Position numbers and translations under genes: made by a program
Part shown: piece after piece, positions 1 to 54,545 of the stretch
Layout: every line of letters begins with the position of its first letter
How positions within the stretch are numbered: the first letter of the stretch is position 1
Notes under the pieces: generated by a model
Database searches by the model: none
The model's input: only the letters and a program-made list of their open reading frames with translations
Told to the model about the DNA's origin: nothing
Source of the DNA: Thermodesulfovibrionia bacterium
GTDB lineage: Bacteria > Nitrospirota > Thermodesulfovibrionia > UBA6902
Assembly (NCBI GenBank): GCA_947259645.1
Contig: CAMYND010000006.1
Location: 1-54,545 of the forward strand
Length of the DNA stretch: 54,545 nucleotides
Direction of reading: 5' to 3'

Positions 1-507
1 GGGATTTATATAGTTTTTTGCTTCGCTGAAAAACCTTATAATCAGTTTTTTCCCCGGGTCATAGAGTGCATGATCAAAATCAGTGCGAGGCACCCCCTCA
101 AGATAGGGAGGATTAAAAAGGATAACATCAAATGAGATATGCTTTTCCAGGGGAGAGAAAAGGTCTCCCTCCAGAACCGACACAATGTTGTTCATACCAT
201 TGTCAGCTATATTTTTTCGTGCTGACAATACCGCTGAATGGTTAATATCAACAGCGATGACCTCTGCAGCTTTCATCCCGGCGGTTATCGCCTGTATTCC
301 TGACCCTGTTCCCATATCAAGAACGGTCGCACCGCTCTTGATATCAAGGTTTTCCGCCATAAATGCGCTTGTGTAAAAATACCCGGGGTTGAATACCCTG
401 TCTGATATCGAATAGGTTCTTCCCAGGACCGTGACCCGGTGCTTTCCAAACTTCTGGACCGCCTTGATCAACCACACGATAATCGGCTGTTTGAGCTTAT
501 TAACCAT
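1..507 (-). CDS. Class I SAM-dependent methyltransferase, HemK/PrmC-like, 3' end beyond window
   Basis: Reading leftwards from an ATG at 507 gives 169 codons open to the window edge, so the C-terminus is missing. A Rossmann SAM-binding motif VLDMGTGSGIQ lies near residue 65 and an acidic residue ends the second strand in AVDINHS. The catalytic NPPYL motif near residue 136 is the N/D-P-P-Y signature of N-methyltransferases that modify glutamine, adenine or guanine. Short proteins with this layout are usually HemK-related 'small domain' enzymes, so the substrate cannot be named from this fragment. The ribosome binding site is weak. The next gene on the same strand ends about 100 bp upstream. 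Confidence 0.75.
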   Translation of the reverse strand, partial: MVNKLKQPIIVWLIKAVQKFGKHRVTVLGRTYSISDRVFNPGYFYTSAFMAENLDIKSGATVLDMGTGSGIQAITAGMKAAEVIAVDINHSAVLSARKNIADNGMNNIVSVLEGDLFSPLEKHISFDVILFNPPYLEGVPRTDFDHALYDPGKKLIIRFFSEAKNYINP

Positions 508-605
508 GCTTGCCTGAACGTATTATTCCTCTTTTGATACACTTTTTTTGTTCTGGACTTTCAGGCTGGGGGACAGGGACTCAGTTATTTTCCTGCCCGG
601 TCTTT

Positions 606-1874
606 CTAATACTTATATATCACCATCCCTGTCAACAGCTTGGGATAAAAATAGGTTGATTTGGGAGGCATGCGTTCCCCGGCAAGGGCAACATCCTTGA
701 GGTCATGTATTTTTGTGTCATTCAGAAAGAACACAGCCTCGAATGAACTCTTGACAGCCCTCTCAACAGCCAGGGCAGGATCCATCTCATATTCATAGTG
801 CTCTACCTGTAACAGCTGTTCAAAGATAAATTTATGGAGCACTGAAACATCCAGCTTTCGCAAACATTCAGGAAGGTCAACTTCAATATTGGATTCATGA
901 AAGGACAGCGTGTAGTAGGAGTCGGTGTTGGTGAGATACATGCCGAAAGTATGTTGTTTCCCGTGCATTATTCTGATCATCTCGTCCCGTGCCTGCTCCG
1001 GGGAGATATCTTCGGAACTTACTCGTTTAACATCAAAATATTTTTTCAGCCTTTCTTTGGGGTGAATGTCTGAATCAATTTCCACCATGCGGTGCGTGGG
1101 CAGCAGGGTCAACCCCTCTTCTTCCATGTTGGAGAGAAACATGAGGACATAATCATGCGGCCCATTTCCGTTCTGTCCCGACCCCTTTGCTTCCATCTCT
1201 TTCTTAAATGTGAGGGCAGTCTCATAGCGATGATGTCCATCTGCAATGAAAACGTCCTTGTCTGACATTTCGTTTTTAATAACCTCAAGAGAATCGCTGT
1301 CAGTGATTCTCCACAAACGGTGAACAAAAGCATCATCACCTGTGAATTCGATAAAGGGCTTTGATTTTGCAATATCCTCAAGAATTGATGAAGCCTGCCT
1401 GTCTTCACTGCTGTAGAGAGAAAAAATAGGACTGGTGTTGGCACTGCAATGTCTCAGGATGTTTAATCTGTCTGATTTCGGCTTCGAATACGTCATCTCA
1501 TGGGGGTGAATCTTTCCGGAGCCCAGATCTTCAATCCTGACAGCAGCCAGAAATCCCCTGGTGATTTTTTTCTGACCATTCAGTGTATAGGTTATTTCAT
1601 AGCAGTAGAAAAAAGGCTCGGAATCATGTGTCAGAATCCCCTCTGTCAGCCAGTCACTTAAGTGGCGGGCAGCCCGTGTGTAGCGGTTGTCCTCTTCATT
1701 GTCATCGTCCCAGTCCTTGCCAAAGTCGATCCGGATGACGTTGTGCGGGTTTTTTCTGTATAAATCTTCCTTTAACTTTGGAGAAACAATATCGTAAGGC
1801 GGGGCCACAGTTGATGCAACATCCACCCTCTCAGGATTATAAAGTACGCCTTTAAATGGGATAATTTCTGCCAT
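606..1874 (-). CDS. DUF1015 family protein
   Basis: A 422-residue soluble protein with the layout of DUF1015. The N-terminus contains FKGVLYNPERV followed by VAPPYDIVS, and the hallmark FIADGHHRYETAL lies near residue 210, at the usual family length. The His-His pair and surrounding acidic residues resemble a metal or phosphate site. The biochemical activity of the family is not established to my knowledge. It is divergent from the prenyltransferase gene at 2072, with an AT-rich palindrome between them. There is no signal peptide or membrane segment, so it is probably cytoplasmic. Confidence 0.85.
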   Translation of the reverse strand: MAEIIPFKGVLYNPERVDVASTVAPPYDIVSPKLKEDLYRKNPHNVIRIDFGKDWDDDNEEDNRYTRAARHLSDWLTEGILTHDSEPFFYCYEITYTLNGQKKITRGFLAAVRIEDLGSGKIHPHEMTYSKPKSDRLNILRHCSANTSPIFSLYSSEDRQASSILEDIAKSKPFIEFTGDDAFVHRLWRITDSDSLEVIKNEMSDKDVFIADGHHRYETALTFKKEMEAKGSGQNGNGPHDYVLMFLSNMEEEGLTLLPTHRMVEIDSDIHPKERLKKYFDVKRVSSEDISPEQARDEMIRIMHGKQHTFGMYLTNTDSYYTLSFHESNIEVDLPECLRKLDVSVLHKFIFEQLLQVEHYEYEMDPALAVERAVKSSFEAVFFLNDTKIHDLKDVALAGERMPPKSTYFYPKLLTGMVIYKY

Positions 1875-1997
1875 AGCTCGTGGTTTTCCTGCAAAATCTG
1901 AAATATCCTAACATTCAGAACAGGTTAATTTCAATTAATTCATCCATCCCGCTCCTGAGCATCAGCTACAGAGCCATTAAAAGGCTATTTCCCTCAA

Positions 1998-2018
1998 TGT
2001 ATTTAAAATTTAAATACA
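1998..2018. promoter_or_regulatory. AT-rich 21-bp perfect palindrome between divergent genes
   Basis: The half-site TGTATTTAAA is mirrored around a single central A. It lies about 125 bp from the DUF1015 start and 54 bp from the prenyltransferase start. It could be an operator or simply AT-rich promoter DNA. No matching regulator is adjacent. Confidence 0.3.
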
Positions 2019-2071
2019 GCTACAAGTTATATTGCATTTAGTCATACAGGATAACTACAATAATAAGCGTC

Positions 2072-2932
2072 ATGGTCCTGTACAGGAAATTCTCTGAGTA
2101 TCTCAGACTTATAAAGTTTTCACATTCCATATTTGCGCTTCCTTTTGCATTTACCGCGGCGTTAATTGCTGCTGACGGTATACCGTCCTTTCAACAAATC
2201 TTCTGGATAACCGTGGCAATGGTGAGTGGCAGATCAGGGGCCATGGGAATGAACAGGATTGTTGACAGAAAATTTGATGCCCTTAACCCCAGGACCAAAG
2301 ACCGGGAGCTCCCCCGGGGTGTTATTAAGACAGGGGAAGCCTATGTTTTTACCGCTATAACCTTTATTTTACTCCTTATCGCTGCATACAAACTGAATCC
2401 CCTCTGCCTTAAGCTTGCTCCCTATGTTCTGCTCCTGCTCATTACCTATTCCTATACCAAGCGTTTTACGTGGCTCTGCCACATCGTGCTGGGGATTGCC
2501 CTCGGAATCGCACCGCTCTGTGCCTGGATCGCTGTCCGGGGCACCTTTAACCCTGAAATTCTCCCGCTCTGTTTTGCGGTTATGTTCTGGGTTGCTGGAT
2601 TTGATACTCTTTACGGGTTGCAGGATATGGACTTTGACAAAAAACAGGGGCTCTGTTCAATTCCGAGCATTTTCGGCGTAAACCGGTCGCTCTGGATCGC
2701 CCGGCTCTTCCATATTGTCACTATCGGCCTTCTGTTGATTCTTGTCCCCATATTTGAATTAAGCAATTTCTTTCTCCTGGGAATCCTTATCGCTGCCGGT
2801 CTGATGGTATATGAACACTCTCTTGTGAAGCCGACTGACCTGAGCAAACTCAACATCGCTTTTTTTAATATGAACGGGTACATCAGTATCACCGTATTTG
2901 TCTTTACCCTCTTTCATTACCTGATTCCCTAG
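2072..2932 (+). CDS. UbiA-family polyprenyltransferase (4-hydroxybenzoate/MqnP-like)
   Basis: A 286-residue integral membrane protein that transfers a prenyl chain from polyprenyl diphosphate to an aromatic acceptor in quinone synthesis. The first Asp-rich motif NRIVDRKFD is near residue 61 with the following RTKDRELPRG, and the second motif QDMDFDKKQG is near residue 183. About eight hydrophobic helices are present. The sequence resembles the ubiA_other subgroup, which includes MqnP of the futalosine menaquinone route, more than ubiquinone-pathway UbiA. That assignment is inference, because no other quinone genes are nearby. The ATG has only a weak Shine-Dalgarno. It converges on lptG. Confidence 0.85.
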   Translation: MVLYRKFSEYLRLIKFSHSIFALPFAFTAALIAADGIPSFQQIFWITVAMVSGRSGAMGMNRIVDRKFDALNPRTKDRELPRGVIKTGEAYVFTAITFILLLIAAYKLNPLCLKLAPYVLLLLITYSYTKRFTWLCHIVLGIALGIAPLCAWIAVRGTFNPEILPLCFAVMFWVAGFDTLYGLQDMDFDKKQGLCSIPSIFGVNRSLWIARLFHIVTIGLLLILVPIFELSNFFLLGILIAAGLMVYEHSLVKPTDLSKLNIAFFNMNGYISITVFVFTLFHYLIP

Positions 2933-2936
2933 CTTC

Positions 2937-2979
2937 TTATTTCAGTCAACTGCATGAAGATTGTTCTTCCTTGAAATAA
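2937..2979. terminator. Nested inverted repeat between convergent genes
   Basis: TTATTTCA at 2937-2944 pairs with TGAAATAA at 2972-2979, and GAAGA/TCTTC forms an inner hairpin. It lies between the stop codons of the prenyltransferase and lptG. It has no GC-rich stem and no clear T-run, so a bidirectional terminator role is only suggested by position. Confidence 0.3.
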
Positions 2980-2989
2980 CGGGCCATAT

Positions 2990-4060
2990 TTACTCTTTTA
3001 TCTTTAAAAACAGGAAGCCTCCGGCAAGAGCGAACAGGACAGGACTGACCCAGGGCGCAAACCACGGCTGAAGCATACCTGTGTTCCCCATGGATATGCT
3101 GATTGAGTACAGCAGCCAGTAGAGCACAGTAGCGATAATCCCCAGTCCGGCCCCCCTGATTCCACCGCCCCATTTTTCATTCAGCGCCAGGGCAAGACCA
3201 AAGAGGACCATTACAAAATTGATTGAAGGGTACGCAAGCTTCTCATATAACCGCACAAGGTACTTGAGGTTCTTAAAACCCGCTTTTTCCAGCCTCTCGT
3301 AATAGGTGTACAACTCCATGAAGTTCATTTCTTTTGGCTTTTTCATCTCTTCCCTGAATATTTTCGGCTCTTCAATAGATGTTGATATGAGTGATTTGTG
3401 TTTACTGGTCGTGTTGTGACGAAAATCAAAGACCGTCACATTTCTGAGATTCCACTCGCCCTCTATCCATTCTGCCTCTTCAGCTTCTATCCGCTGTTCA
3501 AGTCCAAAGGTCTGATCAAAACTGAATATACTTGTTTTCAAGATCCGGTTGTTACTTTCAACGAATCCGTCTATGCGGATTAAACTTCCGTCGAGACCCC
3601 TCAGCCACAATGCTTCTTCCCTGTGAATAATCCGGGGGGACTCTTTTAAAATCTGTACTTTCCTTACCCATGTCGCCTTTCTTGTTGCTGCCGGCACAAC
3701 TGTTTCACCCAGTATAAGCGCCAACATACTCATGAGAACACCAAGAATGAGAAAAGATGAAAACGCCTTTTTTATGCTCATGCCCGATGCCTTAATGACA
3801 ATCGTCTCGCGCCACTTTGAGGCGATACCGACCGTAATAAGTATTGAAAACAATGATGCAAAGGGCAGCGTATATAAAATAGCCCTGGGAGATTGCAGCA
3901 GCAGGTACTTTATAATCAGGGAGAAGGGGGGCTTTTCTTTATAAAATTCAGGCGCCTTGTCAAAAAATTCCGCGACCATTGAGAGAGCGGTCAGCGTGAT
4001 TAGTATAATCGTAAAATATCTGAAAAATTCTTTTAAGAAATATTTATGAAAAATCTTCAT
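2990..4060 (-). CDS. lptG: LPS export ABC transporter permease LptG
   Basis: A 356-residue YjgP/YjgQ family permease. It begins MKIFHKYFLKEFFRYF, has three N-terminal transmembrane helices up to about residue 120, a periplasmic beta-jellyroll region of about 150 residues, and three C-terminal helices. With LptF and cytoplasmic LptB it extracts lipopolysaccharide from the inner membrane and passes it to LptC/LptA. It follows lptF by 8 bp on the same strand, the usual lptF-lptG order. No lptB, lptA or lptC is visible in the window. The cytoplasmic-loop sequence KASGMSIKKAF is typical of the family. Confidence 0.92.
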   Translation of the reverse strand: MKIFHKYFLKEFFRYFTIILITLTALSMVAEFFDKAPEFYKEKPPFSLIIKYLLLQSPRAILYTLPFASLFSILITVGIASKWRETIVIKASGMSIKKAFSSFLILGVLMSMLALILGETVVPAATRKATWVRKVQILKESPRIIHREEALWLRGLDGSLIRIDGFVESNNRILKTSIFSFDQTFGLEQRIEAEEAEWIEGEWNLRNVTVFDFRHNTTSKHKSLISTSIEEPKIFREEMKKPKEMNFMELYTYYERLEKAGFKNLKYLVRLYEKLAYPSINFVMVLFGLALALNEKWGGGIRGAGLGIIATVLYWLLYSISISMGNTGMLQPWFAPWVSPVLFALAGGFLFLKIKE

Positions 4061-4068
4061 CTGTCTTC

Positions 4069-5148
4069 CTAAAATTTACGGATCGGTTTGTCCTTATGGG
4101 CGAAAAAGAAAAATAACGCGGCCACAGCTCCAAAAAAGATATCCGCGGCCCACCCTCCCAGAAAAGGGGATATCTTTCCCGATTCCGCAAGGCCCTCTGA
4201 CATTATGAGGAGTGAGTAAAATAAAATGAGAACTGCCAGGCTCAGAGAAAAACCTCCCAGACGTCCTATCTTACCCACCCTGCTGGACAATGCAGGGCCC
4301 AGGGCACCAAATATCAGGCAGGCAAAGGGCATTGCTAACCGTTTATTCAGTTCCAGGTCCCATGAGACAGTGCTCTTTCGGCCGTTCCACAGAACCGATG
4401 TCTTTATTTCGTCCGGCTTGACCTTGTTGATTGATTCGACCCCGGTTGTGAGAATGAAATCATAGGAAGAAAAGGCGATCTCAGTGGAACTGCTTTCCTT
4501 AAAGGTATGAATAAAACCGTTATTCATGCTGAGCTTCATGAGCCCTTCCTTCGGGTATGAGCTGATTACTCCCCTTTCCGCGCCTATGACTACCGGCTTT
4601 TCCATGGATTCATCACTCTCTTTATAAATGAATATCCCCTGGAATTTGTCGTCTGAGAGAATCTTTTTCACATAAATCACTGTGCCTTTGAACACGTCAG
4701 AAAAGGTCTCTTCCTCAAAGGTCATGGCAGCCTTTTTCACAATCGATTCATGTATCGTCTGCTTCAGGGAGGTCATGCTTCTTGGCAGCAGATAGAGGCT
4801 GATAATGAGTAATGCAGAAAAACAGAGCACTGACAGGGTGAACGCTGCCCGGGAAATACCGGCAAAACTCATTCCACTCGCCTTTAATACGACAATCTCA
4901 TTGTCTGTCGCCATTCTTCCATATGTCAGAAAAACCGCGACAAGAATGGCCATCGGGACTGAGAGCAGTAAAATTGAAGGCTGCAGATAAAGAAAAATCT
5001 TGAATACGTCAACAAAATCCGCCCCTCTCCCCATAAAGAGCCTTGTCAGCCTGACAAACTTCTCCATAAAGAGAAGTATTGACAAAGAAAATAAAATGAC
5101 AACCAGATTTTTGGAAAGCTCTCTGAATATAGTTCTGTGTATGATCAT
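4069..5148 (-). CDS. lptF: LPS export ABC transporter permease LptF
   Basis: A 359-residue partner of LptG with the same 3 TM - periplasmic jellyroll - 3 TM plan. Family hallmarks are the N-terminal IIHRTIFRELSKN, the TDNEIVVLKASGMSF coupling-helix region near residue 85, and NKRLAMPFACLIFG ahead of the last helices. It probably heads a two-gene operon with lptG. About 220 bp of AT-rich DNA separates it from the glutamine synthetase upstream. That gap holds degenerate words such as AATGACAAATTTC but no recognisable gene. Confidence 0.92.
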   Translation of the reverse strand: MIIHRTIFRELSKNLVVILFSLSILLFMEKFVRLTRLFMGRGADFVDVFKIFLYLQPSILLLSVPMAILVAVFLTYGRMATDNEIVVLKASGMSFAGISRAAFTLSVLCFSALLIISLYLLPRSMTSLKQTIHESIVKKAAMTFEEETFSDVFKGTVIYVKKILSDDKFQGIFIYKESDESMEKPVVIGAERGVISSYPKEGLMKLSMNNGFIHTFKESSSTEIAFSSYDFILTTGVESINKVKPDEIKTSVLWNGRKSTVSWDLELNKRLAMPFACLIFGALGPALSSRVGKIGRLGGFSLSLAVLILFYSLLIMSEGLAESGKISPFLGGWAADIFFGAVAALFFFFAHKDKPIRKF

Positions 5149-5368
5149 GCTCTATGCCCGAAATTTTATTTTAACTGATAATTATAACAACTAAGCATGA
5201 TCAAAGGGTAGGACAGGAATGCCAATGACAAATTTCAAACTAAAAAAGTCAAATAAATCTCTGATCACAAAATCATAAAGCTCACTACCATGAATTTTAG
5301 AATTTACCATTCAATTGTTATTTGAGCCTTCATATTTGTCATTGCCTGGTACGTGCTTCACTCAGGCC

Positions 5369-6706
5369 TCAGAGTATGGGCAGAAACTTCTCTATCTCAT
5401 AGGCATGGACCTGGGTACGGTATTCATTCCACTCAATTTTTTTGTTCAGGATAAAGTTGTTGAATATATGGTCACCTACCGCCTTTCTGACTACTTCACT
5501 CTGCTCAGCTTTCTCAACTGCCTCGATTAAACTTCCGGGCAGTGTCCCGATACCCAAATCCTCTTTCTCTTCAGCGCTCAGTTCAAAAATGTCTCTCTCA
5601 ATAGGCTCCGGAAGTTCATAGTTCTTCTCAATTCCCTCAAGGCCTGCCGCGAGCATGACTGAGAATGCGAGGTAGGGATTACATGCCGGATCCGGCGAAC
5701 GCAACTCAATTCTGGTTGCATTCTCTTTACCGGGCTTATAGAGCGGGACCCGCACCAGGGCTGAACGGTTCCTCCGGGCCCAGGCAATATTTACCGGGGC
5801 CTCGTACCCCGGAACCAGTCGCTTATAGGAATTTACCCACTGGTTTGCAAAGGCGGTTATCTCCGGTGCATGCTTCAGGATTCCTGCGATGTATTTCTTT
5901 GCCAGATCTGAAAGGTAATATTTGTCATTGGCGTCATAAAAAGCATTTACCGTGCCTTTAAAGAGTGACTGGTGCGTATGCATGCCGCTGCCGTTTATCC
6001 CAAATACCGGTTTGGGCATAAATGTCGCGTAATGACCGTACTGTGATGCGATCTCCTTTACCACAACCCTGTAGGTCATAACATTATCAGCCATAACTGA
6101 TGCTTCGGCAAACCTCAGATCTATCTCATGCTGGGACGGCGCAACCTCATGGTGAGAATACTCCACTTTTATGCCCATCTCTTCGAGTGTAAGCACTGTT
6201 TCCCTTCTCAGGTCACTGGCAGCGTCCAGCGTCGTGAGGTCAAAGTATCCCCCCTGATCCAGCACTTCAGTTCCCTTTGAGTCTTTGAAATAGAAAAACT
6301 CAAGTTCCGGCCCGATAAGGAAGGTGTATCCAAGGTCTTTCAGTCTGCTCAAATTCCTCTTTAAGGCGTAACGGGGATCACCTTCATAAGGTGTCCCATC
6401 GGGATTGATTATGTCGCAGAACATCCGTGCTACCGCCTTTTCCCTGGGGCGCCAGGGAATGAGCTGAAACGTTGCAGGATCCGGCTTTGCGAGCATATCA
6501 CTTTCGTCAATTCTCGCGTACCCCTTTATGGAAGAACCGTCAAAACCCATTCCTTCATCAAACGCAGTTTCCAGTTCTTCGCTTGTAATGGCAAAGCTCT
6601 TGACCTGACCCAGAATATCAGTAAACCAGAGCCTGATAAATTTAACATTGTATTCCTGGACCAGCTGAAGTACCTCTTCTTTTGTCCGTGCTGACTGAGC
6701 ATCCAT
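5369..6706 (-). CDS. glnA: Glutamine synthetase type I, GSI-alpha-like, without adenylylation tyrosine
   Basis: A 445-residue GS that condenses glutamate and ammonia with ATP. Active-site signatures are present: DGSSIKGYARIDESDM near residue 55, NGSGMHTHQS near 235, and [16 protein letters not shown] near 340. The length and lack of the 25-residue GSI-beta insertion match the Bacillus/thermophile alpha class. In place of the adenylylated tyrosine the equivalent segment reads RDIFELSAEE, so GlnE control is not expected. The arginine in YARIDESD corresponds, from memory, to the feedback-inhibition arginine (Arg62) of Bacillus GS. A strong GGGAGG precedes the ATG. It follows glnE by 36 bp, so the two are probably cotranscribed. 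Confidence 0.93.
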   Translation of the reverse strand: MDAQSARTKEEVLQLVQEYNVKFIRLWFTDILGQVKSFAITSEELETAFDEGMGFDGSSIKGYARIDESDMLAKPDPATFQLIPWRPREKAVARMFCDIINPDGTPYEGDPRYALKRNLSRLKDLGYTFLIGPELEFFYFKDSKGTEVLDQGGYFDLTTLDAASDLRRETVLTLEEMGIKVEYSHHEVAPSQHEIDLRFAEASVMADNVMTYRVVVKEIASQYGHYATFMPKPVFGINGSGMHTHQSLFKGTVNAFYDANDKYYLSDLAKKYIAGILKHAPEITAFANQWVNSYKRLVPGYEAPVNIAWARRNRSALVRVPLYKPGKENATRIELRSPDPACNPYLAFSVMLAAGLEGIEKNYELPEPIERDIFELSAEEKEDLGIGTLPGSLIEAVEKAEQSEVVRKAVGDHIFNNFILNKKIEWNEYRTQVHAYEIEKFLPIL

Positions 6707-6742
6707 TGATGACCTCCCTTTGAGGTTATAGTGTGAACCTGG

Positions 6743-9532
6743 TTAATCCTGCTCTGTGACTTCCAGAACTCCCTGCCTCAGTTTCCTGACCTGTCCAGCA
6801 AGGTCCTTTCCTGTCCCCTGCCCCATGAACTTTGCGGACAGTTCAATAAAATCAGAGCCTTCCGCAATAAACTGTTTCTCATTGAGCCTCAAAAATGTTT
6901 CAAGTTTCCGGTAATACTCATAGCAATGCAGGAGCGTGTGCATCTCCCCGTCAGCAAGGACTTTCCGCTTGGCAAGACGGTGAATGGCCGCGGGCGTATT
7001 CTGTACCAGAACATCAGGGAACTGTTTCCCATGATGCAGCTGCAGGTACTGCACAAAGAACTCAATCTCCTCAATCCCGCCAGGACCGAGTTTTATGTCG
7101 AGACCCTCTGATTCCCGCGACAATTCATGAACGATCCTTTTACGCGTTGCCCTTATGTCTTCTTTCTTTATGGCGCTGCCCTTCCGGAGTATCGCCTCCT
7201 GGGCCATGGTGCCGAATCTCCGGCCAAGTTTTTCATCACCACCAACAGGACGCGCTTTCAGGAGCGCCTGAATCTCCCAGTTCTGTGCGTTCTTGAGATA
7301 GTAGTTACGGTAGCCTTCAATGTCTTTCACCAGAATTCCTTTTGACCCGTCAGGCCGCAGTCTTGTATCAACACTGTAGAGCAGGCCCATGTCAGTATAC
7401 CCTGTAAGGGCTTTCATGATCTTTTCAGCTGCCAGGGCAGCCTCTGTGGTTTCTGATACAAAAATTATATCAAGGTCCGACCCAAAGGTCATCTCCCTTC
7501 CGCCAAGCTTTCCCAGGGCGATCACCGCAAGCCCTGATCTGATCTGTCTTTTCGTAATTGACTTGATTATTGCTTCGGCGAGATAGGACATATCTCTGAA
7601 AAGGTCCTCTGTCTTCAAGATCCCCTGAAGAAAGAGCATCCCCAGGCGGACCTCTTCAAACCTTCTGAATCTGGCATGCTGCATATCAAAGTCCAGATCT
7701 TCATGAACAGTTTTCTCGAGCGTTGTCTCAGTCTCTTTCAACGTCTTAAAAATCGACCAGTTCTCAATAAGCATATTCAGGTAATATTGACTGCTGAGAA
7801 ATATCCTCGTCAGGTAGGGGCTGAGGGAGAACATCTTCACAATTCCTGTCATCAGTTCCTTTAGTTCCAGCACAGCGGTCAGGTGGGCTGACTTGATGCC
7901 GTAACTCGTTAAAAGGCTTTCAAGACCCGTGAGCGCCCTGTCAGGGCTTTCAGCGGCAAGGGAGTCTTCCAGGAACCGGGGCAGAGCCACCCTTGTCACA
8001 GACCGCTCCTGCCTGGTCTGAATAATACTCATGTGCTCCCGTATGCTCTTCATCTTTATGAGACACTTCTCAGGGTTTTTCACTCTCCTGTATGAAAGAT
8101 ACCCGATCAGTTCTTCATTGCTTAACCCGCCCTCCAGCAGGTTCAGGGCCTCATCATGAATGTCTTCTTTTGTTCCGAGAAGAGAATTATACATACTCTT
8201 TGTATGCATTCGTCTGGCACTGAGGTCTCCAAGAAATTCGCTGGATGATGGGAACCCCATAATTGATGCCAGTGCATTCATATCATTTTCGGAAACAGGC
8301 AGGGAGTGGGTCTGCAAATCTTCTTTCATCTGGATGTACTGCTCAACCCTCCTGAGGTAGAGGTAATTCTCCCAGAGCGTTGTGAGGTCCTCTTCAGGAA
8401 TGATGTTCATCCATTTCAGGGCCTGAATAGCATTCAGAATCCTGTATGATTTCAGGGAGCTGTTACCTCCGAAATAAAGCAGTTGAAATGTCTGGATAAA
8501 AAATTCAGTTTCCCTGATTCCTCCGTAGCCGCGTTTTATGTCGTCACGTGAAAAAGTTGAGTCAATTCTCTTTTTCAATACTCTTATTTCTTCCACTTCA
8601 GTTAAGTCGAAGGTCTCCCTCCAGACAAAGGGTCTGATCGTTCTGACAAAATTATTCCCTACCGTCTTATCGCCGGCAACATGCCGGGCCCTGATAAGTA
8701 CCATCCGCTCCCAGGTGCGGCCCCATGATTCATAATATGTTTTACAGGCTTTCAGCGGCAGGGCAATATCGCCTTTTTGTCCCTGAGGCCGCAATCTCAG
8801 ATCAACTCTGTATGCGATCCCGTCCTCAGTCTGAGCGGACAGCAGTTTACTGAAAAGCTCCACCACCTTACAGTAAAACTCATGGTTGCTTATCTTGTTA
8901 AAGAGGATTCCGGAAGGATTAGGAATCCCGGATGTCTGACCATCATCATTGTCATACACTGCAATCAGGTCAACATCAGAGCTATAATTCAGTTCTTCTC
9001 CCCCCAGCTTACCCAGGGCGATCAGCGCCATCGCGCTTTCTGCCGGTGAGCCGAATTTGACCCGGTTAAAGGCCAGCGACCTCTTAAGGGCAATTGATAG
9101 AATGCTCTCTGCCAGGACCGTCAACTCGTCCATCGACGTCTGAATGTCAGCCTCGCCGGTGATGTCACGCAGGGTAATTCTCAGCAAGTATCGTTTTTTA
9201 AAGAGCCTGAGCGCTTTCATAACATCATTTTTGTCCGCATTTTCATCAAGGACGATCTCTTTTTTTACCCGTTCCTGAAGAAGTTTTTTTGTTATATCCC
9301 TGCGCCGCTCTATAAGGGAAAGGAACAGCTCTTCAGGGCTGGAGATACAGAAATTTGCAAGAAACTGGCTGGCTGCAAAAAGTTTAGCAACAGAGGGGAG
9401 GTGGGAAACAGCAGGCACGTTCTCAGGATTTTCCTGGATAAACCTCTGCAGATTTCTCTCAGCTCGGAGAGGGTCCGATGAATGCAGGGCAGCTTCAGAT
9501 ATCATCAGTAAGGTTTTGCTGTCAATCGCCAT
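6743..9532 (-). CDS. glnE: Bifunctional glutamine synthetase adenylyltransferase/adenylyl-removing enzyme
   Basis: A 929-residue protein, close to the 946 of E. coli GlnE. Two nucleotidyltransferase domains are recognisable. GKLGGEELNYSSDVDL near residue 170 marks the N-terminal de-adenylylating half, and GKLGGREMTFGSDLDI near residue 670 marks the C-terminal adenylylating half. Both keep the G-S-D-x-D metal-binding residues, so both activities look intact. It reads its signal from PII proteins and modifies the tyrosine of GSI-beta. It sits directly upstream of the GSI-alpha glnA, while its likely substrate is encoded at 11601-13013. It diverges from glnB at 9677 across 144 bp. No strong Shine-Dalgarno is visible. 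Confidence 0.95.
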   Translation of the reverse strand: MAIDSKTLLMISEAALHSSDPLRAERNLQRFIQENPENVPAVSHLPSVAKLFAASQFLANFCISSPEELFLSLIERRRDITKKLLQERVKKEIVLDENADKNDVMKALRLFKKRYLLRITLRDITGEADIQTSMDELTVLAESILSIALKRSLAFNRVKFGSPAESAMALIALGKLGGEELNYSSDVDLIAVYDNDDGQTSGIPNPSGILFNKISNHEFYCKVVELFSKLLSAQTEDGIAYRVDLRLRPQGQKGDIALPLKACKTYYESWGRTWERMVLIRARHVAGDKTVGNNFVRTIRPFVWRETFDLTEVEEIRVLKKRIDSTFSRDDIKRGYGGIRETEFFIQTFQLLYFGGNSSLKSYRILNAIQALKWMNIIPEEDLTTLWENYLYLRRVEQYIQMKEDLQTHSLPVSENDMNALASIMGFPSSSEFLGDLSARRMHTKSMYNSLLGTKEDIHDEALNLLEGGLSNEELIGYLSYRRVKNPEKCLIKMKSIREHMSIIQTRQERSVTRVALPRFLEDSLAAESPDRALTGLESLLTSYGIKSAHLTAVLELKELMTGIVKMFSLSPYLTRIFLSSQYYLNMLIENWSIFKTLKETETTLEKTVHEDLDFDMQHARFRRFEEVRLGMLFLQGILKTEDLFRDMSYLAEAIIKSITKRQIRSGLAVIALGKLGGREMTFGSDLDIIFVSETTEAALAAEKIMKALTGYTDMGLLYSVDTRLRPDGSKGILVKDIEGYRNYYLKNAQNWEIQALLKARPVGGDEKLGRRFGTMAQEAILRKGSAIKKEDIRATRKRIVHELSRESEGLDIKLGPGGIEEIEFFVQYLQLHHGKQFPDVLVQNTPAAIHRLAKRKVLADGEMHTLLHCYEYYRKLETFLRLNEKQFIAEGSDFIELSAKFMGQGTGKDLAGQVRKLRQGVLEVTEQD

Positions 9533-9655
9533 AGTTGTTCAGCCCGGTCAGGGACGGGGTCAAAAGCTGCGCCTTTTCAGTCCCCACAGACGCATGAAAG
9601 AAATAACATCTTTTTTTTGCTAATATACGCGGTACAAGACATTTAATTAGCATAA

Positions 9656-10015
<360 letters not shown>

Positions 10016-10068
10016 CCCTGAGACTCAGCTTACTATGCAGGGCGGTCAGGGGGTCCTGCAATCAGCCT

Positions 10069-11322
10069 TCAGGGTAAGAGTTTTATCTCAATCCTCCGGT
10101 TGCGTGCCCGGCCCTCTGCTATCTCATTAGACGCGAGCGGAAGGGTATCACCATAACCTTTTACAATGATCCTCTCAGCAGGGACACCCTGCTGCGACAG
10201 AAGGGCGGCAACTGCTTCTGCCCTGAGGACGGACAGTTTCATGTTTTCCCTGTACTTTTCACCGGTAGAGGGTTGAACCTGAGCGTTGCTGGTATGTCCC
10301 TCAATTAAAACTTGTTTCCCAGGGAGAGACAGGATCTCCGGCACCAGGCTCTTGATCTCTTTTATCATCTTGTTATTGAGAGCAATCTGGCCTGAATTAA
10401 TTGAACCTCCGCCCAGTACTGTTAAGATTTTCCCGTAATCAGCAAATTCCCCGGCGTCTTGTTCACGTATCCCGCCGGCCCGCGCCTGTTCTTCTGCAGC
10501 GTTTCCCGGGATTACTGATTCCTCGTTCTTCGATTGCGACGAAGGGGGTGCAGGTAACCCCGCCACATTATTGGCAGCCTGAGCTGCGTCAGCAGGGATT
10601 GAGCGGTTCATTCCCGCATCGTCAGCATAGTTCATTTTTCCGTTTAAGAAAAAAGCTGACAACTTTTTCTTGACTTGATCAAGGGTAAGGGGCGATACAA
10701 AAAATAAAAGGGCTGAGCCGAGTGCAGCAAGCAGAATATAGATCTGATATTTATTTCTACTCTGAAAAGATGAGCGCTCCACTGAAGACAGTGTCTGGTG
10801 CAGCACTGATTTTTCATGGTCTGAATCTTCGTTATCTCTATCTCTCTGCCGGTCATCATTTGAACGCGGCAATTCTGTTTTATCCGGAGTTTCAGGCTCA
10901 CTAACCGCCGGGAAAGGGTCACTCTCCGGCGTATGATCAGAGCCCGTCCTGTCCTCCACTGCGGTCGGCTCAACAGTTTCCTCAACATCGTCTGCCGATG
11001 ATATCAGGTCGGATAATTTCCTTTGGTAGGAACTGTCTGTATCACTGAGCTTTATCCCAGATATGATCTGGTACCATGCTTCTTTTTTCCATACTATCTG
11101 TCCGTGGGCAGGAACAGCAAGATTGGTATGAGGATGTTTTAAGGTAAAATCCAGGACATTGCCGGGCTTCAGTTTAAGCTCATCAGACTCGATACTCAGC
11201 CCGTCATGCGACAAGTTTCGTGTAATCCCCACTGAATAAACATCATTCAAATCAGGTTTTCTGAATTCTACGATAAGACAGGTCTCAGACCGCTGAAATC
11301 TTCTCCTCTCAGGCCGCATCAC
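10069..11322 (-). CDS. PilZ domain - transmembrane - OmpA-like fusion protein
   Basis: A 417-residue protein of three parts. Residues 1-110 form a PilZ domain, with ERRRFQR giving the Arg-rich c-di-GMP motif and NLSHDGLSIE the N-x-S-x-x-G motif. A charged low-complexity linker is followed by one membrane helix near residue 200 (IYILLAALGSALLFFV). The last 120 residues are an OmpA_C peptidoglycan-binding domain with VLIEGHTSN and RAEAVAALL, ending in RARNRRIEIKLLP. The topology predicts a cytoplasmic c-di-GMP sensor tied to periplasmic peptidoglycan. The start has AAGGGA six bases ahead. It converges with glnB at 10015. Confidence 0.85.
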   Translation of the reverse strand: MMRPERRRFQRSETCLIVEFRKPDLNDVYSVGITRNLSHDGLSIESDELKLKPGNVLDFTLKHPHTNLAVPAHGQIVWKKEAWYQIISGIKLSDTDSSYQRKLSDLISSADDVEETVEPTAVEDRTGSDHTPESDPFPAVSEPETPDKTELPRSNDDRQRDRDNEDSDHEKSVLHQTLSSVERSSFQSRNKYQIYILLAALGSALLFFVSPLTLDQVKKKLSAFFLNGKMNYADDAGMNRSIPADAAQAANNVAGLPAPPSSQSKNEESVIPGNAAEEQARAGGIREQDAGEFADYGKILTVLGGGSINSGQIALNNKMIKEIKSLVPEILSLPGKQVLIEGHTSNAQVQPSTGEKYRENMKLSVLRAEAVAALLSQQGVPAERIIVKGYGDTLPLASNEIAEGRARNRRIEIKLLP

Positions 11323-11553
11323 AATTCCCTTAGCTGTTTTAAATTTATAAGGCTGGATCTTTCCGGTGTCATTTATTATACAATATTTCTCTGCTGCTGA
11401 TAAACAATCCTTGAAATACCCTATTAGTTCAACTTATATCAGCAATTCATCCCGATGTCAAGATCTAACGTAAACTCAGGCCCTGTCTGACTTCCCGGTG
11501 AAAAAATAATCAGTTATGCAGTTGACTCACCCCCTGAAACTGCTGATTAAAAA

Positions 11554-11581
11554 AAAGAGGCGCTCCGCGGAGCGCCTCTTT
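11554..11581 (-). terminator. Rho-independent terminator of glnA (GSI-beta)
   Basis: A perfect 28-bp palindrome with half-site AAAGAGGCGCTCCG. On the minus strand it begins 20 bp after the glnA stop and is followed by an unbroken T-run, a classical intrinsic terminator. Confidence 0.9.
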
Positions 11582-11600
11582 AGACCTGGGTTGACCAGTA

Positions 11601-13013
11601 TTAAATATCATAGTACATATAGAATTCGTAGGGGTGGGGTCTCAGCCTCAGTGCGTCAACCTCGTTGTCTCTCTTGTACTTGATCCATGTTGAAAGAGCA
11701 TCTTCAGTAAAGACATTCCCTTTCAGCAGGAAACTGTGGTCAGCTTCCAGCTCGTCCAGGGCTTCATCAAGGGCACCCGGCATCTGGGGAATCTGGGCAA
11801 GTTCTTCCGGAGGAAGCTCATAGAGGTCCTTGTCCATGGCTTCTCCTGGATCGATTTTATTCTCTATCCCGTCAAGACCGGCCATCAACATCGCTGAAAA
11901 TGCCAGATAGGGATTGCAGGAGGGATCAGGGAACCGTACTTCCACCCGTTTGGCCTTGGGCGATGGTGAATACATGGGGATTCTTATGGAAGCTGATCTG
12001 TTCCTCGCAGAATAGGCAAGGTTAACAGGGGCCTCAAAACCGGGAACAAGCCTCTTGTAGGAGTTCGTTGTCGGATTGGTGAGGGCTGCAAGTGCCCGGG
12101 CATGTTTCAAAATACCGCCGATATAGTGCAGTGCCATTTCGCTGATCCCTGCGTAACCGTTGCCTGCGAAGAGAGGTTTGCCCTCTTTCCATATACTCTG
12201 GTGTACATGCATCCCGGTCCCGTTGTCACCGAAAAGGGGCTTTGGCATGAAGGTGGCTGTCAGACCATGCGCCCGTGCTACGTTTCTGACAATGTATTTA
12301 AAGAGCATCACCTTATCACCCTGCTCTACCAGGGGGGCATATCTCATATCTATTTCACCCTGACCGCCTGTTGCAACCTCATGGTGCTGGGCCTCGATAT
12401 GAATGCCGCATTTCTGCATGATTGTAACCATTTCTGTTCTGATGTCCTCAAACTGGTCTGTCGGAGCTACAGGGAAATAGCCTTCTTTGTGTCTTGGCTT
12501 GTATCCGAGGTTCGGTCCTTCGTCGCTGCCGGAGTTCCAGATGCCTTCCCTGGAATCGACAAAGTAAAAGCCGCTGTTGGCTGTCTGGTCATAGCGGACA
12601 TCATCAAAAATAAAAAATTCCGCTTCAGGTCCAAAATAGGCGGTGTCTCCAATTCCGGTCGACTTGAGGTACTGTATCGATTTCTGGGCTATGTACCGGG
12701 GGTCTCTTGAGTAGGGCTCTTTTGTGATCGGGTCAACAATGTTGCAGACCAAACTCAATGTGGGGTATTTCCTGAAAGGATCAAGAATGGCTGTTGAGGG
12801 ATCCGGAATCATCAGCATATCCGATGCGTTGATCGCCTGCCATCCCCTGATGGATGATCCGTCAAAGCCGAGTCCGTCCTCAAATGTAGACTCGTCAAGC
12901 TCGCTTATGGGCATTGAAAAGTTTTGCCAGATGCCCGGAAAATCGATGAACTTGTAGTCCACCATGATGACATTGTTTTCCTGGGCGAATGTAAGTACGT
13001 CTTTGGGTGTCAT
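11601..13013 (-). CDS. glnA: Glutamine synthetase type I, GSI-beta, adenylylatable
   Basis: A 470-residue GS matching the E. coli class in length. Signatures are [16 protein letters not shown] near residue 50, [12 protein letters not shown] near 265, and [17 protein letters not shown] near 350. The adenylylation site is intact as [10 protein letters not shown] near residue 400, and it ends in the canonical [13 protein letters not shown]. It is therefore the expected target of the GlnE encoded at 6743-9532. AAGGAGGAG precedes the ATG. It lies 94 bp downstream of the amidotransferase gene on the same strand, at the end of a probable amtB-glnB-amidotransferase-glnA unit closed by the terminator at 11554. 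Confidence 0.95.
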
Positions 13014-13107
13014 GTTCTCCTCCTTGATTTATGGGTTATTTGAACCGAGTTAACCGTTTCAATTCTATCTGCCTTATCATGCGGGCAGTTACCTGCTCCG
13101 ACATTTA

Positions 13108-13797
13108 CTACTGCAATGAGAAATATTGTTCGTAAAATCTTATAGCTCTCCTGTGATACTCAGGGTAGATACTGTCCGATTGTTTGAACATGGCATCAAC
13201 AAAATCACCCTGTTCATCTGCAAACCACTCCCTGATCATGTCAGGGGTCACTTCTATATGAAACTGCAGACCATAAACATTGTCTCTATACCTGAATGCC
13301 TGATTCTGATACGTTGCTGATGAAGCGAGCCTCACCGAGTTTTTTGGCAGATCAAAAGTATCTCCATGCCACTGGAACACCTCTGCTACTGCCTCGTTCT
13401 CAACGGAAATATGTGAGAGGAGAGGATCTTCCATCCCTTCAGGCGTAATCTTGACCCTGTCCCATCCCACTTCCGGTTTAGGCCCGGGGTAAATATCAGC
13501 GCCGACTCCGTAGGCGATCATCTGAGCACCGAGGCATATGCCCAAAACAGGTTTCTTACTTTTTATAAATGCCCTGATAATGGCCACTTCCATGCTGAGA
13601 TAGGGGTGCTCATCAATTTCATACACCGCCATCGGCCCCCCCATTACAACGAGATGTGAGTAATTACGCACATCAGGAATCTCCACGCTGCAATCATACA
13701 TATCTAGGATATCGTAGGCAGTTCCCCTCTCTTTCAGGTACACCTCAATGGTCCCCGGTCCTTCCTTTGCAATGTTTTTAATGATCAGAACATTCAT
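13108..13797 (-). CDS. Type 1 glutamine amidotransferase (GMP synthase-like)
   Basis: A 229-residue stand-alone class I GATase. The nucleophile elbow is GICLGAQ, with the Cys near residue 93. The catalytic His/Glu pair is in QFHIEVT near residue 180, so the triad is complete. VVMGGPMAVYE near residue 50 is typical of the free GATase group annotated as GMP synthase-like, and no synthetase domain is attached. It would release ammonia from glutamine for an unknown acceptor. Its place between glnB and glnA suggests a role in glutamine turnover, which is inference. There is no good Shine-Dalgarno before the ATG. Confidence 0.85.
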   Translation of the reverse strand: MNVLIIKNIAKEGPGTIEVYLKERGTAYDILDMYDCSVEIPDVRNYSHLVVMGGPMAVYEIDEHPYLSMEVAIIRAFIKSKKPVLGICLGAQMIAYGVGADIYPGPKPEVGWDRVKITPEGMEDPLLSHISVENEAVAEVFQWHGDTFDLPKNSVRLASSATYQNQAFRYRDNVYGLQFHIEVTPDMIREWFADEQGDFVDAMFKQSDSIYPEYHRRAIRFYEQYFSLQ

Positions 13798-13912
13798 TGT
13801 TATATAATTTCAGCTTTGAGATTTGTCATTTTAAAGTATATATCCTTGCTCACCGTGACCGTAAACGTCAAGCCCCTCGACTTCACATTCTTTGCATACC
13901 CTCAGGATTAAT

Positions 13913-14251
13913 TTACAGGGCCTCCTCTCCGGTTTCACCTGTTCTGATTCTCACGGCATCCTGAAGGTCATAGATGAAAATTTTCCCGTCTCCAATTTCA
14001 CCTGTCCGCGCGCCCTCCTGAATGGCCTTCAGTACCTCATCAAGTTTTTCCGCGGGCACCGCCACTTCAACCTTGACCTTGGGGAGAAACTGCACTTCAT
14101 ACTCAACGCCCCGGTAGACTTCCAGGTGGCCCTTCTGCCTGCCAAAGCCCTTGACCTCTATCGCTGTCATTCCGAGAATACCGATGTCTGTCAGGGCCTT
14201 CCGTACATCATCGAGCCGGAAATGCTTGATAACAGCAGAAACCATTTTCAT
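13913..14251 (-). CDS. glnB: Nitrogen regulatory protein PII (second copy), downstream of amtB
   Basis: A 112-residue PII protein. I start it at the ATG at 14251, giving MKMVSAVIKHF, because CAGGAGGTG lies just upstream; a start ten codons earlier would not fit the family. T-loop Tyr51 is kept in [12 protein letters not shown] and the B-loop in GEIGDGKIF. It lies 81 bp after amtB, the classical GlnK position, and so probably plugs the Amt channel when nitrogen is plentiful. A hairpin at 14281-14303 lies in the intervening gap and may tune the ratio of the two products. Confidence 0.95.
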   Translation of the reverse strand: MKMVSAVIKHFRLDDVRKALTDIGILGMTAIEVKGFGRQKGHLEVYRGVEYEVQFLPKVKVEVAVPAEKLDEVLKAIQEGARTGEIGDGKIFIYDLQDAVRIRTGETGEEAL

Positions 14252-14280
14252 AAAACACACCTCCTGATCTGTATTTCCCA

Positions 14281-14303
14281 TTCTCTCATTAAAAATGAGG
14301 GAA
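14281..14303 (-). other. Hairpin in the amtB-glnB intergenic gap
   Basis: TTCTCTCATT and AATGAGGGAA form a ten-base stem with one mismatch and a three-base loop. No T-run follows on the transcribed strand, so an mRNA stability or processing hairpin is more likely than a terminator. Confidence 0.35.
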
Positions 14304-14332
14304 CTTAATGTAATTCATGAGAAAAAAGTATA

Positions 14333-15649
14333 TTACCAGCCGTACCCCGTCTCTTCGTGCTGACTCACATCAAGCCCCTGAACCTCATCATCCCTGTCCG
14401 CACGAAGACCGATGATTCCATCAATAAATTTCAGCGCGATAAACGAAATGGTGCCGCTCCAGAGAATTGTCACAACTATACTTTTAATCTGCGCCCAGAT
14501 CTGTGCTCCTACACTTGCGGCCTCTAAGCCGGATCCTCCCATGAATGTTGCCGCGCAGAGGCCTGTAAGGAGCGCGCCCACGATTCCACCGATTCCATGG
14601 ACACCAAAGACGTCCAGGCTGTCGTCATAGCCCAGCGCTCTTTTCATGAATGTTGCAGTAAAGTAACAGAGCGATCCGGAAATGGCCCCGATGAGAATCG
14701 CGCCCATGGGCCCTGCTGTACCCGATGCCGGGGTAATTGCAACGAGGCCCGCAACAGCTCCGGTGGCTATACCAACGGCGGTAGGTTTTCCGGTGCGGAT
14801 CCACTCTACCACTGTCCAGCTGATTGCCGCAGTAGATGTCGCTATATGGGTGACAAGCATGGCCATTCCCGCGGTCCCGTCTGAGGCGAGCTCGCTCCCT
14901 GCGTTGAAACCAAACCATCCAACCCAGAGCATGCCCGTGCCGATTAATGTAAATGGCACGTTGTGAGGCAGCATGGGGGCGGTCCCAAAACCATCACGTT
15001 TTCCGACCATCAAACAGGCGACCAGTCCGGCGACCCCCGCATTAATATGCACAACTGTTCCGCCGGCAAAGTCCAGGACACCCCAGTCAGCAAAGAGAGC
15101 ACCTCCGCCTCCCCATGCCATATGGCAAATCGGAAGGTACGAGAATGTAAACCATATCGCTGCAAAGGCCATGACCGCGCTGAACTTCATTCTCTCGGCA
15201 AAGGCACCGACCATCAGTGCCGGGGTTATAATCGCAAAGGTCATCTGAAAAATGATAAAGACCGTCTCAGGGATTGTTCCGGAAACACTGTCCACCGTAA
15301 CACCTGAAAGAAACGCTTTGTCCAGTCCCCCAAACAGGGAATGTATGGTGAACGTTCCCTCAACCATACCGGTCGTATCAAAGGCGATACTGTACCCATA
15401 CAGCACCCAGAGAATTGAGATCATAGCGGTAATGGCAAAACATTGTACAAAGATTGAGAGTACGTTTTTCTTCCTCACAAGTCCGGCATAAAAGAGTGAA
15501 AGACCCGGAATTGTCATAAAGAGCACCAATGCTGTTGCAACGATCATCCAGGCGGTATCTCCGCTGTTTATAGCCGGTGCCTCTCCCGCTAATGCATGAG
15601 ACGGTATCAGAAGTAAAGCAAACAATGAAACATATTTTTTACTATTCAT
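14333..15649 (-). CDS. amt: Ammonium transporter Amt (first copy)
   Basis: A 438-residue Amt/Rh/MEP protein with a cleavable signal (ending near SHALA) and eleven hydrophobic helices. Typical segments are LFYAGLVRKKNVLS near residue 52, DFAGGTVVHINAGVAGL near 190 with the first pore histidine, and DDSLDVFGVHGIGGIVGAL near 345 with the second. It imports ammonium across the inner membrane. AAAGGAA lies ten bases before the ATG. A sigma-54 element sits about 110 bp upstream, so expression is probably nitrogen-controlled. It is followed by glnB. Confidence 0.95.
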   Translation of the reverse strand: MNSKKYVSLFALLLIPSHALAGEAPAINSGDTAWMIVATALVLFMTIPGLSLFYAGLVRKKNVLSIFVQCFAITAMISILWVLYGYSIAFDTTGMVEGTFTIHSLFGGLDKAFLSGVTVDSVSGTIPETVFIIFQMTFAIITPALMVGAFAERMKFSAVMAFAAIWFTFSYLPICHMAWGGGGALFADWGVLDFAGGTVVHINAGVAGLVACLMVGKRDGFGTAPMLPHNVPFTLIGTGMLWVGWFGFNAGSELASDGTAGMAMLVTHIATSTAAISWTVVEWIRTGKPTAVGIATGAVAGLVAITPASGTAGPMGAILIGAISGSLCYFTATFMKRALGYDDSLDVFGVHGIGGIVGALLTGLCAATFMGGSGLEAASVGAQIWAQIKSIVVTILWSGTISFIALKFIDGIIGLRADRDDEVQGLDVSQHEETGYGW

Positions 15650-15759
15650 TTTTCAGCTGTTCCTTTCTTGATTCATATTTAGTGTTAGAGAAAATTATAT
15701 TCCCGAATACCGTGAGTCCCGGTATCCAGGGAGTATTCATTGTCTTCGCCCCCACATAT

Positions 15760-15775
15760 TGCCAGAAACGTGCCA
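15760..15775 (-). promoter_or_regulatory. Sigma-54 (-24/-12) promoter of amt-glnB
   Basis: Read on the minus strand: TGGCACG-TTTC-TGGCA. It matches TGGCACG-N4-TTGCA at every position except one T in the -12 block, with GG and GC at exact spacing. It lies about 110 bp before the amt start codon. Confidence 0.8.
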
Positions 15776-15838
15776 GCCATTAACCCAATGATTTTAAACA
15801 ATAACCATCTCGCCAATGCCTACAATAATGTAGATATT

Positions 15839-15848
15839 ACAATTTTGT
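15839..15848 (-). promoter_or_regulatory. Candidate enhancer site ACAATTTTGT upstream of amt
   Basis: An ACAA-N2-TTGT palindromic word 64 bp upstream of the -24 element. A related ACAATAATGT lies at 15822-15831. The 12-mer TACAATTTTGTC recurs upstream of the second sigma-54 promoter at near-identical distance. Confidence 0.5.
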
Positions 15849-16255
15849 CGCATATTTTCCTCCTGATATTTCAGACATTGTTTCTTCAGAGATGAGTTAA
15901 TAAGAAAATCTTCCGGTCCTCCCGCAGTCTAATAAAAGGGCCTGTCCTGTCTGTCCGTTCAACTGTTGACCCGGCTTCATCAATTATTTACTATATAAAT
16001 CAAATTTAATTGTTGGGGGAAAAGAAATTGACGAGTGACAAGTTACGATTTACGAAGTAAAAAATTGTCATTTTCAGTTCATCCGTTCCTTCGTCATTCG
16101 TCAATCGCTATTCGTCAATCGTCATTTTCCGTTTCAACAAGGGCCTGTCCTGTCCTTGACAATCATGCCGGTCAAAAGTAATCTTAGTGACTGAGACTCT
16201 CCCGGTTTGTACACAATGATTGAGTGTTTATCCCAGAAGAGAAGGAGACATTGCC

Positions 16256-16495
16256 ATGGATATTGAAAAGATCGGACTTATCGCCCAGGAGATCAGTTTT
16301 GCCTTCGAAGATACCTTTCATGAGGAAAATAAAAGGAAGTTATTTGAATCCTTTTTCCAGAAATACCTTGCCCTGGTTGATTTCGGCCCTACCCAGATTC
16401 CCTACGATGCTATGTTACTGCTCGGACGAAAATTTCCGGAAGAGTTCAACCGTATGGTTCAGGAAATGAAAGACGCTTCTTTGATCTCCGCGTAA
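16256..16495 (+). CDS. Hypothetical 79-residue protein
   Basis: I start at the ATG at 16256, which follows GAAGGAGACATTGCC; an upstream TTG has no ribosome site. The product begins MDIEKIGLIAQEISFAFED, is acidic and appears mostly helical, with no cysteine cluster and no membrane segment. I do not recognise a family. It stands alone between the amt region and the convergent glnB at 16596 and shares the palindrome at 16550 with it. A strong ribosome site and codon use like its neighbours make it a likely real gene. Confidence 0.6.
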   Translation: MDIEKIGLIAQEISFAFEDTFHEENKRKLFESFFQKYLALVDFGPTQIPYDAMLLLGRKFPEEFNRMVQEMKDASLISA

Positions 16496-16549
16496 GGCCG
16501 GAAGCAGCTTCAGTTTAACTACCCAGAAATTTATTGCCCCTTTCAATAA

Positions 16550-16579
16550 CAGGGCCCCGCAGTATACTGCGGGGCCCTG
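16550..16579. terminator. Perfect 30-bp GC-rich palindrome between convergent genes
   Basis: The half-site CAGGGCCCCGCAGTA is exactly mirrored. It lies 17 bp past the glnB stop on the minus strand and 55 bp past the stop of the + strand gene. A second small hairpin (TTATTG/CAATAA, 16531-16549) adjoins it. There is no long T-run on either side, but position and stem strength support a bidirectional terminator. Confidence 0.65.
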
Positions 16580-16595
16580 GATTGTACGTAAAACA

Positions 16596-16946
<351 letters not shown>

Positions 16947-16966
16947 TCAAATTTCTGTCTCATCAG

Positions 16967-18304
16967 TTAAATTCCACTTCCCTTTGCAGCCGGGCGCAGC
17001 TGGAGATCAGGATAGGCCTCAAGTCCATGCTCTCCTACATCGAGACCTTCAAATTCTTCCTCTTCCGATACGCGCAGCCCCATCGTCATTTTCACCAAAG
17101 AAAATATGATCAGGGCAGCTACGACTGTTGCAGCGCCGTATGCACCGACCCCAATGAGCTGTGTCATGAACTGCTTTACCCCGGCCATCGCACCAAAGAG
17201 CCCTACTGCCAACGTGCCCCAGATCCCGCACACGAGATGGACTGAAATCGCTCCAACAGGGTCATCAACCCTGAGCTTGTCTATGGCCATTACAGAAACA
17301 ACAACCAGACCTCCTGCAATAAGTCCGATCCAGAACGCGGAACCAAGACCCATCTGGTCGGCGCCGGCGGTTATGCCCACCAATCCTGCAAGACATCCGT
17401 TGAGTACCATGGAAAGGTCAGGTTTTTTCGATATGCCCCAGGTAGCGAACATTGCACCCACGATTCCAGCGGCAGCAGCAATGCACGTAGTAACCAGGGT
17501 AAGCGAAACCAGTGCCGGATCAGCACTTAAAACAGATCCGCCATTAAAGCCGAACCACCCAAGCCAGAGCAGAAACACGCCGATCGTGGCAAGCGGAAGA
17601 CTGTGCCCCGGAATAGGTTTGATCTTTCCATCCACATACTTTCCTTTCCGTGCGCCGAGCATTATGGCACCGATCAGGGCTCCCCAGCCGCCTACAGAAT
17701 GGACCAGTGTTGAACCTGCAAAATCATAGAACCCCATGCTGTCCAGCCAGCCGCCGCCCCATTTCCATGATCCAAGAATGGGGTAAACCAACCCTACAAA
17801 AATAGTTGAAAATACCAGGAATGAGGAAAGTTTAATTCTCTCGGCTACCGCACCGGATACAATCGTTGCTGCTGTAGCAGCGAACATCCCCTGGAACAGG
17901 AAATCGGTCCAGTAGGTGTACCCTTCGTTATAGCTTAAATCCAGGAACCCGCCTTCCACCGTTGGAAAGGGCAAACCAAACCCGGCAAAGCCGAAAAAGC
18001 CGTTGAATGTTCCCGGATACATCAGGTTGAACCCAAACCATGCATAGGTCAGGAGACCGATAGCGGGGATCAGGGTGTTCTTAAAGAGTATGTTTACCGT
18101 GTTTTTGGATCTCGTAAGGCCTGCTTCAAGAGAAGCAAACCCAAGATGCATGATAAACACCAGAAACGTCGCTACCATCATCCAGATGTTGCTTGCTGTC
18201 AAACCCAGTGACGCTGTCGGGGCTACGGGCCCTGCCTCTGCAGCAAAACCGATAGATCCGCACATCACCACTACTAATAGAGTTAATCCTAAAATCCTTT
18301 TCAT
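16967..18304 (-). CDS. amt: Ammonium transporter Amt (second copy)
   Basis: A 445-residue Amt family protein. I use the ATG at 18304 because GGAGGAGG directly precedes it and the product then begins with a clean signal peptide, MKRILGLTLLVVV, cut near IGFAA; the longer reading only adds MKEEE encoded by the Shine-Dalgarno itself. Pore-region segments DFAGSTLVHSVGGWGAL near residue 200 and GAISVHLVCGIWGTLA near 355 carry the paired histidines. It belongs to a different Amt subgroup from the copy at 14333. It sits between the porin-like gene and glnB in one operon. Confidence 0.95.
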   Translation of the reverse strand: MKRILGLTLLVVVMCGSIGFAAEAGPVAPTASLGLTASNIWMMVATFLVFIMHLGFASLEAGLTRSKNTVNILFKNTLIPAIGLLTYAWFGFNLMYPGTFNGFFGFAGFGLPFPTVEGGFLDLSYNEGYTYWTDFLFQGMFAATAATIVSGAVAERIKLSSFLVFSTIFVGLVYPILGSWKWGGGWLDSMGFYDFAGSTLVHSVGGWGALIGAIMLGARKGKYVDGKIKPIPGHSLPLATIGVFLLWLGWFGFNGGSVLSADPALVSLTLVTTCIAAAAGIVGAMFATWGISKKPDLSMVLNGCLAGLVGITAGADQMGLGSAFWIGLIAGGLVVVSVMAIDKLRVDDPVGAISVHLVCGIWGTLAVGLFGAMAGVKQFMTQLIGVGAYGAATVVAALIIFSLVKMTMGLRVSEEEEFEGLDVGEHGLEAYPDLQLRPAAKGSGI

Positions 18305-18328
18305 TTCCTCCTCCTTCATTGGTTTTCT

Positions 18329-19084
18329 CTAGAAACTGAGTGTTACGTTCACGCCGCCGTAAAATACATCGCTGTCATTTTTTCCTGTTGACCCCAGGGC
18401 GATACCCTCAAGCACTGTCTCCGCGTCATCACTTAACGCAATGGAATAGGCGATCATCGGTGATATTGATATGGCATCAGTAACAGGGATACTTAATGAT
18501 GCCGATATGTCAGCATTGTAAAAATCACTGAGGTCACTCCCGTCTGACTCTGTTCCCATTACTGTGTTATCAAGGGTGTAACTTGCTGAAACCCCCAGAT
18601 CCAGTCCCAATCCATGGGGAAGTTCATAGGAGTGCCCTATTGAGGCAACTACAAAGGCGCCCTCACCTTCATCAAAGTCATAGTAAATCGTCAACGTCGG
18701 GCTGAGCATCACGTCATAACTGGCTGATACATAAATTTCCTGCGTGTCAAGATCCGAGTCCGGGAATGTGTAAAAGATATACCCCACATCAAAACCGATC
18801 TTGTCCACGGAAAACGTGTAATTCAGGGTAAAGTCTGTCTCTGTAACCGCTGTTGTTTTTTCATCCCAGTTTGACCAGATATTGGCGCCAAAGCCGCCGT
18901 AGGTAATTCCCACTGAAGGCTGGACAGCCATTTCATCGCTCAACTGCTGGCCCCTCCAGATGTACTGGCTCATGAAATCCACGGAAGCACTGCCTGAGGT
19001 TTTAGTTTTCGCCCCATAGAGCGGGCTGAATGCTGCTGTCATTGTTACTGCTGCTGCTAATACGTACATCATTAATTTCTTCAC
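18329..19084 (-). CDS. TorF-family putative porin (TIGR02001-like)
   Basis: A 251-residue outer membrane beta-barrel candidate. It starts at GTG with AAGGAG ten bases ahead. The signal peptide MKKLMMYVLAAAVTMTAA is cleaved near the Ala before KTKTSG. The mature part begins GSASVDFMSQYIWRG, a hallmark of the TIGR02001/TorF group, shows alternating amphipathic strands, and ends with a C-terminal phenylalanine (VNVTLSF) as barrel proteins do. Proteins of this group often neighbour amt and PII genes, so passage of ammonium or related solutes through the outer membrane is a reasonable inference. It is followed by amt. Confidence 0.85.
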   Translation of the reverse strand: MKKLMMYVLAAAVTMTAAFSPLYGAKTKTSGSASVDFMSQYIWRGQQLSDEMAVQPSVGITYGGFGANIWSNWDEKTTAVTETDFTLNYTFSVDKIGFDVGYIFYTFPDSDLDTQEIYVSASYDVMLSPTLTIYYDFDEGEGAFVVASIGHSYELPHGLGLDLGVSASYTLDNTVMGTESDGSDLSDFYNADISASLSIPVTDAISISPMIAYSIALSDDAETVLEGIALGSTGKNDSDVFYGGVNVTLSF

Positions 19085-19119
19085 GTTCTTAATTTCTCCT
19101 TATCATTTTATTTTTACGA

Positions 19120-19347
19120 TTATTCACTGTTCTGCTGATCAAGCTTGTCTGTTGTACTCATTGCTGCCTCTTCATACGCCACCTCCCGTATCTGAATCCC
19201 GTATTTTTTAATCTTGTAATTAATCATCCTCTCGGTAATCCCAAGCTCTCTGGCGGCCCGTGCCCGGACCCAGCTGCACTCCTCAAGTGCGTTTCCTATT
19301 GCCTTTCTCTCCATCTCTTTAACTTTGTCCTTTAATGTGCCTTTCAT
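19120..19347 (-). CDS. Small Fis/NifA-type helix-turn-helix protein
   Basis: A 75-residue protein that is essentially one Fis-type DNA-binding domain. Residues 11-50, with AARELGITERMINYKIKKYG, resemble the C-terminal domain of NifA/NtrC activators more than free-standing Fis. There is no AAA+ or receiver domain. It is the first gene of the HTH-porin-amt-glnB unit. The sigma-54 element at 19362 would start transcription only a few bases before this ATG, so translation may instead start at the ATG at 19314, where AAAGGA lies 13 bases upstream. It may be a remnant of an enhancer-binding protein or a dedicated small regulator. Confidence 0.75.
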   Translation of the reverse strand: MKGTLKDKVKEMERKAIGNALEECSWVRARAARELGITERMINYKIKKYGIQIREVAYEEAAMSTTDKLDQQNSE

Positions 19348-19361
19348 AATGAGAATCAGAA

Positions 19362-19377
19362 TGCAGAAATCATGCCA
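19362..19377 (-). promoter_or_regulatory. Sigma-54 (-24/-12) promoter of HTH-porin-amt-glnB operon
   Basis: Read on the minus strand: TGGCATG-ATTT-CTGCA. It has the invariant GG and GC at exact spacing, with two deviations from consensus. The expected transcription start is near 19351, only about four bases before the annotated ATG of the HTH gene. Confidence 0.75.
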
Positions 19378-19442
19378 GAATATAACTATTTAATAATAAA
19401 TGATTTTATAATTACCATGATGACTACTTTGTATTACAAGCT

Positions 19443-19465
19443 ACAATTTTGTCTGACAATTTTGT
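19443..19465 (-). promoter_or_regulatory. Tandem ACAATTTTGT motifs upstream of the second sigma-54 promoter
   Basis: Two exact copies, at 19443-19452 and 19456-19465, separated by CTG. The nearer copy begins 66 bp upstream of the -24 element, against 64 bp at the first amt promoter. An adjacent TTGTATTACAA palindrome extends the array. Confidence 0.5.
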
Positions 19466-19542
19466 TTTATAAATCATCTGCTAATGAGGTAATATAGGAT
19501 GAACATCACGATTGCAAAAAAATGATATAAAGGAGGTTTGCT

Positions 19543-20100
19543 ATGGCAAGAGTCGTGATTCTTCTCGCTGAAGGCTTTGAAGAGCTTGAAGCGGTGGCAA
19601 TTATTGATGTGCTGAGGAGAGCTGAGATTGATATAATCTCAGCAGGCCTTCAACAGGGGCCGGTATCGAGTGCACGCAATGTCAAGATTGTACCCGACAC
19701 CCTGATTGATACCATTCAGGCGGATGATTTTGATATGCTTGTTCTCCCCGGAGGGATTCCCGGTGCTGATAACCTGAATGCTGACCAGAGGGTAATGGAT
19801 CTGATAAAAGACTTCAACAGCAAAGGAAAATTAACAGGCGCGATCTGCGCCGCCCCCTATGTACTGGCTAATGCCGGTGTGCTGGATGGCAAGCGCGCTA
19901 CATCCTACCCATCCTTTAAAGACAGGCTGGGCTCTGCAGTGTATGAGGAAAAAACCGTGGTCCAGGACGGCAACGTACTGACCAGCAGGGGGCCGGGCAC
20001 AGCATTGTGTTTCGGGCTGGCAATTGTTGAAAAGTTTGCAGGTAAAGAAAAGGCTCAGCAGATCAAAGAGGGAATGCTTATTCAGCAGAAATGTGATTAA
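19543..20100 (+). CDS. DJ-1/PfpI family protein
   Basis: A 185-residue single-domain protein of the DJ-1/YajL group. The nucleophile elbow is TGAICAAPYVLA, with the Cys near residue 104, and the conserved glutamate lies in AEGFEELEAVA near residue 15. LVLPGGIPGADNL near residue 67 is the usual oxyanion-side motif. Members have been assigned glyoxalase III, deglycase or chaperone roles, mostly in protection from carbonyl or oxidative stress. AAGGAGG precedes the ATG. It diverges from the nitrogen operon across about 195 bp. Confidence 0.9.
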   Translation: MARVVILLAEGFEELEAVAIIDVLRRAEIDIISAGLQQGPVSSARNVKIVPDTLIDTIQADDFDMLVLPGGIPGADNLNADQRVMDLIKDFNSKGKLTGAICAAPYVLANAGVLDGKRATSYPSFKDRLGSAVYEEKTVVQDGNVLTSRGPGTALCFGLAIVEKFAGKEKAQQIKEGMLIQQKCD

Positions 20101-20153
20101 AGAGGGCATGTTATTGCGTAGCGGGTAATTGGATACAGGCCTCGGTGGTCTGA

Positions 20154-20588
20154 TTATATATGAGACTGGACCCATGTAATCAAACTGCCAAGGTCAACCG
20201 CTCCTGACTGCCGGGCAATCTCGCGGCCTCTGTTAAATATGATCATGGTAGGAATACTGCGGATATTAAATTGAGCCGCTATGCCAGCTTCTTTCTCAGT
20301 ATTGAGCTTTGCCACTCTGACCCCGGGCTGAAGCTGTGCAGCAGCCTGCTCAAATACCGGTGCCATCATTTTACATGGCCCGCACCAGGAAGCCCAGAAA
20401 TCCACCAGAAGGGGAATATGGCTACCCTTCAACTGCTTATAAAAATTAAGGCCTGTCAGCTCCAGCGGGTGCGAAATAAAGAGCGGCTTTTTGCATTTGC
20501 CGCACTGCGGGTCATCGGCAAGCCTGTTACCGGGCACGTTATTTATCGATGTGCAGCCTGGACAAACTATATGCAGAGGTTCATTCAT
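20154..20588 (-). CDS. trxC: Thioredoxin with N-terminal zinc ribbon (TrxC/thioredoxin 2 type)
   Basis: A 144-residue protein. I start it at the ATG at 20588 (MNEPLHIVCPGC), since AAAGGA lies just ahead of it; the longer GTG reading would translate that site. CPGC near residue 9 and CGKC near residue 29 form the zinc-binding ribbon of thioredoxin 2. The catalytic motif WASWCGPCK is near residue 66, and the cis-proline lies in RSIPTMIIF. It is a cytoplasmic disulfide reductase, often linked to oxidative stress. It is convergent with the DJ-1 gene. Confidence 0.9.
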   Translation of the reverse strand: MNEPLHIVCPGCTSINNVPGNRLADDPQCGKCKKPLFISHPLELTGLNFYKQLKGSHIPLLVDFWASWCGPCKMMAPVFEQAAAQLQPGVRVAKLNTEKEAGIAAQFNIRSIPTMIIFNRGREIARQSGAVDLGSLITWVQSHI

Positions 20589-20814
20589 ACTGATTCCTTT
20601 CAACACTATTATAATTGACGAGCCGGTACATCCGGCATGACTTTGATCATATGCACCGGAGATTGGTTTAATTATTCATTATATTACCTCAAATCACTCA
20701 TCCGTCTGCACTATTATGCGTGCTTGATTTGCAAATTGATTATTGCTTCATTATTATAGGATCTTGCAGTTAGAAGATCTACAAACACCATAAAGCAGGG
20801 AGTGACAATTAATT

Positions 20815-21312
20815 ATGGAAAATATCTCAATTAATCAGTCTGTTGCAATACTTTGTGATGGAAATAATATCGAACGAAGCATACATGACCTTTCCAAATC
20901 AAAAAACGCGATGATCAATTTTGACAAGCTGATCCCCAAGCTGCTCAATGGAAGGGGTTTGAACAGACTGCTCTATTTTCGTGAAGGCAAGTCCATTTCT
21001 TCGAAATTTGCTGAACGGCTGCATGAAAACTACTACGGATCAGTGATTCCCTGCCACAAATCAGCTGATATCCCCCTGACAATCAAGGCAACGCAGCTTT
21101 CTTCGAAAGTGGACACTATTATCATTATGTCAGGAGATTCAGATTTTGTGGACCTGGTGCTTCATATGAAGAGTGAGGGCGTCAGAGTGGAAATTGCTGC
21201 GGTACGAAAAACAGCTGCCAGAATTTTAATTGAAGAAGCAGACCACTTTCATGAAATAACTAAAGAAGACTGGTTTGTCTATAAGGCGCCGAGAAAGAAG
21301 TCGTCTTCCTGA
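20815..21312 (+). CDS. NYN/LabA-like PIN-fold nuclease domain protein
   Basis: A 165-residue protein with a NYN (LabA/DUF88) fold. The first acidic site is in ILCDGNNIER near residue 13, and the second in IIIMSGDSDFVDLV near residue 103, followed by a conserved glutamate/lysine-rich region. These residues form the metal site of PIN-like RNases. The C-terminus is basic (APRKKSSS). It is monocistronic, with 226 bp of AT-rich DNA upstream. A role in RNA processing is expected from the family, but no substrate is indicated. Confidence 0.85.
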   Translation: MENISINQSVAILCDGNNIERSIHDLSKSKNAMINFDKLIPKLLNGRGLNRLLYFREGKSISSKFAERLHENYYGSVIPCHKSADIPLTIKATQLSSKVDTIIIMSGDSDFVDLVLHMKSEGVRVEIAAVRKTAARILIEEADHFHEITKEDWFVYKAPRKKSSS

Positions 21313-21657
21313 TTTAAAGTTCCCCGCTTCCCGGCCAGCTCATCGTCGTACGATCGCTGATATGCATACGCGCGGCAAGCCTGTTTTCATTTATCCCCTG
21401 GAACTCAATAATTTAACCACACTATCCTGGATTCTCAATTTTTTATTTTGATGTTTCTTGAAGCAATCTGGATTTTTTTACATTGAATCCATAAGTAACT
21501 ATGATTGATCTTGAATAGTTTTACCAATCCATTGCAAATAATTATGGTCTCATGGTTTTCTTTAATTTTATTTCTATCATACTATGCAAGATGTCTGGAA
21601 CATGATAATATTTAACACATAACAGATTTATTATCATGCTGTGCCAAAGGAGGTTTC
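21313..21657. other. 345-bp intergenic region without recognised gene
   Basis: The first 90 bp is mixed in composition and the rest is AT-rich. It carries the promoter region of the flavodoxin gene. I found no repeat or RNA gene in it. Confidence 0.5.
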
Positions 21658-22098
21658 ATGAAAAAAGTATTAATTTCGTACTTCAGTCTCACCGGAAAGA
21701 CAGAACAGATGGCAAAGTACATAGCAGAAGGGGTCCGTTTTTGTGGTCATACTGCTGAGGTCAAGAAAATCTCTGAAATTAAAAATGAAAAAGATTTTGC
21801 TGAGTTCGATGGGTTCATTTTTGGTTGTCCAACCTATCATAGAGATATGACAGAGAATATGAAAACATTTCTTTTTTTAGCGAAAAAAGGCAACCTCGAG
21901 GGTAAAGTCGGTGGGGCCTTCGGCTCTCATACCCACACTGGCGATGCTCCAAAGTTAATATTTGATACCATGGAATATGTATATAAGATGGAGATGGTTA
22001 ATTTAGGGCCATTTCCCCTCAAAGAGGCAATAGTCGACACAATGGAAGGTATGCAAGCCTCCCAGGAATATGGAAAAGCTATTGGAAAGAAATTGTAG
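21658..22098 (+). CDS. Flavodoxin family protein
   Basis: A 146-residue flavodoxin-like FMN protein. The phosphate-binding loop is SYFSLTGKTEQMA near residue 8, the second FMN loop is GCPTYHRDM near residue 58, and the third region is GGAFGSHTHTGDA near residue 81. It is a soluble single-electron carrier or a WrbA/flavodoxin-domain oxidoreductase. AAAGGAGG precedes the ATG. It stands alone and converges with the YceI gene 12 bp away. Confidence 0.9.
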   Translation: MKKVLISYFSLTGKTEQMAKYIAEGVRFCGHTAEVKKISEIKNEKDFAEFDGFIFGCPTYHRDMTENMKTFLFLAKKGNLEGKVGGAFGSHTHTGDAPKLIFDTMEYVYKMEMVNLGPFPLKEAIVDTMEGMQASQEYGKAIGKKL

Positions 22099-22110
22099 GC
22101 CTGACCCCTG

Positions 22111-22707
22111 TTATTTCTTTCTGAGCATTTCCAGGGAGACCAGGATCGTAACATCTTTGCCTGCAACGCCCATTTCATAGAACTTGCCGTCACCTACGTT
22201 GTAGTCAAGGCGGTCAATGGTAAATGTTGTTTCAAAGCCGGCGACAACCTGCCCTTCTTTCAGGGGGTTGTCTTTTGTTCCGAAATAGGTCAGTGGTAAA
22301 ACAAGCGTTTTTGTCTTGCCCTTCATCGTGAAATCCCCTTCAATTTCATACATGTTCCCCTGCTTGTGAGTAATGCCCCTGCATTTAAAGGTAATCAAAG
22401 GATAGTCAGAGACCCCAAAGAAATCATCGGAGCGGAGGTGGTTGTCCCTTTTCCTGATATTTGTATTCAGGCTTTTCGCCTCTATTCTGATATCGATCTT
22501 ACTCTCTTTAAGATTTTCCGGATCAAAATGAAATGTCCCGGAAAAGTCCTCAAACTGTCCGATCACTTTTGAGAAAATATGATCAATGGTAAAGTAAAAA
22601 CGGGAATGGGCAGGGTCAAATTCCCACTCATATGCTGCTGCCCGCGCCTGACCGGTTTCCATAAAAACGGCAACCACCATAAACGCAACCAGAATAATTT
22701 TTTTCAT
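22111..22707 (-). CDS. YceI family periplasmic lipid-binding protein
   Basis: A 198-residue protein with a signal peptide (MKKIILVAFMVVAVF, cut near QARAA). The mature part begins YEWEFDPAHSRFYFTIDHI, the YceI opening, with DFFGVSDYPLITFKC near residue 95 and GDFTMKGKTKTLVLPL near 125. The lipocalin-like barrel binds polyisoprenoid chains. It lies downstream of the membrane oxidoreductase gene on the same strand, a common YceI-cytochrome b/ferric reductase pairing that suggests a quinone-linked role. Confidence 0.9.
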   Translation of the reverse strand: MKKIILVAFMVVAVFMETGQARAAAYEWEFDPAHSRFYFTIDHIFSKVIGQFEDFSGTFHFDPENLKESKIDIRIEAKSLNTNIRKRDNHLRSDDFFGVSDYPLITFKCRGITHKQGNMYEIEGDFTMKGKTKTLVLPLTYFGTKDNPLKEGQVVAGFETTFTIDRLDYNVGDGKFYEMGVAGKDVTILVSLEMLRKK

Positions 22708-22830
22708 AACAGTCCTCCCTGAATTTCAATATGTATATCTGTGAAGTTTGTCTGTCTCTGCTTACATCATATCAGAATAATCGTAAGTTGCAAGCTGTTA
22801 CCCCGCTGCGGCCTTACCTGCCAGCACCAC

Positions 22831-24207
22831 TTAAAGGCTGAATTCCTCCATGAAAATCCTGTCACCTGAAAACCCGGATTCAATAACCGTTTTTTTTGTG
22901 TCCTCCATCATAAGCGGAGGCCCGCAAATGTAAACAGGTGCCCTTCGGCTGCATCCAGTAAGAAACTGTCGAAGGCTTTCCCCTGTTATCCGTCCCTTAC
23001 TATTTGGCCCATCAGTTTCCCGGGTAAAAATGTAGTGGATTTTCAGGCCGTTTAACGTGTTCTCCAGCTCCCTGAACTCATCAGGACATATGATCTCTTT
23101 CTTTGTCCGGTTGCTCCAGATAAGCGTAACTTTTTTCCCGTCATCAGCATCAGCCATATACCTGAGCATACTCAATATCGGGGTTATGCCGATTCCTCCG
23201 GCGATCATGAGATACTCTGCATGATCGCTGTTATAGAAATAACTGAAATGGCCATAGGGGCCGTCCAGGTACGCAGTGTCTCCCGGCCTCAGATAGCTGA
23301 TCCAGCGCGTCCAGTCACCACTGCAGCGGACAACAATCTGAAGACTCTCCGGCCGCGTGGGAGTTGAGGAGATCGTAAAGGGATGCTCTTCTGAGGGAAG
23401 ATGTTTCGAATCAAAGGTAACAAAAGCGAACTGACCCGGCACATAACTAAAGGTTCGGTCTTCAGGAAATGTCAGTTCGACAGCGCAGGCGTCCTGGCCG
23501 GCTGCTTCTACTTTGCTGACAATAAAAGGCTTTCTCCTGACAAGAAATGGCTTGGCCTTGACCCATCCCAGGAGCAGGACATATAGAGCCACAGCGACAA
23601 TGACTATATATCGAGGCGTTCCAGCTTCGAAGGTTTCACTTCCATACAGGACATGAAATGTCAGCATGACAACAGCGGTAAAGGCAGCAGCACGGTGAAA
23701 CAGCCACCAGCGGTGAAACTGGAAATCCAGAAAAAGTCTCCATAAACCCGTGGCCATTATGAGCCAAATTGACACAAGAAGAAATGCCCCCAGTATTTCA
23801 GGCCAGTATTTAAGCTCAACAGGAATGCTGCTTATATCTTCAGGTGCAAAGACAAGAAGGGGATGAATCACCGCGAGGACCGCAATTACAACAGCATTAA
23901 CACGGTGAATAAGATAAAGTCTGTTCAGGGCAAAGATCTTGTCCAGGAATGAAATACGGGCGCTCAGCAGCAGTTGCAGGAGCAGGAGTGATGCCGCTAT
24001 CATGCCAACGACTTTGCCTGCCCGCAAAAAAGTCTTGTCAGCGCCCACTTTATACAAAATCGAGCCTGTTTCAAAAACAAAGGGCATGGTCCCGGCCCCG
24101 ATGAGCACAGCCAGGACAGGAACCAGAAACACGATCCCAAGGCAATACCGGGTCTTCCGGGATAGCACCGTATACCCTGTTATACCTTCTCCAACAGTCT
24201 CTCGCAT
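22831..24207 (-). CDS. Ferric reductase-like transmembrane / FAD-NAD(P) oxidoreductase
   Basis: A 458-residue protein. The N-terminal half is a ferric-reductase-like haem b domain of about six helices, with histidines in LYLIHRVNAV, HRWWLFHRAA and LTFHVLYG. The C-terminal half is an FNR module: FAD site HPFTISSTP near residue 278, NAD site IAGGIGITPILSML near residue 345, and YICGPPLMM near residue 425. There is no C-terminal 2Fe-2S domain. It would move electrons from cytoplasmic NAD(P)H across the membrane to an external acceptor or quinone. Its 5' end overlaps the preceding membrane gene by 28 bp, so they are probably coupled. Confidence 0.88.
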   Translation of the reverse strand: MRETVGEGITGYTVLSRKTRYCLGIVFLVPVLAVLIGAGTMPFVFETGSILYKVGADKTFLRAGKVVGMIAASLLLLQLLLSARISFLDKIFALNRLYLIHRVNAVVIAVLAVIHPLLVFAPEDISSIPVELKYWPEILGAFLLVSIWLIMATGLWRLFLDFQFHRWWLFHRAAAFTAVVMLTFHVLYGSETFEAGTPRYIVIVAVALYVLLLGWVKAKPFLVRRKPFIVSKVEAAGQDACAVELTFPEDRTFSYVPGQFAFVTFDSKHLPSEEHPFTISSTPTRPESLQIVVRCSGDWTRWISYLRPGDTAYLDGPYGHFSYFYNSDHAEYLMIAGGIGITPILSMLRYMADADDGKKVTLIWSNRTKKEIICPDEFRELENTLNGLKIHYIFTRETDGPNSKGRITGESLRQFLTGCSRRAPVYICGPPLMMEDTKKTVIESGFSGDRIFMEEFSL

Positions 24208-24602
24208 CCCCTTGTCCTTGTTGATACTTTTAGCGGTTTCATTTTCTTAAGAATGACATATGAAATGGGTATCTTCGTCCACAATACGACTATGCCCGGC
24301 AGTGACGACTCAAGCAATAATTTAGGCAGGGTAAATGGCACTACGGGATTCAGCAGGGTAAAGTAGGACATCCCGATTGTACCCGCTATCACAGCTCCTG
24401 CATTAAGGAGAAAGCCCCAGGCCACCGTAGACGGCCGGCAGTACAGAAGAGTTATGACAAGAAGGCTGAATACACTGATGACCGCTGCCCAGAGATAAAA
24501 CAGGCTCTCGCCAACCGGATGGTGTTTCATATGTATGAGAATTCCCCCAAGGGAAATGCATACATGCAGAAAAATATAAAATCTTACTCGTTGGGGAACC
24601 AT
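24180..24602 (-). CDS. Hypothetical four-helix membrane protein coupled to the ferric reductase gene
   Basis: A protein of 140 residues from the ATG at 24602 (MVPQRVRF); a start five codons earlier is possible. It has four hydrophobic helices, with histidines in FLHVCISLGG and HMKHHPVG that could ligate haem or metal. I do not recognise a family. Overlap with the oxidoreductase gene suggests the two act together, perhaps as subunits of one membrane complex (inference). Confidence 0.6.
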   Translation of the reverse strand: MVPQRVRFYIFLHVCISLGGILIHMKHHPVGESLFYLWAAVISVFSLLVITLLYCRPSTVAWGFLLNAGAVIAGTIGMSYFTLLNPVVPFTLPKLLLESSLPGIVVLWTKIPISYVILKKMKPLKVSTRTRGCERLLEKV

Positions 24603-24782
24603 TTTCACTCTGAACATTTATTTTTGAATAGATTGTTCATTGTATCTTCTCAAAGGTGAATATGCAATAACTCGTTAAAATCACGGCCCGTATTATGAGC
24701 CTGCAAGAGTTAAATTTGATACAATATCCTTATGCACCATCTTATGCAAATATAAAAACGAATGTAACGTATAATACAATTT

Positions 24783-24907
24783 AATTCCGCTGAGGAATTT
24801 CATACTCACTGATGGCGTGAAAACGCCGGTTTTTCTCTGAGATGAGGTTGATGAAAAAGGAACTCCCTGGAAACCGCGACAGAGACGTATTTGAATAAAC
24901 GCGGTTT
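24783..24907 (+). other. Hairpin-rich leader upstream of the Crp/Fnr gene
   Basis: The 313-bp gap 24618-24930 holds no gene but three inverted repeats. AATTCC/GGAATT lies at 24783-24799. GGCGT-GAAA-ACGCC at 24814-24827 is followed by GGTTTTT like a short terminator. AAACCGCG at 24871-24878 pairs with CGCGGTTT at 24900-24907. The last ends 23 bp before the start codon. It could be an attenuator, a structured RNA or the end of an old mobile element. I cannot match it to a known riboswitch. Confidence 0.4.
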
Positions 24908-24930
24908 AACTATGGTCGTATCAGATTACC

Positions 24931-25620
24931 ATGATTATTGAAACACTGAAAAAGAGCAGAATATTTTCCCCCCTTTCAGAAGAGGTGCTGGAAGAAATAT
25001 CCCCTTACTTTGAACCGCTGGATTTCAAGAAAGGAGATTTTATTTTCAATGAAGGTGATGAGTCAAAATGGCTCTTTCTTGTTTCACGCTCCCGGGTAAA
25101 AATGGCAAAACATTCACTCACAGGAAAGGATGTTATCCTGGAGATCAAATCGCCGGGCGGAATGTTCTGCTGTGCAGCTGTCCTTGATAGCAGGCCCTAT
25201 CCTGAGTCTGCTCAGGCTATGGGTGATGTGTCAGTCATACGAATAAACCGCCAGAATCTCACGAAGATTATCGATAAATACCCTGGCCTCAAAATAGAAT
25301 TCGCAAAATATGCCAGTGACAAACTCAGCGATGCCTATGAGAATTTTAAACACATCGCCACGGAAAAAGTCGAAAAAAGAATAGCCTACGTACTGCTTAA
25401 AATCTCTCATAAATCAGATCAAGACAAAGGCGGATTTACCAAAACAGATTTCCCTGTAAAGCGTCAGGAAATAGCAGAGATGGTAGGAGCATCAGTTGAA
25501 ACCTGCATCCGGACGATCAAGGTTTTTGAGAAAGAGGGGATGGTTCAGTCATCAGGCAGAAAACTGCTTGTTAATGTTGAGGCGCTCCAGACTTTCCTTA
25601 ATGATCAGGAAAATGGCTAA
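24931..25620 (+). CDS. Crp/Fnr family transcriptional regulator
   Basis: A 229-residue regulator. The N-terminal cyclic-nucleotide-binding fold spans roughly residues 10-125 (KKGDFIFNEGDESKWLFLV), followed by a long dimer helix and a C-terminal winged HTH with RQEIAEMVGASVETCIRTI near residue 185. The four-cysteine N-terminal Fnr cluster is absent. A Cys pair occurs in GGMFCCAAVLDSRP near residue 90, where Crp has its cAMP contacts, and the cAMP arginine-serine pair is not obvious. It is therefore a redox, haem or other sensor of unknown ligand. It is divergent from the ferric-reductase operon and upstream of rubredoxin, both plausible targets. Confidence 0.88.
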   Translation: MIIETLKKSRIFSPLSEEVLEEISPYFEPLDFKKGDFIFNEGDESKWLFLVSRSRVKMAKHSLTGKDVILEIKSPGGMFCCAAVLDSRPYPESAQAMGDVSVIRINRQNLTKIIDKYPGLKIEFAKYASDKLSDAYENFKHIATEKVEKRIAYVLLKISHKSDQDKGGFTKTDFPVKRQEIAEMVGASVETCIRTIKVFEKEGMVQSSGRKLLVNVEALQTFLNDQENG

Positions 25621-25754
25621 TGCCAGCCGGACATTGAGCAGGCGCATTTAATGGCTGCAGTTTTATCAAACGAATAACTTCTTCTGGTCTTTTTTCAGCT
25701 GTTCAAAACTCTCTTCAGGCAATTGAAAGACTCCTTTAACTACTCGATTCATAA

Positions 25755-25803
25755 GAAATGATATTATTTCATATAAATAGTCCCGTGATTATGACTTATA
25801 TCA
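25755..25803 (+). promoter_or_regulatory. Two N6-spaced inverted repeats upstream of rubredoxin
   Basis: GAAAT-N6-ATTTC lies at 25755-25770 and TGA-CTTATA-TCA at 25792-25803 (extended to TATGA/TCATA). The spacing resembles Crp/Fnr operators, and the regulator gene ends 135 bp upstream. The remaining 306-bp gap 25621-25926 shows no gene. Confidence 0.4.
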
Positions 25804-25926
25804 TATAAAAAGGGCTTGGCAATATGTATAAAAGATCGTATAGTAAACGAGCGGCTACAGATTTTCACTGTCAGAGATAAACAGGCTGCTCATGTGAACC
25901 CAGAACCATTGTACGAGGAGGAAATT

Positions 25927-26085
25927 ATGGACAAATATGAATGCCCATGTGGTTACGTGTATGACCCGGAGGTTGGAGATTATGAACATGGTGTTGATCC
26001 GGGAACAGCCTTTGATGCCCTGCCTGATGAGTGGGTATGCCCCCAGTGCGGCGCTGCCAAGGATATTTTCACGAAAGTCGAGTAA
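25927..26085 (+). CDS. Rubredoxin
   Basis: A 52-residue protein starting [14 protein letters not shown] behind GAGGAGG. Four cysteines bind one iron: ECPCGY near residue 6 and WVCPQCGA near residue 39. The first pair is C-x-C instead of the usual C-x2-C, a variant I recall from some anaerobes. The aromatic core (Tyr, Trp) and the DP/PGT turns are conserved. It is a small soluble electron carrier for peroxide or superoxide reductases or NO/O2 reductases. An earlier in-frame start at 25816 is rejected because the ribosome site lies at 25918. Confidence 0.93.
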
Positions 26086-26226
26086 TTATGTTGTTATGTA
26101 TTTCAAGGTACCGTGAAAGAGAAATCAGCAGTATTAAAGGACTGTTTCTCTCATGCGCTTTGGAGTGCGATTCATATTTTCTTCACATCAGGTGGCTACA
26201 GTTACCATAAGGAAAGGAGAAAAGAT

Positions 26227-26433
26227 ATGAAAGTGAGAGAGGGTACCACAGCATATGAGCGCTACAGGGATGCCCAGGTTGCATGGGCATCAGCAGAGGA
26301 CCTGCTGGTAATTATGGCCCAGGAGTTGATCCGGTTAAAAGACGAGTCCGGGATGAACCTGTTCTGGGATGAGAGTGAGGAAAAGTTTCTTCGAGACTAT
26401 TTGGAAAATGAAGCGAAGACGTCACAGAATTAA
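26227..26433 (+). CDS. Hypothetical 68-residue protein
   Basis: It starts at the ATG at 26227 after AAAGGAGAAAAGAT. It begins MKVREGTTAYERYRDAQVA and is charged and helical, with no cysteines. I do not recognise a family. It follows rubredoxin on the same strand after about 140 bp and is closed by a terminator-like hairpin at 26439. Confidence 0.6.
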   Translation: MKVREGTTAYERYRDAQVAWASAEDLLVIMAQELIRLKDESGMNLFWDESEEKFLRDYLENEAKTSQN

Positions 26434-26438
26434 GCCGG

Positions 26439-26474
26439 ACCGGAGAGGTCGATAAATGCGCCGTCCTCTCCGGT
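26439..26474 (+). terminator. Terminator-like hairpin
   Basis: ACCGGAGAGG at 26439-26448 pairs perfectly with CCTCTCCGGT at 26465-26474 across a 16-base loop, just after the stop at 26433. Only a short T-rich tail (CGTTTC) follows. Confidence 0.5.
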
Positions 26475-26595
26475 CGTTTCATGTAAGCAGCATCTTCCCT
26501 TGAATATGATAGAATTTGTGTATGGCAACTTCTTCTTTATTCGATTCTTCTGAAATCTTTACGCCCTTTGTTGAGCGGGAACCTTCGAGGGTTAA

Positions 26596-26829
26596 ATGGT
26601 TTCAGAAATAATTGTTCTCTCAGGACATATTATAGACTCACTGACTCTGCCCAAGGTTCTGGATGAGATAATCGAACTTGGCGGTGATTTTGTCATCAAG
26701 GATATAACGGTCGGAAAGACCAGAAAAAACCTCTCAAGGGCCCTCATCGAAGTGTCAGCACCCACCCATGAAGCGCTCAAAAATATCATGGCCCGCGTAA
26801 GCAGGCAGGGGGAAGCGCTAAATGTCTGA
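26596..26829 (+). CDS. Truncated LOR/SDH-type (TIGR00300-like) N-terminal domain
   Basis: A 77-residue ORF opening MVSEIIVLSGHIIDSLTLPKVLDEI and continuing LGGDFVIKDITVGKTRKN. This matches the start of the roughly 400-residue LOR/SDH bifunctional (TIGR00300) proteins related to ornithine cyclodeaminase and ArgZ. The frame stops after that small domain and no further homology follows, so it is either a broken gene or a domain surviving alone. The reading frame itself is clean. There is no obvious Shine-Dalgarno before the ATG. It lies upstream of msrA on the same strand. The family match is from memory. Confidence 0.55.
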   Translation: MVSEIIVLSGHIIDSLTLPKVLDEIIELGGDFVIKDITVGKTRKNLSRALIEVSAPTHEALKNIMARVSRQGEALNV

Positions 26830-26917
26830 CACTTGAGATTTAGTTTTGCTGTTCACTAAGCCGCATTGCACGGCACTAAGCCTGGCAGTATAATCCGGGT
26901 GGAGTTATAATAATCGT

Positions 26918-27514
26918 ATGGCAGCAAAAAAGGACGACACTGCAGATGAATCTGCAGCAGGCATGGAAACAGCAACTCTAGCAGGAGGCTGCTTCTGGTG
27001 TCTCGAAGCGATTTTTCTCCAGCTTAAGGGCGTAATAAAAGTCGTGTCTGGCTACTCCGGAGGGGAAACAGAAAATCCAACATACCAGGAAATATGCTCA
27101 GGCACAACAGGGCATGCCGAGGTAGTACAGATTACCTTTGACCCCAGGGAAATTTCATTCAAAGACCTTCTGAATGTGTTTTTCACAATGCATGACCCCA
27201 CCACACTGAACCGTCAGGGAGCGGACAGAGGCACTCAATACCGGTCGGCAATTTTTTATCACACCAGTAATCAACAAAGGGATGCCGAAGAAACTGTCCG
27301 GAATCTTGATCAATCCCAAACCTGGGATAACCCCGTGGTTACTGAGATTGCGCCCTTTTCAGATTTCTATCCGGCAGAGAATTATCATCAGGATTACTTC
27401 AGTAACAACAGCGGAGAACCCTATTGCCGGCTTGTTATTGAGCCGAAGGTGGCAAAGCTCAGGAAGCATTTTATTGAGAGGCTGAAAAAAGAGAGCACAG
27501 AGCCTTCTCGTTAA
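26918..27514 (+). CDS. msrA: Peptide methionine-(S)-sulfoxide reductase
   Basis: A 198-residue MsrA. The catalytic motif GGCFWCLEAIF is near residue 24 with the active Cys, followed by SGYSGGETENPTY, TGHAEVVQI and DRGTQYRSAIFY. ENYHQDYF and the C-terminal GEPYCRLVI supply the resolving cysteine. It repairs methionine sulfoxide using thioredoxin. The first 15 residues are a hydrophilic extension, so the real start may be the ATG at 26963. Its stop codon overlaps that of convergent rlpA by four bases (TTAA). Confidence 0.93.
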   Translation: MAAKKDDTADESAAGMETATLAGGCFWCLEAIFLQLKGVIKVVSGYSGGETENPTYQEICSGTTGHAEVVQITFDPREISFKDLLNVFFTMHDPTTLNRQGADRGTQYRSAIFYHTSNQQRDAEETVRNLDQSQTWDNPVVTEIAPFSDFYPAENYHQDYFSNNSGEPYCRLVIEPKVAKLRKHFIERLKKESTEPSR

Positions 27515-28263
27515 CTGATAACCTCAATCCTGACTCGCGCTGTTCCCTTTTTGTAGTATCCGAGTTTTTTTGCGGCTGCCATGCTCAGGTCTATTATTCT
27601 CTTGCCTGAAGCTGGATTATTACTGCTCGGAAAGGGGCCTCTATCATTGACCCTTACTACGATCGAACGGTTGTTCGCCAGGTTTGTTACTTTCACATTC
27701 GTTGGAAGCGGTAGATGTTTGTGCGCAGCAGTCAACCCGTAGGGACTGAATTTCTCTCCATTGGCCGTCATATGACCGCCCTTCTGCCGCAGGGTCTCAT
27801 GGCCGTACCATGAGGCGATCCCAACATCTTTGTAGGTGCTCGCCCTGGCAATGGACATAGGATAATACCTTGTGCCCTTTACCGTGTACGGAGAATTCTT
27901 CACACGGCCCTGACGGATCGCCTCTTTAACGGGAAGGCCGTCAATGGTTTCGATCTCATCATTTAACAGAGGCCAGTCCAGGGGAGCGCGCACAACATTA
28001 AAGGTGAATTTCCCGACACTATACATGAGTCTCGTGGTGCCCGCAGTGAGCTCATAGGCCCCTTTAACCGTCCATATGGTCCCTTTTATCGCCTTTTTTG
28101 TTATCCGGTAAGGGGTAGTAATAAATGAACAGCCGGATAGGAGGAAGAAGGCAGAATAGCATATAATGAGAAGGTTATTGATATGCTTACCAATGGGTAA
28201 AACGGATTTCCTGAAAAACAATCTATACCCCTTACGGATTTCTGCATTTAACATCTTTCTCAA
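27511..28263 (-). CDS. rlpA: RlpA-like septal ring lytic transglycosylase / lipoprotein
   Basis: A 250-residue protein. A hydrophobic segment near residue 30 ends in a lipobox-like LLSGC, so it is probably a lipoprotein; the start could be one of several upstream codons. The C-terminal 100 residues form a double-psi beta-barrel: GIASWYGHETLRQKGGHMTANGE, LPLPTNVKVTNL, and VVRVNDRGPFP with the catalytic-type Asp, then IIDLSMAAAKKLG. No SPOR domain is present. It cleaves or binds denuded glycan strands at the cell envelope. Confidence 0.88.
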   Translation of the reverse strand: MRKMLNAEIRKGYRLFFRKSVLPIGKHINNLLIICYSAFFLLSGCSFITTPYRITKKAIKGTIWTVKGAYELTAGTTRLMYSVGKFTFNVVRAPLDWPLLNDEIETIDGLPVKEAIRQGRVKNSPYTVKGTRYYPMSIARASTYKDVGIASWYGHETLRQKGGHMTANGEKFSPYGLTAAHKHLPLPTNVKVTNLANNRSIVVRVNDRGPFPSSNNPASGKRIIDLSMAAAKKLGYYKKGTARVRIEVIS

Positions 28264-28336
28264 GTATAAAACAGAATAACGCTCAGATTAAAGGTTCTGA
28301 GTGTATTGATATGCCAACTATATATTACAATACTGC

Positions 28337-28657
28337 ATGTTTCGTGCAGCTTCTCATATAGCGCTTCATTTTATAGTGCCGGGTGCTGTTTCACGTATCT
28401 GGTATGCCAGCAACTGGAAGAAAGTCTGGTTCATAATGGTCGCGACGATGATAATCGATCTGGATCATCTTCTTGCCACTCCCCTTTATGATCCGAATCG
28501 CTGCGGGATCGGCCTCCACCCGCTTCATTCTTATCCTGCAATCGCTGTATACATACTGCTGACGCTGATGCCAAAATCACGAATTATCGGTATAGGACTA
28601 TTAATTCATATGGCACTTGATGGACTTGACTGTGCCCTGATGCCGGCTATACTGTAA
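28337..28657 (+). CDS. DUF6122 family membrane protein
   Basis: A 106-residue protein with three hydrophobic helices. The conserved core MVATMIIDLDHLLATPLYDP near residue 37 and GIGLHPLHSYPA near residue 58 match the DUF6122 pattern; the Asp-His residues suggest a metal site, but the function is unknown. The ATG lacks a clear ribosome site. It is divergent from rlpA and upstream of the histidine kinase. Confidence 0.65.
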   Translation: MFRAASHIALHFIVPGAVSRIWYASNWKKVWFIMVATMIIDLDHLLATPLYDPNRCGIGLHPLHSYPAIAVYILLTLMPKSRIIGIGLLIHMALDGLDCALMPAIL

Positions 28658-28760
28658 ATCTCCGCACATTCTGGAGTGCTCTGCATAAAATAATTGCACA
28701 AATTTACGGAGCAGGCTTGATCATAACGATAATAAGCATTAATATTAGTTACAGGTAATC

Positions 28761-30452
28761 ATGAACTATTCTGACAGGAAAAAAGAGGACATCATAAAGG
28801 AACTGGAAGCATTGCATGCCGAGATTCTCCAGGCGGAGAATTGCAATGATGAACTCAGAAAGTACAAGGATAAACTGGAAAAGCTCCTCGATTCATCTCC
28901 TGATGCCCTTGTATTTGTCAATGATGAGAGCAGTATAATTATGGTAAACGCCCAGTTTGAAAAATTATTCGGGTACGGTCCCGATGAAATCGTACACAAA
29001 AGTCTCGACATATTGATTCCTGAACGTTTTCGCGGCAAACATAAAGATTTTGTTCAATCTTTTTTTCATAACCCGGCAACCCGGCCAATGGGAACATCAC
29101 TGGAAATTTACGCGCTGAGAAAAGACGGAGAAGAGTTTCCTGCTGATATTGGACTCAGCCTGTTAAAGACAGAGGACGAGTTTTTTGTTTCAGCAGCCAT
29201 ACGGGACATAACGAAACGCAAAGAAATAGAGAAGCAGATGGAACTGGACTACTTTCTCCAGAAGGAACTGAATGCCATGCTTGAGATATCTCTTGAACCG
29301 GTTCCTCCGGAAGAGCAGTTCAAGAAAATTCTCGATCTCATACTTTCCATGCCCTACCTCGCACTTCAGAAAAAAGGGGCGATTTATATCGCTGAGAACA
29401 GCAGCAATACCCTCGTCCTGAAGGCGAGCAATGGATTTGAGAGCTCATCACAGATGCCATGCAGGGATATACCATTTGGCACCTGCCTCTGCGGAGAGGC
29501 AGCGTCTAGCGGCAAGATCGTCTTTTCTGACCAGGTAAACGGAAGCCACACGATCCACCACGAAGGAATATTTCCGCATGGTCATTATTGTGTTCCGATT
29601 CTGTCCGGAGGCAGCACTATAGGGGTAATAAATATTTTCCTTAAAGAAGGACACAAGAGAAGCTCCAGGGAAGAGCAGTTTCTTACCGCTGTTGCCAATA
29701 CGCTCGCGATGATCATAAAACATAAAAGGATCGAGGTGGAAAAAGATCAATTGCAGGAACAGCTGACCCAGACAGAAACATTGGCCGCTCTTGGGCGATT
29801 CACCGCCAATGTTGCTCATGAGATCCGCAACCCCCTGACAGCGATCGGCGGATTCGCCAGAAGACTGGGCAACAGGGTCCGGGAGGGAACAAAAGAGAAG
29901 GAATATGCCGGCTTTATCACATCAGAAGTCACTATTCTGGAAAAGATACTGAATAAAGTCCTGACCTATTCCCGTGCACGGCCTCATGAGAGAGTGGAAA
30001 CTGACATTAATGAAATCGTAGAGTCTTTATTGAAACTGAATGAAGAGGGTCTCCATGAAAAAGGGATAACTGTACATAAATCCTTAGCACAACTTCCGCT
30101 GCTCTCTCTTGATAAGACAGAGATACATGAGTCCCTTGAAAATATAATTGTAAATGCTATTGACTCCATGCCTGACGGCGGTGAACTGACCATTACGACT
30201 GACAGAAATGAGATTGAGGCGGTGTCTCATGCCTATATAAAGATTCAGGATACCGGTACAGGAATGGATCCTGAACAGTTGCAGATGATTTTCGAACCCT
30301 TTTATACAACAAAAATTATTGAAAAAGGCACGGGCCTCGGACTTCCCATAACAAAAAAGATCGTAGAAGAACATGGCGGGTTTATCACGGTTGAGAGTGA
30401 AAAGGGGAAAGGCTCAACCTTTGTGCTTCATTTCCCTATAAAGGTAACATAA
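28761..30452 (+). CDS. PAS-GAF sensor histidine kinase (orphan)
   Basis: A 563-residue kinase. A short coiled coil (residues 1-35) leads into a PAS domain (about 38-155), then a GAF domain (about 180-325) with cysteines in PCRDIPFGTCLCGEAA. The HisKA phospho-acceptor lies in NVAHEIRNPLTAIGGFARR near residue 351, and the ATPase domain has NAIDSMPDGGEL, DTGTGMDPEQL and GTGLGLPITKKIV. There is no transmembrane segment, so it senses a cytoplasmic signal. No response regulator is adjacent. The Cys cluster in GAF may bind a cofactor (inference). Confidence 0.92.
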   Translation: MNYSDRKKEDIIKELEALHAEILQAENCNDELRKYKDKLEKLLDSSPDALVFVNDESSIIMVNAQFEKLFGYGPDEIVHKSLDILIPERFRGKHKDFVQSFFHNPATRPMGTSLEIYALRKDGEEFPADIGLSLLKTEDEFFVSAAIRDITKRKEIEKQMELDYFLQKELNAMLEISLEPVPPEEQFKKILDLILSMPYLALQKKGAIYIAENSSNTLVLKASNGFESSSQMPCRDIPFGTCLCGEAASSGKIVFSDQVNGSHTIHHEGIFPHGHYCVPILSGGSTIGVINIFLKEGHKRSSREEQFLTAVANTLAMIIKHKRIEVEKDQLQEQLTQTETLAALGRFTANVAHEIRNPLTAIGGFARRLGNRVREGTKEKEYAGFITSEVTILEKILNKVLTYSRARPHERVETDINEIVESLLKLNEEGLHEKGITVHKSLAQLPLLSLDKTEIHESLENIIVNAIDSMPDGGELTITTDRNEIEAVSHAYIKIQDTGTGMDPEQLQMIFEPFYTTKIIEKGTGLGLPITKKIVEEHGGFITVESEKGKGSTFVLHFPIKVT

Positions 30453-30581
30453 CAGAAACATTGACTTATTCTGAAGGGAGATACAAAGGAGCCCTCCATT
30501 TTTCAGATATTTCTGTTACTATTTGGTTTATTCAATTCTATATTGCAAGCTCAATGAACAGAAGAAACAGGAGAGATGATT

Positions 30582-31208
30582 ATGACCAAGATAGCAAAGA
30601 TTGACAAGCCTGAGGCTGGGCGCTATAAGAACAAAAAGAAAATTTACTTTGTACGAAACCTCTACCTTCCGGAAAATGCAACAGATAAATATAAGGGGTT
30701 TTTCAATCAATACTGGAAAGAAGTAGAAGAGCACCTGACAAAGATCGAAGCCGCGGGAAAAGTATCAAAAATATTCTGTGAAAGCATATACATGAGCGGT
30801 GAAGATTCCATGAAGGTTCTCCACGCCATGAATATCCACCTTGAACAGATCGTCAAAAAGAAGATCGATGCCGGAGCAGAGTTCATTCCCCTTGAAAGCA
30901 AAGAGCTCTTCGAGGAATTTGTTGACTGGAACAACTGCATCTCAGCTGTGAGAACATTGGAGGTTAAGGAAAAGATCCTTGCCTTCCTAGAGGAGACTGT
31001 CAAAGCCAGGTTTGAGTTTAGCAGGGCGGTTCTCCGCGAAAATATTGCTGATGCTGACGCAGCGCTTCTCATTATGATTGACCAGGACCGGCAGCGCCTT
31101 GACTTGCCTGATGATATCGAGTTTTTCCTGATCTCCCCTCCTGCCTATGATGACCTGATCCAGTTCATCCGCGACAGCCACAACAATAAAGAGTTCTGGA
31201 GAACGTGA
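30582..31208 (+). CDS. Conserved-looking hypothetical protein, 208 residues
   Basis: I use the ATG at 30582 because GGAGAG sits at good spacing; an ATG two codons earlier is too close to it. The product begins MTKIAKIDKPEAGRYKNKKK, is soluble, largely helical and charged, with a MIDQDRQRLDLPDD segment near residue 162. I do not recognise a family. It lies downstream of the histidine kinase and is convergent with another unknown gene at 31230. Steady coding character and a good ribosome site support it as real. Confidence 0.7.
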   Translation: MTKIAKIDKPEAGRYKNKKKIYFVRNLYLPENATDKYKGFFNQYWKEVEEHLTKIEAAGKVSKIFCESIYMSGEDSMKVLHAMNIHLEQIVKKKIDAGAEFIPLESKELFEEFVDWNNCISAVRTLEVKEKILAFLEETVKARFEFSRAVLRENIADADAALLIMIDQDRQRLDLPDDIEFFLISPPAYDDLIQFIRDSHNNKEFWRT

Positions 31209-31229
31209 TATCCACCCTGGCATCTATTC

Positions 31230-31727
31230 TCAATCATCAGTTTTCCAGTTCAGGACATCGATAATGCTTTTCATCAGTAAAAAAATGTACCCTATGTCCT
31301 CTTCCTCCGGAAGTATTGGGTCATCAGCCTCAGCTACCGCCACCAGGGACTCTACGATATACCGGATCAGATAGGGTTGGGCAGACATCTGCTCCATTGC
31401 CAGGCCTTCAAAGAGTTTTTCATATGCTCCTTCCAGGCCGCCTATGAACTGCTTATTCTCTCTGTAGACCCCGGTTATTTCATCGTAGGTTATCTCTTCA
31501 ATCTTCTTCCCGTAGCCTCTTTCAAACATGCGATGAACAACAAAGAACAGGTAGATAACCAGCTCCCGTATATCAAGATCAATGTCCTCAGTCATTTCAA
31601 GAATGAATGACATGACAGCGGGCTGCTCTTTCGAAAGGTCAACTGACTGCTCATACGCCTCCTCCGGTGTAACATCTGACATCTCTTTCCATGTTTTATC
31701 TACAAGCTCTTCTGACAATGGTTCCAT
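31230..31727 (-). CDS. Hypothetical acidic protein, 165 residues
   Basis: An acidic, helical, soluble protein beginning MEPLSEELVDKTWKEMSD, with a hydrophobic helix IRELVIYLFFVVHRMFERGYG near residue 53 and an acidic tail. I do not recognise a family. It converges on the gene at 30582, ending 22 bp away. There are no cysteines to suggest a metal site. Confidence 0.65.
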   Translation of the reverse strand: MEPLSEELVDKTWKEMSDVTPEEAYEQSVDLSKEQPAVMSFILEMTEDIDLDIRELVIYLFFVVHRMFERGYGKKIEEITYDEITGVYRENKQFIGGLEGAYEKLFEGLAMEQMSAQPYLIRYIVESLVAVAEADDPILPEEEDIGYIFLLMKSIIDVLNWKTDD

Positions 31728-31944
31728 ACAATCACTTAATCCCTCACTGAATATTCAGATAATGCAAAACCCCATGCCTGCTTCATACGAGTGTCATGAC
31801 ATCTGCAACTGATCAGCTGAAATGTTTTATCCGCCCGAAATCGTTCTAATAATAACGGATAAAGGGGGTAAATTAAAAATAATGATCTGAAAAATTTGCA
31901 GGATTTTGTTTCACCTATTGATGGCAAACTGCTGGTATGGATGG

Positions 31945-31979
31945 TCAGGTGCCGGCAGCGAAAAACTGCCGGCACCTGA
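31945..31979 (-). terminator. Strong hairpin after the catalase gene
   Basis: A perfect 14-bp stem (TCAGGTGCCGGCAG and its complement) with a seven-base loop, two bases past the catalase stop. There is no T-run after the stem on the minus strand, so it may be a terminator or a 3' stabilising hairpin. Confidence 0.6.
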
Positions 31980-31981
31980 AA

Positions 31982-33532
31982 TTAAGTTGTCGACTCTTTT
32001 GCTTTTTTCTGGTGTGATGACTCTTCAGCGGTAATCCGGGCCCGTTCCTCCTGTGACATTTCAGCTATTTTTTCTACGACTTTCATGTCCAGCTTGAGTT
32101 CTCTTCCCACTCTGCGGCCATAATCAGGATCAGCCTTATAGAATAACGCTGTCTGGCGAAGCTGAATACGCCTCCGAGCACCTCCCAAATGTCCCACAAT
32201 ATTGCTGATCAGGTGATCCCTGTCCTTGTCAGTCATTACTGTCCGGTACAACTCTCCCGCCTGAACAAAGTCATCGTTCGGGTGGGCATACTCCTGACGG
32301 GAAGCGATCCCTGAAACTTCAAAATCCGGTTCCCCGCTTTTCTGATGCGGTTCAGGCCCGCCAAAACTGTTGGGATAGTAGTTCGGCACACCACTGCCAC
32401 TGTTGTCAAAACACATGAACCCGTCACGCTGATAGTTCTTCATATTGCAGGCTTTTGCTGAATTTACCGGCAGCATATGGTAATTCGGCCCCAGGCGGTG
32501 TCTGTGCGTATCATGGTAGCTGAAGAGACGGCCCTGGAGCATTTTGTCCGGAGATGCTGCAATGCCGGGCACAAAGTTGCCGGGAGAAAAAGCAGACTGT
32601 TCAACTTCTGCAAAATAGTTTTCCGGATTGCGGTCCAGCACCAGCCGCCCGATAGTGATTGGCGGCACATCCCCATGAGGCCATACCTTGGTGATATCAA
32701 ATGGATCAAAACGGTAGCCCGCTGCCTGTTCAGGCGTCATAATCTGCATCTCCAGTTTCCAGGAAGGAAACTCATTGCGCTGAATTGCTTCATGGAGATC
32801 ACGTGTAGCATGGTCAGGATCACGGCTTTTCATCTGATCTGCCTCTTCCCCGGAAAAATTCTTGATTTTATGCTCGGTCTTGAAGTGATACTTTACCCAG
32901 AAATGTTGCCCCTTTGCATTGTACCACTTGAAGGTGTGGCTGCTGTAGCCGTTCATGTTCCGATAGGTCCTTGGTGTTCCCCGGTCTGAGAACAGAATCG
33001 TGACCTGATGAATGGATTCAGGAGTCAGGGACAGGAAATCCCAGAACATGTCAGGATCTTTCAGGTTTGTGACGGGGTTCCGTTTCTGTGTGTGAATAAA
33101 ATCAGGGAATTTCAGTGGGTCACGGATAAAAAAGACCGGGGTGTTATTTCCTACCATGTCATAGTTTCCCTCCTCAGTATAAAACTTCAGCGCAAAGCCG
33201 CGTGGGTCACGCTCTGCATCTGCAGAGCCCTTTTCCCCGCCTACTGTGGAAAAACGGAGAAACAGATCAGTCTTCTTTCCCACCTTTGAGAGGAATTTTG
33301 CCTTTGTATATTTTGTGACATCTTCAGTTACCTCAAAAAAACCATAGGCACCAGCGCCTTTGGCATGCACTACACGTTCCGGAATACGTTCACGGTCAAA
33401 ATGAGCCAATTTCTCAAGCAGGTGAACATCCTGCATCAGAATCGGCCCCTGAGCCCCGGCGGTAAGTGAGTTCTGGTCGTTCGGCACAGGCGAGCCAAAA
33501 TTACTGGTAAGCCTGTTTTTCCTGTTACTCAT
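31982..33532 (-). CDS. katA: Monofunctional haem catalase, clade 3 type
   Basis: A 516-residue small-subunit catalase that degrades hydrogen peroxide. The distal histidine lies in [12 protein letters not shown] (His56), the active-site Asn in [13 protein letters not shown] near residue 130, and the proximal haem tyrosine in [14 protein letters not shown] near residue 338. [14 protein letters not shown] is the family opening. The lysine-rich C-terminal tail ([12 protein letters not shown]) is unremarkable. It is a single gene with its own upstream region containing a TGATATATATCA palindrome. It indicates exposure to oxygen. Confidence 0.95.
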
Positions 33533-33641
33533 TAGTGCCTCCTTGAAAATGTTGCCTGATGTTTTATGTTAAACATACTGCACTTCTTACCTAGCTATAT
33601 ACACTCTTTTTTTCAGCTTTGCAAACCAGCCTGCAACTGCC

Positions 33642-33653
33642 TGATATATATCA
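33642..33653. promoter_or_regulatory. TGA-N6-TCA palindrome upstream of catalase
   Basis: TGATATATATCA lies about 110 bp before the catalase start, sharing the TGA-N6-TCA form of the site at 25792 before rubredoxin. It is a possible operator for the nearby Crp/Fnr regulator, but the sequence is AT-rich and short. Confidence 0.3.
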
Positions 33654-33755
33654 TACTTGGCAGCCATTCCAAATGGGTTTAATTGGATAAAATATCTGCT
33701 ATACTTGAAATAAGCCAGAATTATTCGGCTGATACCCCTTACATTTGATCAGAAC

Positions 33756-34311
33756 ATGAAGAGGAAAAAGTTATTCCCTGAAACAGAGCCCTACAGCAGG
33801 GGCACACTGAATGTATCAGATTTTCACTCAATCCATTACGAGGAAGCGGGCAATCCATACCCCGATCAAAGGTCATAACTGTTCTGATAATGTTGAAGCC
33901 TATTATTAAATTTTGACTGCCGGGACCGCAGTTGCCCGGAGCAGCGCGGCACGTGCCTGGACACGCTGGGAAGCTGCTGTCATCACTCTGCTGCCGGACC
34001 CGGAAGCGCTGAAGGAAATGTCAGATGAAGCTATTGCGGTTGCTATTGGAAGAATCGAATGTCACTACACGTTCAACCGTTTTTTCATGAAGACTGATAA
34101 CTATATTCTTGAACATTGCTATAAAATCAGCGATATCCCCTGCAGGATTGTCCAGGGAAGACATGATGTCATCTGCCCCATGATCTCAGCCTGGGAATTG
34201 CACAAGGCACTGGAAAATTCGGATTTAAGAATTGTACCCGATGGGGCCCACTCCCCCATGGATGCTGGAATGATTCATGAACTCGTCCAGGCCTCAGAGG
34301 ACTTTAAATGA
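33756..34311 (+). pseudogene. pip: Proline iminopeptidase remnant with internal deletion
   Basis: The ATG at 33756 opens a frame reading KLFPETEPYSRGTLNVSD and HSIHYEEAGNP, the N-terminus of proline iminopeptidase, then hits a stop after 40 codons. The C-terminal third resumes from about 33935: AARAWTRWEAAVITLLPDPE, RIECHYTFNRFF, IVQGRHDVICPMISAWELHK and VPDGAHSPMDAGM, so the catalytic Asp and His remain. About 130 residues are missing between them, including the HGGPGGG oxyanion motif and the GGSWGS nucleophile. The gene cannot make active enzyme. The stop codon falls inside the direct repeat that begins at 34300. Confidence 0.85.
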
Positions 34312-34460
34312 AATTGACGCAAAAATCGTAAGTTGGCCTCTGGTCTGAGTTTTTTTATAATTTATTAATTTTTATAGCTTTTTCTGATTCTATCTATTCC
34401 TGCATTTTCTTGTTAATTCTGTCATTTCCGCTGTATTCTGGTACAAAACTAGTACATTAT
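34300..34460. repeat. Direct repeat copy 1 flanking the toxin-antitoxin region
   Basis: About 160 bp nearly matching 35705-35864 in the same orientation, roughly 90% by eye, with shared words ATCGTAAGTTGG, TCTGGTCTGAG, TTCTTGTTAATTCTGTC and CGCTGTATTCTGGTACAAA. It begins within the last codons of the pip pseudogene. Confidence 0.8.
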
Positions 34461-34661
34461 TACGACAGTCGTAAGGTTGAGTTAATGGTTGAATGTACAG
34501 GCTGACTGCATCGTCTTTACAAAGGGAAAACCAAAATCAGGTTTTACGACTACCTCGGTAATAACGTACCCGTATTACAATGAATGGATGATAGAAGAAT
34601 AAAGGAATATGAAGCATTGTGTCATGCAGAATCTTCTTAAGAACTGCTCAGATGAGCATAT
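34312..34661. other. 350-bp region without gene, right part of unclear origin
   Basis: After the repeat, 34480-34640 includes ACGACAGTCGT and a short stretch that reads like decayed coding sequence (RFYDYLGNNVPV) before a stop. I cannot identify the parent gene. Confidence 0.4.
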
Positions 34662-35186
34662 TTAAAGAGAATGCTCCTTTTTCACAACATCTATTATTTC
34701 ATTTAAGAAACTTTTCTTAATAAAAAGGGTTGATGTTGATGGAATCTGCTCAAGAAATCTGATTACTTCTATCGGCTTAAGCTGATTTCTTCTTATCGCT
34801 CTTAACAGAATACCTATAGTTCCATGTGATCTGATATTCAGGCTCTTTGCTGCAAGTCTTGCAGCAGTATCATCAGTTAACAAAATAGATCCTGGATGTT
34901 GAATGCACAGTGAAAGCGCTTCTTTCTCTCCGGCATCAAGATTAAAGGCGTGACTAAGAATATGGACTCGTTCTGCTTTCTCTGTTCCAACCGTTGTCTT
35001 TATGAAGGAAACGCCGGTTTTTTTGAAGGCTGAGGGTCGATGATGCTCTACCTCTTTCCATACACTTTCCGGGACAAGAGGCTCGAAATCTGAAAGGAGA
35101 TTAAGACATCCAATCTCATCGAGATGGATGATTGGGCCTGCATCTAAAACAAGTCTTCCAATGAGAGCTTGTTCAGTCTTTTCCAT
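34662..35186 (-). CDS. PIN-domain toxin, DUF3368-like
   Basis: A protein of about 174 residues from the ATG at 35186 (MEKTEQALIG); an ATG six codons earlier is also possible. PIN-fold acidic residues appear in RLVLDAGPIIHLDEIG near residue 12, the mid-domain AGEKEALSLC near 86, and ILLTDDTAARLAAKSL near 100. These are the positions of the metal-binding Asp/Glu of VapC-like RNases. Its start overlaps the end of the upstream antitoxin-like gene, typical of a toxin-antitoxin operon. It is flanked by 160-bp direct repeats. Confidence 0.75.
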   Translation of the reverse strand: MEKTEQALIGRLVLDAGPIIHLDEIGCLNLLSDFEPLVPESVWKEVEHHRPSAFKKTGVSFIKTTVGTEKAERVHILSHAFNLDAGEKEALSLCIQHPGSILLTDDTAARLAAKSLNIRSHGTIGILLRAIRRNQLKPIEVIRFLEQIPSTSTLFIKKSFLNEIIDVVKKEHSL

Positions 35187-35367
35187 GCAAGCCCCACTCA
35201 ACATCCTCTTTTAAGAAATGCTCCATGAGTTCAGGCTTGTGTGTTTCCAGGTATCGTCGGAGAGCTTCATTTATAACATCCCCTTCATTAGAAAACCATC
35301 CACCTTCTACGAGCGTTTTAACCTGCTCATACAACTTGTCAGGAAGTTCCGCATTTAATGTCTTCAT
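35173..35367 (-). CDS. Ribbon-helix-helix antitoxin
   Basis: A 64-residue protein from the ATG at 35367; AAAGGAGGT lies at suitable distance. MKTLNAELPDKLYEQVKTLV gives the beta-strand and first helix of an RHH fold, and WFSNEGDVINEALRRYLETH the second, as in CopG/ParD-type antitoxins. The tail is acidic. It overlaps the PIN-domain gene by about 14 bases and probably autoregulates the pair by binding its own promoter. Confidence 0.75.
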   Translation of the reverse strand: MKTLNAELPDKLYEQVKTLVEGGWFSNEGDVINEALRRYLETHKPELMEHFLKEDVEWGLHGKD

Positions 35368-35376
35368 GAATTTCAC

Positions 35377-36346
35377 ACCTCCTTTCAGAAAATTCTTTCA
35401 TTATTATAACATTTCGCCCTTCATACCCATTTATCAATATGTATAATTCCTTTTTTAAATGGCTAGTATTATAACTCTGAGGAAATATTCACCGGTGAAG
35501 CAATCGTCGATAGTAAACCGAACCAGATTTATGAAACAGGCATTTTGTTTCCTGCCTGAAATCTGTTATTATTGTGTGAGTTTTAAATTTATTCTTTGTG
35601 ATTAATTGTATGTGGAACGCACATTTTGTTGCAGCTGATGGCTGACAGCTGTCAGCTAATAGCTTATAAATTTGGGAGCGTATAAGGTTCTGGTGTCCTT
35701 CCCGGACTTCAAATTTAATTGATGCATAAATCGTAAGTTGGCATCTGGTCTGAGTTTTTTAATAATTCTTTAATTTTTATAGTTTTTTCTAATTCTATCT
35801 ATTTCTGCGTTTTCTTGTTAATTCTGTCCTTTCCGCTGTATTCTGGTACAAATCTGCTACATTTCTGGTACAGTTTGAAGTATCAATGAGCATGAGATAT
35901 GATTTACTTTTTTCTATGGAAGTTTTGAGACTATAAACTTGCACACTAAATTGAAATTGAAGATTGAAGCTGAAACGCACTTATGATTCTTAGATATACA
36001 TTGATCAACGCTTAAAATCAGCAGATGATAGCACAGTCATTCATTCTCACTAATTCGCTATTATGTTGTTTTAAGATTTTATTTCATAATAAAGATTACA
36101 ATTGTAAATATACACGGAAGAGAATATGAATCGTGTCAGTTAACAGCTATGTCACAATATAATTTGTGCCGTGATGCCGAAGTAAGTAGGGTTGAAGGAA
36201 TGTGAGATAAAATATGGCATTACACACATATCGGCCCCGCCTTTTACCAGCATCAATCCAATTTTTTTTTGTTTAACCAAAATAATAAACGGGGTACTCT
36301 TACACAGGCAACGCTACCGAAACGGTCTCTTTACTTCTGTAGACAC
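35377..36346. other. 970-bp gene-free, AT-rich region with repeats
   Basis: It contains the perfect palindrome GCTGACAGCTGTCAGC at 35641-35656, direct repeat copy 2 at 35705-35864, and AT-rich filler with a T-run near 36260. No ORF in it has a convincing ribosome site or recognisable family. Confidence 0.6.
35705..35864. repeat. Direct repeat copy 2 flanking the toxin-antitoxin region
   Basis: Same orientation as copy 1 at 34300. The segment between the copies is about 1.25 kb and contains only the PIN/RHH pair. It overlaps no convincing gene. Confidence 0.8.
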
Positions 36347-36721
36347 TCAGGGCCTGTGATCAATTCGAGGACGTGGGAAACGGATCATAAAAAGACCGAT
36401 CAAGAATAGAAATACAGAAAAAGGAATATGCTCGAGCATCCACAATGCAAGCCCATTCAGTCCATACCAGATTCCGGAGCCTGCAAGCCAGTGAAACATT
36501 GAGTCATCCATAGGAACCAGGACGGCAAATGGAATAAAAAGCGGAAACTCGGGCCATCCGCTGCCCAGCATCCACAACAACGACTGGCCTGCAACAACGA
36601 GAACTCCCGCTATCATACTTATAATCCCTGCGCTCATAAACGAAAAGCGGGCCAACAAATGAAGATTCCGTTTGCAGCGACAGCAGAACCAATAAAATTT
36701 ATAGCCAGCACCCATCGGCAT
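36347..36721 (-). CDS. Hypothetical small membrane protein, 124 residues
   Basis: It starts at the ATG at 36721 (MPMGAGYKF) behind GGGAGTGTATT. The N-terminus has Cys/Arg-rich FCCRCKRNLH, then about three membrane helices (MSAGIISMIAGVLVVAG, LFIPFAVLVP, FSVFLFLIGLFMI). I do not recognise a family. It is the last gene of a five-gene minus-strand cluster of exported or membrane proteins. Confidence 0.6.
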   Translation of the reverse strand: MPMGAGYKFYWFCCRCKRNLHLLARFSFMSAGIISMIAGVLVVAGQSLLWMLGSGWPEFPLFIPFAVLVPMDDSMFHWLAGSGIWYGLNGLALWMLEHIPFSVFLFLIGLFMIRFPRPRIDHRP

Positions 36722-36740
36722 AATACACTCCCGCAAACAA

Positions 36741-37040
36741 CTAATTAACCCCTTGATTACTCAGTGCGGGGAATATCCCCGTATCCACACTGTCAACCTC
36801 TCTCCTGATTCTCTCAATAATGTCCTGCAGTTCCCTGTTCTCGCTCACCAAAGAGTCAATGGTTTGATTTGCCGCATGCAGTATATTTTGAAGCTCCACT
36901 ATTTCCTGCACGCATGAACCAGGTTGTATAGCATTTTGCTCAGATACATCTCCGGATTCGCTCCAGGCGTTCTGCGTTGTAACAGATACGGTAATACTCA
37001 CTGCCATGAATACAATTAAAATACAAAGTTTTCTCATCAT
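36741..37040 (-). CDS. Hypothetical exported coiled-coil protein, 99 residues
   Basis: It starts at the ATG at 37040, eight bases after AGGAG; the reading from 37085 would precede the ribosome site. The signal peptide MMRKLCILIVFMAVSITV is cut near AWSES. The mature part is a short coiled coil (IVELQNILHAANQTIDSLV then ENRELQDIIERIRREV). I do not recognise a family. It lies 19 bp upstream of the small membrane protein gene and 59 bp after the 422-residue protein gene. Confidence 0.65.
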   Translation of the reverse strand: MMRKLCILIVFMAVSITVSVTTQNAWSESGDVSEQNAIQPGSCVQEIVELQNILHAANQTIDSLVSENRELQDIIERIRREVDSVDTGIFPALSNQGVN

Positions 37041-37099
37041 CTTTTTCTCCTGTATACCATTAATCTTAAACAGACAAATATACAATGAAGCACAATGAA

Positions 37100-38368
37100 C
37101 TACCTCTGGCTAGCAATAAGAGCCTGTGTATGGGCAATTGCTTCATTAATCTTTTCATTGCCCGGCGATGCCTTATGGGCGAGTTCCAGAAACAGCAGGC
37201 TGCGCTTCCAGTCCCCTCTTCCATATTCCAGCGAGTCAAGGAGAATATCCGCTTCCGACGCATAATCGTAAATGCTGGACGATGGAAGCCAGGCCCGGTT
37301 CTTTTCTTCCTTTTCAGGAATTTTGTTAATAAGTCTGAAAAGGATTGTGGAATCTCCTGTTTCCCCCTCTCTTGCCAGGGTTTGGGCAGATGTATTTAGA
37401 ATCTGAATCGCTGTAGCATCCATGTCTGAGTCCATGAGGAGCAAGCCCAGTGACCAGCCTGCATATGCACCGGCTAAGTTTTTTTGATGAGTTATCAGGG
37501 CAGGGTCTGTTGGTGTGAGTTTTTCTATTGCCGATATTTTCATCTGGCGCACATAGGTTTCAGCTTCTGCAAGAGCCTGACTTTCAATATTCATTATTTT
37601 GGCAGAAGCAATTTTATTTAACGCAGCATCGTAATTTTGTGATTTGATATTCATGTGGGCCTGCAGCAGCGATATGCTGAATTTATCCGGGTACTGGCTA
37701 AAGAAACGGCTATTAAAATCTCCTGATATGACGAGTCGGGTTATTGATTTTTTCAAAAGTTCCCGTTGTTCGCGCTCAAGTGAAAGGAGAATGTCATCTA
37801 TTTCATTCAGAATCTCATCTTTCTGGCTGATATCCGGGAAGCGGGCAAGATGCCGTGCCTTCTGATAACTGCCCCGTTCAGCATGCCATGCACCTATCAA
37901 GACCCTGGAAATGTCCTTTGCAGAATTAAGGGATTTGTGTGCATAGGCACGTATCTGGCTGCCCATCCTGAAGGCATTCCCAATAAGCACTGTCACACCT
38001 TCCTCAACTGCAATGAGACGGTTGATTTTTTTAACGTCAGAATCATATGCTGACAACTTGTCTGTTAACCGGCCGGCAGTTGCCTGGCAGTATGAATCTT
38101 CAGCTGAATCTTCTTCCACGTCAGCGCAGTCCTTGTCAAATTGACTGAATTTCAGCCTCAGTTCGGTCAGTCGATTGGCTAATATAGCCCTGCCAGATAT
38201 GAACTGAGATTTAAGAGGATCAGATAAGGTGGAGGGCACCTGTCGAAGCTCGGTGACTTCTGCCGCACATAATCCTTCTGGAGTTGTAATAATCCATGAC
38301 ATGCACATCAAAAGCAGACTCATCACGATCAATAAGGTCCACAGTCGTTCTTTAATGTAGCAGTTCAT
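37100..38368 (-). CDS. Hypothetical exported helical-repeat protein, 422 residues
   Basis: I use the ATG at 38368 (MNCYIKERLW), which puts a signal peptide at the N-terminus (TLLIVMSLLLMCMSWII, cut near GLCAA) and clears the upstream gene. The mature protein is helical, with TPR-like pairs such as AWHAERGSYQKARHLARFP and AHMNIKSQNYDAALNKIAS and a final DWKRSLLFLELAHKASPGN. It is probably periplasmic. I do not recognise a specific family. It follows the large TPR protein by 34 bp. Confidence 0.65.
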   Translation of the reverse strand: MNCYIKERLWTLLIVMSLLLMCMSWIITTPEGLCAAEVTELRQVPSTLSDPLKSQFISGRAILANRLTELRLKFSQFDKDCADVEEDSAEDSYCQATAGRLTDKLSAYDSDVKKINRLIAVEEGVTVLIGNAFRMGSQIRAYAHKSLNSAKDISRVLIGAWHAERGSYQKARHLARFPDISQKDEILNEIDDILLSLEREQRELLKKSITRLVISGDFNSRFFSQYPDKFSISLLQAHMNIKSQNYDAALNKIASAKIMNIESQALAEAETYVRQMKISAIEKLTPTDPALITHQKNLAGAYAGWSLGLLLMDSDMDATAIQILNTSAQTLAREGETGDSTILFRLINKIPEKEEKNRAWLPSSSIYDYASEADILLDSLEYGRGDWKRSLLFLELAHKASPGNEKINEAIAHTQALIASQR

Positions 38369-38402
38369 GCAATTATTCTTTGCCCCTGCGCCTGGAGTCG
38401 AG

Positions 38403-40631
38403 CTACTTCTTTTTTTCGTCAGTTCCGGTTTTCGATGAATCGTCACTTTTTACCTCCCTGATTTTACCCAGTTTGTAGCGCTTCCTGAGTTTCCGTTTCT
38501 TATCTTTTACCAGGTTTTTGTTATGCTCTGCGTCAATAAGCTCTTTCTTTTTTTGTGCAATAACAATAAGCACCATGGCTTTTTTCACTGGACTGATTTC
38601 CGAACTGCTTCTCATTTCCTGAAGGTTGGCAAGCTCTTTGTTCTTCTGGTCAACATTTGCTTGAGCTCTCCTCTCCCTGATGTCCAGCTTCTTCCATTCC
38701 AGGTTGTTTAGTAGTTCTTCGGGAATCTCTTCAGTTTGATCAAACTGGCGCGCATCCACAACCATAGGATTAATTAATTTACCAATGTTCTTACCCGGAA
38801 TATCGAACACCTTGTTCGACTGTATCTTTGCTGCTTCTCCGGATAATCCCTGTGCTAAATAGCCATGATATTCTGCTGAAGAAGCCTGTTCCATTACACT
38901 TTTGTAAACATTGTGAAGTGAATTTGCCAGGTTCTTCCTCTTGTTGTTTACTTTAAAAACAGACTTGCTAATAGAGTTAAATACTGGATTAATAATTGGG
39001 TCAAGGTGTCTGTCAATGAAACCTTTCTTTTGTAAAGAGTTGATCAATTCCTGAGCGTTTTTATACGATGGATCCAATTCCAAAGCTTTTTGCGCCTCTT
39101 CCTCTGCCTGCTGGTATCGCCCCTTTCTTTTCAGGATCAGCGATAGATTGTAGTGCATAGTGGGATTATCAGGATTGTGCTCCAGGCCATTTCTATAGAC
39201 ATCCTCTGCATCATTATATCTCCATTGATCCATCAAAGAATTACCCAGTTTAGTCACGGCACTGCCATTTCTCGGTTCTTGTGCAATTAGCTTTCTGAGC
39301 TTCATCTCATACTGCTCAAGGTCACCACTAACAGAGAGCTTATTGGCTTGCCTGAATATTTTTTTGTTTTTCAGATCATTGACCCATTGCTGTATTCTAC
39401 TGTCAGACGGATCCAGGTCCAAAGCTTTTTGCGCTTCTTTCTCAGCCTCCTGATAACGGTTTTGCCGCAGCAGGGCGATTGAAAGATTGTGGTGCAGCAT
39501 GGCATTGTCAGGGTTGCGTTGCAGGCTTTCTCTATAGGCTGTTTCAGCGTCTTTGTTTTTCTTCTGCTTCAGCAGATTATTACCCAGCATTTGGGCGTAA
39601 TAGGTGCTCCCCGGATTTCGTTCCAACAGTTTATTGAAATATTCCCCGGCCTGAGCAAAATCACCGGAACTGGCTAGTTTGGCTGCTTTTTTCTTAAGCC
39701 TATTGTCTTCTTGATTGCGTAGGACAATTTCACGATTGCGCCGGTCATTTTCGCGGTTCTGTCTGGCAACGGCAATATTGTCGCGGATATAATCGCAATC
39801 CATACCGGAGCGGCAATAGCCCAGTGCTGATTCATAAGCGGCAATTGCACTGTCATAGTCCTTTTGATCAAATAATAGATTGCCGCGGTCAGTTTCGCGA
39901 TTGCGTTGGACATTGGCAATATTTTTATGGATATAGTCGCAATCCATACCAGAGCTGCAATAGCGCAAAGCTTCATTGTAGCTGGCAATTGCTCCGGTAT
40001 AATCTTTAGCATGGAAACGTGCGATTCCTTCTTCATTTGCATCAGTTCTACGAATCGAGTCCTTTTTCTTTTGAATTCGATCCAAGCCTTCGATCGCATC
40101 AGCATCGCCGGGATACATACCGAGAATGGACCTGAAATATGATTCAGCCATGCTGAAATTCTTCTCATTCAGATAGAAGTAGCCCCGGTCAATATACAAA
40201 CTTCTCAAGTTTCCCCTGTGTAGTTCGCGATCAGAGGCTGTTTGAGCATATTTTATTGCCTTGACGTAAAAGTCGCTTGCCTTTTGATACTGCCCCCACT
40301 TTTTGTAGATGATGGCAAGGTTGTTGTGCGCAGCAGCATGTATGTTGTTGTATCTGATCGTCTCAAGATAATACTTCTCTGCACCCTCTAAATCACCGGC
40401 TTCACCCAGTGCATAGCCGCGTTGAAACGCCAGGTTGGCAGGATCGGGTGGAGGTGGCGGAGGTGGTGGTGTGGCGTCATAGCAGGCTGGATTTCCTCCG
40501 CAATCAGGCGGGCATGTGTGATTACCACGGCTATCGGACCACTGACCCCAAACACATTCACCGCCAATCGCGTTCGTTGTAATAAGTATCCAAAACACAG
40601 CGAAAACAGCCACGAGTCGTAATGAAGTCAT
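38403..40631 (-). CDS. Exported TPR-repeat protein with Cys-rich and polyproline N-terminus
   Basis: 742 residues from the ATG at 40631, where a signal peptide begins (MTSLRLVAVFAVFWILI); an upstream start at 40727 would overlap the preceding gene. After cleavage comes a Cys-rich stretch (CVWGQWSDSRGNHTCPPDC), eight prolines, and about nine TPR units such as AAAHNNLAIIYKKWGQYQKA and YQEAEKEAQKALDLDPSD. Two adjacent units carry SGMDCDYI and arise from a 48-codon duplication visible in the DNA. The last 180 residues are charged, with a lysine-rich tail. It is probably a periplasmic scaffold; partners are unknown. Confidence 0.75.
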   Translation of the reverse strand: MTSLRLVAVFAVFWILITTNAIGGECVWGQWSDSRGNHTCPPDCGGNPACYDATPPPPPPPPDPANLAFQRGYALGEAGDLEGAEKYYLETIRYNNIHAAAHNNLAIIYKKWGQYQKASDFYVKAIKYAQTASDRELHRGNLRSLYIDRGYFYLNEKNFSMAESYFRSILGMYPGDADAIEGLDRIQKKKDSIRRTDANEEGIARFHAKDYTGAIASYNEALRYCSSGMDCDYIHKNIANVQRNRETDRGNLLFDQKDYDSAIAAYESALGYCRSGMDCDYIRDNIAVARQNRENDRRNREIVLRNQEDNRLKKKAAKLASSGDFAQAGEYFNKLLERNPGSTYYAQMLGNNLLKQKKNKDAETAYRESLQRNPDNAMLHHNLSIALLRQNRYQEAEKEAQKALDLDPSDSRIQQWVNDLKNKKIFRQANKLSVSGDLEQYEMKLRKLIAQEPRNGSAVTKLGNSLMDQWRYNDAEDVYRNGLEHNPDNPTMHYNLSLILKRKGRYQQAEEEAQKALELDPSYKNAQELINSLQKKGFIDRHLDPIINPVFNSISKSVFKVNNKRKNLANSLHNVYKSVMEQASSAEYHGYLAQGLSGEAAKIQSNKVFDIPGKNIGKLINPMVVDARQFDQTEEIPEELLNNLEWKKLDIRERRAQANVDQKNKELANLQEMRSSSEISPVKKAMVLIVIAQKKKELIDAEHNKNLVKDKKRKLRKRYKLGKIREVKSDDSSKTGTDEKKK

Positions 40632-40680
40632 CACCAGATTATATCCTGCCCATCGCTTTTCATATGGTGGACTTGAAGAG

Positions 40681-41247
40681 TTAAACCAGTTGCCCATTAT
40701 GCCGTAACACCTCTTTAACTTTTTCAATCAAGCTGATTTCATCCTCTTCGATGCCTTCTTTCATAGCTTTCATCGTGATATAGGGACGGACTATTAATCT
40801 GATTGGTAGAGAAAGGATCAAGCCGCCAATGATTGATCCAATCAGGACAGGAGCTATGACATTAGTGTTAGAAGATTCACCAGTGCATATGGATATCCCT
40901 GTCAAGCTAATAAAGGCAATCAATATTCCGAGCATGATGCATGTTCCGTTCCTGTCCAGGTCCCGCCCCATGGACACATGAAAAAATGTCCTGTCGCTTG
41001 ATCGAAGAACTTCAAGGACCAGCTTAAACTTCCAGAAATTCCCCCGGGACAGGTAAATGTCCCAACGAGTTGTAAGTGGAGGTTCGGATCCGGAACTTAT
41101 GTTATGACGGACCTTATAGCCCTCTCCTTCGGAGTACCGTTTATTTAAATTACCAAGCAGCCTCTTGCCGATAACTTCAAGCATAGCTTTTGGCTCACCT
41201 ATTGAATACCCGGTTATATCCGTATGGCAAATAGACTGCATTTTCAT
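40681..41247 (-). CDS. Hypothetical two-helix membrane protein, 188 residues
   Basis: A cytoplasmic N-terminal domain of about 100 residues (MKMQSICHTDITGYSIGEPK, then KVRHNISSGSEPP) precedes two membrane helices (GTCIMLGILIAFISLTGISI and VIAPVLIGSIIGGLILSL). It ends in a charged helix, EDEISLIEKVKEVLRHNGQ. I do not recognise a family. It heads the five-gene cluster, 49 bp before the TPR gene. No strong ribosome site precedes the ATG. Confidence 0.6.
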   Translation of the reverse strand: MKMQSICHTDITGYSIGEPKAMLEVIGKRLLGNLNKRYSEGEGYKVRHNISSGSEPPLTTRWDIYLSRGNFWKFKLVLEVLRSSDRTFFHVSMGRDLDRNGTCIMLGILIAFISLTGISICTGESSNTNVIAPVLIGSIIGGLILSLPIRLIVRPYITMKAMKEGIEEDEISLIEKVKEVLRHNGQLV

Positions 41248-41940
41248 GGGTTCACACTATTAAAAAAATCAAAATATTTATTTGATATATGAGATCGAAT
41301 CTTCATTTATTAGCAACTTGTTAAACACGTTAGTTACACTTTATTTCCAATGAAAGGCTATATTATTTATCGGTTTTTTGATATTAATCCTAAAGAGGAG
41401 TTTTACTTCTGAAATATATCCACCCTTATACCCATTTGGTTCGTAGACATGTATTTTTAAGAGGAAGCGGGGTAAGTGTGGCACTATGGGGGAGTTGTGG
41501 CGAGAAACAATATTTCAAAAAAGCTCTCTTTACACCCTTTTTTATGGATATCCCTTCTATCAAATCGAAATCATTCTTTTAACCTGTAATTATCAATTTT
41601 AGAGTCCTCAAATATTATTTATAAGCAGATAGAAGCTTTAACTCTGAGAAGAAGAAAATCTGAGGATATCTAATACAATTCTGCTACATATTCAAATAGA
41701 AATTGTTTAGCTCACGGTAAAAATACCTATTAATCAGACATGTGTATAAAGATCAGCAGGAAGAGCGCCGGACTTCAAGTTTCATTAATGTGTGAGGTCA
41801 AACCCGCACATTACTATTTGCAGAATTTTTTAAATGTATAATGCAGGTCTGACCTCTTACCATATAATTTCCGTTCCTTATTAATAGCCCAATCAGCTAA
41901 TATATAATAGTTGATAACCACTGAAGACCTGGGGTTCACC
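41248..41940. other. 693-bp gene-free region
   Basis: AT-rich, with no convincing ORF. The right end carries a REP-like hairpin at 41794-41856. It separates the minus-strand TPR cluster from the + strand cytochrome gene and presumably holds both promoters. Confidence 0.5.
41794..41856. repeat. REP-like hairpin, copy A
   Basis: GAGGTCA at 41794-41800 pairs with TGACCTC at 41850-41856, and CATTA/TAATG forms an inner stem around a T-rich loop. The GCAGGTCTGACC side resembles REP elements mobilised by RAYT transposases. It lies 85 bp before the cytochrome start. Confidence 0.5.
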
Positions 41941-43548
41941 ATGAATAAAGTCTTATTCATTATTATTGCCATTTTGCTTCTGCCCAGCACTTCAGCATTC
42001 TCACGCGAAGGCAAATCAGTATTTGAAATTCAATGCATTCGATGTCATTCCCTTGAGCGAGTATTAAGCAAAAACAAAACGTTAGAGGCCTGGCGAAGAA
42101 CTGTCATGAGAATGTCTTCCTATTCTTTCAGAAAATTTACACCAGATGATATGGATAATTTAGCACAGTACCTTGCGAGAAATTCAGCACAACGAGCGCC
42201 TCTCACTACCGCTGAAGAAAAGAAAATGAGAAATATTACTGAATTAGAGGACAGTGAAATGTTCGATTTCAATAAGGTGAGAGTCAGTCAGTTCATAGAC
42301 CCGAAATTCTGCAGTGGTTGTCATTCCGAGATTTTTGATATGTGGAGCGGTTCAATGCACAGTAAGGCATTCCTTAATCCGCTCTGGCAGAGTGCTGCAA
42401 AATTATTTGTAAACGAGGTATCAACGTCAGCTGAAATTCTGGAAATGAAGACCTGTGTAAAGTGTCATACACCGCTTGGGTTCCGCTCTTACCTGATAAA
42501 CTATCCGAAGGATGATTTCGATAAAGTCCCTGAACTTCCGGCACAGGGGGTTTTCTGTAACTGGTGCCACAATATCAGTGAAGTGAAGCATATAGGTGAC
42601 GCCCGTTACAAGGTCAACCCTGGTGGCGGTGAAGAAGCCCCGTCGACAATGCTTGGTCCTTTCAAGGATGCGTACTCAAATGTCCATCCAACAAAGTACT
42701 CAGCGTTGCACACCCGATCAGAATTTTGCGGGCTCTGTCATAATGTCTCACACGCTGTAAATCGGCTTCCAATTGAAACCACCTATGATGAATGGAAAAA
42801 CAGCCCCTATAACACAGGAGACCCGGACACTACCGTAAGCTGTCAGGACTGTCACATGAGGCAAAGACCGGGAGTTCCTGCAACAGGAAAGACAGAGCGA
42901 CCTGACAATCCGGGCAAAGCAAGTAGATATGGGCCGCAACGAAAGCATATATGGACCCACTACTTTGTGGGAGCGAACGCTCTTATTACAAAACAATTCA
43001 GGAGTGATACACACGTTCAAATGGCTATGCAAAATCTTCAACATGCCGCAGATTTGGAAATCATAAAAAACAGTGCGTACAGAACGAATGAAATCTCGGA
43101 TATTAAGGTAAAGGTGATCAATTCCGGGGCAGGCCATTATCTCCCGACAGGCCTAACGTCATTAAGGCAGATGTGGCTCTACGTGAAGGTCTCTGACAGC
43201 AACGGGAAGTTGATTTTTCAGTCCGGAGTACTCGATGAACAGGGTGAAATTGATGACAGTGCGGTACTGTATCATACTGTGCTGGGTAATGACCAGGGTG
43301 AGCCTGTAATAAATATCGCAAAAGCAGTAAAAATTCTCCATGATCACAGAGTTCCGCCAAAAGGCTCCGTTATTGAATCATTTTCCTTTAGAATCCCCCC
43401 TGACGCAGTTTCTCCCCTGCGTATCAGGGCAACGCTGAAATACAGAAGTATCTCGCAACCGCTCGCACAAGAATTAATGGGAGATGATACACCGGACATA
43501 CCTGTCATAAATATGGTGAGCGATTATGAGAGTGTTAATTTCCCTTAA
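41941..43548 (+). CDS. Hexahaem cytochrome c
   Basis: 535 residues from the ATG at 41941, with a signal peptide (MNKVLFIIIAILLLPSTSAF). Six CXXCH haem sites are visible: CIRCH near residue 30, CSGCH near 123, CVKCH near 170, CNWCH near 206, CGLCH near 262 and CQDCH near 300. The first lies in a small cytochrome-c-like domain, and the other five form a cytochrome c554-like multihaem domain. The last 200 residues are haem-free and beta-rich (GAGHYLPTGLTSLRQMWLYV). It is a periplasmic electron carrier or reductase. It precedes the Fe-S operon by 160 bp on the same strand. Confidence 0.9.
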   Translation: MNKVLFIIIAILLLPSTSAFSREGKSVFEIQCIRCHSLERVLSKNKTLEAWRRTVMRMSSYSFRKFTPDDMDNLAQYLARNSAQRAPLTTAEEKKMRNITELEDSEMFDFNKVRVSQFIDPKFCSGCHSEIFDMWSGSMHSKAFLNPLWQSAAKLFVNEVSTSAEILEMKTCVKCHTPLGFRSYLINYPKDDFDKVPELPAQGVFCNWCHNISEVKHIGDARYKVNPGGGEEAPSTMLGPFKDAYSNVHPTKYSALHTRSEFCGLCHNVSHAVNRLPIETTYDEWKNSPYNTGDPDTTVSCQDCHMRQRPGVPATGKTERPDNPGKASRYGPQRKHIWTHYFVGANALITKQFRSDTHVQMAMQNLQHAADLEIIKNSAYRTNEISDIKVKVINSGAGHYLPTGLTSLRQMWLYVKVSDSNGKLIFQSGVLDEQGEIDDSAVLYHTVLGNDQGEPVINIAKAVKILHDHRVPPKGSVIESFSFRIPPDAVSPLRIRATLKYRSISQPLAQELMGDDTPDIPVINMVSDYESVNFP

Positions 43549-43621
43549 CCGGTAAAAGGGTTATTAAAGTTTTGACTGTCTCCCCTACCTGTGATAATAT
43601 TTCTTCATAACCCGGTCGATG

Positions 43622-43670
43622 GTGTCAAATATTCAGATTACATTTTTTCTGAAGAATGCAGATCTGACAC
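43622..43670. repeat. REP-like hairpin, copy B
   Basis: GTGTCA at 43622-43627 pairs with TGACAC at 43665-43670, with an inner TTCAGA/TCTGAA stem around a T-run. It shares the AATGCAG-TCTGAC side with copy A and so brackets the cytochrome gene. It could also act as its terminator. Confidence 0.5.
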
Positions 43671-43708
43671 TATCTATTCATTAATGGCTGAAAAAAAGGA
43701 GTTTTATC

Positions 43709-44899
43709 ATGAAACGTCGTGATTTTTTAAAGGCCTCGGTTCTGGCTACCGCCGCATTGGCAGGCAGACCCCTCTCTGCTGAATCCACAAAAGAAAAACC
43801 TACAATCAAACGTTACCGGGAGATAGGAAAGACCGGCCTCAAAATGAGTGATATCTCTCACGGAACAGGGCGACTGCCCTCACCGTCAATGATACTCCGC
43901 TCCATAGACAGGGGCATCAATTATTTTGACACTGCCCCTGACTATGGATCTTCGGAAAAGTACATTGGCCAGGCAATGAAAAATATCCAGAGGGATAAAA
44001 TAATTATCGCGTCAAAATTCTGCACACCCTATTCATACCCGAGCCATCTTGAATCAACCCGAAAAAAGAAAGACTATGTTGCTGCCGTTGAAGACAGTTT
44101 AAAGCTGATGAAGACCGATTACATGGACTTCTGCTTTGTCCATGCTATCGGGGAGCAGGGCAGTAATATGAAGGAAGAAAACAAGCGGCTCCTTAATGAG
44201 GAAATGCTTGCCGCTGCTGATGATCTGAAGAAAGCAGGGAAGGTCCGCTTTCTCGCAGTGTCTTCCCATGGCCCCCACAATATGGAAGATCTTCTCCTGT
44301 CCGCTGTCCGGTCAGGCCATTTTGATCTTATTATGCCGGCCTTTAATTTCTTAAACTTTCCCCGCTTGTCAGATGTGCTGAAGGAAGCAAAAAAGAAGGG
44401 TGTCGGTGTTATCGCAATGAAGACCCTTGCTGGAGCAAAGGACTCAGGAGTTGACAAAAGCATTGATCCCTTTGAGCCGGCAGCCTTTAAATGGGTGCTC
44501 AACCACCCCGAAGTGAATGGTCTCGTCATAACGATAAAGTCCATTGCAGACCTGGATCTCTACCTCACTGCCTCAGGTGGAAATTTCTCGTCAGCAGACC
44601 AGAGAACACTCGACCGGTACGCAGGTCAGTTCAGCAGGGAATACTGCAGGACCGGCTGCAGTGACTGCGAAGAGGCATGTCCGGAAAATGTCGCTGTTGC
44701 CTCTACACTGAGATATCAGATGTATTTCAGGGACTACGGGATGGAAAAGAAGGCCATGGCCTCTTATTCAGGACTGATTGCAAAGGCTGATAAATGCGCA
44801 GCATGCCTGACTGAGAACTGCCGGGGGGCCTGCCCCTACGGGTTACCGGTTGCGTCGCTTCTCCGTAATGCCCATGGCAACCTTTCATTTACGGTATGA
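43709..44899 (+). CDS. Tat-exported aldo/keto reductase with C-terminal 4Fe-4S domain
   Basis: A 396-residue protein. The N-terminus MKRRDFLKASVLATAALAG is a Tat signal. The AKR barrel follows, with YFDTAPDYGSSEKYIG near residue 72 (catalytic Asp and Tyr), IIIASKF (Lys) and MDFCFVHAIG (His). The C-terminus adds CRTGCSDCEEACP near residue 312 and CAACLTENCRGACP near residue 363, so up to two Fe-S clusters are possible. A folded, cofactor-loaded enzyme would be exported to the periplasm. Its stop overlaps the next start (ATGA), so it is translationally coupled to the DUF6599 gene. Confidence 0.9.
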   Translation: MKRRDFLKASVLATAALAGRPLSAESTKEKPTIKRYREIGKTGLKMSDISHGTGRLPSPSMILRSIDRGINYFDTAPDYGSSEKYIGQAMKNIQRDKIIIASKFCTPYSYPSHLESTRKKKDYVAAVEDSLKLMKTDYMDFCFVHAIGEQGSNMKEENKRLLNEEMLAAADDLKKAGKVRFLAVSSHGPHNMEDLLLSAVRSGHFDLIMPAFNFLNFPRLSDVLKEAKKKGVGVIAMKTLAGAKDSGVDKSIDPFEPAAFKWVLNHPEVNGLVITIKSIADLDLYLTASGGNFSSADQRTLDRYAGQFSREYCRTGCSDCEEACPENVAVASTLRYQMYFRDYGMEKKAMASYSGLIAKADKCAACLTENCRGACPYGLPVASLLRNAHGNLSFTV

Positions 44900-45822
44900 C
44901 GATGTCGATCTCTGTCCGTCTCTCACTCGTACTGTTTTTGCCCGTCCTTGCCCTGTTTCTCTACCTTGAAGGACAGCGCTACGATCCGGCGCGTATCCGG
45001 TTCGAGCCTTCACAGTCCGAAGGATCCGGGTTAATTTCCCTTATCCCATCCGATATTTCAGGGTATACCAGGAAAGGCCCGGTCCGTTCCTATACAAAAG
45101 AAAATCTCTATGAGTATGTTAATGGTCATGCTGAATATTTTATCTCGGCAGGTTTTGTCACGCTTGCTGTGGGAGAGTACGGGAAATCAGGCTCTCCAGA
45201 CGCCGCACCGGATGTAACCGTTGACATCTATGATATGGGCCGGAGCATCCAGTCCTTTGGTGTTCTCTCTGATGAATCGGGAGGCAGTCTCTCTGATCTT
45301 GGCAGTGAATTAACAGGCTTCAGAACTGACCGGGGGTTGAGCTTTGCGAAAGGCCGGTACTATGTCAAAGTCTCATCATTTGATGAGACTGTTTCTTTAG
45401 AGAGTTTTAGCGAACGAATAAGCAGAGGGATCAGTACTGAGTCAGAACCTTTTCCCGAGTTTTCCCGGCTCCCTGATCTGGGGAAGGTTGTATCAACACG
45501 TTTCATAAAAGAGGCATACCGTGGGCTTGATTTTGCCAATAACGTTATAGAGCGGGAATACACCAGGGATGGTAAACAATTGCAGGTCTTTGTCATTCCC
45601 GGCGATAAAAAAGAAATCATGAAAATCACCGCTTCTTTTACCGAATACTTTTCCCGTTCTGAAATTCAGTATAGTCTGAAGGAGATTGAGGCAAATAAAG
45701 TTTACACGATCAAAGATCCCTATGAAGGCGACTGGCTTATGATATCGTCACCTGACACGCTTTTCGGACTCTTTGGTGATTTTGATGACAGGGTAGTAAA
45801 CGCTCTGATAAAGGACAAATAA
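44896..45822 (+). CDS. DUF6599 family exported protein
   Basis: A 308-residue protein with an N-terminal membrane anchor or uncleaved signal (SVRLSLVLFLPVLALFLYL). The family hallmark YTKENLYEYVNGHAEYFIS lies near residue 70, followed by a regular alpha/beta pattern (VTVDIYDMGRSIQSFGVLS). No cysteines or cofactor motifs are visible. The function is unknown. Its consistent place between an AKR and a DUF362 gene suggests it is a structural or assembly partner in this redox operon. The start overlaps the previous stop by four bases. Confidence 0.75.
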   Translation: MTMSISVRLSLVLFLPVLALFLYLEGQRYDPARIRFEPSQSEGSGLISLIPSDISGYTRKGPVRSYTKENLYEYVNGHAEYFISAGFVTLAVGEYGKSGSPDAAPDVTVDIYDMGRSIQSFGVLSDESGGSLSDLGSELTGFRTDRGLSFAKGRYYVKVSSFDETVSLESFSERISRGISTESEPFPEFSRLPDLGKVVSTRFIKEAYRGLDFANNVIEREYTRDGKQLQVFVIPGDKKEIMKITASFTEYFSRSEIQYSLKEIEANKVYTIKDPYEGDWLMISSPDTLFGLFGDFDDRVVNALIKDK

Positions 45823-45825
45823 CAG

Positions 45826-46818
45826 ATGCCTTCACAACATAAAGCCAGGGAACCGCTCCTTACCAGAAGAGAATTGATCGTCAAATCCGCTCTTACCTGC
45901 GGCTTTGCCGCAGGGGCAGGTGCCCTCGGATATCTTTTTTACAGTGATGAGCCGATAAACCGCCGGAAAGAAAAGATATATACCTTCAAGGATTATGCTA
46001 TAGCTCAGTCAAACGTCTATCCTGCATTTGTCGTGGTTCGGGGTAAAGTTATCCCGCAGATGGCTGCGGCAGCCCTGGACAGACTCGGAGGAATTTCCCG
46101 CTTCATCAATCCCGGAGAAAAGGTGCTCATAAAACCGAATGTCGGCTGGGACAGGCAGCCTGAGCAGGCAGCAAACACCAACCCTGAACTGGTGGGTGCT
46201 GTTGTGGCCCTCTGCCGGGAGGCACGTGCCTCGGAAGTATGGGTTACTGACGCCTCCATAAATGATCCATACAGATGCTTTGCCCGCTCAGGCATAGAAG
46301 ATGCTGTCAACAGGGCCGGCGGTACCGTGAAATATGCTTCTGAAAATGATTTTGTCCTGACTGACCTGAAGGGACAGGCATTGCGTGTATGGCCTGTCAG
46401 CAGATTTTTTCATGACGTTGACAAGGTGATAAACATGCCTGTTGTAAAACAACACTCCTTAAGCAGATGCACAATCGCGATGAAAAACTGGTATGGTGCC
46501 CTGGGAGGACAGCGAAACAGGCTGCACCAGGACATACACACCTCTATCGCTGATCTGGCGGCGGCAATCCGCCCGACGTTCACTATAATCGATGCCACAC
46601 GGGTATTGAAACGGAACGGCCCCACCGGAGGAAGCCTCTCTGATGTTGCTATCGAAAACACAATTATAGCCGGCATTGATGAGGTCGCCCTTGATTCCTA
46701 CAGCCTGGGGTTCCTGGAGCTTGATCCTTCAGACATTCCCTTTCTGGAGATCGGTGAAAAGCGGGGGCTCGGGGTCATAGACTGGGCATCACTGCATTAT
46801 GAGGAGTTGAACATTTAA
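45826..46818 (+). CDS. DUF362 domain protein, Tat-type N-terminus
   Basis: A 330-residue protein with a Tat-like leader (TRRELIVKSALTCGFAAGAG). The DUF362 core contains GEKVLIKPNVGWDRQP near residue 98, NTNPELVGAVVALC, VINMPVVKQHSLSRCTIAMK near residue 205, and NWYGALGGQRNRLHQD. DUF362 proteins often pair with ferredoxins; here no Fe-S motif is present in the protein itself. AAAGGAC lies ahead of the ATG, and the gap to the DUF6599 gene is three bases. Confidence 0.85.
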   Translation: MPSQHKAREPLLTRRELIVKSALTCGFAAGAGALGYLFYSDEPINRRKEKIYTFKDYAIAQSNVYPAFVVVRGKVIPQMAAAALDRLGGISRFINPGEKVLIKPNVGWDRQPEQAANTNPELVGAVVALCREARASEVWVTDASINDPYRCFARSGIEDAVNRAGGTVKYASENDFVLTDLKGQALRVWPVSRFFHDVDKVINMPVVKQHSLSRCTIAMKNWYGALGGQRNRLHQDIHTSIADLAAAIRPTFTIIDATRVLKRNGPTGGSLSDVAIENTIIAGIDEVALDSYSLGFLELDPSDIPFLEIGEKRGLGVIDWASLHYEELNI

Positions 46819-46878
46819 TTGTAAGAAGGGAGTATCAGCCGGGCAGCATGGTCCATTCAATACTTCCGGAACAGATAT

Positions 46879-48393
46879 ATGAATAAATTTCTCACACTCC
46901 GCAATATCAGGCGCATATATTCAGTCTTTTTCTTCGGGCTCTTTGTCCTGCTTCTGGTTATCACTGATTTCCGCAATATGAAGGGCTATGAAGTATCATT
47001 ATTTCTCGAGCTCGACCCTCTCATATCCATTGCTGCCTTTTTGACCAGCTGGACAGTCTATAAAGGTCTGGCCCTGTCCCTTGTCATTATTGTCGGCACG
47101 CTCCTGCTCGGACGTTTTTTCTGTTCCTGGATCTGCCCCATGGGAATCCTGAATCAGTGGATAAGCCACTTGTTTAATAAGCGCCGCCCTGTTGATGACT
47201 ATCGGACTAATGCATACCGTCCGATATTTCGCATAAAATATTATATTCTTACCCTTCTTATCGTCCTGGCGTTATTCGGATCACTTCAAACAGGCCTCTT
47301 TGACCCGATTTCACTGATTACGCGGTCCTTCGTTATTTCCGCCTTCCCTGCGCTGCATTACTCGGGTGGAGAACTATATATCAGGCAGCCCGTCTTCTCC
47401 GGTGGTCTGTTTATAGCGGTCATATTTATTACTATCCTTTTTGCGAACAGGTTTATATCACGTTTCTGGTGCCGCGTGCTCTGCCCTCTCGGTGCTCTCC
47501 TTGGCATTCTTTCCAGCAGGTCACTTGTTCGGATCAGGAGAGATGTTGAGAAATGTACTGACTGCCAGAAGTGCCTGCGCTACTGCCACGGAGGATGTGA
47601 TCCCCACGCTGAACTGAGAATCAGCGAATGTCACGCCTGCATGAACTGCATCGAGGACTGCCCCGAAGATGCTATCCATTATGGATTGGCCAGGGAGTTC
47701 AGCTCTGTGCACAGGCCGGTCGATGTTAACCGGAGGAGGCTCATTGAGACAGCCCTGACCGGCATTGTCCTGTTTCCGATGATGAGGAGCGTGGTCAATG
47801 CGCAGTCCACTTTTCAGCATGATGTAATCCGCCCTCCCGGCTCATTAGCCGAGGATGAATTCCTCCGGAGATGCATAAAATGCGGGGAATGTATGAGAGT
47901 TTGCCCCACAAATGTGATCCAGCCTGCCCTGCTTGAGGGAGGATTTGAAGGACTCTGGACTCCTGTACTGATGAATAAAATAGGGTACTGCGAATTCAAC
48001 TGCATTCTCTGCGGCCAGGTCTGTCCAACAGGTGCCATTATGCCCCTGAGTTTGGAAAAGAAGATCGGGAGCCCCCCTTTTCATCAGCCCGTCAAGGTAG
48101 GAACAGCCTTTTATGACAGGGGCCGCTGCCTGCCCTGGGCCATGAATACCGAATGCATCGTCTGTGAAGAAGTCTGCCCCACGTCACCGAAGGCGATCTG
48201 GTTCGAGACCACAGAAATCTCGCTGCGCAACGGGAACAAGAAGCAACTTAAGCTTCCCCGCATAGAGCCGGAACTCTGTGTTGGCTGTGGAATATGTGAA
48301 AATAAATGCCCTGTTCAGGACCGTGCCGCTGTCCGTGTCACTTCAATTGGTGAGACCCGTTCACCATTCAATAGAATGATTCTGAAAAACTGA
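46879..48393 (+). CDS. Membrane-bound polyferredoxin (NapH/MauN-like, six Fe-S motifs)
   Basis: A 504-residue protein. The N-terminal part has about four membrane helices with the NapH-type pairs CSWICPMG near residue 83 and CRVLCPLG near 201. Ferredoxin motifs follow: CTDCQKC (226), CHACMNCIEDCP (251), CIKCGECMRVCP (331), CNCILCGQVCP-like (370), CIVCEEVCP (425) and CVGCGICENKCP (467). It would carry electrons between a quinol or cytoplasmic donor and the exported Fe-S enzyme. It closes the AKR-DUF6599-DUF362 operon after a 60-bp gap. Confidence 0.88.
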   Translation: MNKFLTLRNIRRIYSVFFFGLFVLLLVITDFRNMKGYEVSLFLELDPLISIAAFLTSWTVYKGLALSLVIIVGTLLLGRFFCSWICPMGILNQWISHLFNKRRPVDDYRTNAYRPIFRIKYYILTLLIVLALFGSLQTGLFDPISLITRSFVISAFPALHYSGGELYIRQPVFSGGLFIAVIFITILFANRFISRFWCRVLCPLGALLGILSSRSLVRIRRDVEKCTDCQKCLRYCHGGCDPHAELRISECHACMNCIEDCPEDAIHYGLAREFSSVHRPVDVNRRRLIETALTGIVLFPMMRSVVNAQSTFQHDVIRPPGSLAEDEFLRRCIKCGECMRVCPTNVIQPALLEGGFEGLWTPVLMNKIGYCEFNCILCGQVCPTGAIMPLSLEKKIGSPPFHQPVKVGTAFYDRGRCLPWAMNTECIVCEEVCPTSPKAIWFETTEISLRNGNKKQLKLPRIEPELCVGCGICENKCPVQDRAAVRVTSIGETRSPFNRMILKN

Positions 48394-48486
48394 TTCATAA
48401 TCATTTCAGTTTCAATCTACCCATACTTGCCTGAATATTAAAGAAATAGTTCAATTATGCCGATTGTTATATACAAAGGGAAGCAT

Positions 48487-48942
48487 ATGAGCAATTTACA
48501 CTATCCACTGCAAGAGTCAGTAATGTACCTCGCTATCAGGGTATCCCGGGCATTACGCAAGTACCAGAATCAGGAGTTTACCAGAAAGGGCTACACCGTT
48601 ACCGTCGAGCAATTTGATATTCTTCTCTATCTCTGCGAAAAGGGCAGTCAGTCACAAAAGAGCCTTGGCAGAGCAGTGCGAAAGGATAAGACAACCATGA
48701 CACGGTTAATAAAAAGTGTTGAAGTCTTGAATTTCGTCAAACGGAAGGCAAACAGGGAAGATAATAGAGAGAAACTTGTCTCCTTAACGAGGTCCGGAAA
48801 AAAGATAACGAAAGAACTGGCAGGTCTGACAGAAAAAATACTGAATAACATACAAAAGGGAATTCATCCTGCCAATCGCGACATCACCCGGACAGTTCTC
48901 AAACAGGTTCACGACAGGCTGTCGAAAAATCTCGATCAATAA
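48487..48942 (+). CDS. MarR family transcriptional regulator
   Basis: 151 residues from the ATG at 48487 (MSNLHYPLQES), since AAAGGGAAG precedes it; an ATG ten codons earlier has no ribosome site. The winged HTH contains VEQFDILLYLCEKGSQSQKS near residue 39, LGRAVRKDKTTMTRLIKSV near 60, and the wing KRKANREDNREKLVSLT near 85. It lies about 90 bp after the polyferredoxin gene on the same strand and may regulate that operon. Confidence 0.88.
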   Translation: MSNLHYPLQESVMYLAIRVSRALRKYQNQEFTRKGYTVTVEQFDILLYLCEKGSQSQKSLGRAVRKDKTTMTRLIKSVEVLNFVKRKANREDNREKLVSLTRSGKKITKELAGLTEKILNNIQKGIHPANRDITRTVLKQVHDRLSKNLDQ

Positions 48943-48963
48943 AAGATTACCCGTACTACTCTC

Positions 48964-49917
48964 TTACTGTTCAGACTCAACCAAAGAATCAAACTCTTTC
49001 ATGATCTTTTTTGCTTTCCATTCAGAAACAAGAAATGCGTAGGGACTCTCTGATGAAATTGCCGGGAACTTGTTATCCTCTTTCTCAAAAAAGGAAAGCC
49101 TGTATGTTTCCTGCCCTTTGAGCTGTACCATATAAACAGGGTTGCTGAAGTCTTGCTTTTGCCTGTCTTCTATGAACTCATCGCATTGAAAGCCGGACAG
49201 AGTATTCACAATACCCTCTGCTTCCGCTGCCTTCACCGTCCTGCCGTCAGCAGTAGTCCAGACAGGTCCCGCGTCTGAGGGTGGCTGAGGTTCCTCCTTC
49301 TCTTCAGCAACATCTACTGATACAGGAGCGACAGTCCTGATGATCGAGAGCTCTTCTTCCCCTTTCTGCAGAACAATTTCAGCTATCTCATCATTAAATG
49401 ACATCACCTTTTTATCCCGCAATTCAGGTACTGTCCGATCTATGTCTTTTCTTACTTCCTCCCTGGAATGATACACGCGGTAATCATCGCCTATCATGAC
49501 AAATGTCTGGCGATGGGTAGGAGTATTTTTACCGATCATTATCTTTCGCAGAACATTGTCCCCCTTATATGCGGCTACCTCGATACGATTTTTTTCGTCA
49601 AGCTCATAGATCGCGTAATTTTTTGACTCCGAAGCGAGGGCACTCAGCGTGAGGCCGGAGACAGCGCTGATCATTTTCTGCACCATGGCACTGTCAGCAG
49701 GATATTTATTGTCACCAATAAGCCATGTATCGCCCTCTTTGACAATCGTGATTTCAGAACCTGCCTTTCCCGTGGTAATTTTCGTAATATCCTCAGCAGC
49801 CAGTTTCTGAATCTCAGGCAGCTCATAATGAGTTTTTTCATTTTTCCTGGTTGATATATAAAAAACAAGAACCGTAATTAAAAAGAAAAGAATGGCTATC
49901 TCTTTTTTCTGTCTCAT
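48964..49917 (-). CDS. DUF4340 domain protein
   Basis: 317 residues from the ATG at 49917 (MRQKKEIAILFFL) behind AAGGAG. A single N-terminal membrane helix is followed by DUF4340-type repeats of beta-strands: DTWLIGDNKYPADSAMVQKM near residue 65, VMIGKNTPTHRQTFVMIGDD-like near 125, and GPVWTTADGRTVKAAEAE near 220. DUF4340 proteins usually accompany GldG-type auxiliary ABC proteins, as here. It is the last gene of the ABC operon, 90 bp after the GldG-like gene. Confidence 0.85.
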   Translation of the reverse strand: MRQKKEIAILFFLITVLVFYISTRKNEKTHYELPEIQKLAAEDITKITTGKAGSEITIVKEGDTWLIGDNKYPADSAMVQKMISAVSGLTLSALASESKNYAIYELDEKNRIEVAAYKGDNVLRKIMIGKNTPTHRQTFVMIGDDYRVYHSREEVRKDIDRTVPELRDKKVMSFNDEIAEIVLQKGEEELSIIRTVAPVSVDVAEEKEEPQPPSDAGPVWTTADGRTVKAAEAEGIVNTLSGFQCDEFIEDRQKQDFSNPVYMVQLKGQETYRLSFFEKEDNKFPAISSESPYAFLVSEWKAKKIMKEFDSLVESEQ

Positions 49918-50007
49918 AGGGTGACTCCTTGCTGCCACTATTTATTGTTTGAAATCGATATGTCCAGTGAGGACGGGCTGTTCGTCGTCCAGACACTGAC
50001 GTCTCTC

Positions 50008-52215
50008 TTAGCTGAATATCTTCTGTATCGTGCGCTTTCTTGCAGAACGCCGCGCCCAGACAACGATCCCCGCAGCAATCACAAGTATCGGAATCCCCCC
50101 TATATTGGCCGTCTTTATGGCAGTTCTCGCGGCAGGAGCGATTTCCTGGAGAGGGTTGAATCGCTGTGTCTTGCTGCGCATCGACGCAATCTCTTCCCTT
50201 CCGTTCAGATAGTCTATTATGTTCAGAACAAACTGGGAATTGGGTGTCTTTCCCTCGTCGTCTACAACATTATTTTTCAGAACTTCTGAAGTTCCCAGGA
50301 GAAATATTCTGGCTTTTTTGCTCCTGTCTATAATGACATCCCTGCTTTTTATCTCTGACATATCAACACCCGACACAGTGCTTTCGGATGGACTATCTTC
50401 CCCGCCGGTGGCTGCAGTATCCGCGGCTTTCTCTTCTTTTTCCGGTATAGCCTTGCCTTCAAAGTAACTTGCGAAAGAGCCCTCCAGCATATACGCCATG
50501 GGCATACTCCCGAATTTATCATCTCCCGCAGGAGGCTGGATCGCCCGGGGATCAAGGTTAATCCTTCCGGTCATTTCCCAGGATTCATCAGAAGAAGAAA
50601 ACAGCCTTGTTGCCCTGAGCGCGTCACCCCCGGTTTTCTGTGTATCCGCTTCTACAGGAGACGCGGAGAGCATAACAAGCCCCTTGATGTTATTGAGATA
50701 CGCTGCATCTTTGTTTATCATCTCGCTTTTGATAATGGGGGCAAAATATATCGTCCGCTCACCGCCTCCAAGCTGACTGGGCATCCTCTGTTTAAAGCTG
50801 TTTTTATCAAGGACGATCGATTTCTTAATGTTGAGACCGTAATGGGTCAGCAGTTTCTCAAGACCTGTATCGACAGGCATCCAGTATGATCTCTGAAACT
50901 GCGGAACCATGGACTGCTGGCTTTGGGGCTTCACCTCTTTGAATGAGTCCATGAACAGGGCGAGGCTGTTGCCCTTCATGAGGAACTGATCGATTTGATA
51001 GAGCTCATACTCTGAAAACTGCTCATTCGGACCGGCAACTACTAATGTGGAAATACCGTCCGGAATCCCCTCTTCCTTCAGGTTAACCTGTTTGATCGAA
51101 TATCCCTCTGAAAGCAGTGTATTCAGGTTGGAAAGCGATTCCTGCTGCTGGGGCTGACCGAACATCGGGGGCAGTGACTCAATGGAATGGGTGCCATGAT
51201 CAGCCAGGTAGCCTATTTTCTCATTTATGTTAATGACCAGCTCAACCGTTTCGGCAATTGACTGTTCGATTTCCTCGAGATCAGCCATCTGATACTGTGT
51301 GCCAAATATAGGAAGGCGGATCACCTCGATAAGTTCAATATTCTCTTTCTGCTCCCCGTGCTGAACAATAAGACCGGCAATACCCTTGTCTGCGGCGACT
51401 GTCCTGCCTCTTCTGTCCTTGAACTCGTCCCAGTTGAGGCTCAGCAGCCCCTGCTTTTCCGCTTCTTCGCCAGCCGTAAGGTCCGCGCTTGGATCATGGT
51501 AGGAAAATTCCAGTTTATTAAAATTTTTATTGTTTAGCCGCTGGACAGTTGCCTCTATCTGATCCGGCAGGGCAACAAGACCTGATATGTTCATGTAGGG
51601 GCCGACTATTTTCAGCGACGATGATAAGAACAGTTTTACTGATATTTTATCTTTCAGCCTCAGCAGCGCACTTATTTTGTTGTTCATTTTTCTGATAGAG
51701 GTGGTTATTTTGTATTCAAGGCCGTCAGTTGATGTTATGGTGGGTATGGATTCGATTATATCGCCATGAATCAGGGCCAATCCCATGTATGCCTTCTGAA
51801 ATTTGACTTCATCCTGTTCAATGTTCTGGATCTGAACAGGGCTGATGCCATAGTTCTCAGCCACTTGACGGTTGCCGGCTGACTCCTCATTTTCCTCTCC
51901 GGACATTCTGTAGAACTGATAATTGAAATACTTCCCGCCTGCCATGGAATATTCTTCAAGCAAATCATGGAGGTATCGCTCTATATTGTTGTAGGGAGCA
52001 GGCAGGTTACTGTTAAAAAACACTTTTACCGTAAGCGGTTCAGAAAGGGTAGCCACTACGTTGCTGCTGGCTTTCGACAGCGAATACACCTTGTCGGATG
52101 TCAGATCCATCCTGAAAAACAGGGTAACCCCCGCGATATTTATCAGCACAACTACAATGAGGTACATGAGGAATTTGGTGTATTTGCCGGTCTGGACAGG
52201 ATTTTTCACAGCCAT
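50008..52215 (-). CDS. GldG-like ABC transporter auxiliary protein
   Basis: A 735-residue protein with an N-terminal helix (FLMYLIVVVLINIAGVTLFF), a large periplasmic domain and a C-terminal helix (GGIPILVIAAGIVVWARRSA). The opening YSLSKASSNVVATLSEPLTVKVFFNSNLP and the mid-segment VAGPNEQFSEYELYQIDQFL are typical of the GldG/ABC_transp_aux family. It starts directly after the permease stop, with CAGGAG inside the end of that gene. In Bacteroidetes the homologue serves gliding motility and secretion; in other phyla the role of this transporter is unclear. Confidence 0.85.
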   Translation of the reverse strand: MAVKNPVQTGKYTKFLMYLIVVVLINIAGVTLFFRMDLTSDKVYSLSKASSNVVATLSEPLTVKVFFNSNLPAPYNNIERYLHDLLEEYSMAGGKYFNYQFYRMSGEENEESAGNRQVAENYGISPVQIQNIEQDEVKFQKAYMGLALIHGDIIESIPTITSTDGLEYKITTSIRKMNNKISALLRLKDKISVKLFLSSSLKIVGPYMNISGLVALPDQIEATVQRLNNKNFNKLEFSYHDPSADLTAGEEAEKQGLLSLNWDEFKDRRGRTVAADKGIAGLIVQHGEQKENIELIEVIRLPIFGTQYQMADLEEIEQSIAETVELVININEKIGYLADHGTHSIESLPPMFGQPQQQESLSNLNTLLSEGYSIKQVNLKEEGIPDGISTLVVAGPNEQFSEYELYQIDQFLMKGNSLALFMDSFKEVKPQSQQSMVPQFQRSYWMPVDTGLEKLLTHYGLNIKKSIVLDKNSFKQRMPSQLGGGERTIYFAPIIKSEMINKDAAYLNNIKGLVMLSASPVEADTQKTGGDALRATRLFSSSDESWEMTGRINLDPRAIQPPAGDDKFGSMPMAYMLEGSFASYFEGKAIPEKEEKAADTAATGGEDSPSESTVSGVDMSEIKSRDVIIDRSKKARIFLLGTSEVLKNNVVDDEGKTPNSQFVLNIIDYLNGREEIASMRSKTQRFNPLQEIAPAARTAIKTANIGGIPILVIAAGIVVWARRSARKRTIQKIFS

Positions 52216-52217
52216 TG

Positions 52218-52922
52218 TTATTTTTTCTCCTGAATTACGATGTTTGTACTATAGAGCATTACAAAACAGACACTGATGAAATAGATAATGTCCCTCGAGT
52301 CAAGTATGCCCTTTGAAATATTCTGAAAATGATAATCCGCGCCCAAAAACTGAAAGAAGTTCAGTGCTGACTCCGGAAGAAAAAAGAGCATCTTGTCAAG
52401 GAGGGTTAGAATGAAACACAAGGACATGCCCGTAATAAAGGCTACAATCTGGTTGCGCGTGAGGGATGAAGCAAAGAGCCCTACCGCGGTAAAGGCAGCC
52501 CCGAGCAGAACAGCACCAATGTAACCTCCGATAACAGGACCCCAGTCAAGATCACCGATAAACGATATGCAGATACCGTATATCACCGTGGGCAGGAGCA
52601 TAACAATTACAAAAGCGACAGCACCCATGAACTTGCCGATAATGATGTCCATGCTTGAAACCGGCAGCGTATAGATGAGCTCGAAAGAACCGGTGTTAAA
52701 CTCTTCAGAAAAGAGCCTCATGGTAATTGCCGGGACGACAAATGAGAATATGATCGGCAAGAGAGAGAAAAAGTTTCTCATTTCAGCCTGTCCGAAGAGA
52801 AAAAATGTGGAAAAGAAAAACCATCCTGCCAGAATCAGAAATATTGAAATAACTATATAGGCAATGGGAGAAATAAAGTAACTTTTAAATTCTCTTCTGA
52901 ATATGTTTATTGCGCCAGCCAT
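52218..52922 (-). CDS. ABC transporter permease (GldF/ABC-2 type)
   Basis: A 234-residue protein with six membrane helices. It opens with INIFRREFKSYFISPIAYIV, the family motif of ABC-2 permeases near GldF/NosY, and SEEFNTGSFELIYTLPVS near residue 70 is highly characteristic. It starts one base after the ATPase stop behind GGGAGGG, so it is translationally coupled. Confidence 0.9.
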   Translation of the reverse strand: MAGAINIFRREFKSYFISPIAYIVISIFLILAGWFFFSTFFLFGQAEMRNFFSLLPIIFSFVVPAITMRLFSEEFNTGSFELIYTLPVSSMDIIIGKFMGAVAFVIVMLLPTVIYGICISFIGDLDWGPVIGGYIGAVLLGAAFTAVGLFASSLTRNQIVAFITGMSLCFILTLLDKMLFFLPESALNFFQFLGADYHFQNISKGILDSRDIIYFISVCFVMLYSTNIVIQEKK

Positions 52923-52923
52923 A

Positions 52924-53859
52924 TCATCCCTCCCTCGTCAGTTCCCTGAATATATTTTCCAGTGTCCGCGTTTCCCTGTGAAACTCAAGAAGAGGCCAGT
53001 TATTGTTTTTGATTACCTGGTATATATCTGACCGCACATCTTTATGGCTGCTGCAGGCGATATGAAACTCAACCAGATCAGTCTCGGAGTGAGTAAGGAT
53101 AACATCCTTCACCTCAGGCACGGATTTAAAGGAATCCTTCACCTCATCAAAATTCCCGTGCATTATCGAAACCTTGATAATGTAGTCGCTGCCTGCCTCG
53201 CGCTTCAGTTCGTCTGTTGACCCGTCAGCGACAATCTTTCCTTTATTTATAATCACAATCCGGTCACAGGTGGCCTCTGCCTCGCTCAATATGTGCGTGG
53301 AGAGAATGACTGTTTTTTCCCTGCCGATTTTTCTGATAATGTCCCTGATCTCAACGATCTGGTTCGGATCAAGGCCTGAGGTCGGTTCATCAAGTATGAG
53401 GATTTCGGGATCATTGATCATGGCATGGGCAAGTCCTACTCTCTGTTTATATCCCTTTGATAACTCATTAACCGGCCTGTGCATCACCTCATTGATCCCG
53501 CACATGTCCGCAAGTTTCTTCAGTCGTGAATCCACTTCAGCTGTTCCTATCTGCCGTACATCAGCCACAAACTTCAGGTAATCATAGACAAGCATGTCAG
53601 GATAGAGGGGAGCCGATTCCGGAAGATACCCCATGAGATTTTTTATTTCAAGGGAATGCTCATAGATATCGAGATCCTTAACCGTAATATTTCCGGATGT
53701 GGGCTGAAGATAGCAGGTGAGCATTCTCATTGTCGTTGTCTTGCCGGCTCCATTGGGGCCAAGCAAACCGAGAATCTCGCCCTTTTTTATATCAAATGTT
53801 ATTTCATCTACAGCCCGGGAATCACCGTAGAATTTGGTGAGGTTTTCAATATGAATCAT
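52924..53859 (-). CDS. ABC transporter ATP-binding protein (GldA-like)
   Basis: A 311-residue ATPase. Walker A is GPNGAGKTTTM near residue 36, Q-loop region GYLPESAPLYPDM near 82, signature LSKGYKQRVGLAH near 135, Walker B ILILDEPTSGLDP near 154, and switch His STHILSE near 190. The C-terminal 80 residues are a regulatory extension. It drives the permease and GldG-like partner downstream. GGGAGGG precedes the ATG. Confidence 0.93.
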   Translation of the reverse strand: MIHIENLTKFYGDSRAVDEITFDIKKGEILGLLGPNGAGKTTTMRMLTCYLQPTSGNITVKDLDIYEHSLEIKNLMGYLPESAPLYPDMLVYDYLKFVADVRQIGTAEVDSRLKKLADMCGINEVMHRPVNELSKGYKQRVGLAHAMINDPEILILDEPTSGLDPNQIVEIRDIIRKIGREKTVILSTHILSEAEATCDRIVIINKGKIVADGSTDELKREAGSDYIIKVSIMHGNFDEVKDSFKSVPEVKDVILTHSETDLVEFHIACSSHKDVRSDIYQVIKNNNWPLLEFHRETRTLENIFRELTREG

Positions 53860-53990
53860 TCATCCCTCCCTGACAGAAACTTATGCACAGCTCTTTTCAA
53901 CTGAATATTTTAAGGATACTGAAAATATTTTTCAATAGTGCTTTATTATACGGCACAGGTCTGATTATTCAACCGGTCAGGAGAGCTGAT

Positions 53991-54545
53991 TCAGTTCACT
54001 GAAACCTGTGTCCTGTCAACTCCTGTATTCCCTGTCTGTTGGTCATAGGCGTAGACGATGATCTCATATACCCCTTTTTCAGCAACTTCTGCTCTGCCCT
54101 GAAATGTGCTTGGTGATACATACGACATGGGTACGGTCTTGAGTATTCTGCCGTTATGTTTAACAAGTGCCTCTATTTCATATTTATTTGAGTCCCATAA
54201 CCCACCCGGGGTTAATGCGCACCCTCATATCATTACTATTCTAGCCTGGATAGGGATAACAGCCCTGCTCCCACGCAGGTCCGCCTTCGCGGCAGCAGCT
54301 ACATCTACTGAAAATCCCGGGACCTCTACAATTACTCCCTCCCCGACAATATCTTTACCCGGAATGAGCCATAGCTGCGTTGAGCTTTTAATCATGTTCG
54401 GTTTCATCCCATAGGGAGCCTCCACTTCAATGGTGATCAGTCTGGGCTCATCAATATCAATAACTGTTTCAAACCCTGCGGTCGCAGAATCCGTAATCCG
54501 GCCGAAGCGTGACCGGGGACGGATCATAATGACCTCTGAATTTCC
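53991..54545 (-). CDS. 5'-partial protein with in-frame TGA; candidate selenoprotein or nonsense-mutated gene
   Basis: The frame is open from the right window edge, runs through TGA at 54225-54227, and continues for 77 more codons to a second TGA at 53991. Both halves look like one beta-rich exported protein: before the stop LWLIPGKDIVGEGVIVEVPG and ARIVMI, after it GCALTPGGLWDSNKYEIEAL and GVYEIIVYAYDQQTGNTGVD. Reading the TGA as selenocysteine gives I-U-G-C, a redox-like U-x-C motif, and a SECIS-like hairpin follows at once. A CGA-to-TGA or TGC-to-TGA mutation is the alternative. No selA, selB or selC is visible here. I do not recognise the family with certainty. Confidence 0.6.
54190..54224 (-). 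promoter_or_regulatory. Candidate bacterial SECIS element
   Basis: It starts at the base after the in-frame TGA. On the mRNA strand, GGGT pairs with ACTC (one G:U), an internal loop follows, then a perfect six-base stem TAACCC/GGGTTA closes an apical loop CGGGT. The apical loop begins after 16 bases and has G at its second position. Loop distance and a loop G are the known requirements for bacterial SECIS elements. Confidence 0.45.

Follow-up and report, generated by a model that had tools for sequence, protein, structure and literature searches.

A probable new family of exported selenoproteins with a U-G-C motif in Nitrospirota

Described U-G-C selenoproteins and the gene at the contig end

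A review of May 2026 lists 119 families of prokaryotic selenoproteins, in which the motif UGC is given for DUF1573 and for a TlpA-type protein, and UxC for a few others. The UGC selenoproteins of the TlpA/Prx-like type (cd02966 / pfam00578) are thiol redox proteins with a thioredoxin fold. A redox-active cysteine pair is also present in CsgC (-139 mV), a periplasmic protein of Ig-like fold whose BC loop bears the CxC and to which nDsbD is related (PMC3173608).

The stretch of DNA analysed here (the window, 54,545 bp) is a whole contig. On its minus strand a reading frame runs in across the contig end at 54545 and, on direct reading and translation, is open to a TGA at 54225-54227. Beyond this TGA a further 77 codons are open before the frame is terminated by a second TGA (53991-53993, minus strand). 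With the first TGA translated as U, the 5'-truncated gene (53991-54545, minus strand) encodes 184 residues followed by the stop, and selenocysteine (Sec) is residue 107 of this visible part, in the context QARIVMI-U-GCALTPGGLWDSNKYEI. Because the window is the whole contig, approximately the first 68 codons of the gene are missing here; these codons, together with the signal peptide, fall outside the contig end and were seen in relatives. The TGA is followed by GGG TGC, which gives a U-G-C motif (54219-54227, minus strand) that we propose as the active pair. Both the frame of 77 codons past the TGA and the motif I-U-G-C had been pointed out in a first-pass annotation; direct reading reproduced its coordinates and its codon count, and I/L-U-G-C was found in 20 homologous genes.

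The gene very probably represents a real and undescribed family of exported selenoproteins, which would be a new family and not a new mechanism. The protein had been judged unlike the common selenoproteins at first reading, and it matched no described family: no convincing match was obtained to those of the 119 families that are listed under an NCBIfam or Pfam model. A UGC selenoprotein that is Ig-like or from Nitrospirota was not found in the openly accessible literature; an earlier mention with a different label, for instance in GenBank annotation, is possible.

Like the family of the window, the DUF1573 selenoprotein (PF07610, S-U-G-C-T) looks exported and contains U-G-C, and sister families within the class have it in the Sec form. 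However, the two show no sequence relation (hhalign probability 1.8%) and the flanking motif differs. DUF1573 was therefore rejected as the same family, and the family of the window is considered new. PF07610 gave no match at E<=1 among 16 members, and the genomes with the TGA form of DUF1573 gave no match to the family of the window. The TlpA/Prx-like selenoproteins share the U-G-C, but theirs is a thioredoxin fold, whereas the family described here has an all-beta, Ig-like model and no thioredoxin match in Pfam. A possible likeness to CsgC and nDsbD, whose Cys pair sits in a loop of a periplasmic Ig-like domain, comes from the predicted fold and the low-confidence predicted loop of our family; here Sec replaces Cys and there is an extra N-terminal beta domain. 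Neither CsgC nor nDsbD was matched by sequence in the Pfam or PDB profile searches, and both were absent among the 50 Foldseek matches listed. To the known prokaryotic selenoproteins it adds an unlisted family that is exported and probably not thioredoxin-like.

DUF1573 genes with an in-frame TGA were themselves encountered in sister families (L105-L113; genomes G049, G055, G037, G039, G051, G048, G054 and G053), with S-U-G-C-T where the motif was read. Two of these proteins (L107 and L109) continue into a cytochrome-like stretch that contains CxxCH.

Homologues and the residue at the selenocysteine column

In 61 related genomes 18 further matching stretches were found, and all but one short fragment had an in-frame TGA, always at the same column in the translated relatives (IVMI-U-GC-x-LTPGGLWDS). 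A KSB1 MAG had Cys at the Sec column (LVMM-C-GC). When a profile was run against 396 genomes of the phylum, further Sec forms came up in f14 (G205) and f9 (G220). The same search yielded Cys forms in f17, f14, f16 and f41, as well as matches in about 100 genomes of f29, presumably a family of nitrite oxidisers. A class-wide search added Cys forms in G419 and G431, and the phylum of the KSB1 genome contributed one Sec form (G486) and one Cys form (G530).

The first-pass annotation had singled out the column of the TGA for comparison between homologues, and the outcome was in its favour. An in-frame TGA occupies exactly this column (54225-54227 in the window, minus strand) in 20 homologous genes, from several Nitrospirota families (including f5, f9 and f14) and once from a second phylum (G486). 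A Cys codon is present in 11 others from two phyla (G265, G345, G290, G419, G431, G080, two genomes on the KSB1 side and three f41 genomes), and Ser or Ala was found only in one clade, which lacks both chalcogens. The motif was readable in 66 homologues: 20 have UGC, 8 CGC, 2 CDC and 1 CAC, and 35 are without both chalcogens. The latter are all from f29; their first position is Ser or Ala, and their third is Ser, Ala, Thr or Asn. Not one of the 66 keeps one chalcogen residue while having lost the other, and this joint retention or loss (66/66) is the strongest hint that Sec and Cys would work as a pair.

Placed on a maximum-likelihood tree, the Sec label has to change 4 times, and well-supported branches force at least 3 of these changes; the Ser form arises once. 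Beyond the TGA dN is much lower than dS, a sign of strongly purifying selection, from which we conclude that the 77 codons are translated. With natural U-G-C, C-G-C and S-G-S forms and several independent changes between Sec and Cys, the family is well suited to studying what a periplasmic beta-sandwich protein gains from selenium.

In G013 (C1:2045545-2045691, L018/L099) a short fragment matches the family at its C-terminal end only, and another such fragment, with a weak match, is present in G482 (C83:2186-2266, L104); these are possibly gene remnants. Two loci from different genera (L003, G028:C211, and L004, G011:C23) have in common a stretch of 2,919 bp with 99.93% identity, likely the result of cross-binning between MAGs or of very recent transfer.

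The hairpin after the TGA and its decoding

In the model of the bacterial SECIS element (bSECIS) the apical loop is 3-9 nt, the stem 4-16 bp and the spacing 16-37 nt, with a G in the first two loop bases and a minimum free energy of <= -7.5 (PMC13188914). In the window a hairpin (54190-54224, minus strand) lies directly 3' of the TGA, where the sequence reads GGGTGCGCAT-TAACCC-CGGGT-GGGTTA-TGGGACTC. Its upper stem of 6 bp (TAACCC, 54214-54209, with GGGTTA, 54203-54198, minus strand) starts 10 nt past the TGA, and the apical loop CGGGT (5 nt, 54208-54204) is separated from the TGA by 16 nt. An outer stem, GGGT/ACTC, of 4 bp including one G-U pair, begins immediately 3' of the TGA. The minimum free energy for the TGA plus 42 nt is -13.7 kcal/mol. 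With a 5-nt loop, a 6-bp stem, 16 nt of spacing and this energy, the hairpin lies within all four bSECIS constraints, a fit to the published geometry that had been noted at first reading, and it is conserved. The outer stem of 4 bp, the upper stem of 6 bp, the loop and the 16 bases of the first-pass annotation all stand; its start one base after the TGA does not, since the hairpin begins directly behind it.

The window contains 2,609 TGA triplets, of which only 0.38% are followed by a stem with 6 or more Watson-Crick pairs and a loop placed in this way; such a stem is produced by 0.035% of the synonymous recodings of the same peptide. Across the 20 Sec-form genes the codons concerned are nearly frozen (ACC 19/19, CCG 20/20, GGG 19/20 and TTA 18/19). 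Under the stem and loop (ACC-CCG-GGY-GGG-TTA) the codon entropy is 0.61 bits versus 1.69 bits elsewhere (p=2e-4), the comparison set being 51 other conserved columns of four-fold or higher degeneracy. In the most diverged Sec form (L046) the stem has been rewritten and is again a perfect one of 6 bp (CATGCC-GGGC-GGCATG), under a peptide T-M-P-G-G-M where the others have L-T-P-G-G-L. As 8.7% of the synonymous recodings of the L046 peptide yield such a stem, it is supportive but not decisive alone; covariation of the stem is argued here from individual sequences and not from a count of pairs.

The stem is lost in most Cys forms. In one Cys form (L043) a 5-bp hairpin persists, and in another (L045, G345) the Cys codon is followed by a decayed SECIS, TAACCC..GGGATA (TTAACCCCGGGCGGGATA), likely a fossil that would have been left after a change from Sec to Cys. 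Because of these two, loss of the hairpin does not separate Cys from Sec forms cleanly.

The Ile codon before U (54228-54230 in the window) is ATA in 17 of 17 genes of the window and its relatives, and other Ile columns vary. An ATA upstream of the UGA is possibly an extra constraint on base context.

The search for sel genes suggested by the first-pass annotation turned up all four in the genome of the window (G000). These are selA (match at 6e-185), selB (2e-110), which adjoins selA on C11, selC, a tRNA-Sec with a TCA anticodon, and selD (C94:2026-2940, L135). The last carries an in-frame TGA of its own, so that the SelD of this genome is itself probably Sec-containing. Among the f1 genomes with a Sec form selA was found in 13 of 15 tested, and it was also present in G205, G220 and G486. 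It gave no match in the Sec-form genomes G003 and G004 (f1) and G046 (f5), all incomplete assemblies (78-91%). It was absent from all 10 f29 Ser-form genomes tested and is still present in most Cys-form genomes.

Given the SECIS hairpin directly 3' of the UGA, and given that some 20 relatives keep both stop and hairpin and others use Cys there, the UGA at 54225-54227 is almost certainly read as selenocysteine by SelB, a judgement made from sequence comparison. SelB together with Sec-tRNA(UCA) would carry out the decoding. Reassignment of UGA to Trp or Gly, or else simple programmed readthrough or regulated termination, is very improbable. Readthrough needs only a UGA, and our analysis reads the sequence and not the inserted residue; but the relatives have Cys at this column and never Trp or Gly (none among the 66 read at the motif), and the SECIS geometry, the frozen codons and the complete set of sel genes argue against both versions. 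The gene itself ends at a TGA, in the genome of the window as well as in L005, so in the genome of the window this codon is still a stop, and TGA as a general sense codon was rejected. Least probable of all is an ordinary gene disrupted by a nonsense mutation, a frameshift or an error of sequencing: the locus does lie at a MAG contig end and the +1 frame across the spot does give a plausible stretch (NDMRVRINPG), but the same TGA and frame recur in the other Sec-form genes, with the protein conserved on both sides and under purifying selection past the TGA; recurrence across families and two phyla refutes error and nonsense mutation, and the frameshift was rejected because the TGA frame is kept in all homologues.

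With selenocysteine as the reading of this codon, gene callers that take TGA as a stop cut these genes at the Sec codon and lose approximately the last 77 residues, including the partner Cys.

Predicted fold, gene neighbourhood and possible function

Full-length relatives are ~250 aa long (about 251-257) and have an N-terminal signal peptide ending like AEA. A full-length member gave no Pfam match at E<=10, and across 16 members only scattered weak Pfam matches were obtained, mostly to Ig-like domains. NCBIfam release 20.0 gave no convincing match among the 16 members (best E 0.024, to unrelated models), and profile searches of the PDB gave no sequence match. AlphaFold2 predicted an all-beta model of two domains for a full-length relative (pLDDT 72.5), and for the C-terminal domain alone seven strands (pLDDT 83), where the loop joining strand 2 to strand 3 carries the U-G-C. 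The models were built on alignments of 3 sequences, and the loop just after U (domain residues 40-42) has a pLDDT below 50. In the window the predicted Ig-like beta-sandwich domain with the U-G-C occupies 53994-54335 (minus strand), and 54336-54545 (minus strand) is the visible part of the first beta-rich domain, as placed by the alignments and by the model of the full-length relative. Among the Foldseek matches listed, the two-domain model retrieved only generic Ig proteins; the C-terminal domain retrieved Ig-like proteins, with the SoxYZ structure 2ox5 as the top match. The signal peptides of the relatives and the predicted all-beta model agree with the exported, beta-rich protein that had been proposed at first reading.

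The product would be a protein of ~250 aa with a signal peptide and two predicted beta-sandwich domains, probably exported to the periplasm, with Sec and Cys acting as one unit in a loop of the C-terminal Ig-like domain. We give about even chances to the reading that the U-G-C is a redox switch comparable in its action to the CxC of CsgC or to the Cys pair of nDsbD. In the periplasm U and C would join in a selenenylsulfide, and the switch between selenenylsulfide and selenol-thiol would exchange electrons with a periplasmic partner.

The main functional rival, possible but clearly less likely, is that this is a real selenoprotein in which U-G-C is a binding site for a soft metal (Cu, Hg) or for a chalcogen and takes no part in redox exchange. 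U-G-C would suit such binding, and the U/C pair is retained as a unit. The copper proteins CrdA, P19 and FtrA are among the Ig-like neighbours in Foldseek, and in 6 f1 genomes an HMA/CopZ-like gene lies upstream at a distance of no more than about 5 kb. However, the Foldseek matches are those of the Ig fold in general, and apart from a Met two residues before U the alignment contains no conserved cluster of His, Met or Cys beside the pair.

A sulfur-carrier-like protein with a SoxZ-related fold, carrying an S or Se intermediate on the Sec, is improbable. The top Foldseek match of the C-terminal domain, 2ox5 (E 6e-5, 22% identity, TM 0.46-0.48), points in this direction, and SoxY and sulfite oxidase are also among the matches. 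But the superposition on 2ox5 is poor (rmsd 6.9), Pfam gave no SoxZ match, and SoxZ has no U/C motif, the SoxZ sequences seen containing no Cys. Profile comparison with SoxZ (probability 4.9%) did not support it as a true relative.

For the redox switch, the best guess at a partner is a multiheme cytochrome c or its maturation, a weak and rather doubtful guess. In two Cys-form genomes, G345 and G431, a gene for a pentaheme Cytochrome_C554-type protein immediately precedes the gene of the family and overlaps with it, which suggests this cytochrome as the partner. There is no conserved gene neighbour among the Sec-form genomes, where the gene stands alone, and the link to cytochromes therefore comes from these two Cys-form genomes. 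The f1 genomes have only local synteny in common (a CopZ-like gene, a reductase and a nucleoside transporter). More doubtful still is the fullest version of the proposal, in which an Ig-fold selenol module of subsurface Nitrospirota and relatives would pass electrons in the periplasm and take the place of a thioredoxin-type partner of multiheme cytochromes; if this is true, the family would provide a redox carrier that is based on selenium and built on a non-thioredoxin scaffold.

Two further features of the window were recorded. At 41911-43545 (plus strand), ~10 kb from the selenoprotein gene, a multiheme cytochrome with 6 CxxCH is encoded, with matches to Cytochrome_C554 and to the haem-binding part of quinohemoprotein amine dehydrogenase. 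Downstream of the selenoprotein gene, at 48964-53859 (minus strand), lies a Gld-type ABC transporter operon (ATPase, ABC-2 membrane protein, ABC_transp_aux and DUF4340), the first two genes of which are also found downstream of the selenoprotein gene in G012.
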